From Phyllobacterium sp. YR531 (GTDB taxonomy: Bacteria > Pseudomonadota > Alphaproteobacteria > Rhizobiales > Rhizobiaceae): a stretch of DNA of 64,000 nt. The notes beneath the pieces were generated by a model. It had not been told where the DNA came from, made no database searches, and saw nothing but the letters and a program-made list of their open reading frames with translations. Of the stretch, positions 1 through 64,000 are shown piece by piece. The translations under genes were made by a program, and so were the position numbers. The stretch lies in the NCBI RefSeq assembly GCF_000282595.1, contig NZ_AKIZ01000039.1, positions 1-64,000 of the forward strand, written 5' to 3'. Each line of letters opens with the position of its first letter. The stretch's first letter is position 1.

Positions 1-1444
1 CTGGGGCCCCAGCCGTAACAGGATTATCGCCTGTGACCATAACCGTTTTGATGCCCATGGCGCGCAAGGCTGCAAAGCGCTCCTTGATATCCGGTTTCAC
101 CACGTCTTTGAGATGAATCACGCCAAGCAGCTTGCCATTGTGCGTTACACCGAGTGGTGTGCCGCCTGCACGCGCTATGGAATCAACAGCTTTTTGAAAA
201 CTTTGCGGCGCGTTGTCCTTGGTCAAGCCCGCTACGTTCAAGATTGAGTCTATTGCACCTTTGCGGATTTGCTCCTTGCCAACATCGACGCCGGAAATTC
301 GTGTCTGGGCGGCAAAGGGAATAAAGCTGGCATCCTTGCCATCCAGCACAGTGGTGGAGAGCCCATAATCAGCCTGTGCCAGAGCCACGATGGAGCGGCC
401 TTCGGCGGTTTCATCGGAAAGCGAGGCTTGCAGCGCTGCACTTGCAAGCTCTTCCTCTGGAATACCGTCAACCGGGATGAACTCAGTTGCCATGCGATTA
501 CCGAAAGTGATCGTGCCGGTCTTGTCGAGCAGCAGCGTGTCCACATCGCCAGCAGCTTCCACGGCACGACCGGACGTTGCAATCACATTGAACCCGATGA
601 GGCGATCCATGCCTGCAATGCCGATAGCAGAAAGCAGCCCGCCGATAGTCGTGGGTATGAGTGTTACAAACAGGGCTGCCAACACAGTCACTGTCATGAT
701 CGTGCCGGAATAGGCAGCCAGGCCGGAAACAGTCACAACGGCAATCAGAAACACCAGCGTCAGACCGGAAAGCAGGATCGACAGTGCTATTTCATTGGGC
801 GTCTTTTGCCTCTCTGCACCTTCGATAAGAGCGATCATGCGATCAACGAAGGTTTCGCCGGGTTTGGTCGTGATACGCACAATGAGCCAGTCCGACAATA
901 CCTGCGTGCCGCCGGTCACCGCAGAACGGTCGCCGCCCGATTCACGAATGACGGGAGCAGATTCTCCAGTTATGGCGCTTTCATTGACAGAGGCAACGCC
1001 TTCGACGATTTCGCCGTCGCCGGGCACAAGATCGTTGACCTCGATGAATACAAGATCGCCAACCTTGAGGCTTGTTGCCGGGACAACATCATAGTCCCGG
1101 CCATTGGCAGATTTCAGCCGCTTTGCCACAAGATCGGATTTCGTGCGTTTCAGACTGTCCGCCTGCGCTTTACCGCGACCCTCAGCGATGGCTTCCGAGA
1201 ACGTCGCGAAAATCACCGTGAACCAGAGCCACGCAGCAATTTGCCCGGAAAACAGCGGAGTTCCACTGCCATTCGCGATGTCCCGCAGCCATAGAAGCGT
1301 CACCATAGCTGCAACAACTTCGGTGGTGAAAATGACAGGGTTGTGCACCAGCTTCAGGGGATTGAGTTTGACAAACGATCCTTTCAGCGCCTGAAGCAGG
1401 ATGCCGCTGTCAAACATTGATATTGATTTTGCCTTTGAAGACAT
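1..1444 (-). CDS. kdpB: Potassium-transporting ATPase subunit B, C-terminus outside window
   Basis: Catalytic P-type ATPase subunit of the high-affinity KdpFABC potassium pump in the inner membrane. Reading the minus strand from an ATG at 1444 gives about 481 residues before the window edge. The sequence has an N-terminal membrane region, an actuator-type TGES motif and the phosphorylation motif DKTGT, whose Asp falls at residue 307, the same number as in E. coli KdpB. An AAGGA ribosome site lies about 8 bases upstream of the ATG. The gene follows kdpA by 73 bases on the same strand. The nucleotide-binding domain is cut off, and kdpC and any kdpDE would lie beyond the left edge. Identification is secure; completeness cannot be judged. 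Confidence 0.96.
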   Translation of the reverse strand, partial: MSSKAKSISMFDSGILLQALKGSFVKLNPLKLVHNPVIFTTEVVAAMVTLLWLRDIANGSGTPLFSGQIAAWLWFTVIFATFSEAIAEGRGKAQADSLKRTKSDLVAKRLKSANGRDYDVVPATSLKVGDLVFIEVNDLVPGDGEIVEGVASVNESAITGESAPVIRESGGDRSAVTGGTQVLSDWLIVRITTKPGETFVDRMIALIEGAERQKTPNEIALSILLSGLTLVFLIAVVTVSGLAAYSGTIMTVTVLAALFVTLIPTTIGGLLSAIGIAGMDRLIGFNVIATSGRAVEAAGDVDTLLLDKTGTITFGNRMATEFIPVDGIPEEELASAALQASLSDETAEGRSIVALAQADYGLSTTVLDGKDASFIPFAAQTRISGVDVGKEQIRKGAIDSILNVAGLTKDNAPQSFQKAVDSIARAGGTPLGVTHNGKLLGVIHLKDVVKPDIKERFAALRAMGIKTVMVTGDNPVTAGAP

Positions 1445-1517
1445 TTTGAAGATCCTTCGAGCAGTTCCAGCAAAAGTGTGAACGGTTTTGCGTCTGGAAC
1501 TGCGTTAAAACGATGAA

Positions 1518-3227
1518 CTAGAAAGTCTGACCGGAGAGCATCAGGAAATGCTCGACGATGGGACCAAGGGCGAGCGCAGGGAAATACTGCAGACCGCCGA
1601 GAATGATGATGATGCCAACGAGCAGGCCCACGAACAGTGGTCCATCCGTGGGGAACGTGCCCGCTGATGCCGGAACCTTCTGTTTGCCCACCAACGATCC
1701 GGCGATTGCAAGAACCGGGACGATATAGGCAAAGCGGCCAAGCAGCATGGCTATACCGAGTGTCGTGTTGTACCAGATCGAATTGGCTGTAAGACCGGCA
1801 AAGGCGGAGCCATTATTGCCTGCGGCAGACGAATAGGCGTAGAGAATTTCCGACAGGCCGTGCGGGCCTTTGTTGAGCAATCCGGCAAGTCCGGCAGGCA
1901 GGATTGCCGAGATCGCCGTGAAGCCAAGAATTGCGAGCGGCAACACCAGAACAGCCAGCATGGCGAACTTCATTTCCCGTGACTCGATCTTCTTGCCAAG
2001 GAATTCAGGAGTACGCCCGACCATCAATCCAGCAACAAACACCGCAAGAATTGCGAAAATAACCATGCCGTAAAGCCCGGAGCCAACACCGCCCGGCAAT
2101 ACTTCGCCAAGCTGGATCAGGAACATGGGAACAAGGCCGCCCAACGGGGTCAGCGAAGCGTGCATGGCATTCACGCCGCCGTTGGAAAGGCCCGTGGTCA
2201 CGGCCGCGTAAAGGGCAGTGCCTGCCTGTCCAAAGCGTATTTCCTTGCCTTCCATATTACCTTGCAATGGGTCCAGACCAAGCTGAGTCAGGATAGGATT
2301 GCCGCTTGTTTCAGCCCAGTAGACTGCACCAATGCCGATAACGAGAAGGATCGCCATTGCAGACAGCAATGCCCAGGCCTGACGACGATTGCCGGTAATC
2401 TGGCCGAATGTGTAGACCATCGCCGATGAGACAACGAGCATCGAGAACACACCCAGATAGTTGGAAAATGCGTTGGGATTTTCGAATGGATGCGCGGCAT
2501 TTACGTTGAAGAAACCGCCGCCATTGGTGCCAAGTTGCTTGATGGCTTCCTGGCTGGCGACAGGTCCGGTCGAAATGATCTGCTTTGCGCCTTCCAAAGT
2601 CGTGGCAGTAAACGAACCGTCCAGTGTTTGCGGCATGCCGAGTGCGACGAAGAGAAGTGCTACAATAACCGCCAGCGGCAAAAGCACGTAAAGTGTCGCC
2701 CTCGTCATATCGACCCAGAAGTTGCCGAGTGTCGTCATGTTTGAGCGCACAAATGCCTTGGAAAGGGCAACTGCGATTGCCATGCCGGTTGCGGCAGACA
2801 GGAAGTTTTGAACAGTCAATCCAGCCATCTGGCTGAAATTGCTCATCGTGGTCTCACCGCCATAGGATTGCCAGTTGGTATTGGTGATGAAACTGACCGC
2901 CGTATTGAACGCCAGATCAGGCGCGACACCGGCAAAGCCTTGCGGATTGAATGGCAGGACAGCCTGCAATCTCAATATGCCGTAAAGGACAAGAAAGCCC
3001 GCCATGCTGAAAAGCAGAACGCCAAAAGCATAAGCGATCCAGTTTTGCTCACGGTTTTTGTCAATTCCGGCAACAGCGTAAAAGGCACGCTCAACGGGAA
3101 CGAAAACCGGCGAGAGAGGCGTTCTCTCTCCGGCAAAAACACGGCTCATGTAAAGACCAAGCGGCTTGATCGCCAAAAGAACAGCGAGCAGCGTCAGGCT
3201 GATTTGCAGCCATCCGACGAGTGTCAT
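1518..3227 (-). CDS. kdpA: Potassium-transporting ATPase subunit A
   Basis: Channel-like potassium-binding subunit of the Kdp pump, 569 residues and strongly hydrophobic. The four selectivity-filter-like loops typical of the family are visible: [11 protein letters not shown] near residue 115, GTNGGGFFN near 235, [13 protein letters not shown] near 345, and AGNNGSAF near 470. Length is normal. It lies between kdpF (upstream, 165-base gap) and kdpB (73-base gap), so the three genes are probably one operon for potassium scavenging. The long gap from kdpF is unusual, because these genes are commonly nearly contiguous; it is filled by a hairpin-bearing repeat-like sequence. Confidence 0.97.
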
Positions 3228-3262
3228 TGGTAGTCTCCGAATAGGGAATTAGGGTACTTGGC

Positions 3263-3375
3263 AAAAGCCAGAAAACTATGCAGCGAGAGCCGAAAAGGCT
3301 TGAGAACCGGAGCTGAGCGTACTTTTTTGTACGTGAGCACCGGATCGCATAACCAAGCCGTTTGAAGGCCACCCT
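3263..3375. repeat. Hairpin-bearing repeat-like segment between kdpF and kdpA
   Basis: The gap between kdpF and kdpA contains an imperfect palindrome at 3307-3343. Its core is CGTAC, six T, GTACG (3318-3333), flanked by CCGG on both sides and by near-complementary GAGC blocks. No open frame with coding character spans it. The wording of the sequence resembles dispersed intergenic palindromes I recall from Rhizobiales genomes, but no second copy is present in this window, so the repeat assignment is an inference. It would be transcribed within the operon and could act as an mRNA hairpin between kdpF and kdpA. Confidence 0.45.
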
Positions 3376-3392
3376 GAGCGATTTTCAAGCTG

Positions 3393-3479
3393 CTAGAAGC
3401 GCTCGGGCGCGACAAGCGTCACGACCAGATAAGCGCAAAGCCCGGCAGCAACGCCAAGGCCAAGAACAAGCTCAAACAC
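3393..3479 (-). CDS. kdpF: Potassium-transporting ATPase subunit F
   Basis: A 28-residue single-membrane-span peptide starting at GTG 3479 and ending with the family-typical tail APERF. KdpF stabilises the KdpABC complex in the membrane. Its hydrophobic core (about residues 4-24) and the terminal PERF match known KdpF peptides of 28-30 residues. Its GTG start overlaps by 8 bases the end of a 27-residue peptide gene on the same strand, so the two are probably translationally coupled. kdpA begins 165 bases downstream. Confidence 0.85.
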   Translation of the reverse strand: MFELVLGLGVAAGLCAYLVVTLVAPERF

Positions 3480-3555
3480 GGCTCAATGCCTGTGCGTACA
3501 GGCCCAGAAGCAGCAAAATACCGCAACCAAGCGCGACAAATATGAAATCCAGCAT
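3472..3555 (-). CDS. 27-residue membrane peptide upstream of kdpF
   Basis: A short frame beginning at ATG 3555 encodes 27 residues starting MLDFIFVALG and ending YAQALSRV. It has one hydrophobic span with an acidic residue near the N-terminus and an Arg at the C-terminus. Its TGA stop overlaps the GTG start of kdpF in another frame, the arrangement expected of coupled translation. Small hydrophobic frames ending in Y-x-x-A-x-x-R are, from memory, often found just before kdpF in proteobacteria, but I know of no assigned function. It may be an extra small Kdp component or only a leader that drives kdpF translation. Confidence 0.55.
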   Translation of the reverse strand: MLDFIFVALGCGILLLLGLYAQALSRV

Positions 3556-3653
3556 TTCAGATATCCAAATCGTTTCGATGGACTGAGAATGCGCTTATGG
3601 ACGTCAGTTATCGATTGCGAATAATGGCACCCGATATAAGGATTATGTAAGGA

Positions 3654-4586
3654 TCAGGCGCGCTCCGCACCCTTCCTTGTCGTTTCAACCGCATAGACTG
3701 AACTTGTGGCAGTGATGAACAGGCGCGACCCGTTAGATCCTCCAAATGTCAGATTGGCGACGACTTCGGGTATCAGAATGCGTCCCAGCCTGCGTCCTTC
3801 GGGTGTATAGCAATGGATACCATCTACGGCGGAAATCCACAGCAACCCTTCGGTATCGACGCGCAGGCCGTCTGGCACCATATCAATATCGGCGACAACA
3901 CTGCTCGCGCCGAGTTTGGTATCATCGAGCACTTCCAGCGCCCTGACATGATGCGGGCGACTATCGTCAAAGCCGAAACCATGTCCGCGCGCACGGCCAG
4001 AATCGGCAATGTAAAGGACGCTTTCGTCCGGCGAGAATGCCAATCCATTCGGGCGGTCGAAATCTCCAGCCACCAGCTCCACCTCGCCCGTTGACGGGTC
4101 GAGCCTGTACACATTGTTGCTGCCGATCTCGCTATCTGCCCGGATACCTTCATGATCAGAAATTATCCCGTAAGGCGGATCGGTGAACCAGATCGAGCCA
4201 TCGGACTTGACCACCAGATCATTGGGGGAGTTCAGGCGCTTGCCTTGCCAGTGGGTTGCAAGAACCTCGTAAGTGCCATCCTTGCCAGTGCGGCTGATGC
4301 ATCGTCCACCATGCTCGCAGGAGACCATATTGCCCCCGCGATCCACTGCGCTGCCATTTGTGCGCTGCGAAGGCTGGCGGAAAACCCGTGTGCCTTTTTC
4401 CTCCGACCACGTCATCATTCGATTGTTTGGTATGTCGGAGAAGCGCAGTTCGCTTATATCATCAAGCCATACAGGCCCTTCAACCCAGATATATCCGGTC
4501 GAAATGCGCTCCAGTGTGGCACCCGGTTGGAAAAAGGATTGAAAGGCTGGATCGTCCTGCGCAAGAAATTCGTGTTGCGACACCAT
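3654..4586 (-). CDS. SMP-30/gluconolactonase/LRE family protein
   Basis: A predicted six-bladed beta-propeller lactonase of 310 residues, probably hydrolysing a sugar lactone in the cytoplasm. Family features are the N-terminal EGPVW segment, NSPNDLVV with the metal-binding Asn, the WFTDPPYG stretch, RPNGLAFSPD, and a late PDGLRVD. The ATG at 4586 was chosen because GGGAGGGG lies just upstream; an in-frame start 17 codons earlier lacks such a site. The gene is transcribed away from an Ldh2-type dehydrogenase, with a 12-bp palindrome between them. A lactonase beside a dehydrogenase suggests sugar-acid catabolism, but the substrate is not evident. Confidence 0.85.
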   Translation of the reverse strand: MVSQHEFLAQDDPAFQSFFQPGATLERISTGYIWVEGPVWLDDISELRFSDIPNNRMMTWSEEKGTRVFRQPSQRTNGSAVDRGGNMVSCEHGGRCISRTGKDGTYEVLATHWQGKRLNSPNDLVVKSDGSIWFTDPPYGIISDHEGIRADSEIGSNNVYRLDPSTGEVELVAGDFDRPNGLAFSPDESVLYIADSGRARGHGFGFDDSRPHHVRALEVLDDTKLGASSVVADIDMVPDGLRVDTEGLLWISAVDGIHCYTPEGRRLGRILIPEVVANLTFGGSNGSRLFITATSSVYAVETTRKGAERA

Positions 4587-4652
4587 AATCAAAACCCCTC
4601 CCGCTTCGATGATCATTGCCTCAGACTTGCCGAACATTTATCTCAAGCAACA

Positions 4653-4664
4653 TATACTAGTATA
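4653..4664. promoter_or_regulatory. Perfect 12-bp palindrome, candidate operator
   Basis: TATACTAGTATA is a perfect palindrome between the divergent lactonase and dehydrogenase genes. Its size, symmetry and A/T-rich flanks resemble operators of GntR-type repressors, which often control such sugar-acid genes. No regulator gene of that type lies nearby in this window. The position, 37 bases before the dehydrogenase ATG and 66 before the lactonase ATG, would suit shared control of both. Confidence 0.4.
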
Positions 4665-4701
4665 AAGCTATCAATGATTTGCAAGAGGAAACGACGCTCT
4701 A

Positions 4702-5733
4702 ATGACTGAAATCCTGATCAATCCAGATGACCTTTCTGCTCGTCTTGCGGCAGCGCTGAAGAACGAGAATGTATCGGATGAAGCAGTCACGGCAACCACC
4801 CGTGCGCTGATGCACGCATCACGTCTTGGTGTCGACAGTCATGGCGCACGGTTGATCACGCATTACTGCAATGTCCTTCGCGGCGGGAGGGTAAATCCAC
4901 AGCCGGCAATCTCGACACAGCGCACAGGGCCCGCCACTGCCATTGTCGATGGCGATAACGGGCTTGGTCATTTGACTGCCTATCGCGCCACCGCGCTCGC
5001 CATAGAGATAGCCCGTGAATGCGGTATTGGCGCTGTGGGAGCAATCCGCTCTTCGCATTTCGGCGCTGCCGGTGCCTATGCACTTGATATCGCAGAGGCC
5101 GGTATGATCGGCTTTGCTACAACGAACACGGATTCGGTCGTGACGCTCTTCGATGGTGCCAGTGCCTTTCACGGAACCAATCCACTTGCGTTCGCAGCAA
5201 CTGTGGCGGGCGGCAAGCCATGGCTTCTCGACATGGCGACATCATCTATACCACTCAACCGTGTACTGCTTTATCGCTCCTTGCAAAAAGAACTGCCTGA
5301 AGGCGTTGCGGCCGATGCCGAAGGTGCCCCTACCCATAATGCGGACGAGGCGGAAATGCTGTTGCCGCTAGGCGGTGCGGGATATGGTTTCAAGGGAGCC
5401 GCGTTGGCGGGTGTTGCCACGCTTCTGTCGGCAGTCCTGATGGGGACAACACTCGATGCCGATTTCATTCCGATGGTCAGCAAGGACGATGTTTCCACCC
5501 CGCGTAACATGGGGCATTTCTTCATCGCCATTGATCCGGCGCGTTTCGCCGGAGCCGATATTTTTGCCACAGGCATGCGAGCCTATCTGGATCAGCTGCG
5601 TGCGGTTCCCGCCGTTGCAGGCGGCAAGGTCATGGCACCCGGCGACCGTGAATGGGCCGTGGAGGAACAACGGATGCGCGATGGCATTCCAATTGATCCT
5701 GACACGGCGGCATTCCTCGGCGTCAGCGCCTGA
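4702..5733 (+). CDS. Ldh2 family oxidoreductase (malate/lactate dehydrogenase type)
   Basis: A 343-residue NAD(P)-dependent dehydrogenase of the malate/L-lactate/ureidoglycolate dehydrogenase fold, unrelated to classical Rossmann dehydrogenases. Typical segments are SRLGVDSHGARL near residue 39, the IRSSHFGAAGAY cofactor region near 113, and GTNPLAFA near 155. GAGGAAA precedes the ATG. The family includes L-lactate, malate, L-sulfolactate, ureidoglycolate and piperideine-carboxylate reductases, and the substrate cannot be chosen from sequence alone. A ureidoglycolate role is conceivable because purine-degradation genes lie elsewhere in the window, but this gene is 35 kb away and paired with a lactonase, which points to sugar-acid metabolism. 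Confidence 0.85.
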   Translation: MTEILINPDDLSARLAAALKNENVSDEAVTATTRALMHASRLGVDSHGARLITHYCNVLRGGRVNPQPAISTQRTGPATAIVDGDNGLGHLTAYRATALAIEIARECGIGAVGAIRSSHFGAAGAYALDIAEAGMIGFATTNTDSVVTLFDGASAFHGTNPLAFAATVAGGKPWLLDMATSSIPLNRVLLYRSLQKELPEGVAADAEGAPTHNADEAEMLLPLGGAGYGFKGAALAGVATLLSAVLMGTTLDADFIPMVSKDDVSTPRNMGHFFIAIDPARFAGADIFATGMRAYLDQLRAVPAVAGGKVMAPGDREWAVEEQRMRDGIPIDPDTAAFLGVSA

Positions 5734-5743
5734 TCAGCACCGA

Positions 5744-6940
5744 CTATTTGGCCTTTTTGGCGCCAACGAGTTCATCCCACTTCCTGAAGGCAATAACCAT
5801 CTTGTCCGGCTTTAGCGGTAGTTCGATTGGGTTATTGGCAATCAAATCAGCATATTCCGGCCTGCCAAATTCCTTGATGACATCCTGGCTGTGTTGCGGC
5901 GCCATCGAAAGCGGTACGTTCTTCACAGCAGGTCCCGGATAGAGATAGCCTTCGTCATAGGCATAGGCCTGCGCTTTGGGTGTCAGCAGGAACGCCATCA
6001 GGTCAAGCACAACCGCAACCTTATCTTCGGCGATCCCTTTCGGAACGCACATGAAGAACGCGTCGGACACCCAATGGAAACCTTTCAGCGTGCCGATCTT
6101 GGCCGTTTCCGGCACGATGCCCAGCGCACGTGGATTGATATCCCAACCCGTTGTGCTGATGATGATATCGCGCGAACCTTCGCCAAATTCCTTCATCGTT
6201 ACGCCGGTTCCCGCCGGATAGTAGTCGATGTACTGACCGATTTCCGCCAGATAGGCCCATGTCTTTTCCCAGCCATCGACCGGGTCGGAAGGGTCTTTAT
6301 CGCCAAGCAGATAGGGCAGCCCCATCATGAATGTGCGGCCCGGACCTGAATTTGTCGGGCGGGCATACATAAAGCGGCCTGGATTTTCCTTGGCATAGGC
6401 AAGCAATTCTTCGGCAGTCTCTGGCACTTTCTTTACGCGCTCGGGGTCATATTCCAGCAAGGGGCCGGATGGGTAATAGTTGATGACCACACCGAAGCCA
6501 TCGCCTTGCGCCTTCAGAAGATTCAACGCGGCTGGCTCGTAATTCTCTTCAAGATTGGGGAAAGTAGACGAGAAGTCCGGCAGCAGCTTCATCCATGTCT
6601 CGTTGACAAGACCTGCAGCAAGACCGTCGCTGCCCGTCAGCACAAGATCGATATCGACGCGATTAGCACTTTGCTGAGCCTTGAGTTTTCCGGCAAGCTC
6701 GGTCACAGGAGCCTTAGCGAAAATGATCCGCGAAGCGCGTTCCGGAAAAGCCTTGGCATATTCTTCAAATGCAGGCTGGCTCAGGGCCAATGCACCGCCA
6801 ACGTCCATAACAGTGATGACGACCGGCGACGCGGGCAATGCAGGTGCCGCAGCGCGTGCTCCGGTAACCCCGGTAACGAGCGAAGCGGCCATGCCGCCGA
6901 GCACCGCGCGGCGGTTCAATCTGAAAAACTCCTGTGTCAT
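5744..6940 (-). CDS. ABC transporter substrate-binding protein with Tat-type signal
   Basis: Periplasmic binding protein of about 398 residues. The start at 6940 places RRAVLGG close to the N-terminus followed by a hydrophobic stretch and an ARAAA cleavage-like site, a twin-arginine type signal; GGGGA lies upstream of this ATG. The mature part resembles binding proteins of the iron/polyamine/thiamine group, with segments such as ALSQPAFEEYAKAFPERA and YPSGPLLEYDP. It is the last gene of a nagB-nagA operon, 28 bases after nagA. No permease or ATPase gene accompanies it; the next gene is convergent. The substrate is unknown. An amino-sugar-related ligand is only a guess from context. Confidence 0.8.
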   Translation of the reverse strand: MTQEFFRLNRRAVLGGMAASLVTGVTGARAAAPALPASPVVITVMDVGGALALSQPAFEEYAKAFPERASRIIFAKAPVTELAGKLKAQQSANRVDIDLVLTGSDGLAAGLVNETWMKLLPDFSSTFPNLEENYEPAALNLLKAQGDGFGVVINYYPSGPLLEYDPERVKKVPETAEELLAYAKENPGRFMYARPTNSGPGRTFMMGLPYLLGDKDPSDPVDGWEKTWAYLAEIGQYIDYYPAGTGVTMKEFGEGSRDIIISTTGWDINPRALGIVPETAKIGTLKGFHWVSDAFFMCVPKGIAEDKVAVVLDLMAFLLTPKAQAYAYDEGYLYPGPAVKNVPLSMAPQHSQDVIKEFGRPEYADLIANNPIELPLKPDKMVIAFRKWDELVGAKKAK

Positions 6941-6968
6941 TTTATTCCCCTTTTGTCTTTTGGATTGT

Positions 6969-7988
6969 TCATCGGAAAAAGCGCTCTTCATTGCCAATAC
7001 GCACGCGCGTGATCGCCATCGCGTCCGACCAGTCTAGCTCACTCTCTGCCAGATTTATTCCACGCGCGGTCAACACCGGCGCCAGAACCTCCAGCAACCT
7101 TGTAGACGCCATCTCGACCGCCTGTTCAAACGTGGCGATATTCCAGCGCACGAGATTGCGCACCGCATCGTCCAGGCACAGCGATGAACCCGCCAGTCCC
7201 GTCGCACCGCTCTGGCTAACCGTGCCATCATCGGAGCGATCAACGTTCATACCGGCAAAAGCGTAAGTACCTGTCGGTGCAGCAGCGGCAGCAACCGCAT
7301 CTGTTACCAAAGCTGATCGCTCAAAACCTTTGGCTCGGATCAGGCTTTTCAGCACATAGGCAGGCATGTGAATGCCATCGGCGATGAACGTGGCAAGCAG
7401 GCGATCTTCTGCCAATTGCGCGAAGAGTGGATTGTCCAGCTTGGGCAATATTTGCGGCAGGCCATTACCCAGATGGGTGGAAAGACCTGCTCCTGCATCC
7501 GCCGCAGCAGAGACTAGCTGGCTGGTGGCGGAAGAATGACCTATCGAGACGAGCCGGTTGTCGGCACGCATTGCTTTCACGAATTCAATGCCGCCATGAA
7601 CCTCCGGTGCAACTGTAACCAGAAGGATCGGCCGCTCGATCAGCTTCTGCAAAGCGGTTACAAGAGCGGGATCAGCACCAATCATCGCATTGGCCGGATG
7701 ACATCCGGAAAAACCATCAGCAGGGTTTAAGAATGGCCCTTCCAGATGGTACCCCGGACACATCAGCGGTCCAAGACGGCTTTCGGATACAGCCCTGTCC
7801 AATGCGGTGAAACGTGCTTCGAGTTCGTTGCGGTGGGCCGTAATGATTGTTGGCAGGCACGTCGTCACCCCTGTTGCCAGCATGGCTTCAAGAGCACGAT
7901 CCATCGCCTCAGGCGTGAGTTGCGGATCGTTGAAATCAACGCCCGCAAAACCATTCACCTGTATGTCAACGAGGCCGTTCGTAATCAT
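6969..7988 (-). CDS. nagA: N-acetylglucosamine-6-phosphate deacetylase
   Basis: Amidohydrolase of 339 residues that removes acetate from GlcNAc-6-phosphate, giving glucosamine-6-phosphate for NagB. Visible family motifs are [13 protein letters not shown] at the N-terminus, HLEGPF with metal/substrate residues near residue 81, GHSSA near 150, THLGN near 171, ADGIHMP near 205, and VTDAV with the catalytic Asp near 230. It is slightly shorter than E. coli NagA (382) because the N-terminal beta-sandwich strands before DIQVNG are absent. Its ATG overlaps the nagB stop in an ATGA, showing translational coupling. Probably repressed by the divergent ROK protein. Confidence 0.92.
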
Positions 7989-8722
7989 GCAAGTCTCGAT
8001 GCAGAGTGAGGCTCAAGGAAGAGTACGGTGTTCGGATGTTTCTGCACGATTGATGCCGGGTGCATCGGATCGACCTTGCCTTGCACTGCGTCCTTTACAG
8101 CCTGCGACTTACGCTCGTCGGGCACCGACAATATGATGAGTTCGCTTTTCAGTATCTGCCTGATGCTCATTGAAATGGCTTTTTCCGGAACCGCCTCAAG
8201 CGTCGGAAACCATCCCTCACCCATCTGCTGTTTGCGGCAGGCCTCATCGAGCGTCACGACAATATAAGGTTTGTCAGTTTCAAAATCCGCGGGCGGGTCA
8301 TTGAATGCAAGGTGGCAGTTCTCGCCGATTCCCGCAAAACACACGTCAATGTCATGGCGGGTTATCAATGCACTGACTCGCTCTGCTTCGGCTGCGGCGT
8401 CACCCTCTCCATTAATAGGATGAAATGCAACAGCCCCACCCAAAGGATCCACGAATCGCTCCTGCAGGAATTTGCGAAAGCTTGCCGGGTGGCTGATCTC
8501 CATTCCTACATATTCGTCGAGATGAAAAGCTGTTACTTTCGACCAGTCAATATTCTCTGCGGCAACCAAATTCTGCAGAACTTCGAACTGGCTTGCGCCC
8601 GTGGCAACAATGATCGAAGCTTTTCCTTTGGCCGATATTGCAGCTCGGATAGCTTCTGCGCCAAGCTTGGCCGCCGCCGCACCAAGAGAAGCCTTGTCAG
8701 GAAGTTGCCTTATATCGATCAT
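7985..8722 (-). CDS. nagB: Glucosamine-6-phosphate deaminase
   Basis: A 245-residue member of the NagB/6-phosphogluconolactonase fold, converting glucosamine-6-phosphate to fructose-6-phosphate plus ammonia. Characteristic segments are [11 protein letters not shown] (phosphate loop), HLDEYVGM with the catalytic Asp, [14 protein letters not shown] with the catalytic His, and the ISMSIRQI helix. AAAGGG precedes the ATG. It lacks the C-terminal extension of E. coli NagB (266 residues). First gene of the nagB-nagA-binding-protein operon, divergent from the ROK regulator. Confidence 0.9.
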
Positions 8723-8793
8723 ATTTTATCCCTTTTGGACATGTCATTCGCCTTGCTCTCATAGTAAGCACAGCTTTATATGACACAGCAAGG

Positions 8794-8821
8794 TATTTTC
8801 GAATATTAAAGTTCAAAAATA
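8794..8821. promoter_or_regulatory. Candidate operator for the ROK/NagC-like regulator
   Basis: An inverted repeat lies between nagB and the divergent ROK gene: TATTTTCGAA (8794-8803) and TTCAAAAATA (8812-8821), separated by 8 bases, with one mismatch. E. coli NagC operators also have TATTTT/AAAATA arms. The site is 72 bases from the nagB start and about 19 bases before the ROK start, so binding could repress both directions. Confidence 0.5.
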
Positions 8822-8839
8822 GAAACAGGCAGAAACTCA

Positions 8840-10033
8840 ATGTTTTTGACGATAGATGAAACGGCTTACGAGGATGCACACCAGCGTGATTGTGCGCGTG
8901 TTGCAGCCCTGCTTTCTGGTGAAGGTCCACATTCACGCGCCAGCGTTGCCGATCGTTTGAAAATGACATCGACGGCGACATCCCATGTCGTTGGAGATTT
9001 GACAGAACGTGGTCTTGTCATGGAACGTCCAGGTACAAAGGTTGGTCGTGGACGCCCGCCAATCGGGATAGCCCTGAATTTGAAGCGTCTTGGTGCATCC
9101 ATCATCCATATATCCAGCAGAACATTGCTGGGATTTCTTCTCGACCTTGGCGGAACTGTTCTTGAGCATAAGGCTGTGGAAATTCCTGCTGATTCGGACA
9201 ATGCAGCAATGGCTGAGGCCATGCGGCAGCTTGTACAGTGGCTGATCAACAAATGCCCTGTTGGAATGCTCCATCTGGGTACTTCGGTTGCCGTGCCGGG
9301 TGTTGTAGATGTCAAAGCCCGAACCTGGCTGATAACTTCGCGCTGGCCGAAGGTGCGCAATCTCGATATCGGCAACGCCCTCGCGCCGGTCACACCCGTT
9401 GTCCTCGTTTGCCGCCATCTCGATGCGGAATTGGATGCACGCACGACGCGGGAGACAGCGTATCGTAGTGGCAATACCCTGCTGTTGCATTGGGGATGGG
9501 GGATTGGCCTTTCCTGCAGTATTGGCGGCCAGCCTCTACTGCAAAATGGCGGCCCTTTCGGCGAGATTGGTCATTGGCGTTTCAACGCGCTGGATCAACG
9601 TGAATGCGATTGCGGTAATCATGGATGTCTTGAAACGGGCGCCGCATTGTGGGCCCTGCTGCCGCATCTGCGGAAATTATGGCCCAATCTTTCAGAGGAA
9701 GAAGAACCGTTGGCCGGGCAACTCGCTGGTCTGCCGTTGCTCGATATTCCTGAAATGGCGGAGGCAATAAAGCTGATGGCGCGCTCGCTGACAAATGTTT
9801 GTCGTCTGCTGTTTCCGTCACGTGTCATCATAACAGGCCCCTTCGTTGCAAATGCAGACGTTTGGGAAGCCTTCACGGCCGCATTCAAGACAGAGGGACT
9901 TATCGGTTCTCTGGAGTTGCCAGCCTTGATCGCTGATAAATTCAGCCAGGAATATGTTATCCATGGAGCATGCCTGCCGCTCCTCAATGCCGGACTGGAA
10001 AGCTTCATCCGGGAGAACAAGCGCGCAGCATAA
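8840..10033 (+). CDS. ROK family transcriptional regulator (NagC/XylR type)
   Basis: A 397-residue repressor-type ROK protein. The N-terminal winged helix-turn-helix covers roughly residues 18-70 (SRASVADRLKMTSTATSHVV then the wing with GRGRPP). The C-terminal sugar-kinase-like domain has GPFGEIGHW and the zinc-binding CDCGNHGCLE cluster at about 256-265. It is divergent from nagB and separated by an NagC-like inverted repeat, so it is probably the regulator of the amino-sugar operon, sensing GlcNAc-6-phosphate or glucosamine-6-phosphate. A strong hairpin terminator follows the stop. The ligand is inferred from context. Confidence 0.88.
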   Translation: MFLTIDETAYEDAHQRDCARVAALLSGEGPHSRASVADRLKMTSTATSHVVGDLTERGLVMERPGTKVGRGRPPIGIALNLKRLGASIIHISSRTLLGFLLDLGGTVLEHKAVEIPADSDNAAMAEAMRQLVQWLINKCPVGMLHLGTSVAVPGVVDVKARTWLITSRWPKVRNLDIGNALAPVTPVVLVCRHLDAELDARTTRETAYRSGNTLLLHWGWGIGLSCSIGGQPLLQNGGPFGEIGHWRFNALDQRECDCGNHGCLETGAALWALLPHLRKLWPNLSEEEEPLAGQLAGLPLLDIPEMAEAIKLMARSLTNVCRLLFPSRVIITGPFVANADVWEAFTAAFKTEGLIGSLELPALIADKFSQEYVIHGACLPLLNAGLESFIRENKRAA

Positions 10034-10040
10034 ATGATAC

Positions 10041-10068
10041 AAAAAAGCCCGTATTGCACGGGCTTTTG
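10041..10068. terminator. Rho-independent terminator after the ROK gene
   Basis: AAAAGCCCGT, loop ATTGC, ACGGGCTTTT: a GC-rich stem with A and T runs on both sides, starting 8 bases after the ROK stop. Because of the symmetrical A/T flanks it can terminate both the ROK gene and the convergent small gene ending at 10091. Confidence 0.85.
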
Positions 10069-10090
10069 AGTCAAGTCCTGACAGGTAAGA

Positions 10091-10279
10091 TTATGGCTGG
10101 TTTGAGTAGTAGATACCGAAGTTGATCGCAATCAACACTGCCAGCATGGCTACAAAGCCAATGACGAAGTTGAGCAATCTTTTCAAACCGGATTGCTCAC
10201 GGCTTTTCTTGGAAAACGCCATGACGATAGCAACGCCAAAAGAGATTCCGACAATTGCCGGAAGGGTCATCATGTTCAT
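10091..10279 (-). CDS. Small two-span membrane protein, unknown
   Basis: A 62-residue protein starting MNMMTLPAIVG, with two hydrophobic segments (about residues 4-20 and 36-57) separated by a basic linker KKSREQSGLKR. The ATG at 10279 is favoured because AGAGAA lies upstream and the longer frame adds a non-hydrophobic tail. It is convergent with the ROK gene across a shared terminator and divergent from the DUF427 gene. I do not recognise a family. The composition and topology fit a small inner-membrane protein. Confidence 0.55.
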   Translation of the reverse strand: MNMMTLPAIVGISFGVAIVMAFSKKSREQSGLKRLLNFVIGFVAMLAVLIAINFGIYYSNQP

Positions 10280-10440
10280 TTGGGATTCTCTGTTTAAGGT
10301 AGGACGTAACTGCATAGCTATCATCGCCGCCCTGAACAAGCTTCAACTGAACTCTATTTGCAACACGTATGTTGATAACATTCCGGAACAAAAGCTTTCG
10401 CCGAATATTGTTCTTGAGAGCTGCTTAAAGGAGAACTCCC

Positions 10441-10806
10441 ATGGGCTTACCCATAACCATACACCCATATAATGGACCGGTGACCGTGCGATTTCTTGAT
10501 GTCGTTATTGCATCGACCACAAAGGCGCTGGAGTTGCGCGAGGCGGGCCATGATCCTGTGCTCTACATACCTTTCGACGATATTTACTTCGTTCATCTCG
10601 AAAAGACCCAAACCCACACCCATTGCCCGTTCAAGGGTGACGCTTCCTACTGGCGGGTGACCGGTCAGGGCGAAGCTGCCAATGACACTATGTGGTCCTA
10701 TGAAGACCCGAAGATCGAGGTAAACCAGATCAAGGGATATGGGGCATTCGATGCCCGCAAAGTAACATTTGAAGGGCTTGAGGGCGCCCGGCAAGTTCTG
10801 CCATAG
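10441..10806 (+). CDS. DUF427 domain-containing protein
   Basis: A 121-residue protein fitting the DUF427 family: a small beta-rich fold with conserved YIPFDDI, THCPFKGDASYW and a terminal Y-E-DP segment. A perfect AAAGGAGAA ribosome site precedes the ATG. The biochemical role of the family is not established. The gene stands alone, between a divergent small membrane protein and the convergent end of the peptide ABC operon, only a few bases from the latter's stop. Confidence 0.85.
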   Translation: MGLPITIHPYNGPVTVRFLDVVIASTTKALELREAGHDPVLYIPFDDIYFVHLEKTQTHTHCPFKGDASYWRVTGQGEAANDTMWSYEDPKIEVNQIKGYGAFDARKVTFEGLEGARQVLP

Positions 10807-10809
10807 CTT

Positions 10810-11595
10810 TCAAACACTCAGGCGCGGCACCGCATCAATCAACACCCGTGTCGCATTGGATTGTGGATTGGCGAGCACATCTTCCGTTGTGCCCTGCTCT
10901 ACAATCCGCCCCTCATCCATAACAACCAAACGATCTGCAAAGGCGCGAACCACAGCCAGGTCATGAGAGATAAACAGGTAGGAAACGCCCGTTTCTTCCT
11001 GCAAATCCAGCAGCAGATTAAGAATTTGTGCGCGCACGGAAACGTCCAGCGCCGACACGGGCTCGTCAAGCACGATAAGTTGTGGAGTGGTCAGGATTGC
11101 CCGGGCAATGGCTATGCGCTGGCGCTGGCCACCGGACAATTCAAGCGGCAGGCGTTGCAGATATTCCTTGCCCAGCCCCACACGCTCCAGAGCGTCAATA
11201 ATAACCGCACCGAATTCGTTCCTGTCGGCAAGGCCGTGAATTCGCAGAGGATCTTCCAGTATGCGCTTTACATTCGCACGCGGATTAAACGCAGCCAGCG
11301 GGTCCTGAAATACCATCTGAAATCGCGGCCTGATGCGGCGCAACGCATTGCCGCCCATGCGCGAAATATCCTGTCCCAGAATGTGGATGGTTCCTTCGTC
11401 AGGCTGTGTCAGCCGCATCACCAGTCGGGCCAGCGTGGTCTTGCCGGAACCGGAGCTGCCCAGTACAGCCAAAGTTTCACCGTGAGCAACCGAAAGATTA
11501 ATGTCCTTGAGCCCATTACGGCTGCGTTCGCCGAAACGTTTGGCAACATTTCTCAATTCCAGCATTGGCGAAGATGACGTTTCCATCACTGCCAC
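10810..11595 (-). CDS. Peptide-type ABC transporter ATP-binding protein (DppF/OppF-like)
   Basis: A 261-residue ATPase with Walker A GSSGSGKT at 46-53, signature LSGGQRQR, Walker B LIVLDEPVSALD and the switch His in ISHDLAVV. It belongs to the oligopeptide/dipeptide/nickel importer class, which uses two different ATPases. It is the last gene of the operon and overlaps the preceding ATPase gene by 10 bases. It is convergent with the DUF427 gene. The C-terminal oligopeptide-binding extension common in DppF is short or absent. Confidence 0.9.
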   Translation of the reverse strand: MAVMETSSSPMLELRNVAKRFGERSRNGLKDINLSVAHGETLAVLGSSGSGKTTLARLVMRLTQPDEGTIHILGQDISRMGGNALRRIRPRFQMVFQDPLAAFNPRANVKRILEDPLRIHGLADRNEFGAVIIDALERVGLGKEYLQRLPLELSGGQRQRIAIARAILTTPQLIVLDEPVSALDVSVRAQILNLLLDLQEETGVSYLFISHDLAVVRAFADRLVVMDEGRIVEQGTTEDVLANPQSNATRVLIDAVPRLSV

Positions 11596-12377
11596 TCCAA
11601 TGTAATTTCCGGAAGGCGTCTGCTGCGCGGCTTTTCCAGTGAGACATAAGTATCGATCAGCGCCTTGGTATAAGGGTGCTTCGGCTCCTTCAGCAGCTGT
11701 CCAGCTGGAGCCATTTCCACAAGGTCGCCCTTGTAGAGCACAGCAATCTCATCGGCCCGCTCGGAAGCGAGCGCAATGTCATGGGTAACAAACAAAAGGG
11801 TCAACCCGCCATCCTTCACCAGTTCATCCAGTACATCGACAATGTGTCGCTGGATCACTGTATCAAGCGCGCTGGTGGGCTCGTCTGCAATCAATATGGA
11901 AGGATTACCTGCAAGCGCCGCGGCCAGAGCGATACGCTGTTTCTGCCCGCCTGAAAACTCGTGAGGATAGCTGTTGAGTCGTGACAGGGCCTTGGGAATT
12001 TTAACCCTGTCGAGTAGTTCTGCGGCATGCACCCGTGCCGATATCCAACCCATGCCCAGATGTGTCATCGCCACTTCGGCAATCTGGTCACCAATTTTCA
12101 TGACCGGATCGAGACTGCCGCTCGCATCCTGAAACAACACGCCAATATCACTGCCCAGCTTTGGCGTACGGCTTTCGAATTCTATGGCACCATTGATCCG
12201 CGCCTGTTTTGGCAGGAGACCGGCAATGGCCATCGCCAAGGTCGATTTTCCCGACCCGCTCATTCCTATCAGTGCAAGCCTGCCGCCCTTTGCCAGTTCC
12301 AGCGATACGTCTTTTATTGCCGTGGTGCTGCCATAGCTCACATTCAGATTCCGCACATTCAGGTAAGCCTTTGTCAT
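11586..12377 (-). CDS. Peptide-type ABC transporter ATP-binding protein (DppD/OppD-like)
   Basis: A 263-residue ATPase with Walker A GMSGSGKST at 38-46, FSGGQKQR signature, ILIADEPTSALD Walker B, and a C-terminal LLKEPKHPYTKALIDTY segment characteristic of the oligopeptide transporter subfamily. Its start overlaps the stop of the upstream permease gene (ATGA). It should pair with the second ATPase at 10810-11595 to drive import through the two permeases encoded upstream. Confidence 0.9.
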   Translation of the reverse strand: MTKAYLNVRNLNVSYGSTTAIKDVSLELAKGGRLALIGMSGSGKSTLAMAIAGLLPKQARINGAIEFESRTPKLGSDIGVLFQDASGSLDPVMKIGDQIAEVAMTHLGMGWISARVHAAELLDRVKIPKALSRLNSYPHEFSGGQKQRIALAAALAGNPSILIADEPTSALDTVIQRHIVDVLDELVKDGGLTLLFVTHDIALASERADEIAVLYKGDLVEMAPAGQLLKEPKHPYTKALIDTYVSLEKPRSRRLPEITLEWQ

Positions 12378-13180
12378 GACTGCAACCTTTCCTTGCGGGA
12401 AAGCCCCCTTCCAACCAGATGGACACTGAGAACGGTCACGACCAGTGCGATACCCGGTACGATTGAAAGGTACGGTGCTGCCCGTAAAACTGTGCGGCCT
12501 TCTGCTATCATCGTGCCCCAGGTCACACGGTTCGGGTCGCCGAAACCAAGGAAGGAAAGCGCCGCTTCAATGAGGATTGCAGTAGCAACCGAAATCGCCG
12601 CGAGTGAAGCTGTCGGGCCGAACGCGTTGGGGAGTATCTCCCGAAATGCAATTTCCATGGGTCGCATGCCAAGTGTGCGCGCTGCCGCAACGAAATCCCG
12701 TTCGCGCAAAGACAACACTTCGGCACGGGTAACGCGGGCAGCCTGCGTCCAGTTGCCAAGGCTGATAGCCAGGATCAACGTGGGTATACTGGGCCCAGTG
12801 ACACTGATCGTGGCGAGGGCAAGAAGAAAACCTGGCACAGTCTGAAATGCTTCGGTGATCCGCATGAGAACTGTATCTGCAAAGCCGCCAAGAAAGCCGG
12901 AAATTGTTCCGACAACACTGCCTACAAGCAAAGCTGTTGCGGCCGAAAAGAAAGCGACAAGCAGCGTGGTCCGGGTGCCATGGACCAACCCCGCAAGCAC
13001 ATCGCGACCAAGCCTGTCAGTGCCAAGCAGATGCGCTTCAGACACAAATGGTTTCAGCATGGCTTCGCCGCTGATTGCGAGCGGATCACCCGGCGCAATC
13101 CACGGAGCCAGCAAGGCCATCAGCGTAAGAAGTACAAGCAGAGTGGCACCGATCCGTGCCTCAAGATTGAGCGATTTCAT
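12374..13180 (-). CDS. Peptide-type ABC transporter permease (DppC/OppC-like)
   Basis: A 268-residue inner-membrane permease. The N-terminal cytoplasmic start is followed by a first span, an HLLGTDRLGRDVL segment typical of DppC, and the EAA loop AARTLGMRPMEIAFREILPN near residue 165 that contacts the ATPases. It overlaps both neighbours by 4 bases, so it is translated as part of a tightly coupled four-gene block. Confidence 0.92.
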   Translation of the reverse strand: MKSLNLEARIGATLLVLLTLMALLAPWIAPGDPLAISGEAMLKPFVSEAHLLGTDRLGRDVLAGLVHGTRTTLLVAFFSAATALLVGSVVGTISGFLGGFADTVLMRITEAFQTVPGFLLALATISVTGPSIPTLILAISLGNWTQAARVTRAEVLSLRERDFVAAARTLGMRPMEIAFREILPNAFGPTASLAAISVATAILIEAALSFLGFGDPNRVTWGTMIAEGRTVLRAAPYLSIVPGIALVVTVLSVHLVGRGLSRKERLQS

Positions 13181-14190
13181 CGGCTGATCCTCACGCGGGG
13201 ATCGAGTTTCCCATAGGCCAGATCAACCAGAAGATTAGCAATAATCACCGTAACAGCACTGCACAGGAGCACGCCTAGCAGCAGCGGCGTATCGCGCCGT
13301 GCCACAGCTTCAGCGGCAAGTCGGCCAAACCCCGGAATACTGAATACACTTTCCACCACCACACTGCCGCCGAGCATGGCAGCAGATTGCCAACCGAGCA
13401 TCGTTATCGCCGGCAGGATTGCGTTGCGGGCGACGTGACGCCACACGATGCGGCGGCGGGTCAATCCCCTCGCCTCCAGACCTTTGACGAATGGATCGCG
13501 CCAGATTTCCGCCATGCGGTCACGCATCAGCCGCAGATAAAGAGCCAGATAAACCATTGCCAATGCTGAGACCGGCAAAACCAGATGCACGGCAATATCG
13601 CCCAGCCTTGCCAGACCGGTCTTGCCAGAGGCAATTGATTCAATTCCGCCAATCGGCAACCAGCGCAGGTCAACGGCAAAGATCACGATCAAGACCAGAC
13701 CAAGCCAGAAGCCCGGCACCGCATAAATTGCCAGAGATCCTGTCGATAATATGCGATCGCGCCATGATCCCGGGCGAGCGCCTGCCACCACGCCAAGCAG
13801 CGATCCGGCAAAGAATGCCGAGCCTGTCGCAATACTCATCAGCAGCAATGTAACCGGCAATCTTTCCGCTATGACTGATGTTACCGGTCGCTCGAATGCA
13901 GTCGACCAGCCAAGATCTCCATGGGCCAAGGCGGATATATAGGCCTCGAAACGATGGACCGGGCCTTTGTCCAAGCCCCATTCATTACGCAGCTGCGCAA
14001 TCTGTTCTGCATCCATTGCGCCTGACCGTGCGACATAGGCATCCACCGCATCACCCGAAGCCGCCTCAAGCAGCAGAAAACTGCCAACCAGTACGATGAA
14101 CAGCACGGGAATTGTGGTGATAAGGCGTTTCAGGAAAAAGGAAGCAAGAAGCGGCAAAGGAACCTCTGAGAACTTGTAGCGGTCAAACAA
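13177..14190 (-). CDS. Peptide-type ABC transporter permease (DppB/OppB-like)
   Basis: A 337-residue permease with a family-typical first span (FLKRLITTIPVLFIVLVGSF), a periplasmic loop and an EAA-like segment GLTRRRIVWRHVARNA near residue 240. It is the first gene of the permease/ATPase block. The binding protein and an aminotransferase on the same strand lie upstream, but a vapBC module on the opposite strand separates them. Expression may therefore need a separate promoter, or the original operon promoter has been displaced by the insertion. Confidence 0.92.
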   Translation of the reverse strand: MFDRYKFSEVPLPLLASFFLKRLITTIPVLFIVLVGSFLLLEAASGDAVDAYVARSGAMDAEQIAQLRNEWGLDKGPVHRFEAYISALAHGDLGWSTAFERPVTSVIAERLPVTLLLMSIATGSAFFAGSLLGVVAGARPGSWRDRILSTGSLAIYAVPGFWLGLVLIVIFAVDLRWLPIGGIESIASGKTGLARLGDIAVHLVLPVSALAMVYLALYLRLMRDRMAEIWRDPFVKGLEARGLTRRRIVWRHVARNAILPAITMLGWQSAAMLGGSVVVESVFSIPGFGRLAAEAVARRDTPLLLGVLLCSAVTVIIANLLVDLAYGKLDPRVRISR

Positions 14191-14224
14191 TGATCAATTC
14201 GATGTTTCAATCAATCGAAAAATA

Positions 14225-14246
14225 GTATATACACCATGGTATATAC
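14225..14246. promoter_or_regulatory. Paired palindromic octamers, vapBC operator
   Basis: Two copies of the self-complementary octamer GTATATAC (14225-14232 and 14239-14246), separated by six bases, lie 21 bases before the vapB start. Antitoxins of this type repress their own promoter by binding such paired sites. The second vapBC locus in this window has the same design with another octamer. Confidence 0.6.
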
Positions 14247-14267
14247 ATTAGTTTAAGAGGTCACATC

Positions 14268-14522
14268 ATGCCACACACTGCCAAGGTGTTTCGCTCTGGA
14301 AATTCCCAAGCTGTGAGACTACCCAAAGAGTTTCGACTGGATACAGACGAAGTTGATATTTCCCGCGAAGGAGATGCAATTATATTGCGCCCCCGCAATA
14401 GCTCTGCCTGGAGTTCGCTGAAGGCTGCACTTAAGCGCGGTTTTAGCGATGACTTTTTGCAAGCAGAACGAGATCAACCTCCAATGCAGGACCGGCCAGA
14501 ATTGGACGACCTGTTCAAATGA
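14268..14522 (+). CDS. vapB: VapB-type antitoxin (AbrB/MazE-like fold)
   Basis: An 84-residue antitoxin. The N-terminal swapped-hairpin DNA-binding domain has the signature [19 protein letters not shown] (residues 6-24), and the C-terminus is a flexible acidic tail ending RPELDDLFK that should wrap the toxin. AAGAGG precedes the ATG. The gene overlaps vapC by 4 bases (ATGA). Base composition is noticeably A/T-richer than the flanking transporter genes, consistent with horizontal acquisition. Confidence 0.88.
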
Positions 14523-14923
14523 TTCGCTATATCCTTGATACAAATGCGATAATTTCCCTTATAGGCAAAAAATCAGATAATTTGATCGCACGAATACTTG
14601 AAAAAGCCGAAGGTGACATTGCTGTCTCTTCCATAGTCGTTCACGAGCTTTATTTTGGTGCTTATCGGAGTCAAAAAGTACAAAACAATCTCGAAACCCT
14701 GCGTCTCCTTCTGCATGATTTTTCATTGCTGGAGTTTGACCGCGAAGATGCCCGTGTCTCCGGAGAAATACGCGCTATGCTTGCAGGCATTGGTACGCCC
14801 ATCGGGCCATACGATGTGCTTATTGCCGGCCAAGCCAAAGCGCGAAATCTCGTCCTTGTTACGAATAATGTTCGGGAGTTCGCCCGTGTTGAAAACCTTA
14901 TGGTCGAAGATTGGACTAACTAG
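14519..14923 (+). CDS. vapC: VapC-type PIN-domain ribonuclease toxin
   Basis: A 134-residue PIN-domain toxin, a metal-dependent RNase that typically cuts tRNA. Acidic and conserved residues are Asp7 (LDTN), Glu43 (VHELYFG), Asp99 (GPYDVLIA) and the TNN motif near 115-117, so the active site looks intact. The stop overlaps, tail-to-tail, the stop of the peptide-binding protein gene on the other strand: both share the CTAG at 14920-14923. The module thus sits inside a transporter operon without truncating either neighbour. Confidence 0.88.
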
Positions 14924-16533
14924 CTTTTCAACCAAACATTCGACCAGTTGGAAACGGCCCAACGCGGATTATCCGAAACGTTGCCCACCGTGTCCCTTGC
15001 AACAGTAATGAATGAAAACTCTGCGACGTTGATCAGCGGCAGGTCTTCAGCAACCTTCTTCTGAAGCTCTTTATACAATCCCGCCCGCTTCGCGCCATCA
15101 AGCTCTGAAGCCGCGCTTTTGATAAGCTTGTCAATTTCCGCATTGGCATAGCCATACTGGTTGGAGAAAGGCACGCCAGCCGGCAGGCCGCTTTCAAACA
15201 GGATCGTCGTCGAGATTGCCGGATCGGAGCGATAGACCGGCGTAGCGACGGTAATATCGAAGTCATGATCGGTATAAACCGCCTTCAAATGTGCAGGCGT
15301 ATCATTGCTGACCACTACGGCATCAATGCCGATCTTGCCGAGCGCCTGACGAAGATAATCGCCAAACTGCTTGGTTTCGTTGAAAAATGGTGCCGGCAGC
15401 AGCTTCAGCTTGAAGCGGTTGCCATCGCTGCCGCGCTTATATCCGGCTTCATCGAGCAAAATCTCTGCCTTGGCCGGGTCAAAAGCGTAGGTTGCCGTTT
15501 CGGGTTCATAGAAGGTCTGGTCGTAAGCTGGCACAGGGCCTGTCGATGATTTGGCATAACCGAGGAAAATGGTCTTCACCACAAAATCGTGATCAATCGC
15601 ATGCGCAATGGCCTGACGCACTTTCACGTCCGCCAATTCCTTTCGGCGGTGATTTATCTCTACAATCAACTGATAAGTCAGACCTTCATAGCCGTTGGCA
15701 TAAACCTTCAGACCTGAGGATTTAGAGATACGGCCGAGATCAGCGAGGGGAACCGCTGAGAACGCCGCCAACTGTATCTCCTCTGCCTCCAGCGCATTAC
15801 CAGCGGCAGCACGATCAGGCAGGAACTGATACACGATTTCATCCAGCAGCGGCTCGCCCTGCTGCCAATAGGCATCGTTGCGCTTGAGCAGGAAATATTC
15901 GCCCGGCTTGTACTCACCGAATTTGAACGGGCCAGTACCAACCAGTTTCTGATTGGCCGGGTTTTTGGCGATATCCGTGCCTTCATACAGATGTTTCGGT
16001 ATCACCGAGGTTACCACCGGCAAAGCATTGCGAATAAGCTGGAATGGTGTCGGCTCCGAGAATTTCAGGATTGCGGTATGTTCATCCGGTGTTTCCACGG
16101 CAGCAAGGTTTTTGAACACGACGCGCCCGAGGTTCTGCAACTTCTTCCAGACTTCCAGCGCGGAGAACGCCACATCCGCCGAAGTGAATGGCTTGCCATC
16201 GTGCCAGGTCACACCCTCACGCAGCTTGAATGTCACCGACAGCCCATCTTCCGATCCTTCCCATGAAGTGGCGAGCCGGGGATCGAGCCCATCCTTGCCC
16301 TTGTAGGACTGCTCAGCCAGTGGCTCGATTACTTTGCTTGCGACGAAGAAAACACCATTTGAAGCAACGATAGCAGGGTTGAGATTGGCAGGCTCACTAT
16401 CCCCCGCAACGACCAGACGGCCACCCTTCACCGGGGTCTCCTGAGCCCAGCCCGATTGCGGAACCAGAGTCATAGCGCCCACGCTGGCGCTCAGTTGAAG
16501 AAAGGTACGGCGATTCAGCAGGATACGGGACAT
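14920..16533 (-). CDS. Peptide-type ABC transporter substrate-binding protein
   Basis: A 537-residue periplasmic binding protein of the oligopeptide/dipeptide/nickel family (SBP family 5). It starts MSRILLNRRTFLQLSASVG, a twin-arginine type signal, with cleavage after GWAQ. Family segments are KGGRLVVAG, the LREGVTWHDGKPFTSADV stretch and GTGPFKFGEY. AAGGA lies 8 bases before the ATG. It lies 12 bases after an aminotransferase gene, suggesting co-transcription. Its cognate permeases start 730 bases downstream beyond the inserted vapBC. Confidence 0.92.
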   Translation of the reverse strand: MSRILLNRRTFLQLSASVGAMTLVPQSGWAQETPVKGGRLVVAGDSEPANLNPAIVASNGVFFVASKVIEPLAEQSYKGKDGLDPRLATSWEGSEDGLSVTFKLREGVTWHDGKPFTSADVAFSALEVWKKLQNLGRVVFKNLAAVETPDEHTAILKFSEPTPFQLIRNALPVVTSVIPKHLYEGTDIAKNPANQKLVGTGPFKFGEYKPGEYFLLKRNDAYWQQGEPLLDEIVYQFLPDRAAAGNALEAEEIQLAAFSAVPLADLGRISKSSGLKVYANGYEGLTYQLIVEINHRRKELADVKVRQAIAHAIDHDFVVKTIFLGYAKSSTGPVPAYDQTFYEPETATYAFDPAKAEILLDEAGYKRGSDGNRFKLKLLPAPFFNETKQFGDYLRQALGKIGIDAVVVSNDTPAHLKAVYTDHDFDITVATPVYRSDPAISTTILFESGLPAGVPFSNQYGYANAEIDKLIKSAASELDGAKRAGLYKELQKKVAEDLPLINVAEFSFITVARDTVGNVSDNPRWAVSNWSNVWLKS

Positions 16534-16545
16534 GGTTGAAATCCT

Positions 16546-17664
16546 TCAATCAGTGGATCTGGATAGAATGGAGCTTAATGCTGTGATCGTTTTGCGGGCA
16601 AATTCCGGCTCGGCAGATGCGCCCATATGGGCGATGCGCAGCACTTTTCCCGTGGTATCGCCGCGCCCGAGCGAAAGTAATATGCCATGCTCGTTCAAAA
16701 GCCGGTCACGCAGTTCTACATCGGTATAGCCACCGGGTATTTTGAAAGCCGTTGCAGTGGGCGCGCACCAAGCCTCGCGTTTCGGCCACAGCGTGACGCC
16801 CAGCTCAAGCAAACCCGCACGTGCGATTGCTGCCGTCTCAGCGTGGCGCGCCCAAACATTTTCCGGCCCTTCCAGCGCATAGCGGTCCAAGGCTGCATCC
16901 AGCGCATAAATCTCTGCAATAGAGGGTGTCACCGGAAATGTCCTGCCCGGTATCGAAGCATCTTTCCAGGCGGCAAGGCTGAGGAAAGAGCCGCGCGGTG
17001 CATCGGCGTTGCGCTCGATCTTTTCCCACCCACGCTCGCTGACGCTGATCAGGCTGAGGCCAGGCGTGCTTCCAAGGCATTTCGATGGCGATGTGATGAA
17101 AATATCCACATGAGCAGCCTGCGGATGGGCATCAAGGCCACCGAATGACGATACGGCATCAACGATGAGATACGCCCCATGCTCCGCCACGGTTGCACCA
17201 ATCTCGTTCAGCGGGTTGAGCGTGCCGGACGGTGTGTCGTGATGGCAGAGCGAAACCACGCTGATATCGGGCCGGCGGTGCAATGCTTCCCGAACAGCCT
17301 GCGGATCGATGATCTCGTCAAAAGGAACGGCAAGCTCAACCACTTCCTTGCCATAACGTCCTGCCCAGCTCTCAAATCCTTTGCCATAAACGCCAGAAAC
17401 AAGGTTGAGAACCACGTCATTTCCGCCGATCAAAGCAGCCGCCGCTGCCTCAATGCCAAGAATGGCTTCTCCCTGCATTATGACGGGCGCAATGCTGCTA
17501 CGGAACGCAACCCGCAGCTTCTCGATTACATCTGCGTAAAACTGCCGGAAGGTCGGGTGATAATCATAGAGAACCGGCGACCCCAGCGCTTTAAGCACTT
17601 CCGGATAAACGGGAACAGGCCCGGTCGTGAGCATCAACGGTGGAACAGGTAAAGGCAATGGCAC
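16546..17664 (-). CDS. Class V aminotransferase, pyridoxamine-pyruvate transaminase-like
   Basis: A 372-residue PLP-fold enzyme closely recalling Mesorhizobium pyridoxamine-pyruvate aminotransferase: LTTGPVPVYPEVLKALGSP, LNLVSGVYGKGFE, SLCHHDTPSGTLNP, DAVSSFGG, and SPSKCLG with the Lys at about 195. That enzyme turns pyridoxamine plus pyruvate into pyridoxal plus alanine in vitamin B6 breakdown. Related class V enzymes act on glyoxylate/alanine or aspartate, so the substrate is not certain. The start is GTG at 17664; an ATG ten codons later is possible. It heads the ABC importer operon, suggesting that the imported compound is its substrate or precursor. Confidence 0.75.
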   Translation of the reverse strand: MPLPLPVPPLMLTTGPVPVYPEVLKALGSPVLYDYHPTFRQFYADVIEKLRVAFRSSIAPVIMQGEAILGIEAAAAALIGGNDVVLNLVSGVYGKGFESWAGRYGKEVVELAVPFDEIIDPQAVREALHRRPDISVVSLCHHDTPSGTLNPLNEIGATVAEHGAYLIVDAVSSFGGLDAHPQAAHVDIFITSPSKCLGSTPGLSLISVSERGWEKIERNADAPRGSFLSLAAWKDASIPGRTFPVTPSIAEIYALDAALDRYALEGPENVWARHAETAAIARAGLLELGVTLWPKREAWCAPTATAFKIPGGYTDVELRDRLLNEHGILLSLGRGDTTGKVLRIAHMGASAEPEFARKTITALSSILSRSTD

Positions 17665-17794
17665 TTTGGAATTTCATCCCACAGTTGGACGCTGATGGCG
17701 CGGAAGTTGAACCATATTCGCCAGATTACCGAAACCCAAGAAAAACCATTCCAATAATCTTGTCACCATTGCAAATCTGTTGTCGATGATTGAA

Positions 17795-17826
17795 AGTTAT
17801 AATGTTTCTGCGAAAACATTATAACT
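17795..17826. promoter_or_regulatory. Perfect 13-bp A/T-rich inverted repeat
   Basis: AGTTATAATGTTT (17795-17807) is exactly repeated in inverse as AAACATTATAACT (17814-17826) with a 6-base spacer. It lies 131 bases upstream of the aminotransferase start and 8 bases past the stop of the transglutaminase gene. Its low GC content argues for an operator of the aminotransferase/ABC operon rather than a terminator, although a weak terminator for the transglutaminase gene cannot be excluded. Confidence 0.5.
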
Positions 17827-17833
17827 AGGTTGT

Positions 17834-18715
17834 TCACTCCAGCGGGATTACGTCCACCGATTGCTTGCCTTCCTGGGAGCCGCTGGTCTTCAACACCCCG
17901 ACTATAGGCGACACATCGGCATAATCACGGCCACAACCAATTGTAATGTGGTCATTGCTGGCGGCCATATTATTGGTGGGGTCGAACTCAAGCCAACCTG
18001 CCTCCCTGCCGCACCAGGCACGCACCCACGCATGCATGGCGTCGGCACCTTCAAGGCGTACCTTGCCAGGTGCCGGTATGGTGCGCAGGAAACCGCTGAC
18101 ATACCCCGCAGGAATGCCAAGTCCGCGCAGGCCTGCAATCATGACATGGCTGAAATCCTGGCAAACACCTGCCTTCAGGTCGAATGCCTGACGGGCGTTT
18201 GTCCGCACATCTGTTGCATCGCCATCATACTTAAAATCCGAGTAAATGCGTCGGTTCAGGTCGTTTACAGCTTCCGTAACAGTCTTCGTATTGGCGAGGC
18301 TCAATGCCGCATAGGCTGTGATATCTGGATCGATGGCAGCGTGTTTGCTGGACGTCAGGAAGTGGTGTGGCGCATCGGCGGCAATCGACCAGACGCTGCG
18401 AATTTCTTTTTTCAACCCCGCAATATCCGGCGAAACGTCGAACATTAGTGGAGGCCTTGTAACATTGACCCGCGCCGTCATTGTCACATCAAGGGTTTCA
18501 TGCGGATTGCGATAGACGATTGAAGTCACTGAATTGGAAAAGAAATCCATAAACTCCGAGCGCTCAGCCGATGCAGGCTCAAAGGAAAGGCTGGACGCGA
18601 TAACGCGTTGAACACCCGGCAATGTCTGCGGCATGACCCGGACATGATGACGCCCTGCTGCGGCCGAGCGAGCGTAATCATAATGCAGATGAAGGCGGAT
18701 ATTATAGAGCATCAA
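17834..18715 (-). CDS. Transglutaminase-like cysteine peptidase family protein
   Basis: A 293-residue protein with an N-terminal Bact_transglu_N-like beta domain (about residues 1-85) and a transglutaminase core. The catalytic triad is visible as Cys185 (KAGVCQDFSH), His228 (DAMHAWVR) and Asp245 (EFDPTNN). Such proteins may cleave or form isopeptide bonds. It starts 9 bases after the ATP-grasp/alpha-E gene on the same strand, forming the conserved transglutaminase/ATP-grasp/alpha-E cluster. No signal peptide is seen, so it should act in the cytoplasm. Substrate unknown. Confidence 0.88.
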   Translation of the reverse strand: MMLYNIRLHLHYDYARSAAAGRHHVRVMPQTLPGVQRVIASSLSFEPASAERSEFMDFFSNSVTSIVYRNPHETLDVTMTARVNVTRPPLMFDVSPDIAGLKKEIRSVWSIAADAPHHFLTSSKHAAIDPDITAYAALSLANTKTVTEAVNDLNRRIYSDFKYDGDATDVRTNARQAFDLKAGVCQDFSHVMIAGLRGLGIPAGYVSGFLRTIPAPGKVRLEGADAMHAWVRAWCGREAGWLEFDPTNNMAASNDHITIGCGRDYADVSPIVGVLKTSGSQEGKQSVDVIPLE

Positions 18716-18724
18716 CAGGTATCC

Positions 18725-21139
18725 TCAGGCAAAATACGTGTCGGAAATTGCATCAGCCAAAGCACCGATATCGAAGGCGACCTTGTGAAGCGTTTCGGGC
18801 GTCAGTTCTCCCGCCTCGGATATTGCGAGTTGCGTATGCAGGCGCAGTACATCCTTGGAAAAAGTCTGCATGCTGGTTACCGCACCGCGCCCACCTTCGC
18901 GCACCGGCAAAAGGCCGAATTCCGTTTTCAATGCATCCAGCTGGAAAATGATCGAACGCGGATTGAGCGGATCGAGCGCCAGCAGATCGAGTACACTGAT
19001 CCGGCCTGAATAAACGCTGTATTGCCTGCGATGCGTCATGACACTGTCGCCGATTTCCAGCAGCATTTCCAACGAGCCCTCAGCAGCGTCATGACGGGCA
19101 AGGCGCGCAAGGACGCTTGCCATCTGAATGCCGCGTTCGATGCGACGGCCGATCTCAAGAAACCGCCAGCCGGTAAAGCGATACATGTTTTCGTGGACGA
19201 GACCGGAAAACCCTGCAAGCTTGCGCAGGATGATAGTCATGGCGCGCGTGGCGTCATCCCCCGGCGTCACCACATCGGAAAAACGGTGCACTGTCTTGGA
19301 CAGATCATGCAGGGCAAGCCAGCCATCTGGCGAAAAGCGGTCGCGAATGCGTCCGGCAGAAAGCATCGCGCCATCGATGGAACGCTGAAGGCCCTTTGGA
19401 ATGGCCTGATCCAGATCGACCCCGAGCGGCTTCAGATAGTCACGCATCTCGGTCAATAGTGGCAATTCCTGATTGGGTGCCTCGGCAAAGCGTGCATGGC
19501 ATGCCCGCAATATACGCGCGGTGCCTTCGGCACGTTCGATGTAGCGGCCCATCCAAAGCAGATTTTCCGCAGCCCGTGCGGGCAATGTCCCCGGCACATT
19601 GCGCTGAAACAAATCATCTTCGCGTGGCAGCAGCGTGTCTTTTGCAACCGGGCCCTTGCTGGTAACCCACACATCAGCTGCCTGCCCGCCCCGCTGCATG
19701 GCAATCGCAGCGGTGTCGAGCGTGAAGCCAACACGGGCAAAGCCGCCGGGCATGAAGCTCCAGCCATCCTTGTGGCGTGCTGCAAACACCCGCAGCACAA
19801 AGGGACGCGGCTCCAACTTGCCATCGACATAGACCGGCGTTGTAGAAAGTTTGACGGCTTCCTGCCCTACGAGACCGCGCCCGTCATTTTGCAAGCGCTC
19901 AAGCAATTGGCTGCGTGCCTCGGGGTCGAGCTTCGATCCAAGCACTGTCGCCCGCACATCTTCGAACGGCAATCGCGTTGAAAGAGCCGGGCCAACCATC
20001 ATCTGATCAAGCCGGTCCATCACATGCTTGCGCTCTTTCTCTTGCCCGCACCACCATGTTGCAATACTTGGCAACGCCAAATCACGTTCATGCAATGCCT
20101 TTGAAATTGCTGGTAGGAACGCGAGCAGCGCACGGGTTTCCAGAATGCCGGAGCCGAGCGCATTGACCAGCGAAACTGTCCGCCTGCGCAAGGCGCCTAC
20201 CATTCCCGGCGTGCCGATCCACGAGTCTGATTTCAACTCCAGCGGATCCATATAAGCAGCATCCATGCGCCGCCACAGCACATCAATCGGCTTTAGTCCG
20301 GAAACGGTTCGCACCATCACCCTGCCCTTGGCGACTGTCAGGTCCTCGCCTTCCAGCAACATGAAGCCGAGATAGCGGGCGATGTAGGCATGTTCGAAAT
20401 AGGTTTCGTTGTTCGGCCCGGGTGTCAGGATCGCGGCGCGAGCCTGCGGATCGATGATCAACGATTGCATGGAATCGCGGAAGTCCTTGAAGAACCCTGC
20501 AAGCCGGTGAACATTCATCGAGGCGGAAATATCGGATAATGCGCGGGTCGTCGCGACGCGGTTCTCCAGCGCAAAACCGGCACCGGACGGCGCCTGCGTC
20601 CTGTCGCCAAGCACCCACCACTGCCCGTTGGGAGCACGACCCAGCTCAAATGCGCAGAAATGCAGGAAGCGACCACCCGCTGGTTTGATCCCGGCAACAG
20701 GATGCAGAAATTCCGGATTAGACGCGATCAAATCGGGCGGCAAAACGCCATCGCGCACCAGCTTTCCCTCGCCATAGATATCGGCAACAATATCTTCGAG
20801 TAGATCGGCGCGCTCGGTTAAGCCAGCAGTGATGGTGCTCCAATCCTGCTCATTGATCAGCAGTGGAATATGTGCAAGCGGCCATTGCCGCTCCTGCGTG
20901 CCGTTCTCGTCGTAGACACGGTAGAAGACTCCGGCATCAAGCAAATACTGGTTTGCCCGGGCGAAACGAGTTGCAAGCTTTTCCGGCCCGATTTCATCCA
21001 GCGAACCAAGCAGTTTTCCCCAGCCCGGACGTAAGGCACCGGCAGCATCAACCATCTCGTCAGCAACTCCCGGCAAGGGAGTATATCCCGCAAGCAGGCC
21101 GGCAATTGAACGTGTTTTGGCTTTATTCACTTGTGACAT
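18725..21139 (-). CDS. Circularly permuted ATP-grasp plus alpha-E domain protein
   Basis: An 804-residue fusion. Residues about 1-475 form a circularly permuted ATP-grasp domain (DUF404/DUF407 type), with GDRTQAPSGAGFALENR, TPGPNNETYFEHAYIARYLG and LVGQEAVKLSTTP segments. Residues about 490-800 form the all-helical alpha-E domain, starting ARAAENLLWMGRYIERAE. In many bacteria these are two separate genes. ATP-grasp enzymes join a carboxylate to an amine via acyl phosphate, and comparative genomics has proposed peptide synthesis or tagging for this cluster. It lies between a small transglutaminase and, upstream, a transglutaminase-DUF2126 protein. No product is known. Confidence 0.88.
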   Translation of the reverse strand: MSQVNKAKTRSIAGLLAGYTPLPGVADEMVDAAGALRPGWGKLLGSLDEIGPEKLATRFARANQYLLDAGVFYRVYDENGTQERQWPLAHIPLLINEQDWSTITAGLTERADLLEDIVADIYGEGKLVRDGVLPPDLIASNPEFLHPVAGIKPAGGRFLHFCAFELGRAPNGQWWVLGDRTQAPSGAGFALENRVATTRALSDISASMNVHRLAGFFKDFRDSMQSLIIDPQARAAILTPGPNNETYFEHAYIARYLGFMLLEGEDLTVAKGRVMVRTVSGLKPIDVLWRRMDAAYMDPLELKSDSWIGTPGMVGALRRRTVSLVNALGSGILETRALLAFLPAISKALHERDLALPSIATWWCGQEKERKHVMDRLDQMMVGPALSTRLPFEDVRATVLGSKLDPEARSQLLERLQNDGRGLVGQEAVKLSTTPVYVDGKLEPRPFVLRVFAARHKDGWSFMPGGFARVGFTLDTAAIAMQRGGQAADVWVTSKGPVAKDTLLPREDDLFQRNVPGTLPARAAENLLWMGRYIERAEGTARILRACHARFAEAPNQELPLLTEMRDYLKPLGVDLDQAIPKGLQRSIDGAMLSAGRIRDRFSPDGWLALHDLSKTVHRFSDVVTPGDDATRAMTIILRKLAGFSGLVHENMYRFTGWRFLEIGRRIERGIQMASVLARLARHDAAEGSLEMLLEIGDSVMTHRRQYSVYSGRISVLDLLALDPLNPRSIIFQLDALKTEFGLLPVREGGRGAVTSMQTFSKDVLRLHTQLAISEAGELTPETLHKVAFDIGALADAISDTYFA

Positions 21140-21180
21140 TATCGATCTATATTGGGTTTCGTACAGACTGCATACTTATT

Positions 21181-21318
21181 GTGCGTGGTTCCCCCTTCGA
21201 CAGGCTCAGGATGCTCACCATGATGAAGGTGGGTTGATTGCAGGCGGTACAAACCGTGCCATCGCTGTCTATTGCAAAACACCAGCATTCCTCATGGTGA
21301 GCCCCGTCGAACCACGCA
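21181..21318. repeat. Inverted-repeat element copy 1
   Basis: Short palindromic element whose outer arms read GTGGTTC...GCTCACCATGA and TCATGGTGAGC...GAACCAC. The left arm carries the long variant (CCTTCGACAGGCTCAGGAT inserted before GCTCACC), the right arm the short one (CCCCGTCGAACCACGC). It lies between the ATP-grasp gene and a small frame upstream of it. The loop holds a weaker inner dyad (GATTGCAGG...TTGCAAAA). Confidence 0.85.
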
Positions 21319-21351
21319 CAACCGGTATGCAAGTAGCTATAATTCGATCCA

Positions 21352-21516
21352 TTATTTGGACTTAGAATCGTTATGAAGCGCCTTAACCCGAGCAAACATC
21401 TCTTCAATTGAAATTCCGATCTCCGGGTTATTTATAATCTGTGTCAACCTGTTGAGAATTTCATCGTGCAATAGACTTTCTTTCATAACTTCAAGACCAC
21501 TATTACCATAAAACAT
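21352..21516 (-). CDS. 54-residue protein, possible orphan antitoxin-like
   Basis: A small frame from ATG 21516 to TAA 21352 encodes 54 residues, beginning MFYGNSGLEVMKESLLHDEI and ending VKALHNDSKSK. An internal ATG 10 codons later is an alternative start. The central pattern NNPEIGISIEEMFARVKAL resembles the tail of addiction-module antidote proteins (NP-x-x-G-x-S-x-EE-x-x-ARV), but no toxin gene is adjacent. It lies between the DUF2126 gene and the ATP-grasp gene, 11 bases after the former's stop. Function unknown; the reading frame is plausible but unproven. Confidence 0.4.
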   Translation of the reverse strand: MFYGNSGLEVMKESLLHDEILNRLTQIINNPEIGISIEEMFARVKALHNDSKSK

Positions 21517-21527
21517 GCAGTGTTCTT

Positions 21528-24500
21528 TCAAGCACGTGGCCTTCTCAAATCGAGCGTCATCGGGAATTCCGGCGATGGTTGTTCTTTGCGCAGCTCGTAA
21601 GCACCAGCCGTATGGCCGCGCGGCTCAAATCGCGCAAGCCTGCGGGCTTCGGCTTCGTTGGAATTAATCGGAAAGGTATCATAGCTGCGCCCACCCGGAT
21701 GCGCGACATGATAGGTGCAACCTGCAATCGCTCGCCCGGACCACTGATCGTAAATGTCAAATACCAATGGCGTATTGACCGGAATCATTGGATGCAGACC
21801 GGAGCGTGGTTGCCAGGCCTTATAGCGGACACCGGCAACAGCGGTACCATTGGTTTCGGTCATTCTCAGGGGCACTTCGCGGCCATTGCAGGCCACGCTG
21901 TAACGCGCTGCATTATAGCCTTCGACCTTGATCTGCAGACGCTCCACGGAGCTGTCGACGAAACGGACCGTTCCGCCGATAGCACCCTGCTCACCCATGA
22001 CATGCCATGGCTCCAAGGCTTGCCGTAGTTCGAGTTTGACGCCTTCATTTTCAATTTCCCCACAGAAAGGAAACCGGAATTCCAGCTGCGCCTCGAACCA
22101 TTCCGGGCGGAAGTCAAAGCCATTCTGCCGCAGATCGGCAAGCACATCGAGAAAATCCTGCCAAACGAAGGCAGGCAGCATGAACCGGTCATGCAAGGTT
22201 GTGCCCCAACGCACAAAACCGCCCTCTATAGGATTATTCCAAAAGCGCGCAATCAGAGCGCGTACCAGCAATTGCTGCGCAAGGCTCATGCGTGCATTCG
22301 GCGGCATCTCGAAACCACGAAACTCGACAAGTCCGAGGCGTCCAGTCGGCCCATCGGGCGAAAACAGCTTGTCGATGCATATTTCAGAACGATGGGTATT
22401 ACCGGTCACGTCAACAAGCAAATTGCGGAAGAGCCTGTCCACCAGCCACGGCAAGGGCGGTGTGCCATGCCCCGGCAGCGGCACTTGCGCCATGGCGATT
22501 TCCAGCTCGTAGAGACTGTCGTGACGGGCCTCGTCGAACCGCGGCGCTTGACTGGTCGGGCCAACAAACATTCCGGAGAACAGATAGGACAGGGATGGAT
22601 GACGCTGCCAATGCAGTACCAGACTTTTCAAAAGGTCGGGACGACGCAGGAACGGGCTGTCATTTGGCGTTTCACCGCCGACCACCACGTGGTTGCCACC
22701 ACCTGTACCGGTATGCCGCCCATCGATCATGAACTTGTCAGCACCAAGCCTCGTTTGCCGTGCCTCTTCATAAATGGTCTCGGTGGTCGCAACGCATTCG
22801 CGCCAGTTCGATGCGGGATGAATGTTCACTTCAATCACGCCCGGGTCAGGCGCAACACGTATGACGCTGATGCGCGGGTCTTGGGGCGGACCATAGCCCT
22901 CAATGTGCACCGGCAGACCGAGCTTGGCTGCTGCTGCTTCTGCTGCGCCTACAAGCTCAAGATAATCCTCAAGCGCTTCCACTGGCGGCATGAAGACACT
23001 CAACCGGCCATCGCGCGGTTCAACCGAGATGGCGGTCCGAACAGCCCCGCCAATCTCGCCCAGCTCCTGCTCCACCCGCTCCTGCGTCGTGCCCTCGGCG
23101 GCGGTGAATGAAGCGACTGCCTGTGACGCTTCCCTCGGATCAACCACTGCTGCTACTGGCGAATCCGGCAATGGGCCACGCTCAACAGAGGGGTCAACCG
23201 GCACGATAAATGGAAACTCGGAAGGTGGAACATGCGGCAGTGCGCCTAGGGGCAAGCGATAACCCACAGGCGAGTCACCCGGCACGAGAAACAGCTTGCC
23301 GCGCCGGGTTGTCCATTTTTCGCTGCGCCAGCGTGGACCTTGAGCGGCTTGGCTGTTCCAGCGCTGCACCGGCAGCACAAAGCCGGTTGGCTCGGTTAAT
23401 CCGCGTTCAAATACACGCGCCATACGGCTGCGCTCTTCGGGGTCTTTCAGTTTTGAATTCGAGGGGTCGACATTGGCTGGAAGATTGCCTTCCTTTACGA
23501 TCCATTCCGCCGGATCTTCATAGGCTGCCGCAACCATATCGTCTTCAACACCAAGCTCACCAGCCATGCCAACGAGCAATTTACCGGCATCCTCCGGCTT
23601 TACATCTGCCTTGCTGTTTTCAGCGGCGATAAGATCAGGATTGACCCAGATGGGTTCTCCGTCCTTGCGCCAGTACAGTGAAAAGGTCCACCGTGGCAGG
23701 CTCTCACCCGGATACCACTTGCCCTGCCCGTAATGCAGAAAACCACCCGGGGCAAAACGATCCCGCAAGCGGCGGATAAGCTTGTCAGCCTTTTCGCGTT
23801 TTGTCGGGCCGACTGCATCGGTATTCCACTCGCCGGATTCGAAATCGTCGATGGAAACGAATGTCGGTTCGCCGCCCATGGTCAGACGCACGTCCCGCTC
23901 TTTCAGCAATGCGTCGACCTGATTGCCAAGCGCATCGAGCGCTTGCCACGATTCATCAGAGAATGGTTTCGTGATGCGCGGATGCTCCGACACCCGCGTC
24001 ACGCGCATGTCAAAACCAAATTCGACATTGGCAGGCTCCGCCATACCGGAAATGGGCGCGGCGTTGCGATAGTGCGGCGTTGCGGCCAGCGGAACATGGC
24101 TTTCGCCGGTCAAAAGGCCCGAGGTCGGGTCAAGCCCTATCCACCCTGCGCCAGGCAGATAAACCTCACACCAGGCATGCAGATCGGTGAAATCCGTTGT
24201 TGTCCCGGCAGGACCATCCAGCGCCACAAGATCGGGCTTCAATTGGATCAGATAGCCCGAAACAAAACGTGCTGCCAAACCGAGATGGCGCAATGTCTGT
24301 ACCAAAAGCCAACTGGAGTCACGGCATGAACCTGTACGGACATTCAATGTGGTTTCCGGCTCCTGCACGCCGGTTTCCATGCGTATGACATAGCCGACTT
24401 CGCGCTGGATACGAGCGTTCAGATCAACAACGAAATTCACCGTATTTGTGCTGGTGCGGTCAATGGACGCCAGAAAATCCGACAGCAACGGACCAATCGG

Positions 24501-24863
24501 GTCCGGCTTCATGTAGATCGACAAATCGTCGCGTATTTCTTCCGGATAGGTGAAAGGCCAAATTTCCGCGATTGGTTCGACAAAGAAATCAAACGGATTA
24601 TAGACCGTCATATCAGCAACGATATCGACTTCGATCTTCAACTCAGTGACAGGTTCTGGAAACACGAACCGCGCAAGAAAATTGCCGTAGGGGTCCTGCT
24701 GCAGATTGACGAAATGGTTCGCTGGACTGACTTTCAGCGAATGGCTCAACACCTTTGTGCGGGAATGCGGCGCGGGTTGAAGCCGGATGATCTGCGGCCC
24801 GAGCATGATGGGGCGGTCATATTTATAATGGGTCAGGTGATAGACTGCTGCGTGAATTGCCAT
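21528..24863 (-). CDS. Transglutaminase-DUF2126 protein (predicted amidoligase)
   Basis: A 1111-residue cytoplasmic protein. The N-terminal Bact_transglu_N domain (about 1-85) and transglutaminase core (about 150-260) carry Cys180 ([10 protein letters not shown]), His229 (DLHAWCEV) and Asp245 (GLDPTSG). The remaining residues, about 290-1105, form the DUF2126 domain, proposed in comparative studies to be a glutamine-synthetase-fold carboxylate-amine ligase. Segments such as [31 protein letters not shown] and [16 protein letters not shown] are well preserved. Together with the ATP-grasp/alpha-E protein and the second transglutaminase downstream it forms a conserved peptide-modification cluster without an experimentally defined product. 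Confidence 0.9.
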
Positions 24864-25052
24864 GTCGCCCCAAAATTCAATATAAAATTCAATGTTCGCC
24901 GAAAGAGTACGCGCGAAGCCTAGCCTACTCCAAGCGCATGTTCACGCTTTAAAAGCTTATCCTGCCATTTATTTTAGCACGTGCTGAATCTGCACCTTAA
25001 ACGGGCTGATAATTTCCAAGCGAAGAGCAAAATAATTTGCATCTAACTCGCT

Positions 25053-25176
25053 GCGTGGTTCGACGGGGCTCACCATGAGGTAGATGGTTTGACTGCATGT
25101 TGGTCGCCAACCTTCGAGAGTTAACTTCTTGCAATCAGTCCACCTTCCTCATGGTGAGCCCCGTCGAACCACGCAG
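25053..25176. repeat. Inverted-repeat element copy 2
   Basis: Both arms are the short variant: GCGTGGTTCGACGGGGCTC then ACCATGAGG on the left, and the inverse complement on the right (25145-25175). The loop of about 60 bases contains the inner dyad GACTGCA...TTGCAATC. It lies in the gap between the DUF2126 gene and the cobalamin riboswitch. That gap (24864-25409) otherwise holds only a hairpin at 25219-25270. Confidence 0.85.
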
Positions 25177-25218
25177 AGAAACCAATGCAGTAAAGGGGAT
25201 CGCTGAAGATCACCCTGG

Positions 25219-25270
25219 AAATGAAAAAGACCCGGACGAGCTGGCAAGTTACGTTCCGGGTCTCATTTCA
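25219..25270 (-). terminator. Hairpin with minus-strand T run
   Basis: AGACCCGGACG (25228-25238) pairs with CGTTCCGGGTCT (25252-25263) across a short loop. On the minus strand the stem is followed by TTTTTCATTT, as in an intrinsic terminator. No gene that would end here on the minus strand was found, so its purpose is unclear. It may insulate the riboswitch region from the DUF2126 gene or end a short antisense transcript. Confidence 0.4.
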
Positions 25271-25409
25271 TTAACACCAGGAAAACGGGAGGCGGGCGAA
25301 AGCCTGCCTCTCACTCCTGAAATAAAGATATCATTTCCCTCGATTTTTCCAAGCACTATCTCTTTTGTGCCATTTCATTTCCCACATTGTTCCACTAGTA
25401 ATCATCACC

Positions 25410-25594
25410 GATGGTTTCTCTGGCCAGACAATGCCGGAGATTAAAAGGGAACACGGTGAGGCGTACCCAAAAGGGACCGAAACCGTGGCTGCCCCCGCAA
25501 CTGTAAGCGGCGAGCGACGCCTGACTACGCCACTGATCGCAGGATCGGGAAGGCAAGGCAACGCTGAGACCCGCAAGCCAGGAGACCTGCCATC
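25410..25594 (+). promoter_or_regulatory. Cobalamin (B12) riboswitch
   Basis: Canonical cobalamin riboswitch features are present in order: P1 GATGG (25410) pairing with CCATC (25590-25594); GGGAACACGGTGAGG (25447 on); AACCGTGGCTGCCCCCGCAA followed by CTGTAAGCGG; and the B12 box AGCCAGGAGACCTGCC at 25576-25591. It precedes an ABC importer (ATPase, binding protein, permease) with about 270 bases of leader between. It should switch off the operon when adenosylcobalamin is abundant. Confidence 0.95.
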
Positions 25595-25865
25595 AAAATT
25601 GAAATTCGAACCGGACGGGGTGTGCCGGGAGCGAAGTGATAACCTGTCCGCATAGCGGAACGCCTTGCATGGCGCCGGGATCATCGCTGACGTTCCCCTA
25701 CCCGTTTTAATGTTGGATAGGCATGAACGTTTCGCGCACCACTACAGCCCGTGTTCAGATTTTCCCGCCTTTTGCACAATCACCATTGACGATTGTTATA
25801 ACATTACTATACCGCAAAGCCATGCTGAATGGATCGGATTATTTCTACGGCACGGGAGCAAGGGC

Positions 25866-26672
25866 ATGACACATATTCAGCTCGATGCGAAAGCTGTGAC
25901 CTATCAAACCGGCCCTCATATTCTCGTCGATGCTGCTTCTCTCAGCGTCAGATGCGGTGCCCGTCTGGCAATCATTGGCCCCAACGGCGCTGGTAAATCT
26001 ACCCTTCTGCGCATGCTCGCGGGATTGCAACAGCCAACATCCGGCCAGATAGATTTCAACGGCAAGAATGTGGGGCATATGACACCCCTCGAACGTGCCC
26101 GGCAGTTCGCTTTCGTCGGTCAGACCGATGCACCGGACCAGCAACTGCTTGTCGAGGATTATGTATCGCTTGGGCGCATTCCCCATCTCGGCCTGCTTAC
26201 AAAAGCGGCGGATCGGGAAATTGTCGAGGATTCGATGCAACGCGCAAGGATAACGCATTTCCGCCGCCGCCCTCTGGGTTCGCTATCCGGCGGTGAGCGT
26301 CAACGCATGCAATTGGCACGGGCGCTCAGCCAACAGCCTGCAATCCTGTTTCTGGATGAACCTACCAATCACCTCGACCCCAAAGCACGCAGTGAGCTGC
26401 TTTCGCTGGTAGCTGGACTGGACGTTACAACCATCGCGGTCCTGCACGATTTACCGCTTGTCGCGCCATTCGCAACCCATGTTGCCGTCATGCACAGCAC
26501 GCAACTGGTAGCATCAGGCACACCGGATGAGACGCTGACACCGCGCATCGTCAGTGATGTATTCGATCTTGACGTGCTCCGCCTGCGCCATCCGTCACGC
26601 CAGCGCGACCTCATGGTCTTTGAAGCACCTGAACCAAATCACACTACCCATCCTCATCCACGGAGCATTTGA
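25866..26672 (+). CDS. btuD: B12-type ABC transporter ATP-binding protein
   Basis: A 268-residue ATPase of the siderophore/cobalamin class (FecE/BtuD), with Walker A GPNGAGKST at 38-46, LSGGERQRM signature and ILFLDEPTNHLD Walker B. The ATG at 25866 is preferred over an upstream TTG because GGGAGCAAGGG precedes it and the Walker A position becomes typical. It is downstream of a cobalamin riboswitch, which makes cobalamin, or a corrinoid precursor, the likely substrate. It overlaps the binding protein gene by one base. Confidence 0.88.
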   Translation: MTHIQLDAKAVTYQTGPHILVDAASLSVRCGARLAIIGPNGAGKSTLLRMLAGLQQPTSGQIDFNGKNVGHMTPLERARQFAFVGQTDAPDQQLLVEDYVSLGRIPHLGLLTKAADREIVEDSMQRARITHFRRRPLGSLSGGERQRMQLARALSQQPAILFLDEPTNHLDPKARSELLSLVAGLDVTTIAVLHDLPLVAPFATHVAVMHSTQLVASGTPDETLTPRIVSDVFDLDVLRLRHPSRQRDLMVFEAPEPNHTTHPHPRSI

Positions 26673-27619
26673 TGAAAAAGTCTTTTCTCGCCTTCGCATT
26701 GACCGTGCTTTCAGCACCGGCCTTTGCCTTTCCTGTTACGGTTGATAGCTGTGGCAGGTCATTGACATTTGATGCGGCTCCCAAACGTGTTGTCGTTAAC
26801 GATATCAATATGAGCGAGATGGCTTTTGCGCTTGGCTTACAGCCGCTCATGGTCGGCGTGACCGGCATCACCGGCTGGTACAAGCTCGATGATGCATTTA
26901 TCAAGCAGCAAGGTTCCATACCGGAACTCGCACCCAAAAACCCGACCCTTGAAAACCTGATCGCCGTACAGCCGGATTTCTTCTTCGCGGGATGGAATTA
27001 CGGCATGCGCGTCGGTGGTGAAGTCACACCCGATACTCTTGCGCCTTTTGGTATCAAGACACTTGAATTGACCGAAAGCTGCGTACATATCGACAAGAAC
27101 CGCTCTGCCGCCACAATGGATCTCCTCTACGGTGATATCGAAAAGCTGGGCAAGATTTTTGGCAAGGAAGACCAATCCGAAAAGCTTGTTGCCGGCTGGA
27201 AAACTCAACTTGCCGAGATCAAAAAGAAGGTCGGTGCCAACAGCGGTACCCGCGTATTTCTTTACGATTCCGGCGAGGACAAGCCCTTCACGGCTGGCAA
27301 ATTTGCCATCCCGACCGCGCTGATCAGCGAGGCTGGCGGCGTCAATATCATGGACGATCTTGAATCGAATTGGGCTACTACCTCATGGGAAACGGTAGCA
27401 GCGCGCAATCCGGAATTCCTCGTGCTTCTCGATTATCAGGACGATGCGGGATATAAAAAGCTCCTCGACTTCCTGAGAAGCCATCCGGCGATGAAAGAAA
27501 CCGACGCTGTGAAGAACGAGCGTTTTGTCGCTCTCCGCTATGCCGAACTTACGCCCGGCCCAGCGAACATCGAAGCCATCGAGAAGATCGCCAAGGCAAT
27601 GCACCCGGAAGCATTCTGA
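26672..27619 (+). CDS. btuF: B12-type ABC transporter periplasmic binding protein
   Basis: A 315-residue binding protein with a cleavable signal (MKKSFLAFALTVLSAPAFA). The mature form has the two-lobe TroA/BtuF-type fold; recognisable segments are PKRVVVNDINMSEMAFALGL, NLIAVQPDFFFAGWN and the C-terminal LTPGPANIEAIEKIAKAM. GGAG precedes the ATG at 26672, which overlaps the ATPase stop in TGATG. Ligand assignment as cobalamin rests on the riboswitch. The sequence alone would also allow an iron-chelate ligand. Confidence 0.85.
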   Translation: MKKSFLAFALTVLSAPAFAFPVTVDSCGRSLTFDAAPKRVVVNDINMSEMAFALGLQPLMVGVTGITGWYKLDDAFIKQQGSIPELAPKNPTLENLIAVQPDFFFAGWNYGMRVGGEVTPDTLAPFGIKTLELTESCVHIDKNRSAATMDLLYGDIEKLGKIFGKEDQSEKLVAGWKTQLAEIKKKVGANSGTRVFLYDSGEDKPFTAGKFAIPTALISEAGGVNIMDDLESNWATTSWETVAARNPEFLVLLDYQDDAGYKKLLDFLRSHPAMKETDAVKNERFVALRYAELTPGPANIEAIEKIAKAMHPEAF

Positions 27620-28639
27620 GTGCATCTCCAGACAGGAACAAAGCTCACGCTTGCAGCAAGCACGGTGCTGATCATCGTGCTTGCTTTGCTGTCCATTGCC
27701 TATGGGTCAACCTTCATCGCGCTTGGCGATGTCGTCAATGCGCTGGCGCACTTCTCCGGTCTCAGCGACCTGACCACGACAGTGCCCATCGAGCGGATCA
27801 TCGTCGATCTGCGGCTGCCACGCGCCATTCTTGGTCTATGCGTCGGTGCCGGACTTGGTATCATCGGCGCAATGCTGCAGACAGTCACACGCAATGATCT
27901 GGCGGATCCATTCCTGTTCGGCCTGTCATCTGGTGCTGCAGCGGGTGCTGTTTCTGTTATCAGTATATTCGGCGACCGGTTCGGCGTGTGGACCCTGCCC
28001 ATAGCCGCGTTCAGCGGCGGTATGCTCGCGGCCATAATCGTCCTGCTGCTGGTACGCCGCGTGCAGGGTCAGGGCCCGGAACGAATGATCCTTGCCGGAC
28101 TTGCCGTCTCGTTCATATTCACCGCACTTGCCAATTACATGGTGTTTTCCGGTGATCAGCGCGCCGCACATTCCGTATTGTTCTGGACACTTGGCGGCCT
28201 CGGGCTTGCGCGCTGGGATAATCTGCCTCTGGCTCTGACTGGCCTGGTATCGATCCTGATCTTCGCCCTCTATAATCACCGCAACCTTGATGCATTTCTT
28301 GCCGGTGAAAACACAGCGGAAAGTCTTGGCGTGCGTGTCAATCGTACACGCAACATCGTGTTCATTGTCTGCGCTTTTTCAACCGCCATTTTCGTATCGG
28401 TCTCGGGTGTCATTGGCTTTGTTGGCCTGATGATCCCGCATATTGCCCGGCGCTTTTCCGGTCAGCTCCACGCCGGCCTGATTGTAACCTGCGCTCTTTT
28501 CGGTGCCATATTGCTGCTGATGAGCGATCTTACCGCAAGGCTGCTGCTCGCCCCGCAGGAATTGCCCATCGGTGTCGTTACCAGCTCCATCGGTGCATTT
28601 TTTGTGGTGACTCTGCTGCTACGGAAGCGGGCGGGATAA
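27620..28639 (+). CDS. btuC: B12-type ABC transporter permease (FecCD family)
   Basis: A 339-residue permease with about ten spans. Family segments are RLPRAILGLCVGAGLGIIGAMLQTVTRN, DPFLFGLSSGAA, the cytoplasmic coupling region GVRVNRTRN, and SGVIGFVGLMIPHIAR. The GTG start directly follows the binding protein stop. With the preceding ATPase and binding protein it forms a complete importer under riboswitch control. No TonB-dependent outer-membrane receptor gene accompanies it here. Confidence 0.88.
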   Translation: MHLQTGTKLTLAASTVLIIVLALLSIAYGSTFIALGDVVNALAHFSGLSDLTTTVPIERIIVDLRLPRAILGLCVGAGLGIIGAMLQTVTRNDLADPFLFGLSSGAAAGAVSVISIFGDRFGVWTLPIAAFSGGMLAAIIVLLLVRRVQGQGPERMILAGLAVSFIFTALANYMVFSGDQRAAHSVLFWTLGGLGLARWDNLPLALTGLVSILIFALYNHRNLDAFLAGENTAESLGVRVNRTRNIVFIVCAFSTAIFVSVSGVIGFVGLMIPHIARRFSGQLHAGLIVTCALFGAILLLMSDLTARLLLAPQELPIGVVTSSIGAFFVVTLLLRKRAG

Positions 28640-28665
28640 TATTGTTTGCAGATCGACATTAAGAG

Positions 28666-28685
28666 GCATATGCTATGGCATATGC
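28666..28685. promoter_or_regulatory. Paired palindromic octamers, second vapBC operator
   Basis: GCATATGC occurs twice (28666-28673 and 28678-28685) with a 4-base spacer, 18 bases before the vapB start. Each octamer is self-complementary. The design matches the operator of the vapBC at 14.2 kb although the octamer differs. Confidence 0.6.
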
Positions 28686-28703
28686 TAAGAGTGCGAGATT
28701 TCC

Positions 28704-28946
28704 ATGATGCAAGAACGTCAAGTCAAATTATTCCGTAATGGACGCAATCAGGCTGTTCGCATTCCTGTAGAGTTTGAAATGCAGGGCGACACAGCAATCA
28801 TGCATCGTGAAGGTAATCGTCTCGTCATTGAACCTGTTAAAAGACGGTCGTTGACCGAAATATTGGCGACACTTCCTCCACTTGGTGAGGAGTTCGCAGA
28901 TATCAACAATGATGATCTCCTGCCCCTTCGCGATATTGACCTATGA
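28704..28946 (+). CDS. vapB: VapB/VagC-type antitoxin
   Basis: An 80-residue antitoxin with the AbrB/MazE-like domain signature KLFRNGRNQAVRIPVEFEM near residues 8-26, followed by an acidic tail LGEEFADINNDDLLPLRDIDL for toxin binding. Two adjacent ATG codons are possible starts. It overlaps vapC by 4 bases. It begins 64 bases after the B12 permease gene, preceded by its own paired-octamer operator, so it is probably independently transcribed. Confidence 0.87.
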   Translation: MMQERQVKLFRNGRNQAVRIPVEFEMQGDTAIMHREGNRLVIEPVKRRSLTEILATLPPLGEEFADINNDDLLPLRDIDL

Positions 28947-29344
28947 GCCACCTATACATGCTCGACACGAACACAATCTCAGAACTGGTACGCCATCCTG
29001 ATGGCCATGTTGCGAGAAAAGTTAGAGATAACGAGCATTTGGGTCTATGCACCAGCATCATCGTGTCCAGTGAGCTTCGTTTTGGCGTCGCGAAAAACAA
29101 TTCAGAGCGCTTGCGTCTCCAAGTAGATGCGATCCTATCCGGCTTGGATGTTCTACCCTTCGAACATCCGGCAGATTATCACTATGGGAGAATCCGTGCC
29201 GAGTTGCATTCAATCGGCAAAATTATCGGGCCCAATGATATTCTTATAGCTGCACATGCCTGTGCACGCGGCACCATACTTGTAACAAACAATTTGAAAG
29301 AATTCAGCCGGGTTCCAGGTCTTAAAGCAGAAACCTGGTTATAG
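28943..29344 (+). CDS. vapC: VapC-type PIN-domain ribonuclease toxin
   Basis: A 133-residue PIN-domain RNase toxin. The active site is complete: Asp8 (LDTN), Glu44 (SSELRFG), Asp99 (GPNDILIA) and TNN near 115-117. Its stop overlaps by 6 bases the stop of cysQ on the opposite strand, again a tail-to-tail junction with a metabolic gene. Antitoxin VapB immediately upstream should neutralise it. Confidence 0.88.
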   Translation: MSHLYMLDTNTISELVRHPDGHVARKVRDNEHLGLCTSIIVSSELRFGVAKNNSERLRLQVDAILSGLDVLPFEHPADYHYGRIRAELHSIGKIIGPNDILIAAHACARGTILVTNNLKEFSRVPGLKAETWL

Positions 29345-30157
29345 CCTGCCTCTTGCGACAAAGCCGGGGTTCGCAAAATCAGCGTCATCGGCCTGATTGC
29401 GGCGGCCATAGGTCAGCAATTCACCATCAAGCGTTAGCGTCACGCCACCAGCGGCTCGTAATACCGCATCTCCGGCAGCCGTATCCCATTCCATTGTGCG
29501 GCTCAGGCGCGGATAGATATCTGCCTCACCCCGTGCCAGCAGGCCGAACTTTATCGATGATCCAACGGAAACACATTCTTCAATGTCGAAATCCTCCAGA
29601 TGCGCATCGGTTTCCGGCGTGCGATGCGAGCGGCTGGCAACCGCAATCATCTGGTCTGGCGCCTTGCGGCACGAAATCGACCGGGACGAGATGATGCCGC
29701 CGCTGTGATCGAGTGTAACTTCCTTTGCACCGTCCGGACCGCCAGTGAACAGCCAGCCGCGAACGGGAGCATAAACGACACCCAGCACAGGAATACCATG
29801 TTCAATCAGCGCAATATTGACCGTGAAATCGCCGTTGCGATTAACGAATTCCCGCGTTCCGTCCAGCGGATCGACGAGGTAAAACCTGTCACCAAGATCG
29901 CCGGGCACATGTCCGCCGGAAACTTCCTCCTCGGCAACGACGGGTATATCCGGTGTTGCGCGCCGCAATGCTTCAAGAATAATTGCTTCTGCCGCATGGT
30001 CGGCGGCGGTGACAGGCGACTTATCGTCTTTAAGTGCTACGTCGCAGCCTTCCTCATAGATGCGCAGAATTTCCAGTCCGGCAGCGATCGCGGTTGTTTC
30101 GAATACGGAAAGCAATGATCCGTAGTCGAGAGTTGGAAGTGCCGAATTTACTGTCAC
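29339..30157 (-). CDS. cysQ: 3'(2'),5'-bisphosphate nucleotidase
   Basis: A 272-residue magnesium-dependent phosphatase that hydrolyses PAP (3'-phosphoadenosine 5'-phosphate) to AMP, recycling the by-product of sulfate activation. Inositol-monophosphatase-family motifs are VAEEE (metal-binding Glu), LVDPLDGTREFVN near residue 94, and EWDTAAGDAVLRAAGG near 220. It is the third gene of a cysD-cysNC-cysQ operon, 12 bases after cysNC. The end overlaps the vapC stop by 6 bases. Confidence 0.92.
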   Translation of the reverse strand: MTVNSALPTLDYGSLLSVFETTAIAAGLEILRIYEEGCDVALKDDKSPVTAADHAAEAIILEALRRATPDIPVVAEEEVSGGHVPGDLGDRFYLVDPLDGTREFVNRNGDFTVNIALIEHGIPVLGVVYAPVRGWLFTGGPDGAKEVTLDHSGGIISSRSISCRKAPDQMIAVASRSHRTPETDAHLEDFDIEECVSVGSSIKFGLLARGEADIYPRLSRTMEWDTAAGDAVLRAAGGVTLTLDGELLTYGRRNQADDADFANPGFVARGRL

Positions 30158-30169
30158 GTTCAGCCCTGT

Positions 30170-32119
30170 CTAAATCGACCACGAACTATGATCGAAATTA
30201 AAAATGATTCCGCGATCAGTGAGCAGTTTTTCTACTTCCGAAGCAAGTTCTTCGGTCGTCCGTCCAACTGTTTTCAGATGAAGCTCAGGGTGTTCCGGCG
30301 CCTCATACGGCGAATCCACGCCGGTGAAATTCTTGATCTCGCCGCGCAAAGCCTTCGCATAAAGCCCCTTCGGATCACGCCGTGCACATTCTTCGAATGG
30401 CGTATCGACATAAACTTCCATGAACTCACCATCGCCGAGCAACTCGCGAACCATGCGCCGTTCGGCGATAAAGGGCGAGATGAATGAAACGAGCACGATC
30501 AAACCCGCATCAACCATAAGCTTGGCAACTTCACCAACGCGGCGGATATTCTCCACCCGGTCTTCTTCAGTAAATCCGAGATCGCGATTGAGGCCGTGGC
30601 GGACATTATCCCCATCAAGAATATATGTGTGCTTGCCGAGCGCAGCCAATCGCTTTTCGACAAGATTGGCTACCGTGGATTTGCCCGAACCTGACAGGCC
30701 GGTAAACCATATCACAGCCGGTTTCTGATCCTTCTGACCAGCACGGGATGTTTTGTCGACATCGAGCGCCTGCCAGTGAACATTGGAAGCGCGGCGTAGG
30801 GCAAAGTCGATCATGCCGGCACCGACTGTCGCATTTGTCAGCCGATCAATAAGAATGAACGAACCAGTCGAGCGGTTGGATTTGTAGCCGTCAAAAGCGA
30901 CTGCTTCCTGCGTCGAAATATTGACGACACCAACTTCATTCAGATCAAGCGATTTGGCCGCTTCCTGCGCGAAACTGTTGATATCGACTCGATATTTCAG
31001 ATCAGTGATCGTTGCCGTGACCTGATCCGTTTCGGTACGCAGAATATAAGAGCGACCGGGAATCAGGGGCGCTTCGGAAAACCACACAAGATGCGCGGCG
31101 AACTGGTCAGCGACCTCGGGACGATTATCCGGAGATACCAGCATATTGCCGCGCGATACTTCGACCTCGTCCTCCAGAACGATCGTCACGGCCTGCCCTT
31201 CGCCGGCCGTATCGAGATCGCCGTCCCAACTTGCAATGCGTTTGACGCGTGAAGACTTGCCGGATTTCGCGACCACGATCTGATCACCCGGTGCAATTGT
31301 GCCGGAAGCTATGGTGCCTGAAAATCCGCGAAAATCGAGATTGGGTCTGTTGACGTACTGCACCGGAAACCGGAACGGGCGTGTGGCATCGGCATCGTCC
31401 AGCGCCACATTTTCCAGATGCTGCAACAGTGATGGACCCTGGTACCAAGGCAGGTTTTCAGATGGCGCAGTTACATTGTCGCCAAAGCGCGCTGAAAGCG
31501 GAATTGCCTGTATGGTTTTGAATCCGAGTTCGCTTGCAAACTCCTGATATTGTGTGACAATCGTCTCAAACACCTCCTGCGAATAATTCACAAGATCGAT
31601 CTTGTTGATCGCAAGCACAATGTTGCGGATACCCAGCAGCGACGCGATAAAACTATGACGCCGCGTTTGACGCAAAATGCCCTGCCGCGCATCGACGAGG
31701 ACAATGGCCAGGTCAGCCGTTGAAGCACCGGTTGCCATATTACGGGTGTACTGCTCGTGGCCCGGCGTATCTGCAACGATGAATTTACGCTTCGGCGTCG
31801 AGAAAAACCGATAGGCAACATCAATCGTGATGCCTTGTTCCCGCTCAGCTTCAAGCCCATCGACGAGCAATGCAAAGTCGATATCTTCACCATTGGTGCC
31901 ATGTTTGCGGCTATCGTTCTGCAATGCCGCAAGCTGATCTTCGAAGATCAGCTTGGTGTCATAGAGAAGGCGACCGATCAGCGTCGACTTGCCATCATCC
32001 ACCGAACCGCAGGTCAGGAACCGCAGCAGTGACTTCTTTTCCTGTTCTGCCATGTACGCGCTGATTTCATCAGCAGCGGACTGTGCCGCAGGGATTTCAA
32101 TCTGGGCCAGTTTGCTCAT
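30170..32119 (-). CDS. cysNC: Bifunctional sulfate adenylyltransferase subunit 1 / APS kinase
   Basis: A 649-residue fusion. The N-terminal GTPase/CysN part has the P-loop GSVDDGKST at 38-46, [12 protein letters not shown] and NKIDLV; it powers ATP sulfurylase. The C-terminal APS kinase has GLSGSGKST at about 474-482 and the [14 protein letters not shown] segment; it phosphorylates APS to PAPS. This NodQ-like fusion is common in Rhizobiales. Its ATG overlaps the cysD stop by one base, so the two subunits are coupled. Confidence 0.95.
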
Positions 32120-33024
32120 CAGAAATAGCCCTCACGCTTTTTCTTTTCCATCGAACCGGCCTCGTCCCGATCGATCATGCGACCCTGACGCTCCGACGTT
32201 CTCGCGATCAGCATTTCGCTGACGATCTCGGGAAGTGTTGCCGCGTCGGATTCAACTGCTCCGGTTAGGGGATAGCAGCCCAGTGTACGGAAGCGCACCA
32301 TTTTCTCCTGCAGAACTTCGCCCGGCAGGAGTTGCATCCGCTCATCATCACGCATGATCAGCATACCGTCACGCTCCACGACCGGACGCTTGGCGGCAAA
32401 GTACAGGGGAACAATCGGGATATTCTCCTGCATGATGTATTGCCAGACATCAAGTTCCGTCCAGTTGGAGATGGGAAACACCCGGATCGATTCACCTTTT
32501 GCCACGCGGGTATTGTAGATTTTCCACATTTCGGGGCGCTGGTTCTTTGGGTCCCACGAATGCTGGGCATTGCGGAAAGAAAAAATACGCTCTTTCGCGC
32601 GGGCCTTTTCCTCGTCGCGGCGCGCACCGCCAAATGCAGCGTCAAAACCAAATTTATCCAAGGCCTGACGCAGTGCGACAGTCTTCATGATGTGGGTGTG
32701 GGTGTTCGATCCATGCACAAAGGGGCTGATGCCCTGTTCAATGCCTTCCTGATTGCTATGGACCCGCAGATCAAAGCCGAGACGTTCAGCTTCTGAATCA
32801 CGAAACGCGATCATCTCCCTGAATTTCCACGTGCTATCAATATGAAGGAATGGAAATGGCGGTTTGGCCGGATAAAAGGCCTTCATCGCCAGATGCAGCA
32901 TCACGGACGAATCTTTCCCGATGGAATACATCATCACCGGATTGGCAAACGTAGCAGCAACCTCGCGAAAAATATGGATCGCTTCGGCTTCGAGACGCTG
33001 GAGATGCGTCAAATTCTTGGTCAT
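32119..33024 (-). CDS. cysD: Sulfate adenylyltransferase subunit 2
   Basis: A 301-residue subunit of ATP sulfurylase with the PP-loop [10 protein letters not shown] near residue 33, [14 protein letters not shown] near 135, and the typical C-terminus KKREGYF. The ATG at 33024 gives the family-like N-terminus [17 protein letters not shown]; a GTG three codons earlier is an alternative. First gene of cysD-cysNC-cysQ. The 359-base region upstream, to the next gene at 33384, shows no gene or clear regulatory motif. Confidence 0.95.
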
Positions 33025-33383
33025 GAAAATCACTATCCACTCATGTCGTCAGGGATAACACCCTGCAACGAATACCGACCAAACCCAAACGCAGTTCATC
33101 ACGTTTCGGCAGCGGCCGCAAACATAGTGTAGCTGCCTGCTTTAGGAAAAGGATAGTTTCTCAGGGCAACATAAATCCGCGCCAATTTATTGCCCTTACA
33201 TCGCAATTATCAGAACATCATTCCCTTTGCCCGACAATGCACCATCAACTCGTTTTAAAAGCGCTTCCCACTAGAAAATAAATCCTCACGGAATCAGCAT
33301 ATGGTTGTGACCGGGACCACCTTACAATTGACGAATGGAACGACCCGCCGTAGATGAGCAGACAATAATGGGATGCTGTTCGC

Positions 33384-34181
33384 ATGGATATTTGCACATT
33401 CTGGTATGGCCCGCGGCTGAGAGAAGTTGACCGTGTCTGCCTCGCTTCAATGGCCCTGACTGGCCAGAGGGTAAAGCTGTATGCCTTCGAAGACATCGAA
33501 AACCTGCCGAAATCCGTCGAGCTGCACGATGCTTCAGAGATATTGAGCAAGGACTATTTTTACAGGCTTGATCCGGACTTTCCCGATATTCCAAAACATA
33601 CTCGCGTCATTGGCCAGTTCAGTGATCTGTTTCGCGTCAGGCTGATGAAGAAACAGCAAGGTTTGTGGCTCGACACAGATATCTACCTGACCAAACAGTT
33701 TCATCCCTCGCCCGATCGTCCGTATCTGGCCCGGGAAAACTTTTTCCGCCTCGGCGTTTCCGCCATGTACCTTCCGCCGGATAATCCGGTCATCAAAGAA
33801 TTCGATGATTACATGGAAAGTACGCAGATTGTTCCCCCGTGGCTTGGTTTCCGCCGACGCGTCCTGCGTCCGGCATGGTTCCGCCTGACCGGCAAGAAAG
33901 TTTCTCCAGCAATGGTCGGAATTACAGTTTTTGCCAATGACGGAATTTCCCGTCTGGCCAAACGCTATGGTTTCTTCAAGGACGGTGCTCCAAAGGAGAA
34001 TTTCTATTACTGGACCGCCCGCGACGCGCTGCGTATCTATGACCCGGCCTATGGTCTTGAGCCGCTAAATCATCCGGACTTTATCGGCTTCCATATCCAC
34101 AAAAAGGGGCCATCAAACGAACCGCCGGTAGAAGGCAGCTTTTATCACTGGGCGGTTCAAAGGGTCCAGCACCTGCTTTAG
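33384..34181 (+). CDS. Glycosyltransferase with DXD motif (Gly_transf_sug type)
   Basis: A 265-residue enzyme related to the sugar-binding-DXD/OCH1-type glycosyltransferases. The hallmark is FSDLFRVRLMKKQQGLWLDTDIY around residues 79-101, where DTD binds the metal-nucleotide. The N-terminus DICTFWYGPRLREVDRVCLASM is typical, with no signal or membrane span, so it should act on the cytoplasmic face. It may modify LPS or another surface glycan; wbkF/wbkD-like genes lie 1.3 kb downstream. The acceptor is unknown. Confidence 0.8.
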   Translation: MDICTFWYGPRLREVDRVCLASMALTGQRVKLYAFEDIENLPKSVELHDASEILSKDYFYRLDPDFPDIPKHTRVIGQFSDLFRVRLMKKQQGLWLDTDIYLTKQFHPSPDRPYLARENFFRLGVSAMYLPPDNPVIKEFDDYMESTQIVPPWLGFRRRVLRPAWFRLTGKKVSPAMVGITVFANDGISRLAKRYGFFKDGAPKENFYYWTARDALRIYDPAYGLEPLNHPDFIGFHIHKKGPSNEPPVEGSFYHWAVQRVQHLL

Positions 34182-34190
34182 CCGGATCGG

Positions 34191-34466
34191 CTAGAGCAAA
34201 TTTTGTTTATATAGAGCCATTCTGTTTCGTGGATGACGCGACAATCCACGCGGAAGGTAGCGAGGTCGATGTTTATCCATCGGACGCAGCTGCCTGACAA
34301 AGTGGTTGGCCGTCAGCCGGAAACCTGAAAGGCCGGGTGAATTCGGGCCAAATCCATCGGGTTTTATCATCGTCCGATGGGCAAACATCGGCCTCGTTAA
34401 ACCCCTCGACCTTGCCCGCGAATTCCCTCCGGCAGAATGACTCCATATAAGCAAAAATTGCTCTAG
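34191..34466. repeat. 276-bp imperfect palindromic element
   Basis: Terminal CTAGAGCAA at 34191-34199 is repeated in inverse at 34458-34466. The similarity continues inward on both sides: about 20 of the first 24 bases match, then CATTCTG and a block containing CGAGG(C/T)CGATGTTT and CCATCGGACG in both arms. The arms extend about 110 bases each around a centre near 34325. This is the shape of a palindromic MITE or a large RNA hairpin. It fills the gap between the glycosyltransferase gene and the antitoxin gene; the right end even contains the antitoxin stop codon. Confidence 0.7.
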
Positions 34467-34789
34467 AGCAATATCCCAAGGCCGTGTTTCTCCACCACAG
34501 CAAGCAATTTCAATGCCATGCCGCTCGGTCGCTTCGCGCCGCTTTCCCACTTTTGAACCGTTGATTCGCTTGTATTGAGATAGCTCGCGAATACAGGCTG
34601 GCTCACGTGATTACTCTCGCGCAATGCTTTGATGGCCTTCGGTTCAAATTCAGGAATAACGAGACAACTTTGATCGAACTCACGCATTGTGGCTTTGTCG
34701 ATTGTGCCAGCGCGATACATCCCTGCTACGCCGCTGTGGATAGCTTCAAAAACATCACTTTTGAAATGGTTCTTCACGCTCACGTACAT
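34463..34789 (-). CDS. HigA-like helix-turn-helix antitoxin
   Basis: A 108-residue Xre-type regulator. The HTH spans about residues 57-95 (ALRESNHVSQPVFASYLNTSESTVQKWESGAKRP), and the C-terminus LKLLAVVEKHGLGILL is typical of HigA2/NadS antitoxins. The N-terminal arm includes the REFDQSCL segment also typical of that group. Its start overlaps the end of the toxin gene. The toxin is frameshifted, so this may be an orphan regulator. The last codons lie in the end of the palindromic element. Confidence 0.82.
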   Translation of the reverse strand: MYVSVKNHFKSDVFEAIHSGVAGMYRAGTIDKATMREFDQSCLVIPEFEPKAIKALRESNHVSQPVFASYLNTSESTVQKWESGAKRPSGMALKLLAVVEKHGLGILL

Positions 34790-35134
34790 ATCTCCAACAG
34801 TTCTTCCAGCTGCAATTCTTTTAGAATATCGGCGTCCGATTTACGGCCATAAAGTTCTGCAAAACGACGAAACTCCGTCAATTCAACCATTGTGATATTC
34901 GCTCGATCTTTCTTGGCAAACAAAAAAGCATAAACCCAATAATTCCCACCTTTTGCCAAAATTATTGAACGCCAAGCATTTTTTGCTCAACCGCTTCTTG
35001 AATACGCCGCCGCCTAAATCATCGGCCTGCCCCGTCATAACCTGTCCGATGGCTGTACATAGTTCAAAGTCATCAATACGGGCCTTTGCTGCGGCCTTTG
35101 CAAACCATGCTGTTTTGAAAATACGTTCACGCAT
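34780..35134 (-). pseudogene. RelE/HigB-like toxin gene, frameshifted
   Basis: The first half from ATG 35134 reads MRERIFKTAWFAKAAAKARI through LGGGVFKKRLSKK, an ordinary RelE/HigB2 N-terminus. The second half continues in the next frame as RSIILAKGGNYWVYAFLF, KKDRANI and ends LEELLEICT at 34780, overlapping the antitoxin start. The break coincides with a run of six A on the coding strand (34988-34993); five A would restore one continuous frame of about 117 residues. It is therefore inactivated by a one-base insertion, unless the run is a sequencing error or supports slippage. Confidence 0.78.
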
Positions 35135-35251
35135 AATAGATAGCACCCAGTCCTACTATTTTCAATATCAATAAAATATTAGCGCGATAAAAGCTGATCT
35201 CGAAAACAAGAGCAAGCTGCAGAAAACACTATAAAATTCAGAAGAAGATCT

Positions 35252-35326
35252 TGGCTGGGGCGGGAGGGTTCGAACCTCCGAATGACGGTATCAAAAACCG
35301 TTGCCTTACCACTTGGCGACGCCCCA
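35252..35326 (-). tRNA. tRNA-Gln (anticodon UUG)
   Basis: The minus strand folds as a tRNA: acceptor TGGGGCG/CGCCCCA, D arm with AAGTGGTAAGG, anticodon stem ACGGT/ACCGT enclosing loop TTTTGAT with anticodon TTG, T arm GGAGG TTCGAAC CTCC, discriminator G and encoded CCA. Initial T (U1) pairing is typical of tRNA-Gln. It lies between the toxin-antitoxin remnant and the MraY-like transferase gene. Confidence 0.97.
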
Positions 35327-35492
35327 ACACGTCTGCATCGGATCATAAATCCTTATGCGACAGCGCGGCTTATAACCGTTGGTTCCAGCTTGTGCAACGT
35401 GAATGATCGGCCAGTTTGTCTCATCCCACAATTGTTTCCGCATTATTTTCATGACAAGGGTGCTGTATTGCATTTCTGACCGGGGACCAGCA

Positions 35493-36494
35493 TTGAACAC
35501 CATCATAATTCCATTCGTGTCCATTGCGATTGCAAGCGCAATTCTCCTCTGGTTTGCCATGCAGATGTTGCCGTCAAGCTTTCTGGGCGCTGCGATCACC
35601 GAGCGGTCGAACCATAGCCAGCCTGCGCGTCAGCTTGGTGGTCTTGCCATTGTCCCGGCTATCCTCGTTTCGCTTTGGATTTTCGGTGCTGATACAGGAC
35701 TTCCTGTCCACTTCCTTGTACCTGCAACTATTGCTGCGCTGATCCTATGGGTCATCGGCTTTCTTGATGACCGGCATCATCTGCCGGAATCGATCCGTCT
35801 TGTATCGCAGTTGATCGCCTCGGTTATTGCCATTTATGGCTTGGGGGAGGATTTCCGGTTGCTGCCAGACTTTTTGCCGCTGCTGGTCGAGCGGGCGTTG
35901 CTCGTCGTGGCCTTGATCTACTTCATCAACCTTACAAATTTCATGGACGGCATAGATTTGATGGTCGTCGCAGGGCTGGGACTTCCCTTGGCGCTGCTTG
36001 CCGGCTTTTCCCTGTTTGGTCTGGTCAGTCTCGGAACAGGAAATCTCGCCATGTCCATTGCAGGCGGACTGGCTGGTTTTTCCTTTTTCAATCGCCCGAA
36101 GGCAACAGTCTTTCTCGGCGATTCGGGTAGTCTTCCAATTGGCCTGCTCAGCGGTCTTGCATTCTTCATGGCAGCGCGGGAAACGACCATATTGGCAGGG
36201 CTGATATTGCCGCTGTTCTTTATCGCCGACGCTACCTCGACCCTGTTCATGAGGCTGGCTGCGGGTGAAAATATTCTGGCCGCGCACTCCAGACATGCCT
36301 ATCAGGTGGCCAAACGTTCAGGATGGCCTGTCTGGCTGATCATCACCAGCGTCGCAGCATTGAACATTCTGCTTGCAGCCTGTGCACTGTTCACCCTGCA
36401 ATCAGGCTGGAGCGGCGCTCTCGCCACCATCATAGCTCTCGCCGCAGTAATTGCATTGCTTGTGCGGCTGAGAATCGGCAAGTCACAGAACTGA
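35493..36494 (+). CDS. wbkF: MraY/WecA-like undecaprenyl-phosphate sugar-phosphate transferase
   Basis: A polytopic membrane enzyme of about 333 residues that attaches an N-acetyl-sugar phosphate to undecaprenyl phosphate, starting O-antigen synthesis. Family motifs are QLGGLAI, GFLDDRHHLP (catalytic Asp pair), NLTNFMDGIDLMV, FLGDSGSLPIG and the loop HSRHAYQVAKRSG. The TTG at 35493 was preferred because CGGGGA lies 6 bases upstream and it starts right before the first span; the frame is open to an ATG at 35451 and further. It is convergent with a FlaA1/CapD-like gene, recalling the Brucella wbkF/wbkD pair; the symbol rests on that resemblance. Confidence 0.8.
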   Translation: MNTIIIPFVSIAIASAILLWFAMQMLPSSFLGAAITERSNHSQPARQLGGLAIVPAILVSLWIFGADTGLPVHFLVPATIAALILWVIGFLDDRHHLPESIRLVSQLIASVIAIYGLGEDFRLLPDFLPLLVERALLVVALIYFINLTNFMDGIDLMVVAGLGLPLALLAGFSLFGLVSLGTGNLAMSIAGGLAGFSFFNRPKATVFLGDSGSLPIGLLSGLAFFMAARETTILAGLILPLFFIADATSTLFMRLAAGENILAAHSRHAYQVAKRSGWPVWLIITSVAALNILLAACALFTLQSGWSGALATIIALAAVIALLVRLRIGKSQN

Positions 36495-36504
36495 ACGACA
36501 GCCT

Positions 36505-38391
36505 TCAGGAAGCCGCGATGGTATAAAGCAATTTACGCACGCTCTCCGCATCCTGTTTCGCTATCAGATTGCGCAGCTCATTAATCGAGCCCGGAAGATG
36601 ATCAAGCGCATTGACGCGGCGCTGAGCCTGCAGGATTTTAGGATGCCGCGTTGGTGTCACGCTGTCCGGCTCGTAGAAGAGTTCTTCATGCAGTTTTTCG
36701 CCGTCACGAATGCCCACAGTGATGATCTCGATATCACCCTCAGGATTATTATTGTCCTTGATGGATAGTCCGGCGAGAAGCACCATGTTTTCTGCCAGGT
36801 CGCGAATGCGCACGGCTTCACCCATTTCAAGCATCAATATATCGCCACCACCAGAAAGCGCACCGGCCTGTATGATAAGCTCGGCGGCTTCGCGTACTGA
36901 CATGAAGTACCGGGTCATCTCATCATGCGTCAGGGTAATAGGCCCGCCGCTTGCAATCTGTTCGCGAAACAATGGCACGACCGACCCGCTCGATCCGATA
37001 ACATTGCCGAAACGAACCGAGGCAAACACCTGGCCGGTGTTCTCCGCCTGCGCCTGATTGCCATAATAGCGAACAATCAACTCCGCCCAGCGCTTCGTCG
37101 CTCCCATGACATTGGATGGGCGCACTGCCTTGTCGGATGAAATAAGCACAAAGTTGCGAACATTCGCCTCACGGGAGCATCTGACCAGAACTTCTGTTCC
37201 GATCACGTTGTTGCGTGCACCCTCCACGGCATTCTCTTCGACAAGCGGGACATGCTTATATGCAGCGCAATGATATACGTTCTCGACTTTATGCTCAGCC
37301 AAAACCCGGCGTATCAGGATTTCATCGCTGATTGACCCGAGAACCGGCAGCACAATGCAGTCGCTGATTGCATTCAATTCGCGCTGCAACTGGTAAATAC
37401 TGTGTTCGTTGACATCGAAAATGATCAGTTTGGCAGGCGCCAGCTTTACAATTGTCCGGCACAGCTCCGAACCGATAGAACCACCGGCACCTGTAACAAG
37501 CACAACGCGCCCCTCGACGGTTTTGTCGAGTAGTTCAGGGTCAGCCGGAACCGGCGAGCGGCCGAGCAGATCATCAATATCAATGTCGCGCAGGTTGCTG
37601 ACAATATATTTTCCAGCAGTAAGATCGGAAATTGCCGGGAGAATGCGCACTTTCACATCAAGCGCCTTGAGGCGGCCAACAAGCCTGCGCCGTTCGATAC
37701 CGCTCAGCGCAGAGGTCGTGACGATCATCTCCTTGATGCCGAAATTCTCGACCAGATATTCGATTTTCGCAGGCGAATAGACCCGGATACCAAGAATATC
37801 CATGCCCTGCAGGCTTTTGTCATCGTCAATGAAACCGGCAACAAAAACTTCTTTCTGGGAGCGCAAGGCATTGGCCAGCTGGCGACCTGCATCACCAGCG
37901 CCAAAAATAACGCATTGACGCTCAAGTAGTTTGCCGCCCAAGGGGCTCCACAGAAGCCATTTTGCGGCAAAACGGCTGCCGCAGATAATGGCGATGCCCA
38001 AGACCCAATAAAGAAAGGGAATAGCGCGCGGGACACCGGCAGCACCCGTCATTTGCGTCAGGAACGCCAGACATACCCAAACGATGACCGCAATCGTCAC
38101 CGCCTGAATCATGGTCCAGATTGCTTTGTCCGGCAGGTAACGGATAACAGCGCGGTAGAGACCAAAACGGATGAATATTGGCAATGCGATCAGCGGAGCA
38201 GAGATCATGAGCATGATCTGTTCGCCGTTCGGCATGAAGAACACACTGAACCTCAGCAAATAGCTGAGCCACACCGCAAATGTCAGTGTAACCATGTCGA
38301 AAATGACAAGCAGGACCTGCTTGTAACGACGCGGCATCATTGAGATGCTTTGCCGGAATGTTTCCAATTCTTTATTCCCCGGTATTCGCAA
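36505..38391 (-). CDS. wbkD: FlaA1/CapD-type nucleotide-sugar 4,6-dehydratase
   Basis: A 628-residue membrane-anchored dehydratase/epimerase. Four N-terminal spans (about residues 20-150) precede a first Rossmann-like domain (CVIFGAGDAGRQLAN) and the catalytic SDR domain with TGAGGSIGSELC and SSDKAVRPSNVMGATKR, where Met replaces the usual catalytic Tyr as in this family. It should make a 4-keto-6-deoxy-N-acetylhexosamine, such as the precursor of N-acetylquinovosamine, used by the convergent transferase. The genes end 10 bases apart. Assignment to WbkD is by resemblance and context. Confidence 0.85.
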   Translation of the reverse strand: MRIPGNKELETFRQSISMMPRRYKQVLLVIFDMVTLTFAVWLSYLLRFSVFFMPNGEQIMLMISAPLIALPIFIRFGLYRAVIRYLPDKAIWTMIQAVTIAVIVWVCLAFLTQMTGAAGVPRAIPFLYWVLGIAIICGSRFAAKWLLWSPLGGKLLERQCVIFGAGDAGRQLANALRSQKEVFVAGFIDDDKSLQGMDILGIRVYSPAKIEYLVENFGIKEMIVTTSALSGIERRRLVGRLKALDVKVRILPAISDLTAGKYIVSNLRDIDIDDLLGRSPVPADPELLDKTVEGRVVLVTGAGGSIGSELCRTIVKLAPAKLIIFDVNEHSIYQLQRELNAISDCIVLPVLGSISDEILIRRVLAEHKVENVYHCAAYKHVPLVEENAVEGARNNVIGTEVLVRCSREANVRNFVLISSDKAVRPSNVMGATKRWAELIVRYYGNQAQAENTGQVFASVRFGNVIGSSGSVVPLFREQIASGGPITLTHDEMTRYFMSVREAAELIIQAGALSGGGDILMLEMGEAVRIRDLAENMVLLAGLSIKDNNNPEGDIEIITVGIRDGEKLHEELFYEPDSVTPTRHPKILQAQRRVNALDHLPGSINELRNLIAKQDAESVRKLLYTIAAS

Positions 38392-38551
38392 TTAGGCCAG
38401 AGCAGTAGCATAGGTCGGCATAATTGCAATCTTTGTGTTGTGCATTAGCTCATCTCGCGATGCCCTGAATAAATTGGTGCGCCAACTTATCCAACACCCC
38501 GCCATTCGCCCTTAAAGTTCTGCCCTTTGGTACATGAGCAAGGAACATGGA

Positions 38552-39736
38552 ATGGAACAGACTTCGAACCTCAAACTCCCCTATATCGCGCCCTCACAGG
38601 CACAAAAACACGTAACCCATAATGAAGCGATAAGGGCCCTCGACGCCTTGGTGCAGCTTTCTGTAGTGAGCCGCAATCTATCAGTTCCGCCAGTCGCTAC
38701 GCCCGAAGGTGCACGTTACATTATCGGCGTGCAAGCTACGGGCCTTTGGGCGAACAGGGATAATCAAATCGCGGCATGGCAGGATGCCGCTTGGGCATTC
38801 TTCACTGCATTGGAGGGTTGGAACGTCTGGGTGGAGGAAGAAAAAAACTTTTTCGTTTTCCACCAGAAGAAATGGACCAGGATGGAAGTGAGCACCAATC
38901 CTGTGTCCCTTCTGGGTGTTGCAGCAACGGCAGACGATACAAACCGGCTCTCCATTAAAAGCCCCGCTTCGCTGTTTGATCATTCAGGGAGTGGTCATCA
39001 ATTGAAGATTAACAAGGCCGACGACAATCAGGCCGCGTCCCTGTTGTTCCAGTCAAACTATCAGGGCCGTGCGGAAATGGGCACCATGTGGGGACGCGAT
39101 TTTCGCATCAAAGCCAGCGCCGACGGCACACAATGGTTTGATGTGATGGTGGCTGACGGCGCAACCGGTCTTGCCCGTTTTCCCTCGGGCGTAGCTCATG
39201 CTGCTACGGGCAAGAAACAGTCCGGTTTCATTTTTCTGCCAGCGTCCGCTGTTGTGGCGACGATATTCCAGCCGCCTTCGGCTCCGGCAACGCCGACTGT
39301 AGTCTCGGTTTCAGGGAACCTTCTAAATCTCGGCGTCAACATGGCAGCTGCAATTTTCGCGACAAGCATGCGCGGTGCGGCGATGGTCCGCATCTGGAAT
39401 ACGACGCGCTCGCCAGCGCAATCCGCATGGGTGAAATGGGATACGACTACTGATCAGCTGCAGGTTTCAAATCCTGATCACATAAAATCGTGGCTCAAGG
39501 GCGATGCGATCCAGATTATCGATCCAGCCAAGAAAAATATCGCAGTCGATATCTCCCCGCTTATGCAAAAGGCTTTCGGCGCGGTGTTTTTGCAGGACGG
39601 CGTTTTGCTGAATGCAGGCCCGGCATCCGATATGACAATATTTTGCAATGAGCTTTCACCGATCTCGGCGAGCAATCTGGTTTATCTCAAGGGTGATGAA
39701 AAACGCAGTCTCATGGTTATGGGAGTCTATGGATAG
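38552..39736 (+). CDS. DUF2793 domain-containing protein (phage-tail/GTA type)
   Basis: A 394-residue protein. Its N-terminus SNLKLPYIAPSQAQKHVTHNEAIRALDALVQL is the DUF2793 hallmark, found in phage tail and gene-transfer-agent proteins of alphaproteobacteria. The first about 110 residues form that domain (YIIG, W-x-FF-x-P-like segments). The rest has no family I recognise but is beta-rich and glycine/alanine-rich, like a tail-fibre or surface-binding region. The ATG at 38552 has AAGGA upstream; an ATG six codons earlier lacks one. No other phage gene is nearby, so it is a lone or domesticated gene. Confidence 0.8.
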   Translation: MEQTSNLKLPYIAPSQAQKHVTHNEAIRALDALVQLSVVSRNLSVPPVATPEGARYIIGVQATGLWANRDNQIAAWQDAAWAFFTALEGWNVWVEEEKNFFVFHQKKWTRMEVSTNPVSLLGVAATADDTNRLSIKSPASLFDHSGSGHQLKINKADDNQAASLLFQSNYQGRAEMGTMWGRDFRIKASADGTQWFDVMVADGATGLARFPSGVAHAATGKKQSGFIFLPASAVVATIFQPPSAPATPTVVSVSGNLLNLGVNMAAAIFATSMRGAAMVRIWNTTRSPAQSAWVKWDTTTDQLQVSNPDHIKSWLKGDAIQIIDPAKKNIAVDISPLMQKAFGAVFLQDGVLLNAGPASDMTIFCNELSPISASNLVYLKGDEKRSLMVMGVYG

Positions 39737-39752
39737 CCACTGCATAAATCTT

Positions 39753-39867
39753 GTGCGTGGTTCGACGGGGCTCACCATGAGGAGGGTCAGTGATCTGCAG
39801 TGTTGCCAAGATATGGCTCCCTGCAATCATTCCACTTCCTCATGGTGAGCCCCGTCGAACCACGCAC
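39753..39867. repeat. Inverted-repeat element copy 3
   Basis: Short-variant arms on both sides (left 39753-39783, right 39835-39867) enclose about 50 bases with the inner dyad GATCTGCAG...CTGCAATCA. It is placed between the DUF2793 gene and the uraH stop, 13 bases from the latter, and could serve as a bidirectional transcript end. Confidence 0.85.
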
Positions 39868-39880
39868 AACAGTCTTGCAC

Positions 39881-40237
39881 TCAACTCCCCCGATAGGTCG
39901 AATACGACCAAGGCGTTACCAGCAATGGGACGTGATAATTGCCCTGAACATCCGAAATCGCGAACCTTATCGGAATATCCTCCAGAAACCGCGGCTCGGG
40001 CAACGAAACATTTTTTGCCTTGAAATACTCGCCCACATAGAATGTCAGCTCGTATTGTCCCACTGCCATGTCAGCGGAAGAGAGCAAAGGCGCATCCGTC
40101 CTGCCATCAGCATTGGTCACAACAGTTGCAAGCAACTGCCTCGCGCCATCCGCGTCTATGCGGTGCAATGTCAGGCGAACGCCTTCGGCGGGAAGGCCGT
40201 CTGCCGTATTCAGCACATGTGTTGATAGCTTGCCCAT
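39881..40237 (-). CDS. uraH: 5-hydroxyisourate hydrolase
   Basis: A 118-residue transthyretin-like enzyme converting 5-hydroxyisourate to OHCU in urate breakdown. It has the N-terminal [17 protein letters not shown] with the catalytic His, a central RTDAPLL with the Arg, and the diagnostic C-terminus YSTYRGS. It follows uraD by 10 bases on the same strand. No signal peptide is seen. Confidence 0.95.
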
Positions 40238-40247
40238 TGGAACCCTT

Positions 40248-40757
40248 TCAGGAAATCAAGTCGTCAAGACGAAAGCGTGCGATCTGGCTGATCTGATGCA
40301 GCGCCTCCAGCACTTCCTCACCGGAATTATTCTCAAGCCGTGTGCGGAAGGCCGTCATGATCGAATGTTTATCGTGTCCACGCACCGCCAGAATGAATGG
40401 AAAGTCGAACCTGCTTTGATAGGCATTGTTCAACGCATGAAACTCTTCAAATTCTTCGTCGGTTAACTTATCGAGGCCAGCGCCCTTTTGTTCAGATGTC
40501 GAGCTTGATGTGAGCTTGCCCTGCCGCGCCGCCTTGCCCGCAAGATCGGGGTGGGCGCGTATCAATCCAAGTTGCGCCATCTGCCCGGCTTTTTGAACCA
40601 CGTCCACCATGGCTGAATGCAGTTGTTCAACACTTGAGAAAGGCCGCTGGTCAGCAACGCCTTCCGGAACCCAAGGTGAATGCTCGAATATGCCGCCCAG
40701 CGCTTCGATAAATTCATCGGGGCTTAGAGCATTCAATTGATCGAGATTCATTGTCAT
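40248..40757 (-). CDS. uraD: OHCU decarboxylase
   Basis: About 169 residues; decarboxylates 2-oxo-4-hydroxy-4-carboxy-5-ureidoimidazoline to S-allantoin. Family features are [34 protein letters not shown] with the catalytic His, and [12 protein letters not shown]. The frame is open upstream into repeat copy 4, which would add MVSLSNHARAS; that extension is encoded by the repeat arm and is very probably not translated. ATG 40757 or 40751 are the likely starts. uraH follows, forming a urate-to-allantoin pair downstream of xdhAB. Confidence 0.92.
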
Positions 40758-40786
40758 CCAGTTCATTTCCAATGGCACTGATGCCC

Positions 40787-40898
40787 GCGCGTGGTTCGAC
40801 AAGCTCACCATGAGGAAAGTTTATTGATCGCAGGGCGCTTGATTTTGGCCGACTGCAATCCACCGCCCATCTTCATGGTGAGCTTGTCGAACCACGCA
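40787..40898. repeat. Inverted-repeat element copy 4
   Basis: Arms contain the CGACAAGCTCACCATGA variant on the left (40797-40813) and its inverse complement on the right (40873-40898). The loop has GATCGCAGGG...GACTGCAATC. It lies between xdhB and uraD, within what should be one purine-catabolic operon, and creates a spurious N-terminal extension of uraD. Confidence 0.85.
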
Positions 40899-40928
40899 TA
40901 ATGATTTTGCCATCCATATACAGTAGAA

Positions 40929-43250
40929 TCACGAATCCTTCAGCCTGCCTTTTGCTTCCCGCACTGAGCGCAAAACTGCTTCCGGAGTGGCGGGACTGTC
41001 CAGTTGTGGCACCGATCCGGCAATTGATGCAATCGCATCACGGATAGCAAGCCAGATTGAAATCCCCAGCATCAGAGGCGGCTCGCCAATGGCCTTGGAG
41101 CGAAATACCGTTTCCTCGCGGTTTGGCATATTGTCGAGGATACGCACGTTGAAAATTGGCGGCACGTCCCGTGAGCCCGGTATTTTATAGGTCGATGGCC
41201 CCACGGTTCGCAATCGCCCCGCCTTGTCCCACCAAAGCTCTTCGCACGTCACCCAGCCCATGCCCTGCACGAAAGCGCCTTCAATCTGGCCAAGATCGAT
41301 TGCCGGATTAAGCGGCGAACCGACATCCTGCAAAATATCGGCGCGCAGGCAACGCGTTTCACCTGTCAGCGTGTCGATGGCAACTTCCGCCACTGCTGCT
41401 CCATAGCTGAAATAGAAAAACGGCCGACCCTTCATTGTCTTGCCGTCCCAATGGATTTTCGGCGTCGCGTAGTGACCGGCTTCCGAAAGCTGCACCCGTT
41501 TCGCCCAAGCCATTTTTGCCAGCTCGCCAAAGGAAACAGAGCGGTTGTCAGCGTGAACGCGGCCCTCGCGATAAATAATCACTTCTTCTTCGACATCGAA
41601 ATGTTCGGCTGCAACGCGCGTCAGCCGCGCCTTGATTGCCGTTGCAGCCTTGAAAGCCGCCATGCCGTTGAGATCGGAACCCGTGGAAGCCGCAGTCGCG
41701 CTGGTATTGGGCACTTTACCCGTCGCGGTTGAAGAAATGCGAACCATGTCGAGCTCGACCTGAAACACCTCCGCCACGACCTGCGCCACCTTTACGAAAA
41801 GGCCCTGCCCCATTTCCGTGCCGCCATGGTTGAGAAAGATGGAGCCATCCAAATAGACATGTACAAGCGCGCCCGCCTGATTAAGCGAGGTCAGATTGAA
41901 TGAAATCCCGAACTTTACCGGCATCATGGCGAGACCGCGCCGTATAACAGGATTTGCCGCGTTGTGCGCGTCGATTTCCGCACGCCGCTGCTGCCAATCG
42001 GCTGAAGCAAGCACTGCGTCAGTCACTTCGACGAGCCTGTTATCATCAACCTTCTGGCCGTAGGGCGTAGTATCGCCGGTTTCATCGCCGTAATAATTGA
42101 CTGCCCGCACCGCATTCGGCTCAAGCTTCAACTCACGGGCAATTGTATCGATTATAGCCTCGATGGTGATAATGCCTTGCGGCCCGCCAAAACCCCGAAA
42201 GGCGGTGTTGGAAACCGTGTTGGTCTTGCAGGCATGGCCGACAAAACGGGCATGGGGGATATGGTAGGAATTATCCGTGTGGGTCAGCGCCCGCGTAATG
42301 ACCGGCCCTGTCAGATCGGGCAGATTACCTGCACGCGCAAGATATTCCGCATCCAGACCCAGTATGCGTCCCCGTTCATCAACGCCCACCTTCCAGTTCA
42401 CAACAAAATCATGCCGCTTGCCGGTTCCGGCCATATCGTCACGGCGTTTCAGCCGCATCTTGCAGGGTTTGCCGGTCTTTGCCGCAATCAGTGCAGCCGC
42501 TCCAGCGATAATGGTCGGCTGGCTTTCCTTACCGCCAAAACCACCGCCCATACGCCTTACCTGACATTCGACTGCATTGGCATGAATGCCCAAAATACCA
42601 GCCACATGGTGCTGGACCTCGGTTGGATGCTGCGTTGACGAATGCACCAGCATTTCGCCGTTTTCGCCGGGAATGGCATAGGCAATATGGGTTTCCAGAT
42701 AGAAATGATCCTGGCCACCCATTTTGAGCTTGCCGGAAAAGACATGCGGCGCATCCGCCAGTGCCGTATCGACATCACCGTCGACGACCTCCTGTACAGG
42801 CACCACATAATTTTTGCGGCGATGCGCATCCTCAATATCAAGCACGGCCTCAAGCGGCTCAATATCCAGTTTGACCTTCTTGGCCGCCCTATAGGCCGTC
42901 TCAAAATCATTGGCGGCAACGACCGCAATCACCCGCCCCTCGTGATCGACAATATCTTCGGCAAACAAGGTTTCGCCCGTGTGGATCGGCCCGACCTCAT
43001 TGTGACCGGGCACATCCTTCGCCGACCACACCCCTGCAACACCCTCCATTGCCAGCGCTTCGGTGGCATCGAAACTATTGAGTCTGCCGTGGGCTACCGG
43101 CGAAAGTACGAAGGCAGCATGCAATGTACCCGGCAGCTCGGGCATATCATCAATGTAGTTTGCTTCGCCCGCCACATGGCGTGCCGCGCTGTCATGGGCG
43201 ATACCCTTGCCGACAATGCTGCGCTGAACGATTTTGGCGTCAGTATTCAT
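40929..43250 (-). CDS. xdhB: Xanthine dehydrogenase, molybdopterin-binding subunit
   Basis: A 773-residue molybdenum subunit that oxidises hypoxanthine and xanthine to urate. It shows KMGGQDHFYLETH, RRMGGGFGGKE with the molybdopterin-contacting glycines, TAFRGFGGPQG, the substrate-facing Arg region, GTEMGQGLFVKVAQ and the catalytic Glu in IGEPPLMLG near the C-terminus. It overlaps xdhA by 4 bases. No xdhC (molybdenum cofactor insertion factor) follows; uraD comes next instead. Confidence 0.96.
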   Translation of the reverse strand: MNTDAKIVQRSIVGKGIAHDSAARHVAGEANYIDDMPELPGTLHAAFVLSPVAHGRLNSFDATEALAMEGVAGVWSAKDVPGHNEVGPIHTGETLFAEDIVDHEGRVIAVVAANDFETAYRAAKKVKLDIEPLEAVLDIEDAHRRKNYVVPVQEVVDGDVDTALADAPHVFSGKLKMGGQDHFYLETHIAYAIPGENGEMLVHSSTQHPTEVQHHVAGILGIHANAVECQVRRMGGGFGGKESQPTIIAGAAALIAAKTGKPCKMRLKRRDDMAGTGKRHDFVVNWKVGVDERGRILGLDAEYLARAGNLPDLTGPVITRALTHTDNSYHIPHARFVGHACKTNTVSNTAFRGFGGPQGIITIEAIIDTIARELKLEPNAVRAVNYYGDETGDTTPYGQKVDDNRLVEVTDAVLASADWQQRRAEIDAHNAANPVIRRGLAMMPVKFGISFNLTSLNQAGALVHVYLDGSIFLNHGGTEMGQGLFVKVAQVVAEVFQVELDMVRISSTATGKVPNTSATAASTGSDLNGMAAFKAATAIKARLTRVAAEHFDVEEEVIIYREGRVHADNRSVSFGELAKMAWAKRVQLSEAGHYATPKIHWDGKTMKGRPFFYFSYGAAVAEVAIDTLTGETRCLRADILQDVGSPLNPAIDLGQIEGAFVQGMGWVTCEELWWDKAGRLRTVGPSTYKIPGSRDVPPIFNVRILDNMPNREETVFRSKAIGEPPLMLGISIWLAIRDAIASIAGSVPQLDSPATPEAVLRSVREAKGRLKDS

Positions 43251-44662
43251 AGCGCCATGACCTCGACTGTTTCACCAGCCACATCACGCCGGAACCGTTC
43301 TACAAGATTTGACGCAACTTGCAGGCGGTATTCCGCACTGCCGCGCCAGTCGCTCAGCGGCTGGAAACGCGCCGTAATGGCTGCGGCACAAGCATTTGCC
43401 GCCCGCTCGTCAAAGTCCGTTCCGACCAGCACCTGCTCGGCTTCGGTAGCGCGGAGCGGCGTTGCGGCCATGCCGCCAAAAGCGATACGCGCGCTACGTA
43501 CTTGTCCATCTTCCCGGACAATGGAAAAGGCGCCGCAAACCGTCGAGATATCCTGATCATACCGTTTCGATATTTTGTATACTCGAAACTCCTGCCCCGG
43601 CTTTGGCTTGGGTATGGAAACCGAAGCGATCACCTCATTGGGCCGCAGTTCTGTCTTGCGGTAATCAAGAAAGAAATCTTCCAGCGCAAGGAAGCGGTGG
43701 CCACTGAGTGATGCCAGCTCAATCTCTGCACCGAGCGCAATCAAGGCCGGTGGTCCATCACCGATAGGACTGGCAGTTCCGATGTTCCCGCCAATCGTTC
43801 CCATCGAGCGGATCTGCGTTGATCCGAAGCGGCGAATGAGCGTGGCGAGCGATGGATAATGGCCGCCAACCCGCGCCAACACTTCTTCCCATGTAACCGC
43901 TGCACCGAAGCTCAGATGATTTTCGGTTTCGCGAACCTGCCGCATTTCGCGTACCGAACCAAGCGATATCACTTCATCCCAATCAGTATGATAGTCCGCA
44001 AGTGCGACACCAAGATCCGTGCCGCCGCCGAGGAGAATCGCCCCGGGCTTTTCGCTACGCAGGGTCAGCAGTTCATTCAGGGAAGCGGGCTGGTGAAAAA
44101 CCGCGCCACCTTCGGCAAGCAGCGGCTGGGGTTCGATCTGTGCGAAAGCCGCTACATGCGGGCCGGTAATCTCAGCGCCACCGGCGGCAACAACCTTGCG
44201 CGCTGCCTCGACGATTGGTCGGTATCCTGTGCAACGGCAAAGGTTGCCCGCCAGCGCATCGTGGATTGCTTCATCATCCGCCTGCGGGTTGGCCGCCGCT
44301 AATCCCGCCAATGACATGACAATTCCGGGCGTGCAAAATCCGCACTGGGACGATCCATTCTCGGCCATAGCAGCCTGTATCGGATGTAGCTCACCTGTCT
44401 TCAGGCCCTCGACAGTAACCAGCGCCTTACCATCAATCTGGCCCATCGCGAGGATACAGCTATTGGCCGCGTGATATTTAACCTCACTGCCATCGACATG
44501 GCCGATCAGCACCGAGCACGCACCGCAATCGCCCTCAGCGCAACCCTCTTTGGTTCCGGTCAGGCGCGGTGCACTGCGTAGCCAATCGAGCACCGTGGTA
44601 TCGGGCCGTACGCTGGCTTCGTGAATTTGACCATTTAGAAAAAAACGAACGGAATTTGACAT
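43247..44662 (-). CDS. xdhA: Xanthine dehydrogenase, iron-sulfur/FAD subunit
   Basis: A 471-residue subunit with an N-terminal plant-type [2Fe-2S] domain (CAEGDCGACSV), an all-helical second [2Fe-2S] domain (CGFCTPG and CRCTGYR), and a FAD-binding domain (LLGGGTDLGV, GGNIGTASPIGD). It passes electrons from the molybdenum subunit to NAD. The start at ATG 44662 gives the usual short N-terminus before VRFFLNGQ; a longer frame to 44716 has no family match. First gene of the xdhA-xdhB-uraD-uraH series. Repeat copy 5 lies just upstream. Confidence 0.95.
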   Translation of the reverse strand: MSNSVRFFLNGQIHEASVRPDTTVLDWLRSAPRLTGTKEGCAEGDCGACSVLIGHVDGSEVKYHAANSCILAMGQIDGKALVTVEGLKTGELHPIQAAMAENGSSQCGFCTPGIVMSLAGLAAANPQADDEAIHDALAGNLCRCTGYRPIVEAARKVVAAGGAEITGPHVAAFAQIEPQPLLAEGGAVFHQPASLNELLTLRSEKPGAILLGGGTDLGVALADYHTDWDEVISLGSVREMRQVRETENHLSFGAAVTWEEVLARVGGHYPSLATLIRRFGSTQIRSMGTIGGNIGTASPIGDGPPALIALGAEIELASLSGHRFLALEDFFLDYRKTELRPNEVIASVSIPKPKPGQEFRVYKISKRYDQDISTVCGAFSIVREDGQVRSARIAFGGMAATPLRATEAEQVLVGTDFDERAANACAAAITARFQPLSDWRGSAEYRLQVASNLVERFRRDVAGETVEVMAL

Positions 44663-44740
44663 GATATCAACTTCATCCGCCGCGGTGCCTGCGTCAAGAG
44701 GGAGTGAACAAAACAAGGTTAACTATGCAATGCCACAAAT

Positions 44741-44880
44741 GCGTGGTTCGACGGGGCTCACCATGAGGAAGGTTGGTGGGCTGCAAATAATCCTCGACGC
44801 CACAAGATTTAACGCCCTTGCATTCATCCCACCTTCCTCATGGTGAGCCCTCCTGAGCTTGTCGAAGGGCGAACCACGCA
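44741..44880. repeat. Inverted-repeat element copy 5
   Basis: Left arm short variant (44741-44775), right arm long variant with CCTGAGCTTGTCGAAGGGC inserted (44831-44879). The loop contains GGGCTGCAAAT...TTGCATTCAT. It is placed between xdhA and a GIY-YIG gene, on whose other side copy 6 lies. Confidence 0.85.
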
Positions 44881-44960
44881 GTAACGAGCATGCAACTTTT
44901 GGCTAATTGCCTTCCAATGATCCGTCTCTAAAATCCGGCATTTGACCGCGAAGAGCAACG

Positions 44961-45248
44961 ATGGAAGTAACGGTTTACATTGTCCGATGCAGCGATAATT
45001 CCTACTATACCGGACTTACAAAACAAAACATCGAGGCCCGTATTTGGGAACATAATGCGGGAATCTGCGACGGTTACACGCGTTCCCGCAGACCTGTGGA
45101 ACTCGTCTTTACCGAAACCTACAATTATATGTGGGATGCTATCGCACGAGAGCGGCAGATCAAAGGCTGGTCTCGTGTAAAGAAAGAAGCTCTTATCCGA
45201 TTGGACTACGAGGGACTTCCGGCATTGGCCAAGAGCCATTCACGATAG
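44961..45248 (+). CDS. GIY-YIG nuclease-like protein
   Basis: A 95-residue protein of the UPF0213/GIY-YIG family. The core reads VYIVRCSDNSYYTGLT (VYI and YTG standing for GIY and YIG), followed by ARIWEHNAG with the conserved Arg, and a Glu in ARERQIKGW near residue 69. Such small proteins bind or nick DNA, but their cellular role is mostly unproven. It is the only plus-strand gene between xdhA and kptA and is flanked within about 80 bases by two copies of the inverted repeat, which suggests that it came as a cassette. Confidence 0.85.
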   Translation: MEVTVYIVRCSDNSYYTGLTKQNIEARIWEHNAGICDGYTRSRRPVELVFTETYNYMWDAIARERQIKGWSRVKKEALIRLDYEGLPALAKSHSR

Positions 45249-45285
45249 CCCTTCCAGTTGCGAGGACACTGCAACAGCCAAGTGC

Positions 45286-45421
45286 GAGATTCGCCCTTCG
45301 ACAAGCTCAGGAGGGCTCACCATGAGGAAGGTCAGGGGTTGGCGAGGAGCTAGTTTTGAGACGCTGCCGGTAAACCTGCAGTATCAACACCTTCCTCATG
45401 GTGAGCCCCGTCGAACCACGC
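45286..45421. repeat. Inverted-repeat element copy 6
   Basis: Left arm long variant (45290-45332, TTCGCCCTTCGACAAGCTC then AGGAGGGCTCACC), right arm short variant (45390-45421). A further arm fragment, CGAAGGGCGAACCACGC, is at 45465-45482, so the site may hold a decayed second copy. The stretch 45249-45563 holds nothing else recognisable. Confidence 0.85.
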
Positions 45422-45563
45422 AGTATACTGGTGCAGCGTATTATGTGGGAGCGTGCCAAACTAAACGAAGGGCGAACCACGCTGTTGCGATTTTGCAAAT
45501 TTGCATGAGCCTGGCGAAACCACATGCACCAAGAATACAAGCGCCCCGAATATGAGACGCGCC

Positions 45564-46112
45564 TCAAATAACCTTGAGAAATTGAACCGGCACGGCATCA
45601 GTCAGCCAAACGCCGTTGTCAGCTTTCCAGAACTCGAAACCTTCCCGATGCATTTTGCCCGCGGCCACAAGCAAAAGGACAGGGCGTCCGTGTCGTCTCC
45701 CGACGGTCTCTGCAGTGGACTCATCAAGTGAAAGATGCACCTTCTGGCGTTTCCCCGGCTTCAGCCCGGATGCCAATATTGATTGCACCGATTGTTCGGT
45801 GGTACCGTGAAAAAGCTCTTCGGGTGGCTGCAAACTGACTAAACCCAGCTCCACTGCAACAGAATGCCCCTGCGCTGCGCGGATAAGCCTGCCATCGTCC
45901 GATATTGTAAAGCGCTTCTTGTCATTGGTTTCAACGACTTCGACAAGCGCCACTCTGTCAAATTTCATGCCTGCTTTTTCTGAGCGAAGCAGTAGATCGT
46001 CTATTTCTACCCAGCCGCCAGCATCGAGAGTGATCCCGAGTTTTGCCGGTTCATGACGGAGAACCAGACTGAGAAACTTGCTGATATCTTTTGCGCTGCG
46101 GGGAGATAACAC
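45564..46112 (-). CDS. kptA: RNA 2'-phosphotransferase
   Basis: A 182-residue KptA/Tpt1 enzyme, which transfers a 2'-phosphate from RNA to NAD to form ADP-ribose 1'',2''-cyclic phosphate. Conserved blocks are SKFLSLVLRHEPAKLGI, GWVEIDDLL, IRAAQGHS, LFHGTTE and KVHLSLD. In yeast it finishes tRNA splicing; the bacterial role is unknown because such splicing is absent. GTG 46112 is preceded by AGGA at a good distance. It lies 22 bases after allA on the same strand, in a ureide-catabolic operon, an unexpected partner. Confidence 0.93.
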   Translation of the reverse strand: MLSPRSAKDISKFLSLVLRHEPAKLGITLDAGGWVEIDDLLLRSEKAGMKFDRVALVEVVETNDKKRFTISDDGRLIRAAQGHSVAVELGLVSLQPPEELFHGTTEQSVQSILASGLKPGKRQKVHLSLDESTAETVGRRHGRPVLLLVAAGKMHREGFEFWKADNGVWLTDAVPVQFLKVI

Positions 46113-46134
46113 GTCCTGAAATCCTGTTTAACTT

Positions 46135-46641
46135 CTAAACACTAGATCGCTCAATCCTGAAAACACTATCCGGCCAGAAATACTCTTCGAGATTGCTCCC
46201 TTCACCGCCGCGATCCACCACCAGAAAGTCGGAAGTCGTCTCTAGTGATATCAGCGGGTGATGCCAGACATTGCGATGGTAATTCACGCCCTGACTGCCC
46301 TGCGACAGAAATGCAACCGGATTGCCGGGCTTTCCGCCCTCATCCTTGCCGACCACCACCAGAAATGGCCGGTTTTGCAAAGGATAGAACGCCTGACTGC
46401 CGAGCGGATGGCGCTCCAGCATGCGGATATCAATTGGCGGCGTGAAAGCCTGCCCGCGGAAAATATTGATCAGAACGCGCGCCTGTTCGCCCGTTGCCTC
46501 AACTTTCGCAAGGTCATGATAACGCTCTGTTGTGCCGCCATTGATCAGGCGAAGCTCGGCGCCTGTTGTTTCGATCACATCGCCGAATGGCGCAAAAGCA
46601 GCCTTGGTCAGTGGCTGAACCTCAAGGGCGGTGATGTTCAT
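46135..46641 (-). CDS. allA: Ureidoglycolate lyase
   Basis: A 168-residue cupin-fold enzyme that splits ureidoglycolate to glyoxylate and urea. Typical blocks are [42 protein letters not shown] and [13 protein letters not shown]. It overlaps the preceding allantoinase gene by 20 bases. With PuuE it completes allantoin degradation, provided that an allantoate-processing enzyme is encoded elsewhere. Confidence 0.95.
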
Positions 46642-47527
46642 GCCAGTGCCTTGCTATATCGATCCGGCGCGCTACCCACACATCATTGTGCTGCTGAACA
46701 TAGTCGAGAAAACGCTCCAGCGCCGCAGCCCGCCCGGGCCGTCCAACCAGACGGCAATGCAATCCGACCGACATCATTTTCGGCGCGCCCTCCTGCCCCT
46801 CCCTGTAGAGCACATCGAATGTGTCTCTGAGATACGCATAAAACTGGTCGCCTGAATTGAAACCCTGCGGCGTGGCGAAGCGCATATCATTGGCGTCCAA
46901 CGTATAGGGCACGATCAGATGAGGACCTTTCGGCCCCTCGATCCAATAAGGCAATTCATCCGCATAACTATCGGCGGAATAGACGAAACCGCCCTCTTCC
47001 ATGACAAGCTTCAATGTATTGTCTGATGGCTTGCCCTGATAGATACCGAGCGGTCGCGAGCCGGTAATTTCGGTGTGCAGACGCACCGCTTCAAGAATGT
47101 GCTCGCGCTCTATCGCCTCAGGAAAGTCCTTGTATTCCAACCAGCGTAAACCGTGACTGGCGATTTCCCAATCGGCCTCTTTCATCGCGGCGACCGCTTC
47201 CGGATTGCGCGCCATGGCAAGCGTCACACCATAGACCGTGACAGGCATTTTGCGGCGAGTAAACAAGCGCCATAGCCGCCAGAAACCAGCCCGGGAGCCA
47301 TATTCGTAAATGGATTCCATGTTGAGGTTGCGTTGGCCGGGCCAAGCCTGTGCCCCAACAATCTCGGACAGAAGGTTTTCGGATGCCGGGTCCTGATCAA
47401 GAATGCAGCTTTCGCCACCCTCCTCGTAATTCACGACGAACTGTACAGCCAGCTTGGCGCCGCCCGGCCACTTAGGGTCGGGCGTATTGCGGCCATAGCC
47501 TATCAGATTGCGCGGATAGTCTGCCAA
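46622..47527 (-). CDS. puuE: PuuE-type allantoinase (polysaccharide-deacetylase fold)
   Basis: A 301-residue cofactor-independent allantoinase, hydrolysing allantoin to allantoate. Diagnostic segments are [53 protein letters not shown] and [13 protein letters not shown]-like stretch near residue 160. The start is apparently TTG at 47527, right before ADYPRNLIG; no ATG exists upstream in frame before the bioY stop. It follows bioY by 6 bases and overlaps allA. Confidence 0.92.
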
Positions 47528-47533
47528 TAGAAA

Positions 47534-48121
47534 TCAGCGGCGCTTGAGCAGCGATCCAAGCGCCGGAACAACAGCCGCGGCAAGGGCAAGCTTCAGTATA
47601 TCGGCAACGATGAAAGGACCAACGCCAAAGGTGAAAGCTTTTTCGTAGCCGAAGAGGTATGCCATCCAGAAAAATCCGAAGCCGAGAATAAGTATTTCGC
47701 CGGCAAGCATGGCAAGACCCAATGCAATCGGATTGCGTGTGAAGCCCTTGTCAGCAGCGCGGCCAACGATCCAGCATGCAGCAACATAACCAACGAGATA
47801 ACCGCCTGTCGGTCCTACCATATAGGCAAGGCCAATGCCCTTTTCCGGCGTTCCGGTGAAAACCGGCATCCCAAGCGCGCCTTCGAGCAAATAAAGTGCC
47901 ATGGTGGCAACTGCGAGACGCGAACCATAGGCGGCGGAAATAGCGAAGACCGCAAAAGTCGTCATAGCCACGTTGACATAGACCATGTCGATTTTTGTCT
48001 TGGCAGCGAGTGTCAAAAGAGCCGCGCCAACAAAAGCGAGCGTGACAAACCAAACGGCTTTCGCCAGCTGGCCTTCCGGCTGGAATGTTTCTGCCAATGA
48101 GCGTGTTTGTGCAGTGATCAT
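47534..48121 (-). CDS. bioY: Biotin transporter BioY
   Basis: A 195-residue membrane protein with about six spans, the biotin-binding S component of an ECF-type importer. The signature region ALGMPVFTGTPEKGIGLAYMVGPTGGYLVGY is intact. No bioM/bioN genes follow, so it may act alone or use a shared energising module. It lies 6 bases before puuE on the same strand, so it may be co-transcribed with ureide catabolism; no BioR-like site was recognised upstream. Confidence 0.93.
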   Translation of the reverse strand: MITAQTRSLAETFQPEGQLAKAVWFVTLAFVGAALLTLAAKTKIDMVYVNVAMTTFAVFAISAAYGSRLAVATMALYLLEGALGMPVFTGTPEKGIGLAYMVGPTGGYLVGYVAACWIVGRAADKGFTRNPIALGLAMLAGEILILGFGFFWMAYLFGYEKAFTFGVGPFIVADILKLALAAAVVPALGSLLKRR

Positions 48122-48224
48122 GATCTATCTCCCGTATTGGCTTTCGCCATCTTGGAGAAAAGGTATATTGAGGTTCATGCCGCACTGCAATAGTCCTAAA
48201 GGCGCATAAAGGTCAGCTGAATCC

Positions 48225-49127
48225 ATGTCCCTTTCATTCGATAGCAAATTCGCGCCGCATTATGGCGAGGCCGTGAATATTGCGCCGCATGTCCAGCGGA
48301 TTACCGTGAATAATCCGAGCCCGTTCACTTTTTACGGCACGAATTCCTACCTCGTCGGCAGGGATACGCTGGCACTGATCGACCCCGGCCCGCTTGACGA
48401 TTCCCATAAGGCAACTCTTCTGCAAGCCATTGCCGGACGCCCGGTCAGCCATATTTTTGTCAGCCATACGCACCGCGATCACTCTCCCCTTGCAACAGTT
48501 CTCAAGGATGAGTTGGGCGCGTTGCTGGTGGCGGAGGGACCGCACCGTGCGGCACGCCCCCTGCATACGGGTGAGGTCAACCTGCTCGACGCCAGCGCCG
48601 ACACGGATTTTGTTCCTGATATCATCGCCGCCGATAATACGGTCATCAATGGCGATGGCTGGGCGTTGCGGACGATACACACACCTGGACATACCGCCAA
48701 TCACGCGGTTTTTGCTCTTGAGAACACAGGCATATTATTTTCGGCCGACCACATCATGGCATGGTCAACCTCCATCGTTGCGCCTCCGGATGGGTCCATG
48801 TCCGATTACATGGCTTCGCTCGACGTGATGCTTGAACTCGATTCGCGGGTCTATTTTCCCGGTCACGGCGGCGCTGTCACCAAGCCGAAAGCCTTTGTGC
48901 GCGGCCTGCGCGGGCACCGCAAAATGCGCGAACGCGCCATTCTTGAAAGGGTGCGTGCCGGAGATCAAACCATCGCGACCATGGTTGCCGCGATCTACCG
49001 CGATACAGATCCGCGCCTACATGGCGCGGCGGCTCTTTCCGTCCTCGCCCATCTTGAGGACATGGTGGCTCGCGGTCTTGTGCAGACTGACGGTAATGCC
49101 GCGATTGATGGCATTTACCGGATCTGA
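48225..49127 (+). CDS. MBL-fold metallo-hydrolase
   Basis: A 300-residue metallo-beta-lactamase-fold hydrolase of the LACTB2/RNase-like branch. Metal-binding motifs are SHTHRDHSPL near residue 80, TPGHT near 150, SADH near 170 and PGHG near 205. A C-terminal winged-helix-like segment (HLEDMVARGLV) is typical of that branch, whose members act on RNA or thioesters. It is divergent from bioY and ends 3 bases before a convergent DUF1499 gene. Substrate unknown. Confidence 0.88.
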   Translation: MSLSFDSKFAPHYGEAVNIAPHVQRITVNNPSPFTFYGTNSYLVGRDTLALIDPGPLDDSHKATLLQAIAGRPVSHIFVSHTHRDHSPLATVLKDELGALLVAEGPHRAARPLHTGEVNLLDASADTDFVPDIIAADNTVINGDGWALRTIHTPGHTANHAVFALENTGILFSADHIMAWSTSIVAPPDGSMSDYMASLDVMLELDSRVYFPGHGGAVTKPKAFVRGLRGHRKMRERAILERVRAGDQTIATMVAAIYRDTDPRLHGAAALSVLAHLEDMVARGLVQTDGNAAIDGIYRI

Positions 49128-49130
49128 GTG

Positions 49131-49952
49131 TCAGGAATTATCAGCGGGAGGAACTTCCGTCGTTTCTTCTTCAGGCTGCACGCCCTGCACTTCCGTATCG
49201 AGAGCAGCCATGAAAGCTGTGATGCGGTCAGCATTCTCGCCAAGATCATGGGTGCCGTACCGCGAAACCGACCGCATATCGACATAGGTGGTTTCGCCTT
49301 CATCGCTCAGCCGGATGACGACATCGCTGGTAAAACCCAGAAGCCAGGTCCGGGCCACCACCCCGACCAGAATTTCCTCGGTTTCTCCCGGCTCCCCCTT
49401 CTGGCTGACAATTGTCCAGCCATTATTGGCGATAACAGTTTTGACTGCCGCCAGAATCCGATCCGGAGACCCGTCATAGCGACGGCCGGTCACCTCACGA
49501 TAGGCGTTGGCCTGCAGGCTCCTGCTTTCCTGATCATTGATAACCGGGTTCATGTTTGCTGTACGCGCGCCCGTATCCAGCAATGCCGGCGGATCGGTCA
49601 GATCCGTCGAAACATCGTAAATGGTGGGCAGCACAAGGGCCTGATACAAGGTTGTCATGAACGGCACCAGAACGAGAAGTGCGATCACTGCCCCCCAAAA
49701 GGCCCGGGTAAATCCGATGTCCCCACGCCGCCACAGGCTGGTGAAACCTTTCAAGGCAAGCAGCAAAGCCAACAAGGCAAGTCCGGCAACGATGGCGAGC
49801 AGCCACAGGAATTCCGGTGTTTCGATTTGCTCGAAACGATGACCCAGCCCCGAAACCACGAAAAGCATGAGGCTGAGAAACGCAATGCGAACCGACCATT
49901 TTGCTGAAATCGAATGGCGGCGGCGCCATTGGCTTGAGTGTTGCGGTCGCAT
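49131..49952 (-). CDS. DUF1499 domain-containing membrane protein
   Basis: A 273-residue protein. Three N-terminal spans (about residues 20-115) are followed by a DUF1499 domain (about 130-255) with segments YDVSTDLTDPPAL, YREVTGRRYDGSPDRILAAV and MRSVSRYGTHDLGENADRI. The domain's biochemical role is not known. The C-terminus is acidic. The upstream region 49953-50340 has no gene; it holds one hairpin (CTTCCCCTT at 50030-50038 with AAGGGGAAG at 50046-50054) and nothing else recognisable. Confidence 0.85.
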   Translation of the reverse strand: MRPQHSSQWRRRHSISAKWSVRIAFLSLMLFVVSGLGHRFEQIETPEFLWLLAIVAGLALLALLLALKGFTSLWRRGDIGFTRAFWGAVIALLVLVPFMTTLYQALVLPTIYDVSTDLTDPPALLDTGARTANMNPVINDQESRSLQANAYREVTGRRYDGSPDRILAAVKTVIANNGWTIVSQKGEPGETEEILVGVVARTWLLGFTSDVVIRLSDEGETTYVDMRSVSRYGTHDLGENADRITAFMAALDTEVQGVQPEEETTEVPPADNS

Positions 49953-50340
49953 GGTTTCCTGAAATTCCGGTCAGTGACAGGCAAACAGCTAATCGTATTT
50001 TGCCAATGACACAAGCACATGGCGACCGGCTTCCCCTTCGTTTTCAAGGGGAAGTTATTGCGCGTATCTTGTATGAGTTACGCGATCACAGGCACATAAG
50101 CTCGCTTGGTTGATCATATTTTAAGCCAATGGCCGGATCTGTCCTGCTAATCTGGCCGTTTCAATATGCCCCGCGTAGCGTCGCAGATAAAGCGAGCGGT
50201 TAGACGCATCAACAAACGATATGTCTTACCAACCGTCCTTCGTGAGGAACGCTACCGTGCTGGTGCCATTATCAATTGAGTATGCTTTTGAACGAGCCCA
50301 AACTTCGGGAAACCTCGGCGCTGGGCTCAGGGTTGTTGAT

Positions 50341-51285
50341 TTACTCGCAAACGTCGTCTCGCTTGGCTGGAACATCGTCCGCAGACACGGGCGGCTTGCC
50401 GGCTTCGGCCTTTTCCAAGGCGAGCTTTGACTCGCTCAGCAATCGTTCCAGATCGGCCTTGTCTTTAACCAGGCTGGCTATTGTATCTTTGAGCGCTTTG
50501 ACTTTCCCCAAAATGCCCGGACTGTTTCCGCCGGCTGTCGCCAGTTCGGCTTCAAGTTCCTTGAGTTTGTCTTTCAGGCTGCTTGCCTCAGCGGCATTGC
50601 TGTCGCGTGCCGATTCAAGTTGGCCAATCTGCTCGGCCAAAACTGTCTGGTCACTTTTCAGGCGATCGATCAGTTTGGCGCTTTCAGCGATCTGCTTTGT
50701 TAGCGCATCAACACCTGTTGCCGGATCATTGAGTTTTGCTACCTGTCCGGCCAGAATGGTTTTCTCGTCCTGAAGAGTCGCAACAAGCGTCTTGTTTGCT
50801 TGCAGCTGATTTTTGAGCGCTTCCAAGCCCGAGTTAGGGTCCTGAAGCGTGGCCACCGACGCAGCCAACTTGCTCTCAATATCGTCAATATGGGCATTTT
50901 TTGATACAAGACTGTTCTGAATATTGACGATTTCCGTGCGAAGCGTGGCATTCATTCCACCTTCCGCAGCCAGTCTGGTTTTCGCATCGTCGAGCAATTC
51001 ATCAAGCCTCGTGCTGTCCGTCCTGTTCTGCTCCAGCGCCTTGTTGAGCGTTGCGATCTGCCCAGCAAGTTCCTGACGCTGATTGGCATTTTCCGAGGTA
51101 AGAACCTCAATCTTCCTGGCAAACTCACCCTTCTCGTTCACGAGTTCGGCGTTCTGACGCTTGAGCTCGCCGATCTCGGTTTGAAAGGTCGCTTCTGATG
51201 TATCCGATGTGTCGGATTTGGAATCAGACCCATTACAGGCAGCGGCGAAGACAAGCGGCAATAATAAGTAAAAACGGTGTTTCAA
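50341..51285 (-). CDS. Coiled-coil lipoprotein
   Basis: About 314 residues. The TTG at 51285 is preceded by AGGAG at normal distance and gives a lipoprotein signal (LKHRFYLLLPLVFAAAC, with the modified Cys at about 17). The mature part is rich in Glu, Lys, Gln, Leu and Ala with heptad character for most of its length (for example EIGELKRQNAELVNEKGEFARKI), so an extended coiled coil in the periplasm is expected. An N-terminal extension of the frame to 51444 is not supported. No family was recognised. It could tether the envelope or be a structural spacer. Confidence 0.7.
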   Translation of the reverse strand: MKHRFYLLLPLVFAAACNGSDSKSDTSDTSEATFQTEIGELKRQNAELVNEKGEFARKIEVLTSENANQRQELAGQIATLNKALEQNRTDSTRLDELLDDAKTRLAAEGGMNATLRTEIVNIQNSLVSKNAHIDDIESKLAASVATLQDPNSGLEALKNQLQANKTLVATLQDEKTILAGQVAKLNDPATGVDALTKQIAESAKLIDRLKSDQTVLAEQIGQLESARDSNAAEASSLKDKLKELEAELATAGGNSPGILGKVKALKDTIASLVKDKADLERLLSESKLALEKAEAGKPPVSADDVPAKRDDVCE

Positions 51286-51376
51286 AATCTCGCTCCTGAA
51301 ATGGATCAACTTAAAAATGGTCGATAAAAAAGGCCCGTTTAAAGCGGCTATGTAAAATCGTGATGACAATTCCAGA

Positions 51377-51402
51377 CCGGATAAGGTCGTCGCCTTATCC
51401 GG
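51377..51402. other. Perfect 10-bp hairpin upstream of the lipoprotein gene
   Basis: CCGGATAAGG (51377-51386), loop TCGTCG, CCTTATCCGG (51393-51402). No T run follows on either strand, so it is not a classical terminator. It lies 92 bases before the lipoprotein start and may be an operator or a leader structure. Confidence 0.35.
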
Positions 51403-51531
51403 AGATTTAAGCCGTTTACATTTTATGAGTGTATCGGATGGCACACTGCTGCCATCATCGAATCAATGATTTGGGTGGAACATGGTGCGGAGAATATACC
51501 GCTGACAGAAGATAACATGACGAGGCCGGAC

Positions 51532-51843
51532 ATGATGCCTGAAACTGGCAAAGCGGTTTCGCTTGAAGTTGTAGAAGTAGAACTGGCGCTCGGCGCGCAG
51601 GACATCCTTGCCGATGGCTTTGAAGGTGCGCTGCAAAAGGCTGTAGAACTTGTCGGCGGCAAATTGATTTTCAATATCAGGGCTCCGGAAAACAGTGTCT
51701 ACCAACGTGTTGCAGCAATCTCGGTTTCAGATGGTTCAGATGAACAGACGGTCTTTGTCACTTTGGGCAATGACGGCACTACCTTTGCAGTGACCGCGGA
51801 CAAATCCGATATCAATGTGGGCGGTGATCTGCCCTTGCTCTAA
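51532..51843 (+). CDS. Hypothetical protein
   Basis: About 103 residues starting MMPETGKAVSLEVVEVELA, with GAGG six bases upstream; longer starts at 51517 or 51466 have no good ribosome site. The sequence is acidic and soluble, with a beta-rich C-terminal half (YQRVAAISVSDGSDEQTVFVTLG). I recognise no family. It lies between the divergent lipoprotein gene and a small convergent membrane protein gene 22 bases away. Confidence 0.45.
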   Translation: MMPETGKAVSLEVVEVELALGAQDILADGFEGALQKAVELVGGKLIFNIRAPENSVYQRVAAISVSDGSDEQTVFVTLGNDGTTFAVTADKSDINVGGDLPLL

Positions 51844-51865
51844 AGCCACTGCTGCCCGATTGAAT

Positions 51866-52087
51866 CTAAAGCTTGAAGACACCAAAAACATTGAGAAGAT
51901 TAATCGTCACGGTCAGCGTGCTGAAGATCGCTGCCCATACCAGCGCATGCACCGCAAAAGCGGCCGAATAGACGCCGCCCTTGTCAGGCAAAGCTTTTAT
52001 ACGCTCGTCCAGCAAATCAATGCGTGATGCGAGTTTTTCAACCGCCTGACTGATCTGGGTTGCTTCTGCCGCGTTCATGCCTGCCAT
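51866..52087 (-). CDS. Small tail-anchored-like membrane protein, unknown
   Basis: About 73 residues from ATG 52087: an amphipathic N-terminal helix with coiled-coil character (AEATQISQAVEKLASRIDLL) followed by one C-terminal membrane span (about residues 47-70). GCGGAT is upstream. A longer frame to 52174 lacks support. No family recognised. The topology fits a small membrane-anchored coiled-coil protein. Confidence 0.5.
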   Translation of the reverse strand: MAGMNAAEATQISQAVEKLASRIDLLDERIKALPDKGGVYSAAFAVHALVWAAIFSTLTVTINLLNVFGVFKL

Positions 52088-52273
52088 TTTAATATCCGCT
52101 TTTTCATAGTCAATCGCCAAGCCCGTCCGGGCAGCAACGGATCGGATAATGGGCCGCTTTCCCTGGCACGGCAATTGAGCTTTAGTCTGACGTCAGCCCA
52201 TAAACTTTGCGCGGGCCCTTGCTCTTCATTCAAGTCAGGCTAAGCTCCAGCATCCCATAACCGGAGTTATAAA

Positions 52274-53668
52274 ATGGCGACCAGCCGTCCCCTCACCAAT
52301 GTCCAGCAGCGCGATGTGAACGCCCTTCTTCATCCTTACACACCGATCCACAAACTGCATGAGAACGGCCCGCTGGTCATGGGGCATGGCAAGGGCGTCT
52401 ATTTGTACGACACGCAAGGCAAGGAATATATTGAGGGAATGTCCGGCCTGTGGTGCGCAGGTCTTGGCTTCGGCGATGAAGAGATGATCGAGGCCGCAAC
52501 AGAGCAGATGCGTACCCTGCCCTATTATCACCTCTTTGGTGGCAAGGGCATGGAACCCGCAATCGAGCTGGCTGAAAAGCTCAAGGAGATCGCGCCCGTA
52601 CCGATTTCAAAAGTGTTCTACACGTCATCAGGTTCCGAGGCGAATGATACGCAGGTCAAGCTTGCATGGTATTACAACAATGCGCTTGGTCGCCCTAAAA
52701 AGAAGAAGATCATTTCCCGTGTCAAAGCCTATCACGGCGTAACGATCATGGCCGCCTCGCTGACCGGCCTTCCCTATAATCACAAGGGTTGGGATCTGCC
52801 CGTAGAAGGAATTCTCCACACGGATTGCCCGCATTATTATCGTTTCGGTCAGGAAGGCGAGAGCGAAGCTGAGTTCGTCGCACGTCTGGCCGCATCGCTG
52901 CGCGATATGATCGAGCGCGAGGGGCCGGATACAATAGCCGCCTTCATTGCCGAGCCCGTGATGGGCGCAGGTGGCGTACTCGTTCCGCCAGCCAGTTATT
53001 TCGGCGCAATCGAACCAATCCTGCGCGAGCATGATATCCTGATCATTTCCGATGAGGTTATCAATGGCTTCGGCCGCACCGGAAATTGGTGGGGAAGCCA
53101 GAGTGTCGGCATGACGCCAACCACTATTTCCGCCGCCAAGCAATTGACCGCAGCCTATTCGCCGCTGGGTGCCGTGCTTGTACCTGAAGACATCTATCAG
53201 GCCTATGTCGATCATAGTGCCCAGATCGGCACGTTCGGCCACGGCTTTACCTATGGCGGGCATCCGGTTGGCTGTGCACTCGGCGTCAAGGCAATCGAGA
53301 TTTACCAGCGTCGCAATATTGTCGATTATGTACGCGGTCTTACACCGCTGTTTGAGGCGCGACTTGCCAAGGTCAAGGATCATCCGCTGGTCGGGGAAGT
53401 GCGCAATTGCGGCTTGATGGGTGCTGTCGAGCTTGTCGCCGATAAAGCGACCAAACGTTCGTTCAATCCGGCCCATGCTGTCGGCCCGACCTTGGCGCGA
53501 TATCTTGAAGGTCATGGCGCCGTGCTTCGTGCGGTCGGAGACAGTATTGCCTTCTGCCCACCCATGATCATCACCGAGGACGAATTGAACGAGCTGTTCA
53601 ACCGTTTTGAACTCGCTCTTGCGGATACGGAAGCCTATGTATCAAAGGGTGGATTGCGCACGGCTTGA
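52274..53668 (+). CDS. Class III (omega) aminotransferase
   Basis: A 464-residue PLP enzyme of the omega-aminotransferase/beta-alanine-pyruvate group. Visible are SGLWCAGLG, YTSSGSEANDTQVKLAWYY, the Asp-containing DEVINGFGRTG and a late GIGF-like GTFGHGFTYGGHPVGC. At the usual PLP-Lys position the sequence reads ISAAKQLTAAYSPLGA, so the Lys is present. It is followed closely by an alpha/beta hydrolase gene. The amino donor is unknown. An imperfect dyad (52178-52191 with 52234-52246) lies upstream and may be an operator. Confidence 0.9.
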   Translation: MATSRPLTNVQQRDVNALLHPYTPIHKLHENGPLVMGHGKGVYLYDTQGKEYIEGMSGLWCAGLGFGDEEMIEAATEQMRTLPYYHLFGGKGMEPAIELAEKLKEIAPVPISKVFYTSSGSEANDTQVKLAWYYNNALGRPKKKKIISRVKAYHGVTIMAASLTGLPYNHKGWDLPVEGILHTDCPHYYRFGQEGESEAEFVARLAASLRDMIEREGPDTIAAFIAEPVMGAGGVLVPPASYFGAIEPILREHDILIISDEVINGFGRTGNWWGSQSVGMTPTTISAAKQLTAAYSPLGAVLVPEDIYQAYVDHSAQIGTFGHGFTYGGHPVGCALGVKAIEIYQRRNIVDYVRGLTPLFEARLAKVKDHPLVGEVRNCGLMGAVELVADKATKRSFNPAHAVGPTLARYLEGHGAVLRAVGDSIAFCPPMIITEDELNELFNRFELALADTEAYVSKGGLRTA

Positions 53669-53682
53669 CAGCGGGAAATCTC

Positions 53683-54450
53683 GTGAAGTTTGAGAAGTTT
53701 TTCATCCCCTCCGGCGAAGCTGGTGCGAAGTTGGAAGTCGTGGCAGCCAAACCCCAGGATGAAGGGCCGCATCCAACGATTATCTTCAACCACGGCTCCA
53801 CCGGTGTTGGGCGTAACACCGCGGTTTTCAGGAGGACAATAGCCCCTGCCATCGCGGCAAACTATTTTACGGAACGCGGCTGGATGGTGCTTTTCCCGCA
53901 GCGCCGCGGAAGAGGAAAATCCGGGGGAGCATATGGCGAGGGCCTTGCTTGCGATGGCTCCGGCTACTCCTGCGATGTAGACATTGCAATTGCCGGCTTT
54001 GAACGGGCCGTCGAGGATATGGATGCAGTCGTGCGCCATGTGCGCGAACGATCCGATGTGGACCAGACCCGGCTTGCCGTCGGGGGAGTATCGCGCGGCG
54101 GCATCCTGTCTATTGCCTATGCGGGAATGCGCCCGGGAACCTTTCAGGGGGCCATCAATTTCAATGGTGGCTGGCTTGGCCGGGCATGTCCCAGCCATGA
54201 ACTTGTAAACCCGACCCTTTTCAAACGTGGCGCTTCGGCTGGCATTTCGACGCTTTGGCTGCATGGGAGCTACGACCAGTACTACCGGATAGGTCACTGT
54301 CGGGGGAACTTTGAAAAATTCCGAGCGGCGGGCGGGCAGGGAGAATTCATCGCCGCCCCGATGGGCCATGCACTGTTGTTCAAGCCTGCTCTGTGGAAGG
54401 CGCAACTTGATCGCTACATGGCCGGCATTACCATAAGGCCAGATCCATAA
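53683..54450 (+). CDS. Alpha/beta hydrolase (dienelactone-hydrolase-like)
   Basis: A 255-residue hydrolase. The oxyanion region is FNHGSTGVGRN, the nucleophile elbow GGVSRGGIL with Ser, then GSYDQYY with the probable acid and PMGHALLF with the catalytic His. The GTG at 53683 follows a GGGA; a TTG at 53665 overlapping the aminotransferase stop is an alternative. It lies between the aminotransferase and a cupin gene, all on the plus strand at short distances, so an operon is likely. Confidence 0.78.
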   Translation: MKFEKFFIPSGEAGAKLEVVAAKPQDEGPHPTIIFNHGSTGVGRNTAVFRRTIAPAIAANYFTERGWMVLFPQRRGRGKSGGAYGEGLACDGSGYSCDVDIAIAGFERAVEDMDAVVRHVRERSDVDQTRLAVGGVSRGGILSIAYAGMRPGTFQGAINFNGGWLGRACPSHELVNPTLFKRGASAGISTLWLHGSYDQYYRIGHCRGNFEKFRAAGGQGEFIAAPMGHALLFKPALWKAQLDRYMAGITIRPDP

Positions 54451-54479
54451 CGGACCAGCAAATAAGGGAGGAACGTACA

Positions 54480-54833
54480 TTGCAAAAGAAAGCTGCACTT
54501 CTTGATCGCGCAGAATGGGCGCAGGCGCCGGATGTCTGGTATGGCGAATTCGAAGGCTCTGTCTTTGGAGCAGACGCATCGGTCATGTTCTATACCACCG
54601 ATAAAGTGAACCATGGCCCCAGGCTTCACCAGCATCCCTATGACGAAATCTTTATCGTTCGCCAAGGCCGCGCTTTGTTTACTGTTGGCGACCAGCAGAT
54701 AGAGGCTGTTGCGGGGCAAATCGTATTTGGACCGGCAAATGTGCCGCACAAATTCATAAACCTCGGACCGGGACGTCTGGAAACGACTGACATTCATGTC
54801 ACTGCATCATTTGTACAGGAAGACCTGGAATAG
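54480..54833 (+). CDS. Cupin domain-containing protein
   Basis: A 117-residue single cupin. Metal ligands are seen in RLHQHPYDEIFIVRQGRA (two His and Glu) and the later NVPHKFIN His. GGGAGG precedes the TTG start at 54480. The gene sits between a hydrolase and an FAD monooxygenase, so a small dioxygenase or isomerase role in the same degradation pathway is possible but unproven. Confidence 0.85.
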   Translation: MQKKAALLDRAEWAQAPDVWYGEFEGSVFGADASVMFYTTDKVNHGPRLHQHPYDEIFIVRQGRALFTVGDQQIEAVAGQIVFGPANVPHKFINLGPGRLETTDIHVTASFVQEDLE

Positions 54834-54891
54834 CGGCGAACATACCCATGGCCGCAAGAGAGGCGACCAGAATGTCTGAGGGAGTTTAGCC

Positions 54892-56385
54892 ATTACAGAA
54901 CATGCAGTTGTGATAGTTGGAGCAGGTCCGACAGGCCTGATGCTGGCAGGCGAATTGGCCTTGGCAGGCATTGACGCAGCCATCGTCGAACGCCGTCCGG
55001 ATCAGGAACTTGCCGGTTCCCGCGCCGGTGGTCTGAGTTCGCGCACGCTGGAGGTTCTCGATCAGCGCGGAATCGTCGACCGTTTTCTGGCGGAGGGACA
55101 AAAAGCTCAGGTTACGGGATTTGCGGCGATAAGGCTGGACATCAGCGATTTTCCGACAAGGCATAATTATGGATTGGCGCTCAGGCAAAAACATATTGAA
55201 CGCATTCTCGCCGAATGGGTCGGTGAACTGGCGGTGCCAATCTATCGCAACCGTGAGCTGAGCTCCTTCGCGCAAGATAAAAGCGGTGTAACAATCGAGC
55301 TGTCCGATGGTACATCACTTCGGGCATATTATCTTGTCGGCTGCGATGGCGGTCGCAGTCTGGTCCGCAAAGCAGCTGGCATCGAATTTCCGGGTTGGCA
55401 CGCGACGACCAGCAACATTCTTGCCGAAGCCCAAATGACGGAAGAGCCGCCGCTTGGTGTCCACCGCACGGCACAGGGCATCCATGCGTTTGGCAGGGAG
55501 AAATATGAAATCCTTGATGGCAAGGTAGTTTTTGCCAGTGATGGTCCTTTGAACATCATGGTGACCGAACCGAATACCGAAGCTGCCACAGAGCCAACGC
55601 TGCGTGATCTCAGTGAGGCCCTCATGGCAGCATGCGGAAAAGATTATGGCATACATAGTCCAACATGGATTTCGCGGTTTACTGACGTTTCGCGGCAAGC
55701 TGCAACTTACCGCAGCGGCCGGGTATTACTGGCTGGCGATGCCGCGCACGTGCATTCGCCGGTGGGTGGACAAGGGCTGAATACCGGCGTGCAGGATGCG
55801 GTCAATCTCGGCTGGAAGCTTGCCCAAGTGGTGAAAGCAATATCTCCCGAAGCTTTGCTGGACACTTATCACGCAGAGCGCCACCCGGTTGCTGCGCGCG
55901 TGCTGCGCACAACAATGGCGCAGGTTGCACTGCAACGCACTGATGACCGCACTGAAGCCCTGCGTGAGATCATGTCGGAATTGTTCGGCATGGATACACT
56001 CCGCAAACGGATCGCCGCCGAAATGTCCGGACTTGGTATCCATTACGACCTTGGCGGCGGACATCCGCTTGTTGGCCGCCGCATACCCGATCTTCACCTG
56101 ATAGTGGCTAGCGGTCGGGTGCGAATGTTTGAGCTTTTGCATGATGCGCAGCCAATATTTTTAAATCTTGGCGTGCCCGGCAGGTTTGACATCGAAGCAT
56201 GGTCAGACCGCGTGCAACTGCTTGATGCCCGTTATGATGGCCCATGGGACCTGCCCGAACTGAGTTCCGTCACCGCTCCAACCGCAGTGTTGGTCCGGCC
56301 AGACGGATATGTTGCATGGGTGAGCGAGGGAACCCAGGACGGTCTTCGCGATGCGATGACCATTTGGTTCGGAACACCTGCGTGA
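54892..56385 (+). CDS. FAD-dependent aromatic-type monooxygenase
   Basis: A flavoprotein of about 497 residues of the PheA/TfdB/MhpA group, also resembling rifamycin monooxygenases. The dinucleotide fold VIVGAGPTGLMLAGELALAG, the CDGGRSLVRKAAGI region and the GDAAHVHSPVGGQGLNTG FAD motif are intact, with a thioredoxin-like C-terminal part. No ATG, GTG or TTG precedes the first beta strand except GTG 54910, which lacks a ribosome site. An ATT at 54892 has GAGGGAG seven bases upstream and gives a proper N-terminus, so an ATT start is proposed. Substrate unknown. Confidence 0.85.
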   Translation: MTEHAVVIVGAGPTGLMLAGELALAGIDAAIVERRPDQELAGSRAGGLSSRTLEVLDQRGIVDRFLAEGQKAQVTGFAAIRLDISDFPTRHNYGLALRQKHIERILAEWVGELAVPIYRNRELSSFAQDKSGVTIELSDGTSLRAYYLVGCDGGRSLVRKAAGIEFPGWHATTSNILAEAQMTEEPPLGVHRTAQGIHAFGREKYEILDGKVVFASDGPLNIMVTEPNTEAATEPTLRDLSEALMAACGKDYGIHSPTWISRFTDVSRQAATYRSGRVLLAGDAAHVHSPVGGQGLNTGVQDAVNLGWKLAQVVKAISPEALLDTYHAERHPVAARVLRTTMAQVALQRTDDRTEALREIMSELFGMDTLRKRIAAEMSGLGIHYDLGGGHPLVGRRIPDLHLIVASGRVRMFELLHDAQPIFLNLGVPGRFDIEAWSDRVQLLDARYDGPWDLPELSSVTAPTAVLVRPDGYVAWVSEGTQDGLRDAMTIWFGTPA

Positions 56386-56417
56386 CAGACATTCCGGTTC
56401 CGGATTTCAGTTCAATC

Positions 56418-57113
56418 TCAGCGTGGAGCAAGGCCGTCAAGCAGGAAGTCGAGACCTTTTCTGAACGCGCCGTCCCAATCATTGTCGAGCAGCAGGCGAG
56501 TACGTTCAATTGTGGGGTAGCGACCGCTGATCTGTTCGAGGCGCTGTTGCGCGGCAACCATTTCATCATCGGAGAGGTCAAAACTCGCCCGGGTAATTGT
56601 TGCACCCATGACATAGTTCCACAGGGACCATATCGCCACGTTTAAATCGGCATCCGTCACGCCTGCCCCGGACAAGGTTTTGCTCAACAATTCCAAGCGG
56701 TTGAGTATGTTGGAACCAAGCGCCCGGCGCGGTAACAGAGCTGCTGACCATGGGTGACGCAACATGCTGGTGCGCCAGTCTTCAAGCATATGAATGACTT
56801 CTGCACGCCAGTTTTCTGAGGGCGCTATTTGCTGTGATCCGCGATATTCGAGAACGCAATCGAGCGCCAGATCAAACACCTTTTCCTTGTTGTCAACATG
56901 CCAGTAAAGGCTCATGGCACCCGCACCGAGGCGATCGGCCAGCCGCCGCATCGACAATCCGTCAACCCCGTTTTCGTCCAGCATTTCCACCGCGGTCGTA
57001 ATAATACGTTCCAGCGACAGTGGCGGCTCGCTGTGCATCTCACGATCAGAATCGGATAACCGGGTTTTCCGCCGGGACCGTTTGTTCGACATGCTGCTGG
57101 GTTTGGCTGACAT
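56418..57113 (-). CDS. TetR family transcriptional regulator
   Basis: About 231 residues. The N-terminal HTH (SLERIITTAVEMLDENGVDGLSMRRLADRLGAGAMSLYWHVDNKE, given here only in part as its key run LSMRRLADRLGAGAMSLYWH) and a TetR_C_1-type ligand domain are present. AAGGAAA lies before ATG 57113; an upstream ATG at 57137 is less likely. It is divergent from a RidA-like gene across a 44-bp perfect dyad, and convergent with the FAD monooxygenase gene. It probably represses itself and the ridA-like gene, perhaps also the monooxygenase operon. Confidence 0.88.
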   Translation of the reverse strand: MSAKPSSMSNKRSRRKTRLSDSDREMHSEPPLSLERIITTAVEMLDENGVDGLSMRRLADRLGAGAMSLYWHVDNKEKVFDLALDCVLEYRGSQQIAPSENWRAEVIHMLEDWRTSMLRHPWSAALLPRRALGSNILNRLELLSKTLSGAGVTDADLNVAIWSLWNYVMGATITRASFDLSDDEMVAAQQRLEQISGRYPTIERTRLLLDNDWDGAFRKGLDFLLDGLAPR

Positions 57114-57177
57114 CATTTTCCTTGGCAATGAGTCCATAGATTTAAGCTGACAACAGGTGATTGTCGATTCAAAGTGA

Positions 57178-57224
57178 TTGACTCGTACGGCGTACGATGC
57201 AATTTAATCGTACGCCGTACGAGT
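57178..57224 (+). promoter_or_regulatory. TetR-type operator overlapping a promoter
   Basis: ACTCGTACGGCGTACGAT (57181-57198) and ATCGTACGCCGTACGAGT (57207-57224) form a perfect 18-bp inverted repeat with an 8-base centre. Each arm itself contains the near-palindrome CGTACG(G/C)CGTACG. TTGACT at 57178-57183 and AATTTA at 57201-57206, 17 bases apart, form a plus-strand promoter inside the operator. A second TTGACT at 57224 is also possible. Confidence 0.75.
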
Positions 57225-57306
57225 TGACTGTGCGGAGTGGAATCGAAGTTTAATCCTGCCGGGCGCGATGGCATTTTCCGCAGCCGGCAATACCCAAGAG
57301 CGAACC

Positions 57307-57795
57307 ATGTCACGCGCAATCAAGCATCTATTTATCGGAGGGCTCATCATCATGAATATGGGATTTTCTAGTGCGGCGACAGCACATGAAACTGATCGCA
57401 AACTGACAATCGTCAATCCCAAGACTCTCTACGACCCGACACCGAATGGTTATAGCACCGCCGTGATTACACCCGGTGGGGGCCGTGTGGCCTATATTTC
57501 CGGACAGGGTGGCCAAGATAGCACAGGCGGCCTGTCACCGGATTTCGCCGTGCAGGTAAAGCAGGCTTATGCAAACCTGCACGCTGCCATTGATGCGCTC
57601 GGTGCCAAGCCGGATCAGGTAGCCAAGCTCACAATTTTCGTGGTCGATCACGACATGTCCAAGCTTGAAGTGCTGACCAGAAACGTCAAGGATATGTTCG
57701 GTGAAACATTGCCGGCACAGACCTTGGTTCCTGTCCCCAAGCTGGCAATTGATCCCATGCTCTTCGAGGTGGAAGCTACGGTCATTCTGGACTGA
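57307..57795 (+). CDS. Exported RidA-like (Rid superfamily) protein
   Basis: About 162 residues with an N-terminal hydrophobic signal (LFIGGLIIMNMGFSSAATA) ahead of a RidA/YjgF domain. The domain has YSTAVITPGGGRVAYISGQGG and the conserved helix YANLHAAIDALGAKPDQVAKL. Ordinary RidA has PARS with the Arg essential for imine hydrolysis; here the position reads PAQT, so deaminase activity is doubtful. The ATG at 57307 starts at the signal; a longer frame starts at 57268. It is divergent from the TetR gene. Confidence 0.8.
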   Translation: MSRAIKHLFIGGLIIMNMGFSSAATAHETDRKLTIVNPKTLYDPTPNGYSTAVITPGGGRVAYISGQGGQDSTGGLSPDFAVQVKQAYANLHAAIDALGAKPDQVAKLTIFVVDHDMSKLEVLTRNVKDMFGETLPAQTLVPVPKLAIDPMLFEVEATVILD

Positions 57796-57842
57796 TGGAG
57801 CCGAGTTCAGTGCAACTACAGTGCGTGTTGCAACGCAGTCAA

Positions 57843-57979
57843 TGCGTGGTTCGACAAGCTCACCATGAGGAAGGACGCAGATTGCATATACGCTCAAACG
57901 GCTAGCAATCGGAAGGTCCTGCAACCCTCAACCTTCCTCATGGTGAGCATCCTGAGCCTGTCGAAGGGCGAACCACGCA
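57843..57979. repeat. Inverted-repeat element copy 7
   Basis: Left arm short (57843-57872, CGACAAGCTCACCATGAGG variant), right arm long with ATCCTGAGCCTGTCGAAGG (57932-57979). The loop has GATTGCATA...CTGCAACCC. It lies 47 bases after the RidA-like gene and before the convergent end of the phytase-like gene. The rest of 57796-58093 has nothing recognisable. Confidence 0.85.
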
Positions 57980-58093
57980 CTATAGTTATGTCAGCATTAA
58001 AATGCTTTCAAAGCCGAATGCATTGTCGCAGAAATCGGTCCAGAAGCTGAACTTGTGCCCGATCTCTGCGGCAATCATTATTCCCGGTTCCGG

Positions 58094-59452
58094 CTATTTG
58101 GCCTTGAGCAATTCACCAACTTCCAGAATTACAAATTCATTGTCATCGGCCTTATCCACAGCGCGGCCGGCGGAAAATGGCAGGTTGTTGTCATTGCCGA
58201 CGATGATATGGGTGCCGTCTACAATGTCTACATTTTCAATTGTCACGAAAGGCATATCGTAGAAACCCTCCCCGCCGCCCTGACGCTTCTTGTTGTCCGG
58301 ATCGGCAATCTTGAGCAGGTCGATATAGCCGATCTTGCGAACAGCCTTATCCACATTGGCGTCAGTCATCTCAACCTTGTAAACACGCTTGTGTTTCGAT
58401 GGCTTGTCGAAGCAATCCGGCGTTGGTGCCTTTGGGTCCGGGCATGCTTTTGCGTCCGTTCCCGCGCCATTGTCACGCTCTATCACCAGCGCCGTTGTCT
58501 CATCGATCATGTTGAAATCACCGATGGCCTCGCCGCCTGCCGAGAGGGGGTAGAGCCAGCTGCGGCCGGTCCAGTTTTTGGCGGCAATGTCGAATTCGAT
58601 AACCCGAAGCGCTGGCTGGTCGTCAACTTTTTCAACAGCGCCATCATCCCCAAAAAGCGGGCCTTCAAGCAGCGCATATAATTTGCTGCCATCCTTGGAC
58701 TGCGCCAGGCCTTCATAACCACCGGAGCGCTTCAAATTGAAAGACGGACTCTTGAGTGTCGGGTTGGCTGGCAGGCTGATTGCCGGGTTATCCGGCGAGC
58801 GAACATCCCTGTCACCAACCTTGGTGGCAATGACGTCGGTAACTTTGCCATCCAGCGTTACCTTGACAAGGTAGGGTCCGAACTCTTCGCCCAGCCAGAA
58901 ACCATCGGCAACCGGCTGGATGGATTCAATATCCAGATCACTGCCGGTCAGATAGCGTGTCTCGCTGCCTTCGATGACGATTGGAAACGGCACCTTCTTA
59001 TCCGGGTCAGTCAAAAAGATGGTCTGCTTGCGCTCGACAGTACCTTTGTCCCAATCGAATGCCAAATGATGCAGCATCAGCATCGCATCGACTGAATTCA
59101 GCTTTGTCCCGAAGCCATTGTCAGAAAGTGACCAGTAGGTTCCGTCGCCGATTGCCTTGATGCCCGAAAAACCCTGAACCGGCTGGCCGTCAAATGGCAG
59201 TGACAGATTGGTAAGCCGCATTCCATCCTTACCCGGCAACGTTCCGAGCTCCGTCGCGCGCTTGCGATCAGCGGTTGTAAATTTGCCTGCCGTCTTCAGA
59301 TGCTCAGGTGCGTTCTCAGGAGCCTTGACCAAGGTGTTTGCCGGCAGGATCGCGTGGGAGACGAGCTTGGCTGGAAACTCCTGTTCGGCAGCCTGCGCTG
59401 GCATCGACATCATCGCAGTGGAAAGAAACAGAGCGGCGGAAATTGAGCGCAT
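58094..59452 (-). CDS. Esterase-like activity of phytase family protein
   Basis: A 452-residue secreted protein with signal MRSISAALFLSTAMMSMPAQAA. The mature part matches the phytase-like esterase (PF13449-type) beta-propeller: GFSGIKAIGDGTYWSLSDNGFG, ESIQPVADGFWLGEEFGPYLVKV, and SGGYEGLAQSKDGSKLY. The family hydrolyses phosphate or carboxyl esters in the periplasm; the substrate is unknown. It is convergent with the RidA-like gene across repeat copy 7. Confidence 0.85.
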   Translation of the reverse strand: MRSISAALFLSTAMMSMPAQAAEQEFPAKLVSHAILPANTLVKAPENAPEHLKTAGKFTTADRKRATELGTLPGKDGMRLTNLSLPFDGQPVQGFSGIKAIGDGTYWSLSDNGFGTKLNSVDAMLMLHHLAFDWDKGTVERKQTIFLTDPDKKVPFPIVIEGSETRYLTGSDLDIESIQPVADGFWLGEEFGPYLVKVTLDGKVTDVIATKVGDRDVRSPDNPAISLPANPTLKSPSFNLKRSGGYEGLAQSKDGSKLYALLEGPLFGDDGAVEKVDDQPALRVIEFDIAAKNWTGRSWLYPLSAGGEAIGDFNMIDETTALVIERDNGAGTDAKACPDPKAPTPDCFDKPSKHKRVYKVEMTDANVDKAVRKIGYIDLLKIADPDNKKRQGGGEGFYDMPFVTIENVDIVDGTHIIVGNDNNLPFSAGRAVDKADDNEFVILEVGELLKAK

Positions 59453-59737
59453 CGGGCATCACCATTTTGAGTTGAAGTCAGAAATCCTGACAACGCTTAG
59501 GTGCGCATTGTGTCCGCGGTTTTAAGTTTTCATGACGACCCGATGAAGATCAAAAGACATTACGCGCTATTGGACAGTCCGTCGCGGGTCGTTGCAGTGA
59601 CCCGAGACCAAAATAAACAACAGTTGGAGCATTTGAACACAGAAATCGAGAAGAATAGGCAAAGAGGGGAGCGAAAATCGCGTTTTGGGGAGCAAAATTG
59701 CTATCCATGGATGTAATTTGGTTGTGTTTGGTTGAAT

Positions 59738-60487
59738 TCAGGCATTCGGGCCAATTGGCCTCTCGCTTTCAACCACATCGCTCAGACGCACAAAATGGAA
59801 GCCTTTTTGTTTCAGGCTAAGGATACCCTTTACGACGCCTGCACCCGCTGCCCGGGTTGGTTGGTTGATATGAGCAATGATCACATCTCCATCTTTTGCG
59901 GCGGAAATCCGCTTCTCCACCTGCCCCGAAAGCAGTGAGGCACCCAGGTCAGCATTGAGCGAGTAGCCTGCAACCCGATACCCCATTTCGTGAATGAGCT
60001 TGATTGCATTATCGCTATAGCGGGCGGTCGCATCGCGATACCAGACAGGTTTTCCAGCAGCGGCGGCCTGCATGGCACTTGCCCCGCCTTCGATCTCCGA
60101 CCTTATGGCAGGGACTGATCCTGCAGTTTTAAGACCAAACATGAGTGGTTGGTTGTCTATAGCTGGAATATGGTTAAGTCCATGATTTTCCAATTCAAAA
60201 AGATCGGGATGCGCCTTCATGATTGCAACAGAGGCCGCATTGCGCTTCAGCCAACGGCCCGTTACGAAGATAGTCGCCGCAATTTTGTTTTCCACCAACG
60301 CGGTCAATATCCGCTCATCGGTCTGACCCGAACAGGCATCAAGCGTCAGCGCCACTTGCGGTGCGCTAGCACCGCCCTTAGCAACGAAAAGTTGCGGTTC
60401 AATGAAATGCGGATGGTTTCCCGCATTGGCCGTACCCGCTGCCGATATAATGGTACAGGTGATGAGAAGTTTGGAAATCAGACGCAT
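59738..60487 (-). CDS. Polysaccharide deacetylase family protein
   Basis: A 249-residue secreted protein with signal MRLISKLLITCTIISAAGTANA and a NodB-type domain. Motif 1 reads VALTLDACSG instead of the usual TFDD, so the second Asp is replaced; motif 2 is ENHGLNH; motif 3 is YRDATARYSD. Such TLDAC variants occur in some alphaproteobacterial deacetylases, and activity cannot be judged. It is on the same strand upstream of the phytase-like gene but separated by 285 bases with no clear feature. Confidence 0.8.
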   Translation of the reverse strand: MRLISKLLITCTIISAAGTANAGNHPHFIEPQLFVAKGGASAPQVALTLDACSGQTDERILTALVENKIAATIFVTGRWLKRNAASVAIMKAHPDLFELENHGLNHIPAIDNQPLMFGLKTAGSVPAIRSEIEGGASAMQAAAAGKPVWYRDATARYSDNAIKLIHEMGYRVAGYSLNADLGASLLSGQVEKRISAAKDGDVIIAHINQPTRAAGAGVVKGILSLKQKGFHFVRLSDVVESERPIGPNA

Positions 60488-60559
60488 ATTATTGCCGCAT
60501 GCAGAGGAATCTGCGCGGGATTAGCGCGCAGAAACAAGCGGAATTATGGCAATAAGCCT

Positions 60560-63229
60560 TTAATTTCCTTTGGGTTTTGCCGATGCCTGCGCCGCAGCCA
60601 GACGGGCTATCGGCACCCGAAACGGAGAGCAGGAAACATAGTCCAGCCCTACGCTGTCACAGAAATGGATTGATGCCGGATCGCCGCCATGTTCACCGCA
60701 AATGCCGAGCTTGATATTGGGTCGGGTAGCCCTGCCCTTCTCTGCCGCGAGCCGCACCAGTTCGCCGACGCCATCAACATCTATTGAGACAAATGGGTCC
60801 TGTTCAATGATGCCTTTGAGCTGGTAAGTCATCAGGAATGACGAGGCATCATCGCGTGAAATACCAAAAGTCGTTTGCGTCAAGTCATTGGTTCCAAAGG
60901 AGAAAAACTCTGCAGCTTCTGCGATTGAATTTGCCCGGATGGCAGCACGTGGCAGCTCGATCATTGTCCCGACCAGATAGCCGATCTTGATGTCGGCCTC
61001 CTTCATGACATCGGCTGCAACAGCACTGATACGTGCCTTGACGAAGTCCAGTTCAGCCCTAAGGCCGACCAGCGGCACCATGATTTCAAGTTCCACCGGC
61101 GCGCCGGTCGACTTGCCCGCTTCTACGGCTGCCTCGAAGATTGCCCGCGACTGCATCTCGGCAATTTCGGGGTAGGATATTGCCAAACGGCAACCGCGAT
61201 GCCCAAGCATAGGGTTGAATTCATGCAAGGATTCCGTTCGTTCCCGCAATTTATCCGGAGCAATATTCATTGCTGCCGCTACTTCAGCGATCTCTTCATC
61301 CGTTTTCGGCAAAAACTCGTGCAGCGGAGGATCAAGCAGGCGAATTGTGACCGGGAGGCCATGCATGATTTCGAATAGCTCAATGAAATCAGTGCGCTGC
61401 ATAGGCAATAACTTTTCAAGAGCAGCGCGGCGACCCTTCTCGCTTTCAGCCAGAATCATCTCGCGCATGGCAATAATGCGCTCACCTTCGAAGAACATAT
61501 GTTCGGTGCGGCAAAGCCCGATGCCTTCTGCACCGAATGATCGTGCGGTACGCGCGTCATTAGGCGTTTCGGCATTGGCGCGCACTTTCATGCGGCGAGT
61601 TCCATCTGCCCATTCCATTATCTTGCCGAAATCACCCGACAATTCCGGCTGAAGCATTGGTACAGCGCCCTTCAAAACCTGACCAATTCCCCCGTCAATC
61701 GTAATGATATCGCCTTTTCTAAGCGTTACACCCATAGCGAGTAACGTCTCGTTGCGATAATCAACCCGCAACGCTCCAGCGCCTGAAACGCAAGGCTTTC
61801 CCATGCCCCGTGCCACGACAGCAGCGTGGCTGGTCATGCCACCGCGCGTCGTTAAAATTGCTTCCGCCGCATGCATCCCGTGAATATCTTCCGGGCTGGT
61901 TTCAATACGCACCAGAATGGCTTTGCGACCCTCGGATTTCAGCTGTTCCGCGTCTTCAGAGGAGAAGACGATCTCACCCGTAGCAGCGCCCGGCGATGCA
62001 GGAAGACCAGTTCCTATAACCTCCCGTTTTGCCTTAGGATCAATAGTCGGATGCAACAATTGATCAAGCGAAGCTGGCTCAATTCGCAACACTGCCTCTT
62101 CGCGGCTGATCAAACCTTCGTCCGCCATTTCAACTGCGATCTTCAGCGCTGCCTTGGCAGTGCGCTTGCCGGAGCGGGTCTGCAGCATCCATAATTTACC
62201 ATTTTCAATAGTAAATTCAAGGTCTTGCATATCTGTATAGTGCTGCTCAAGCTTATCCGAAACCGCGCAGAATTCGGCAAATGCTGCCGGCATGATCTTT
62301 TCCAGAGATGGCTTGTCGGACCCTGCGGCGATACGGGCTTCTTCAGTAATGTTCTGGGGCGTGCGAATGCCCGCAACCACATCTTCACCCTGTGCATTCA
62401 CCAGAAACTCGCCATAGAGCTTCTTTTCTCCCGTTGAGGGGTTTCGCGTGAAAGCTACGCCAGTCGCGGACTTATCGCCCATATTGCCAAAAACCATGGC
62501 CTGTACACTGACCGCAGTACCCCAGCTTTCAGGTATGTTGTGCAAACGCCGGTAGGTCACAGCGCGAGCATTCATCCAGCTAGAAAAGACTGCACCGATC
62601 GCCCCCCAAAGCTGCTGTTCCGGGTCTTGCGGAAAAGGCTCTTCCAATTCCTCTTCCACCTTCGACTTGTAAAGCGCAACCACATTTTTCCAGTCGTCGG
62701 CCGTCAACGCCGTGTCGACGTCATGCCCCAGATTGGCTTTCGTATCTTCCAGAATCTCTTCAAAAACTGAATGATCCAATCCCATGACGACATCAGAATA
62801 CATCTGGATGAAGCGCCGATAACTATCATAGGCAAATCTTGGGTCGCCGGATTCACGGGCGATCGCTTCAACAGTCTCATCATTCAGACCAAGGTTGAGT
62901 ACCGTATCCATCATGCCGGGCATGGACGCACGGGATCCTGAGCGCACCGAGACCAAAAGAGGCTTTTTAGCATCGCCAATGCTGCGTCCAGTAACGCTGG
63001 CTATATGCTCCAGCGCTTTGGTAACTTCTTTGGCCAATGTGTCGGGATAGCTGCGCTCATGTTCATAGAACCAGCTGCAAACTTCGGAAGTGATTGTAAA
63101 ACCGGGAGGAACTGGCAAACCGAGTGAGCACATTTCCGCAAGGTTTGCGCCTTTTCCGCCAAGCAGATTGCGATCTCCCGCAGAACCCTCAGCCTTGCCA
63201 TCGCCAAATGTGTAAACCCATTTTACCAT
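60560..63229 (-). CDS. ppdK: Pyruvate, phosphate dikinase
   Basis: An 889-residue enzyme interconverting pyruvate plus ATP plus Pi with PEP plus AMP plus PPi. The N-terminal ATP-binding domain begins KWVYTFGDGKAEG; the phosphohistidine domain has GGMTSHAAVVARGMGKPCVSG near residue 460; the C-terminal PEP/pyruvate barrel has GICGEHGGDP with the catalytic Cys near 840. Normal length. It is downstream of smc on the same strand with a 146-base gap and probably has its own promoter. Confidence 0.97.
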   Translation of the reverse strand: MVKWVYTFGDGKAEGSAGDRNLLGGKGANLAEMCSLGLPVPPGFTITSEVCSWFYEHERSYPDTLAKEVTKALEHIASVTGRSIGDAKKPLLVSVRSGSRASMPGMMDTVLNLGLNDETVEAIARESGDPRFAYDSYRRFIQMYSDVVMGLDHSVFEEILEDTKANLGHDVDTALTADDWKNVVALYKSKVEEELEEPFPQDPEQQLWGAIGAVFSSWMNARAVTYRRLHNIPESWGTAVSVQAMVFGNMGDKSATGVAFTRNPSTGEKKLYGEFLVNAQGEDVVAGIRTPQNITEEARIAAGSDKPSLEKIMPAAFAEFCAVSDKLEQHYTDMQDLEFTIENGKLWMLQTRSGKRTAKAALKIAVEMADEGLISREEAVLRIEPASLDQLLHPTIDPKAKREVIGTGLPASPGAATGEIVFSSEDAEQLKSEGRKAILVRIETSPEDIHGMHAAEAILTTRGGMTSHAAVVARGMGKPCVSGAGALRVDYRNETLLAMGVTLRKGDIITIDGGIGQVLKGAVPMLQPELSGDFGKIMEWADGTRRMKVRANAETPNDARTARSFGAEGIGLCRTEHMFFEGERIIAMREMILAESEKGRRAALEKLLPMQRTDFIELFEIMHGLPVTIRLLDPPLHEFLPKTDEEIAEVAAAMNIAPDKLRERTESLHEFNPMLGHRGCRLAISYPEIAEMQSRAIFEAAVEAGKSTGAPVELEIMVPLVGLRAELDFVKARISAVAADVMKEADIKIGYLVGTMIELPRAAIRANSIAEAAEFFSFGTNDLTQTTFGISRDDASSFLMTYQLKGIIEQDPFVSIDVDGVGELVRLAAEKGRATRPNIKLGICGEHGGDPASIHFCDSVGLDYVSCSPFRVPIARLAAAQASAKPKGN

Positions 63230-63375
63230 TGCAGCCTCCCATGCCGCTAAAATGCCTTTTGAGGTCTACGCGATGCATGCAGGAATCACCAGCGCCAAAT
63301 GCTGCAATGCAGCATTCAAATCGATTAAGGGGGTAAATCCGCGTTAAGCGTTGAAATGTTTGGTCATTTGCGAGC

Positions 63376-64000
63376 CTAGCTGGCTTCGCGCAACTGCTCT
63401 GCTGTTTGCAGATCGACCGAAACGAGTTGGCTGACGCCCTGCTCTGCCATGGTCACACCGAAAAGCCGGTTCATCCGGGCCATGGTGATCGGGTTATGGG
63501 TAATGACCACAAACCGCGTATCGGTTGAAGCGGCCATCTCATCCATAAGGTTGCAGAAGCGCTCGACATTATGGTCGTCGAGCGGTGCATCCACTTCGTC
63601 CAGCACACAAATCGGTGCTGGATTTGTTAAAAACACCGCGAAAATCAAGGCCATGGCAGTAAGCGCTTGTTCGCCGCCCGATAGCAAAGTCATGGTTTGC
63701 GGCTTCTTGCCAGGCGGTCGCGCAAGAATTTCCAACCCTGCTTCCAGCGGGTCGTCAGACTCTATGAGCTGCAATTCGGCCGTGCCCCCACCAAAAAGAT
63801 GGGTGAAAAGCCGCTTGAACTGAACATTGACCACCTCGAACGCGGCCAACAGACGTTCACGCCCTTCGCGATTGAGGCTCTGGATGGCTTGGCGAAGCTT
63901 CTTGACCGCTTCGATGATATCTTCCCGTTCAGTGACAATCGCTTCAAGTCGAGCCGAGAGTTCTTCCTGCTCTTCTTCGGCGCGAAGATTCACTGCCCCC
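63376..64000 (-). CDS. smc: Chromosome segregation protein SMC, C-terminal part
   Basis: The last about 207 residues of SMC, running off the window. It begins with the family-typical AVNLRAEEE segment, then the end of the coiled coil and the C-terminal head: [19 protein letters not shown] (signature), [19 protein letters not shown] (Walker B) and [20 protein letters not shown]. The head pairs with the N-terminal Walker A in the missing part. Involved in chromosome condensation and segregation. Confidence 0.96.

Follow-up and report, generated by a model that had tools for sequence, protein, structure and literature searches.

Between a gene for a TetR-family repressor and a divergent gene for an exported RidA-like protein, Phyllobacterium sp. 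YR531 carries 44 bp of DNA that read as one perfect inverted repeat. An initial annotation of the 64,000-nucleotide stretch in which it lies (hereafter the window) took this symmetry as a sign of very tight repression by two TetR dimers, and the question raised by the locus is whether the perfection of the dyad does reflect selection for control, or instead the way in which two neighbouring binding sites mutate.

The dyad itself is as first described, with arms at 57181-57198 and 57207-57224 that are complementary at 18 of 18 positions and separated by 8 nt, and each arm does contain a palindrome of its own, which is 15 bp long and has an odd centre. The interval originally given begins 3 bp before the dyad, thereby including the start of a TTGACT motif. 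The dyad is the longest perfect inverted repeat in the window (gap of at most 20), compared with maxima of 9-12 for the arms in 20 dinucleotide shuffles, and as single-stranded DNA the stretch is predicted to fold with -22.9 kcal/mol (z -7.5 against shuffles). Across the whole 5.0-Mb assembly of 41 contigs, TCGTACNNNGTACGA occurs exactly only at the dyad and CGTACGNCGTACG exactly only at the dyad's two places, with one more place at one mismatch. Importantly for what follows, each palindrome mirrors itself everywhere except at its centre, so that two such sites with mirror-related centres make a long perfect dyad automatically.

We hypothesise that the dyad is the operator pair of the adjacent TetR-family repressor within a divergent tetR/ridA switch, a reading that we consider very likely on the basis of comparative sequence analysis. 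One repressor dimer would sit on each 15-bp operator, TCGTAC-N3-GTACGA, the operators would lie in overlapping divergent promoters, and the repressor would turn down both its own gene and that of the exported RidA-like protein until a ligand releases it; binding, repression, the promoter positions and ligand release are all steps that we infer. The module is thus very probably an ordinary TetR-type divergent switch with an exported target; what was not expected is that its operators evolve in concert. Here we propose, with a slight preference for this view, that the 44-bp dyad is perfect mostly as a by-product of mutation: the two adjacent palindromic operators would form a quasi-palindrome, in which template switching during replication may copy the centre of one operator onto the other.

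A predicted operator pair between tetR and an exported RidA-like gene

The features of the locus are collected in Table 1. Alignment with orthologs favours the start MSAK of tetR (57113) over the start of the longer open reading frame at 57137. The protein scores above the curated cut-offs both for the TetR N-terminal helix-turn-helix (36.2 bits, cut-off 24) and for the TetR_C_1 ligand domain (47.2 bits, cut-off 21), and, as expected of the family, putative palindromic operators lie beside its own gene. It does not reach the equivalog cut-off of the tetracycline repressor model NF010319 (77.2 bits against 265). Solved proteins that come nearest to it in sequence and fold include PamR2, SimR, BioQ, ActR and tetracycline repressors, where the AlphaFold model, being of modest confidence (mean pLDDT 67.9, pTM 0.57), was used for the nearest folds only.

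Table 1. Coordinates of the features discussed, numbered from the first base of the window.
Feature	Positions	Strand	Basis
tetR, TetR_N and TetR_C_1 domains	56418-57113	-	domain searches; start by ortholog alignment
Conserved block GATTGTCGATTC, perhaps part of the tetR promoter	57159-57170		consensus of 49 loci with 25-bp spacing
Probable -35 of ridA, TTGACT, touching the tetR-proximal operator	57178-57183	+	TTGAC here in 99 of 104 loci; function inferred
Perfect dyad, two 18-bp arms and 8-nt centre	57181-57224		repeat search, shuffle control, hairpin fold
tetR-proximal operator TCGTAC-GGC-GTACGA, centre 57190	57183-57197		sequence; kept beside tetR orthologs
Possible extended -10 (TGC AATTTA) between the operators, weak consensus match	57198-57206	+	17 bp after -35; partly conserved spacer columns
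ridA-proximal operator TCGTAC-GCC-GTACGA, centre 57215	57208-57222		sequence; kept beside tetR orthologs
ridA-like gene, signal-like N-terminus, Gln replacing the RidA Arg	57307-57795	+	PF01042; alignments; signal read by eye

The catalytic arginine of the RidA imine deaminase is Arg105 in E. coli RidA. The divergent gene encodes a Ribonuc_L-PSP domain (PF01042), and at the position aligned with the arginine of PH0854 all 80 of 80 aligned sequences carry glutamine; the closest solved chain, 5v4f, likewise lacks that arginine. Given this substitution, ordinary RidA imine deaminase activity appears doubtful for the protein, which scores 36.4 bits with the Rid hydrolase model TIGR00004 against a cut-off of 106.25.

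The suggestion that a promoter overlaps the dyad is supported by conservation, in that 99 of the 104 loci described below have a TTGAC directly next to the tetR-proximal operator, whereas a scan of 57060-57320 for canonical sigma-70 promoters returned no full promoter. On the opposite side of the pair TTGAC is exact in 28 of 104 loci and is absent from the window. If the conserved TTGAC serves as the -35 of ridA, the start site of this gene would fall within its own proximal operator, and both operators could then block ridA. The further conserved block at 57159-57170, between tetR and the operators, has the consensus GgaTcGACAttc on the tetR strand.

The pair is conserved together with tetR in many bacteria of soil and roots. 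Orthologs of tetR with at least 55% identity are present in 22 of 198 other sampled genomes of the family, and at E of 1e-60 or below in 49 of 394 genomes of a larger sample that includes the window's own. A protein search gave at least 561 relatives among 589 stretches, the best 80 of which (hereafter the named loci) include representatives of Phyllobacterium, Rhizobium, Sinorhizobium/Ensifer, Mesorhizobium, Aminobacter, Devosia, Microvirga, Inquilinus, Dongia and Pelagibius. A divergent ridA is present in 79 of these 80, the remaining locus ending at a contig edge, and a pair of sites 22-28 bp apart in 73. Operator pairs 23-26 bp apart are present in 104 of the 114 distinct loci that carry a tetR ortholog, with a spacing of 25 bp, as in the window, in 65, 24 bp in 36, 26 bp in two and 23 bp in one. 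The ten without such a pair comprise four with one site, one with a single weak site, two with sites 36 bp apart, one with sites 32 bp apart, one partly of N and one at a contig edge. Thus the proposal of two TetR dimers side by side is strongly supported by the conservation of paired sites beside tetR orthologs, although binding itself is predicted from this pattern.

Within the 104 pairs the GTAC blocks are nearly invariant (90-100% per position, values inflated by a search that tolerated up to 3 arm mismatches per site), while the centres vary; outside the blocks, at a loose arm position in the second operator, C is found in 71 of 104. At least one operator is imperfect in 53 of the 104 loci, which suggests that the switch can do without a perfect dyad, and the idea of special tightness finds no support. 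Further afield, five TetR homologs of 30-35% identity (L029-L033) have no such site within 300 bp upstream. A search for tight operator pairs in 385 genomes sampled across the class returned only the window, while the loci identified by protein extend to Inquilinus, Dongia and Pelagibius. Two homologs of 35-39% identity (L027 and L028) have a related site, TCGAAC-N3-GTTCGA, and this shifted operator may show how specificity evolved.

Two further loci deserve mention. One ortholog (L011) has the same perfect operators as the window, with centres GGC and GCC, and no ridA was found in its 1.5-kb flank, the sole such case among the 104. In addition, the plasmid record NZ_CP084753.1, labelled Roseateles sp. 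XES5 with the organism marked as unverified, carries tetR and flanks identical to those of a genome of the window's family (G259), with matching coordinates, and the label looks wrong (L185 and L137).

The conserved unit consists of tetR, the sites and ridA, since the window's other neighbours were almost never matched near the 80 named loci when about 6 kb on each side were scanned, where the contig allows. The substrate of the nearby monooxygenase had been suggested as a possible inducer, with a search for further sites before the hydrolase, cupin and monooxygenase genes as a check. The suggestion found no support: monooxygenase and cupin are near 0 of the 80 named loci and the hydrolase near one, and there is no operator-like match with up to two mismatches before these genes, so we reject the substrate as a candidate inducer. 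Two matches with three mismatches lie inside the monooxygenase gene, at chance level. The window's aminotransferase has a weak match (22-35% identity) near five of the 80. Genome-wide, 80 other places, listed in part, match the operator with one or two mismatches, and since a reversed-pattern control gives 221 they are no evidence for further targets. The monooxygenase (54910-56385) is an FAD enzyme by NCBIfam PRK06834 (854.7 bits, cut-off 625) and is related to rifampin monooxygenases, yet falls under their cut-off (465.5 against 800).

Covariation of the operator centres

In 36 of the 104 loci the two 3-bp centres are exact reverse complements of each other, whereas 10,000 shuffles, which permute one side and ignore relatedness, average 7.7 such loci and never exceed 17. 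The complementary pairs are of 11 different kinds. Directly identical centres are not enriched (6 of 104, expected 5.4). The excess is also seen when loci chosen by protein alone, the window and the named loci, are considered (22 of 68 complementary, expected 5.9, maximum 15; this subset leaves out loci already fetched under other ids), and when the eight loci that came from a site-pattern search (L119-L139) are removed (29 of 96, expected 7.0, maximum 17 in 10,000 shuffles). All 21 genomes of the site-pattern search are also present in the protein search.

The signal is concentrated in pairs spaced by 25 bp (29 of 65 complementary, expected 5.6), with at most a weak excess at 24 bp (5 of 36, expected 2.0, a value reached by 299 of 10,000 shuffles). 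It is likewise concentrated in loci with perfect operators, 31 of 51 of which are complementary (expected 4.8), against 5 of 53 with imperfect ones (expected 3.5). Column by column along the dyad, at 25-bp spacing, the three centre positions covary with z of 4.8, 7.5 and 2.6, whereas most flank columns show no covariation; small signals occur at one arm position (z 3.2, from few changes) and one spacer position (z 3.5). The centres are non-random, being mostly purine-N-pyrimidine, and in 68 of the 104 loci they are not fully complementary.

Relatedness was taken into account with a quick TetR tree of 101 loci, three with short tetR translations being left out. Among 23 disjoint tree pairs whose members have different middle bases in the first operator, 19 have different middle bases in the second too, and in nine of the 23 both members are complementary at this base (5,000 shuffles average 1.5 and never exceed 7). 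When whole triplets are compared, both members are complementary in 8 of 38 pairs. Where the middle base of the first operator is shared, that of the second still differs in 19 of 36 disjoint pairs, so independent change of a centre is common.

The centres also change quickly. In 20 close pairs they differ at 39 of 120 positions, compared with 264 of 2465 fourfold sites of tetR, 11 of 480 arm positions and 160 of 900 flank positions, the last compared ungapped and therefore inflated by indels. For centres against fourfold sites Fisher's test gives p of 4.6e-10, treating positions as independent and with flank and fourfold yardsticks that may themselves be constrained. In one instance Sinorhizobium sp. 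CCBAU 05631 and S. fredii NXT3 are identical in tetR and the compared flanks and have the centres GGC/ACC and GGT/ACC, an unpolarised difference; these plasmid records (L176 and L177) are one centre base apart, and the S. fredii NXT3 version is a perfect dyad.

Origin of the mirror symmetry

In quasipalindrome correction a polymerase that changes template inside a hairpin uses one of the arms to rewrite its partner, and homogenisation of arms between nearby inverted repeats has been described for E. coli reporters and yeast genes (PMC8604942; PMC7202029). The dyad has the near-perfect, closely spaced inverted arms of such a template-switch site (18-bp arms, 8-nt gap), and our comparison finds an excess of changes that mirror one arm onto the other, the single changes being unpolarised. 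Quasipalindrome correction fits mirror matching with diverse letters, the lack of direct matching and fast change. We therefore favour, by a small degree, the view that two adjacent operators belonging to a single repressor change in concert with no selection involved, leaving hypervariable, mirror-matched centres between frozen half-sites. If template switching does homogenise the sites, the perfect dyad would reflect mutation and not extra-tight repression.

A different reading of the covariation is that the repressor itself recognises the centre triplet and that cooperative dimers need mirror-related centres, so that selection acts at the level of protein and DNA. The predominance of purine-N-pyrimidine centres is in keeping with this, but 11 kinds of complementary pair are diverse for a single readout, and direct identity, which would serve two symmetric dimers equally well, is not enriched. 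Moreover, a related TetR binds tetO1 and tetO2 independently (PMC11686294). We regard selection of this kind as unlikely. Nor does the dyad seem to have been selected as a whole, as an RNA hairpin or DNA cruciform to which the TetR sites would be incidental or an added layer, even though its fold is strong and the covariation of its centres resembles that of paired bases; the arms are broken in many orthologs, and covariation is missing from most flank columns beyond the operators. For an RNA hairpin in particular, a start inside the far operator, which is what TTGAC as the -35 of ridA would imply, would leave no RNA with both arms, and at 25-bp spacing wobble-type mismatches are below shuffles on both strands (GT 16 against 36.3, AC 24 against 38.5), so that neither strand looks like an RNA tolerant of wobble. 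Searching 56900-57500 against Rfam gave no match up to E of 1, and with wobble-type mismatches also free of strand preference we reject an RNA element. Selection of the whole dyad is in our estimation improbable, and a selected RNA hairpin is less likely than quasipalindrome correction. These observations leave some probability to a DNA cruciform.

It is position and conservation that tie the TetR protein to the sites, which leaves room for a different regulator; however, 104 of 114 loci combine this tetR with the pair and not with the other neighbours that it has in the window, and in the window's genome exact copies occur only here, making another regulator very unlikely. Inverted repeats are also typical of transposon ends, attachment sites and terminators. 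Against these readings, the dyad is found at one and the same position, between tetR and ridA, across many genera, and the genome holds no further exact copy; they are largely refuted by this conservation and we give them next to no weight. A terminator was rejected as well, as no terminator-like site was found.

If concerted evolution by template switching is correct, paired binding sites would owe part of their maintenance to mutation instead of selection. The covarying centres suggest homogenisation of regulatory site pairs through replication errors, which bears on how tandem sites originate and persist, and they warn that a mirror-symmetric or covarying stretch of DNA is not necessarily an RNA hairpin or a sign of tighter control. 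The comparison also defines, for rhizobia and relatives, a conserved repressor-operator module in which tetR and the gene of the exported RidA-like protein flank the operator pair, and the predicted operator motif is testable at once.

Relation to known systems and further repeats in the window

The proposed arrangement resembles that of Tn10 TetR with tetO1 and tetO2, where the repressor's own gene and its target are repressed via two operators, as predicted here. In tetO2 the eight most important positions form two 4-bp blocks around a 3-bp centre (PMC11686294), which parallels the GTAC blocks around a variable centre in our sites. However, the half-site is GTAC here and TATC in Tn10 tetO2, and the target is an exported RidA-like protein instead of an efflux pump. 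SimR of the simocyclinone cluster is a second parallel, since it binds two separate operators between the divergent simR and simX (PMC5812520) and is reported to have an N-terminal extension, which is also found in the window's TetR; its host and target gene are different, and the likeness concerns the arrangement of the sites. The RidA-like protein shares the Ribonuc_L-PSP domain with the RidA/YjgF family, from which it differs in its signal-like N-terminus and in the glutamine at the arginine position. Unlike the known quasipalindromes, the arms considered here are two operators of one repressor, followed through natural variation. Among the literature listings searched, we recognised no paper on template-switch correction of paired operators or on the tetR-ridA pair. 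In one paper the motif TCGTAC turns up as a CRISPR repeat.

Other repeats of the window may be noted. The sequence TCGAACCACGCACAA occurs twice, and once more as a near reverse complement, at 21307-21321, 39751-39765 and 39855-39869, and these places stand among weak motif hits. The repeat GTTCGACAAGCTCACCATGAGG is found three times in the window when one mismatch is allowed, at 40794-40815 (+), 40871-40892 (-) and 57849-57870 (+), where chance would give 0.01 for up to 3 mismatches, and the copy downstream of ridA lies inside a longer inverted repeat, read by eye at about 57840-57985.
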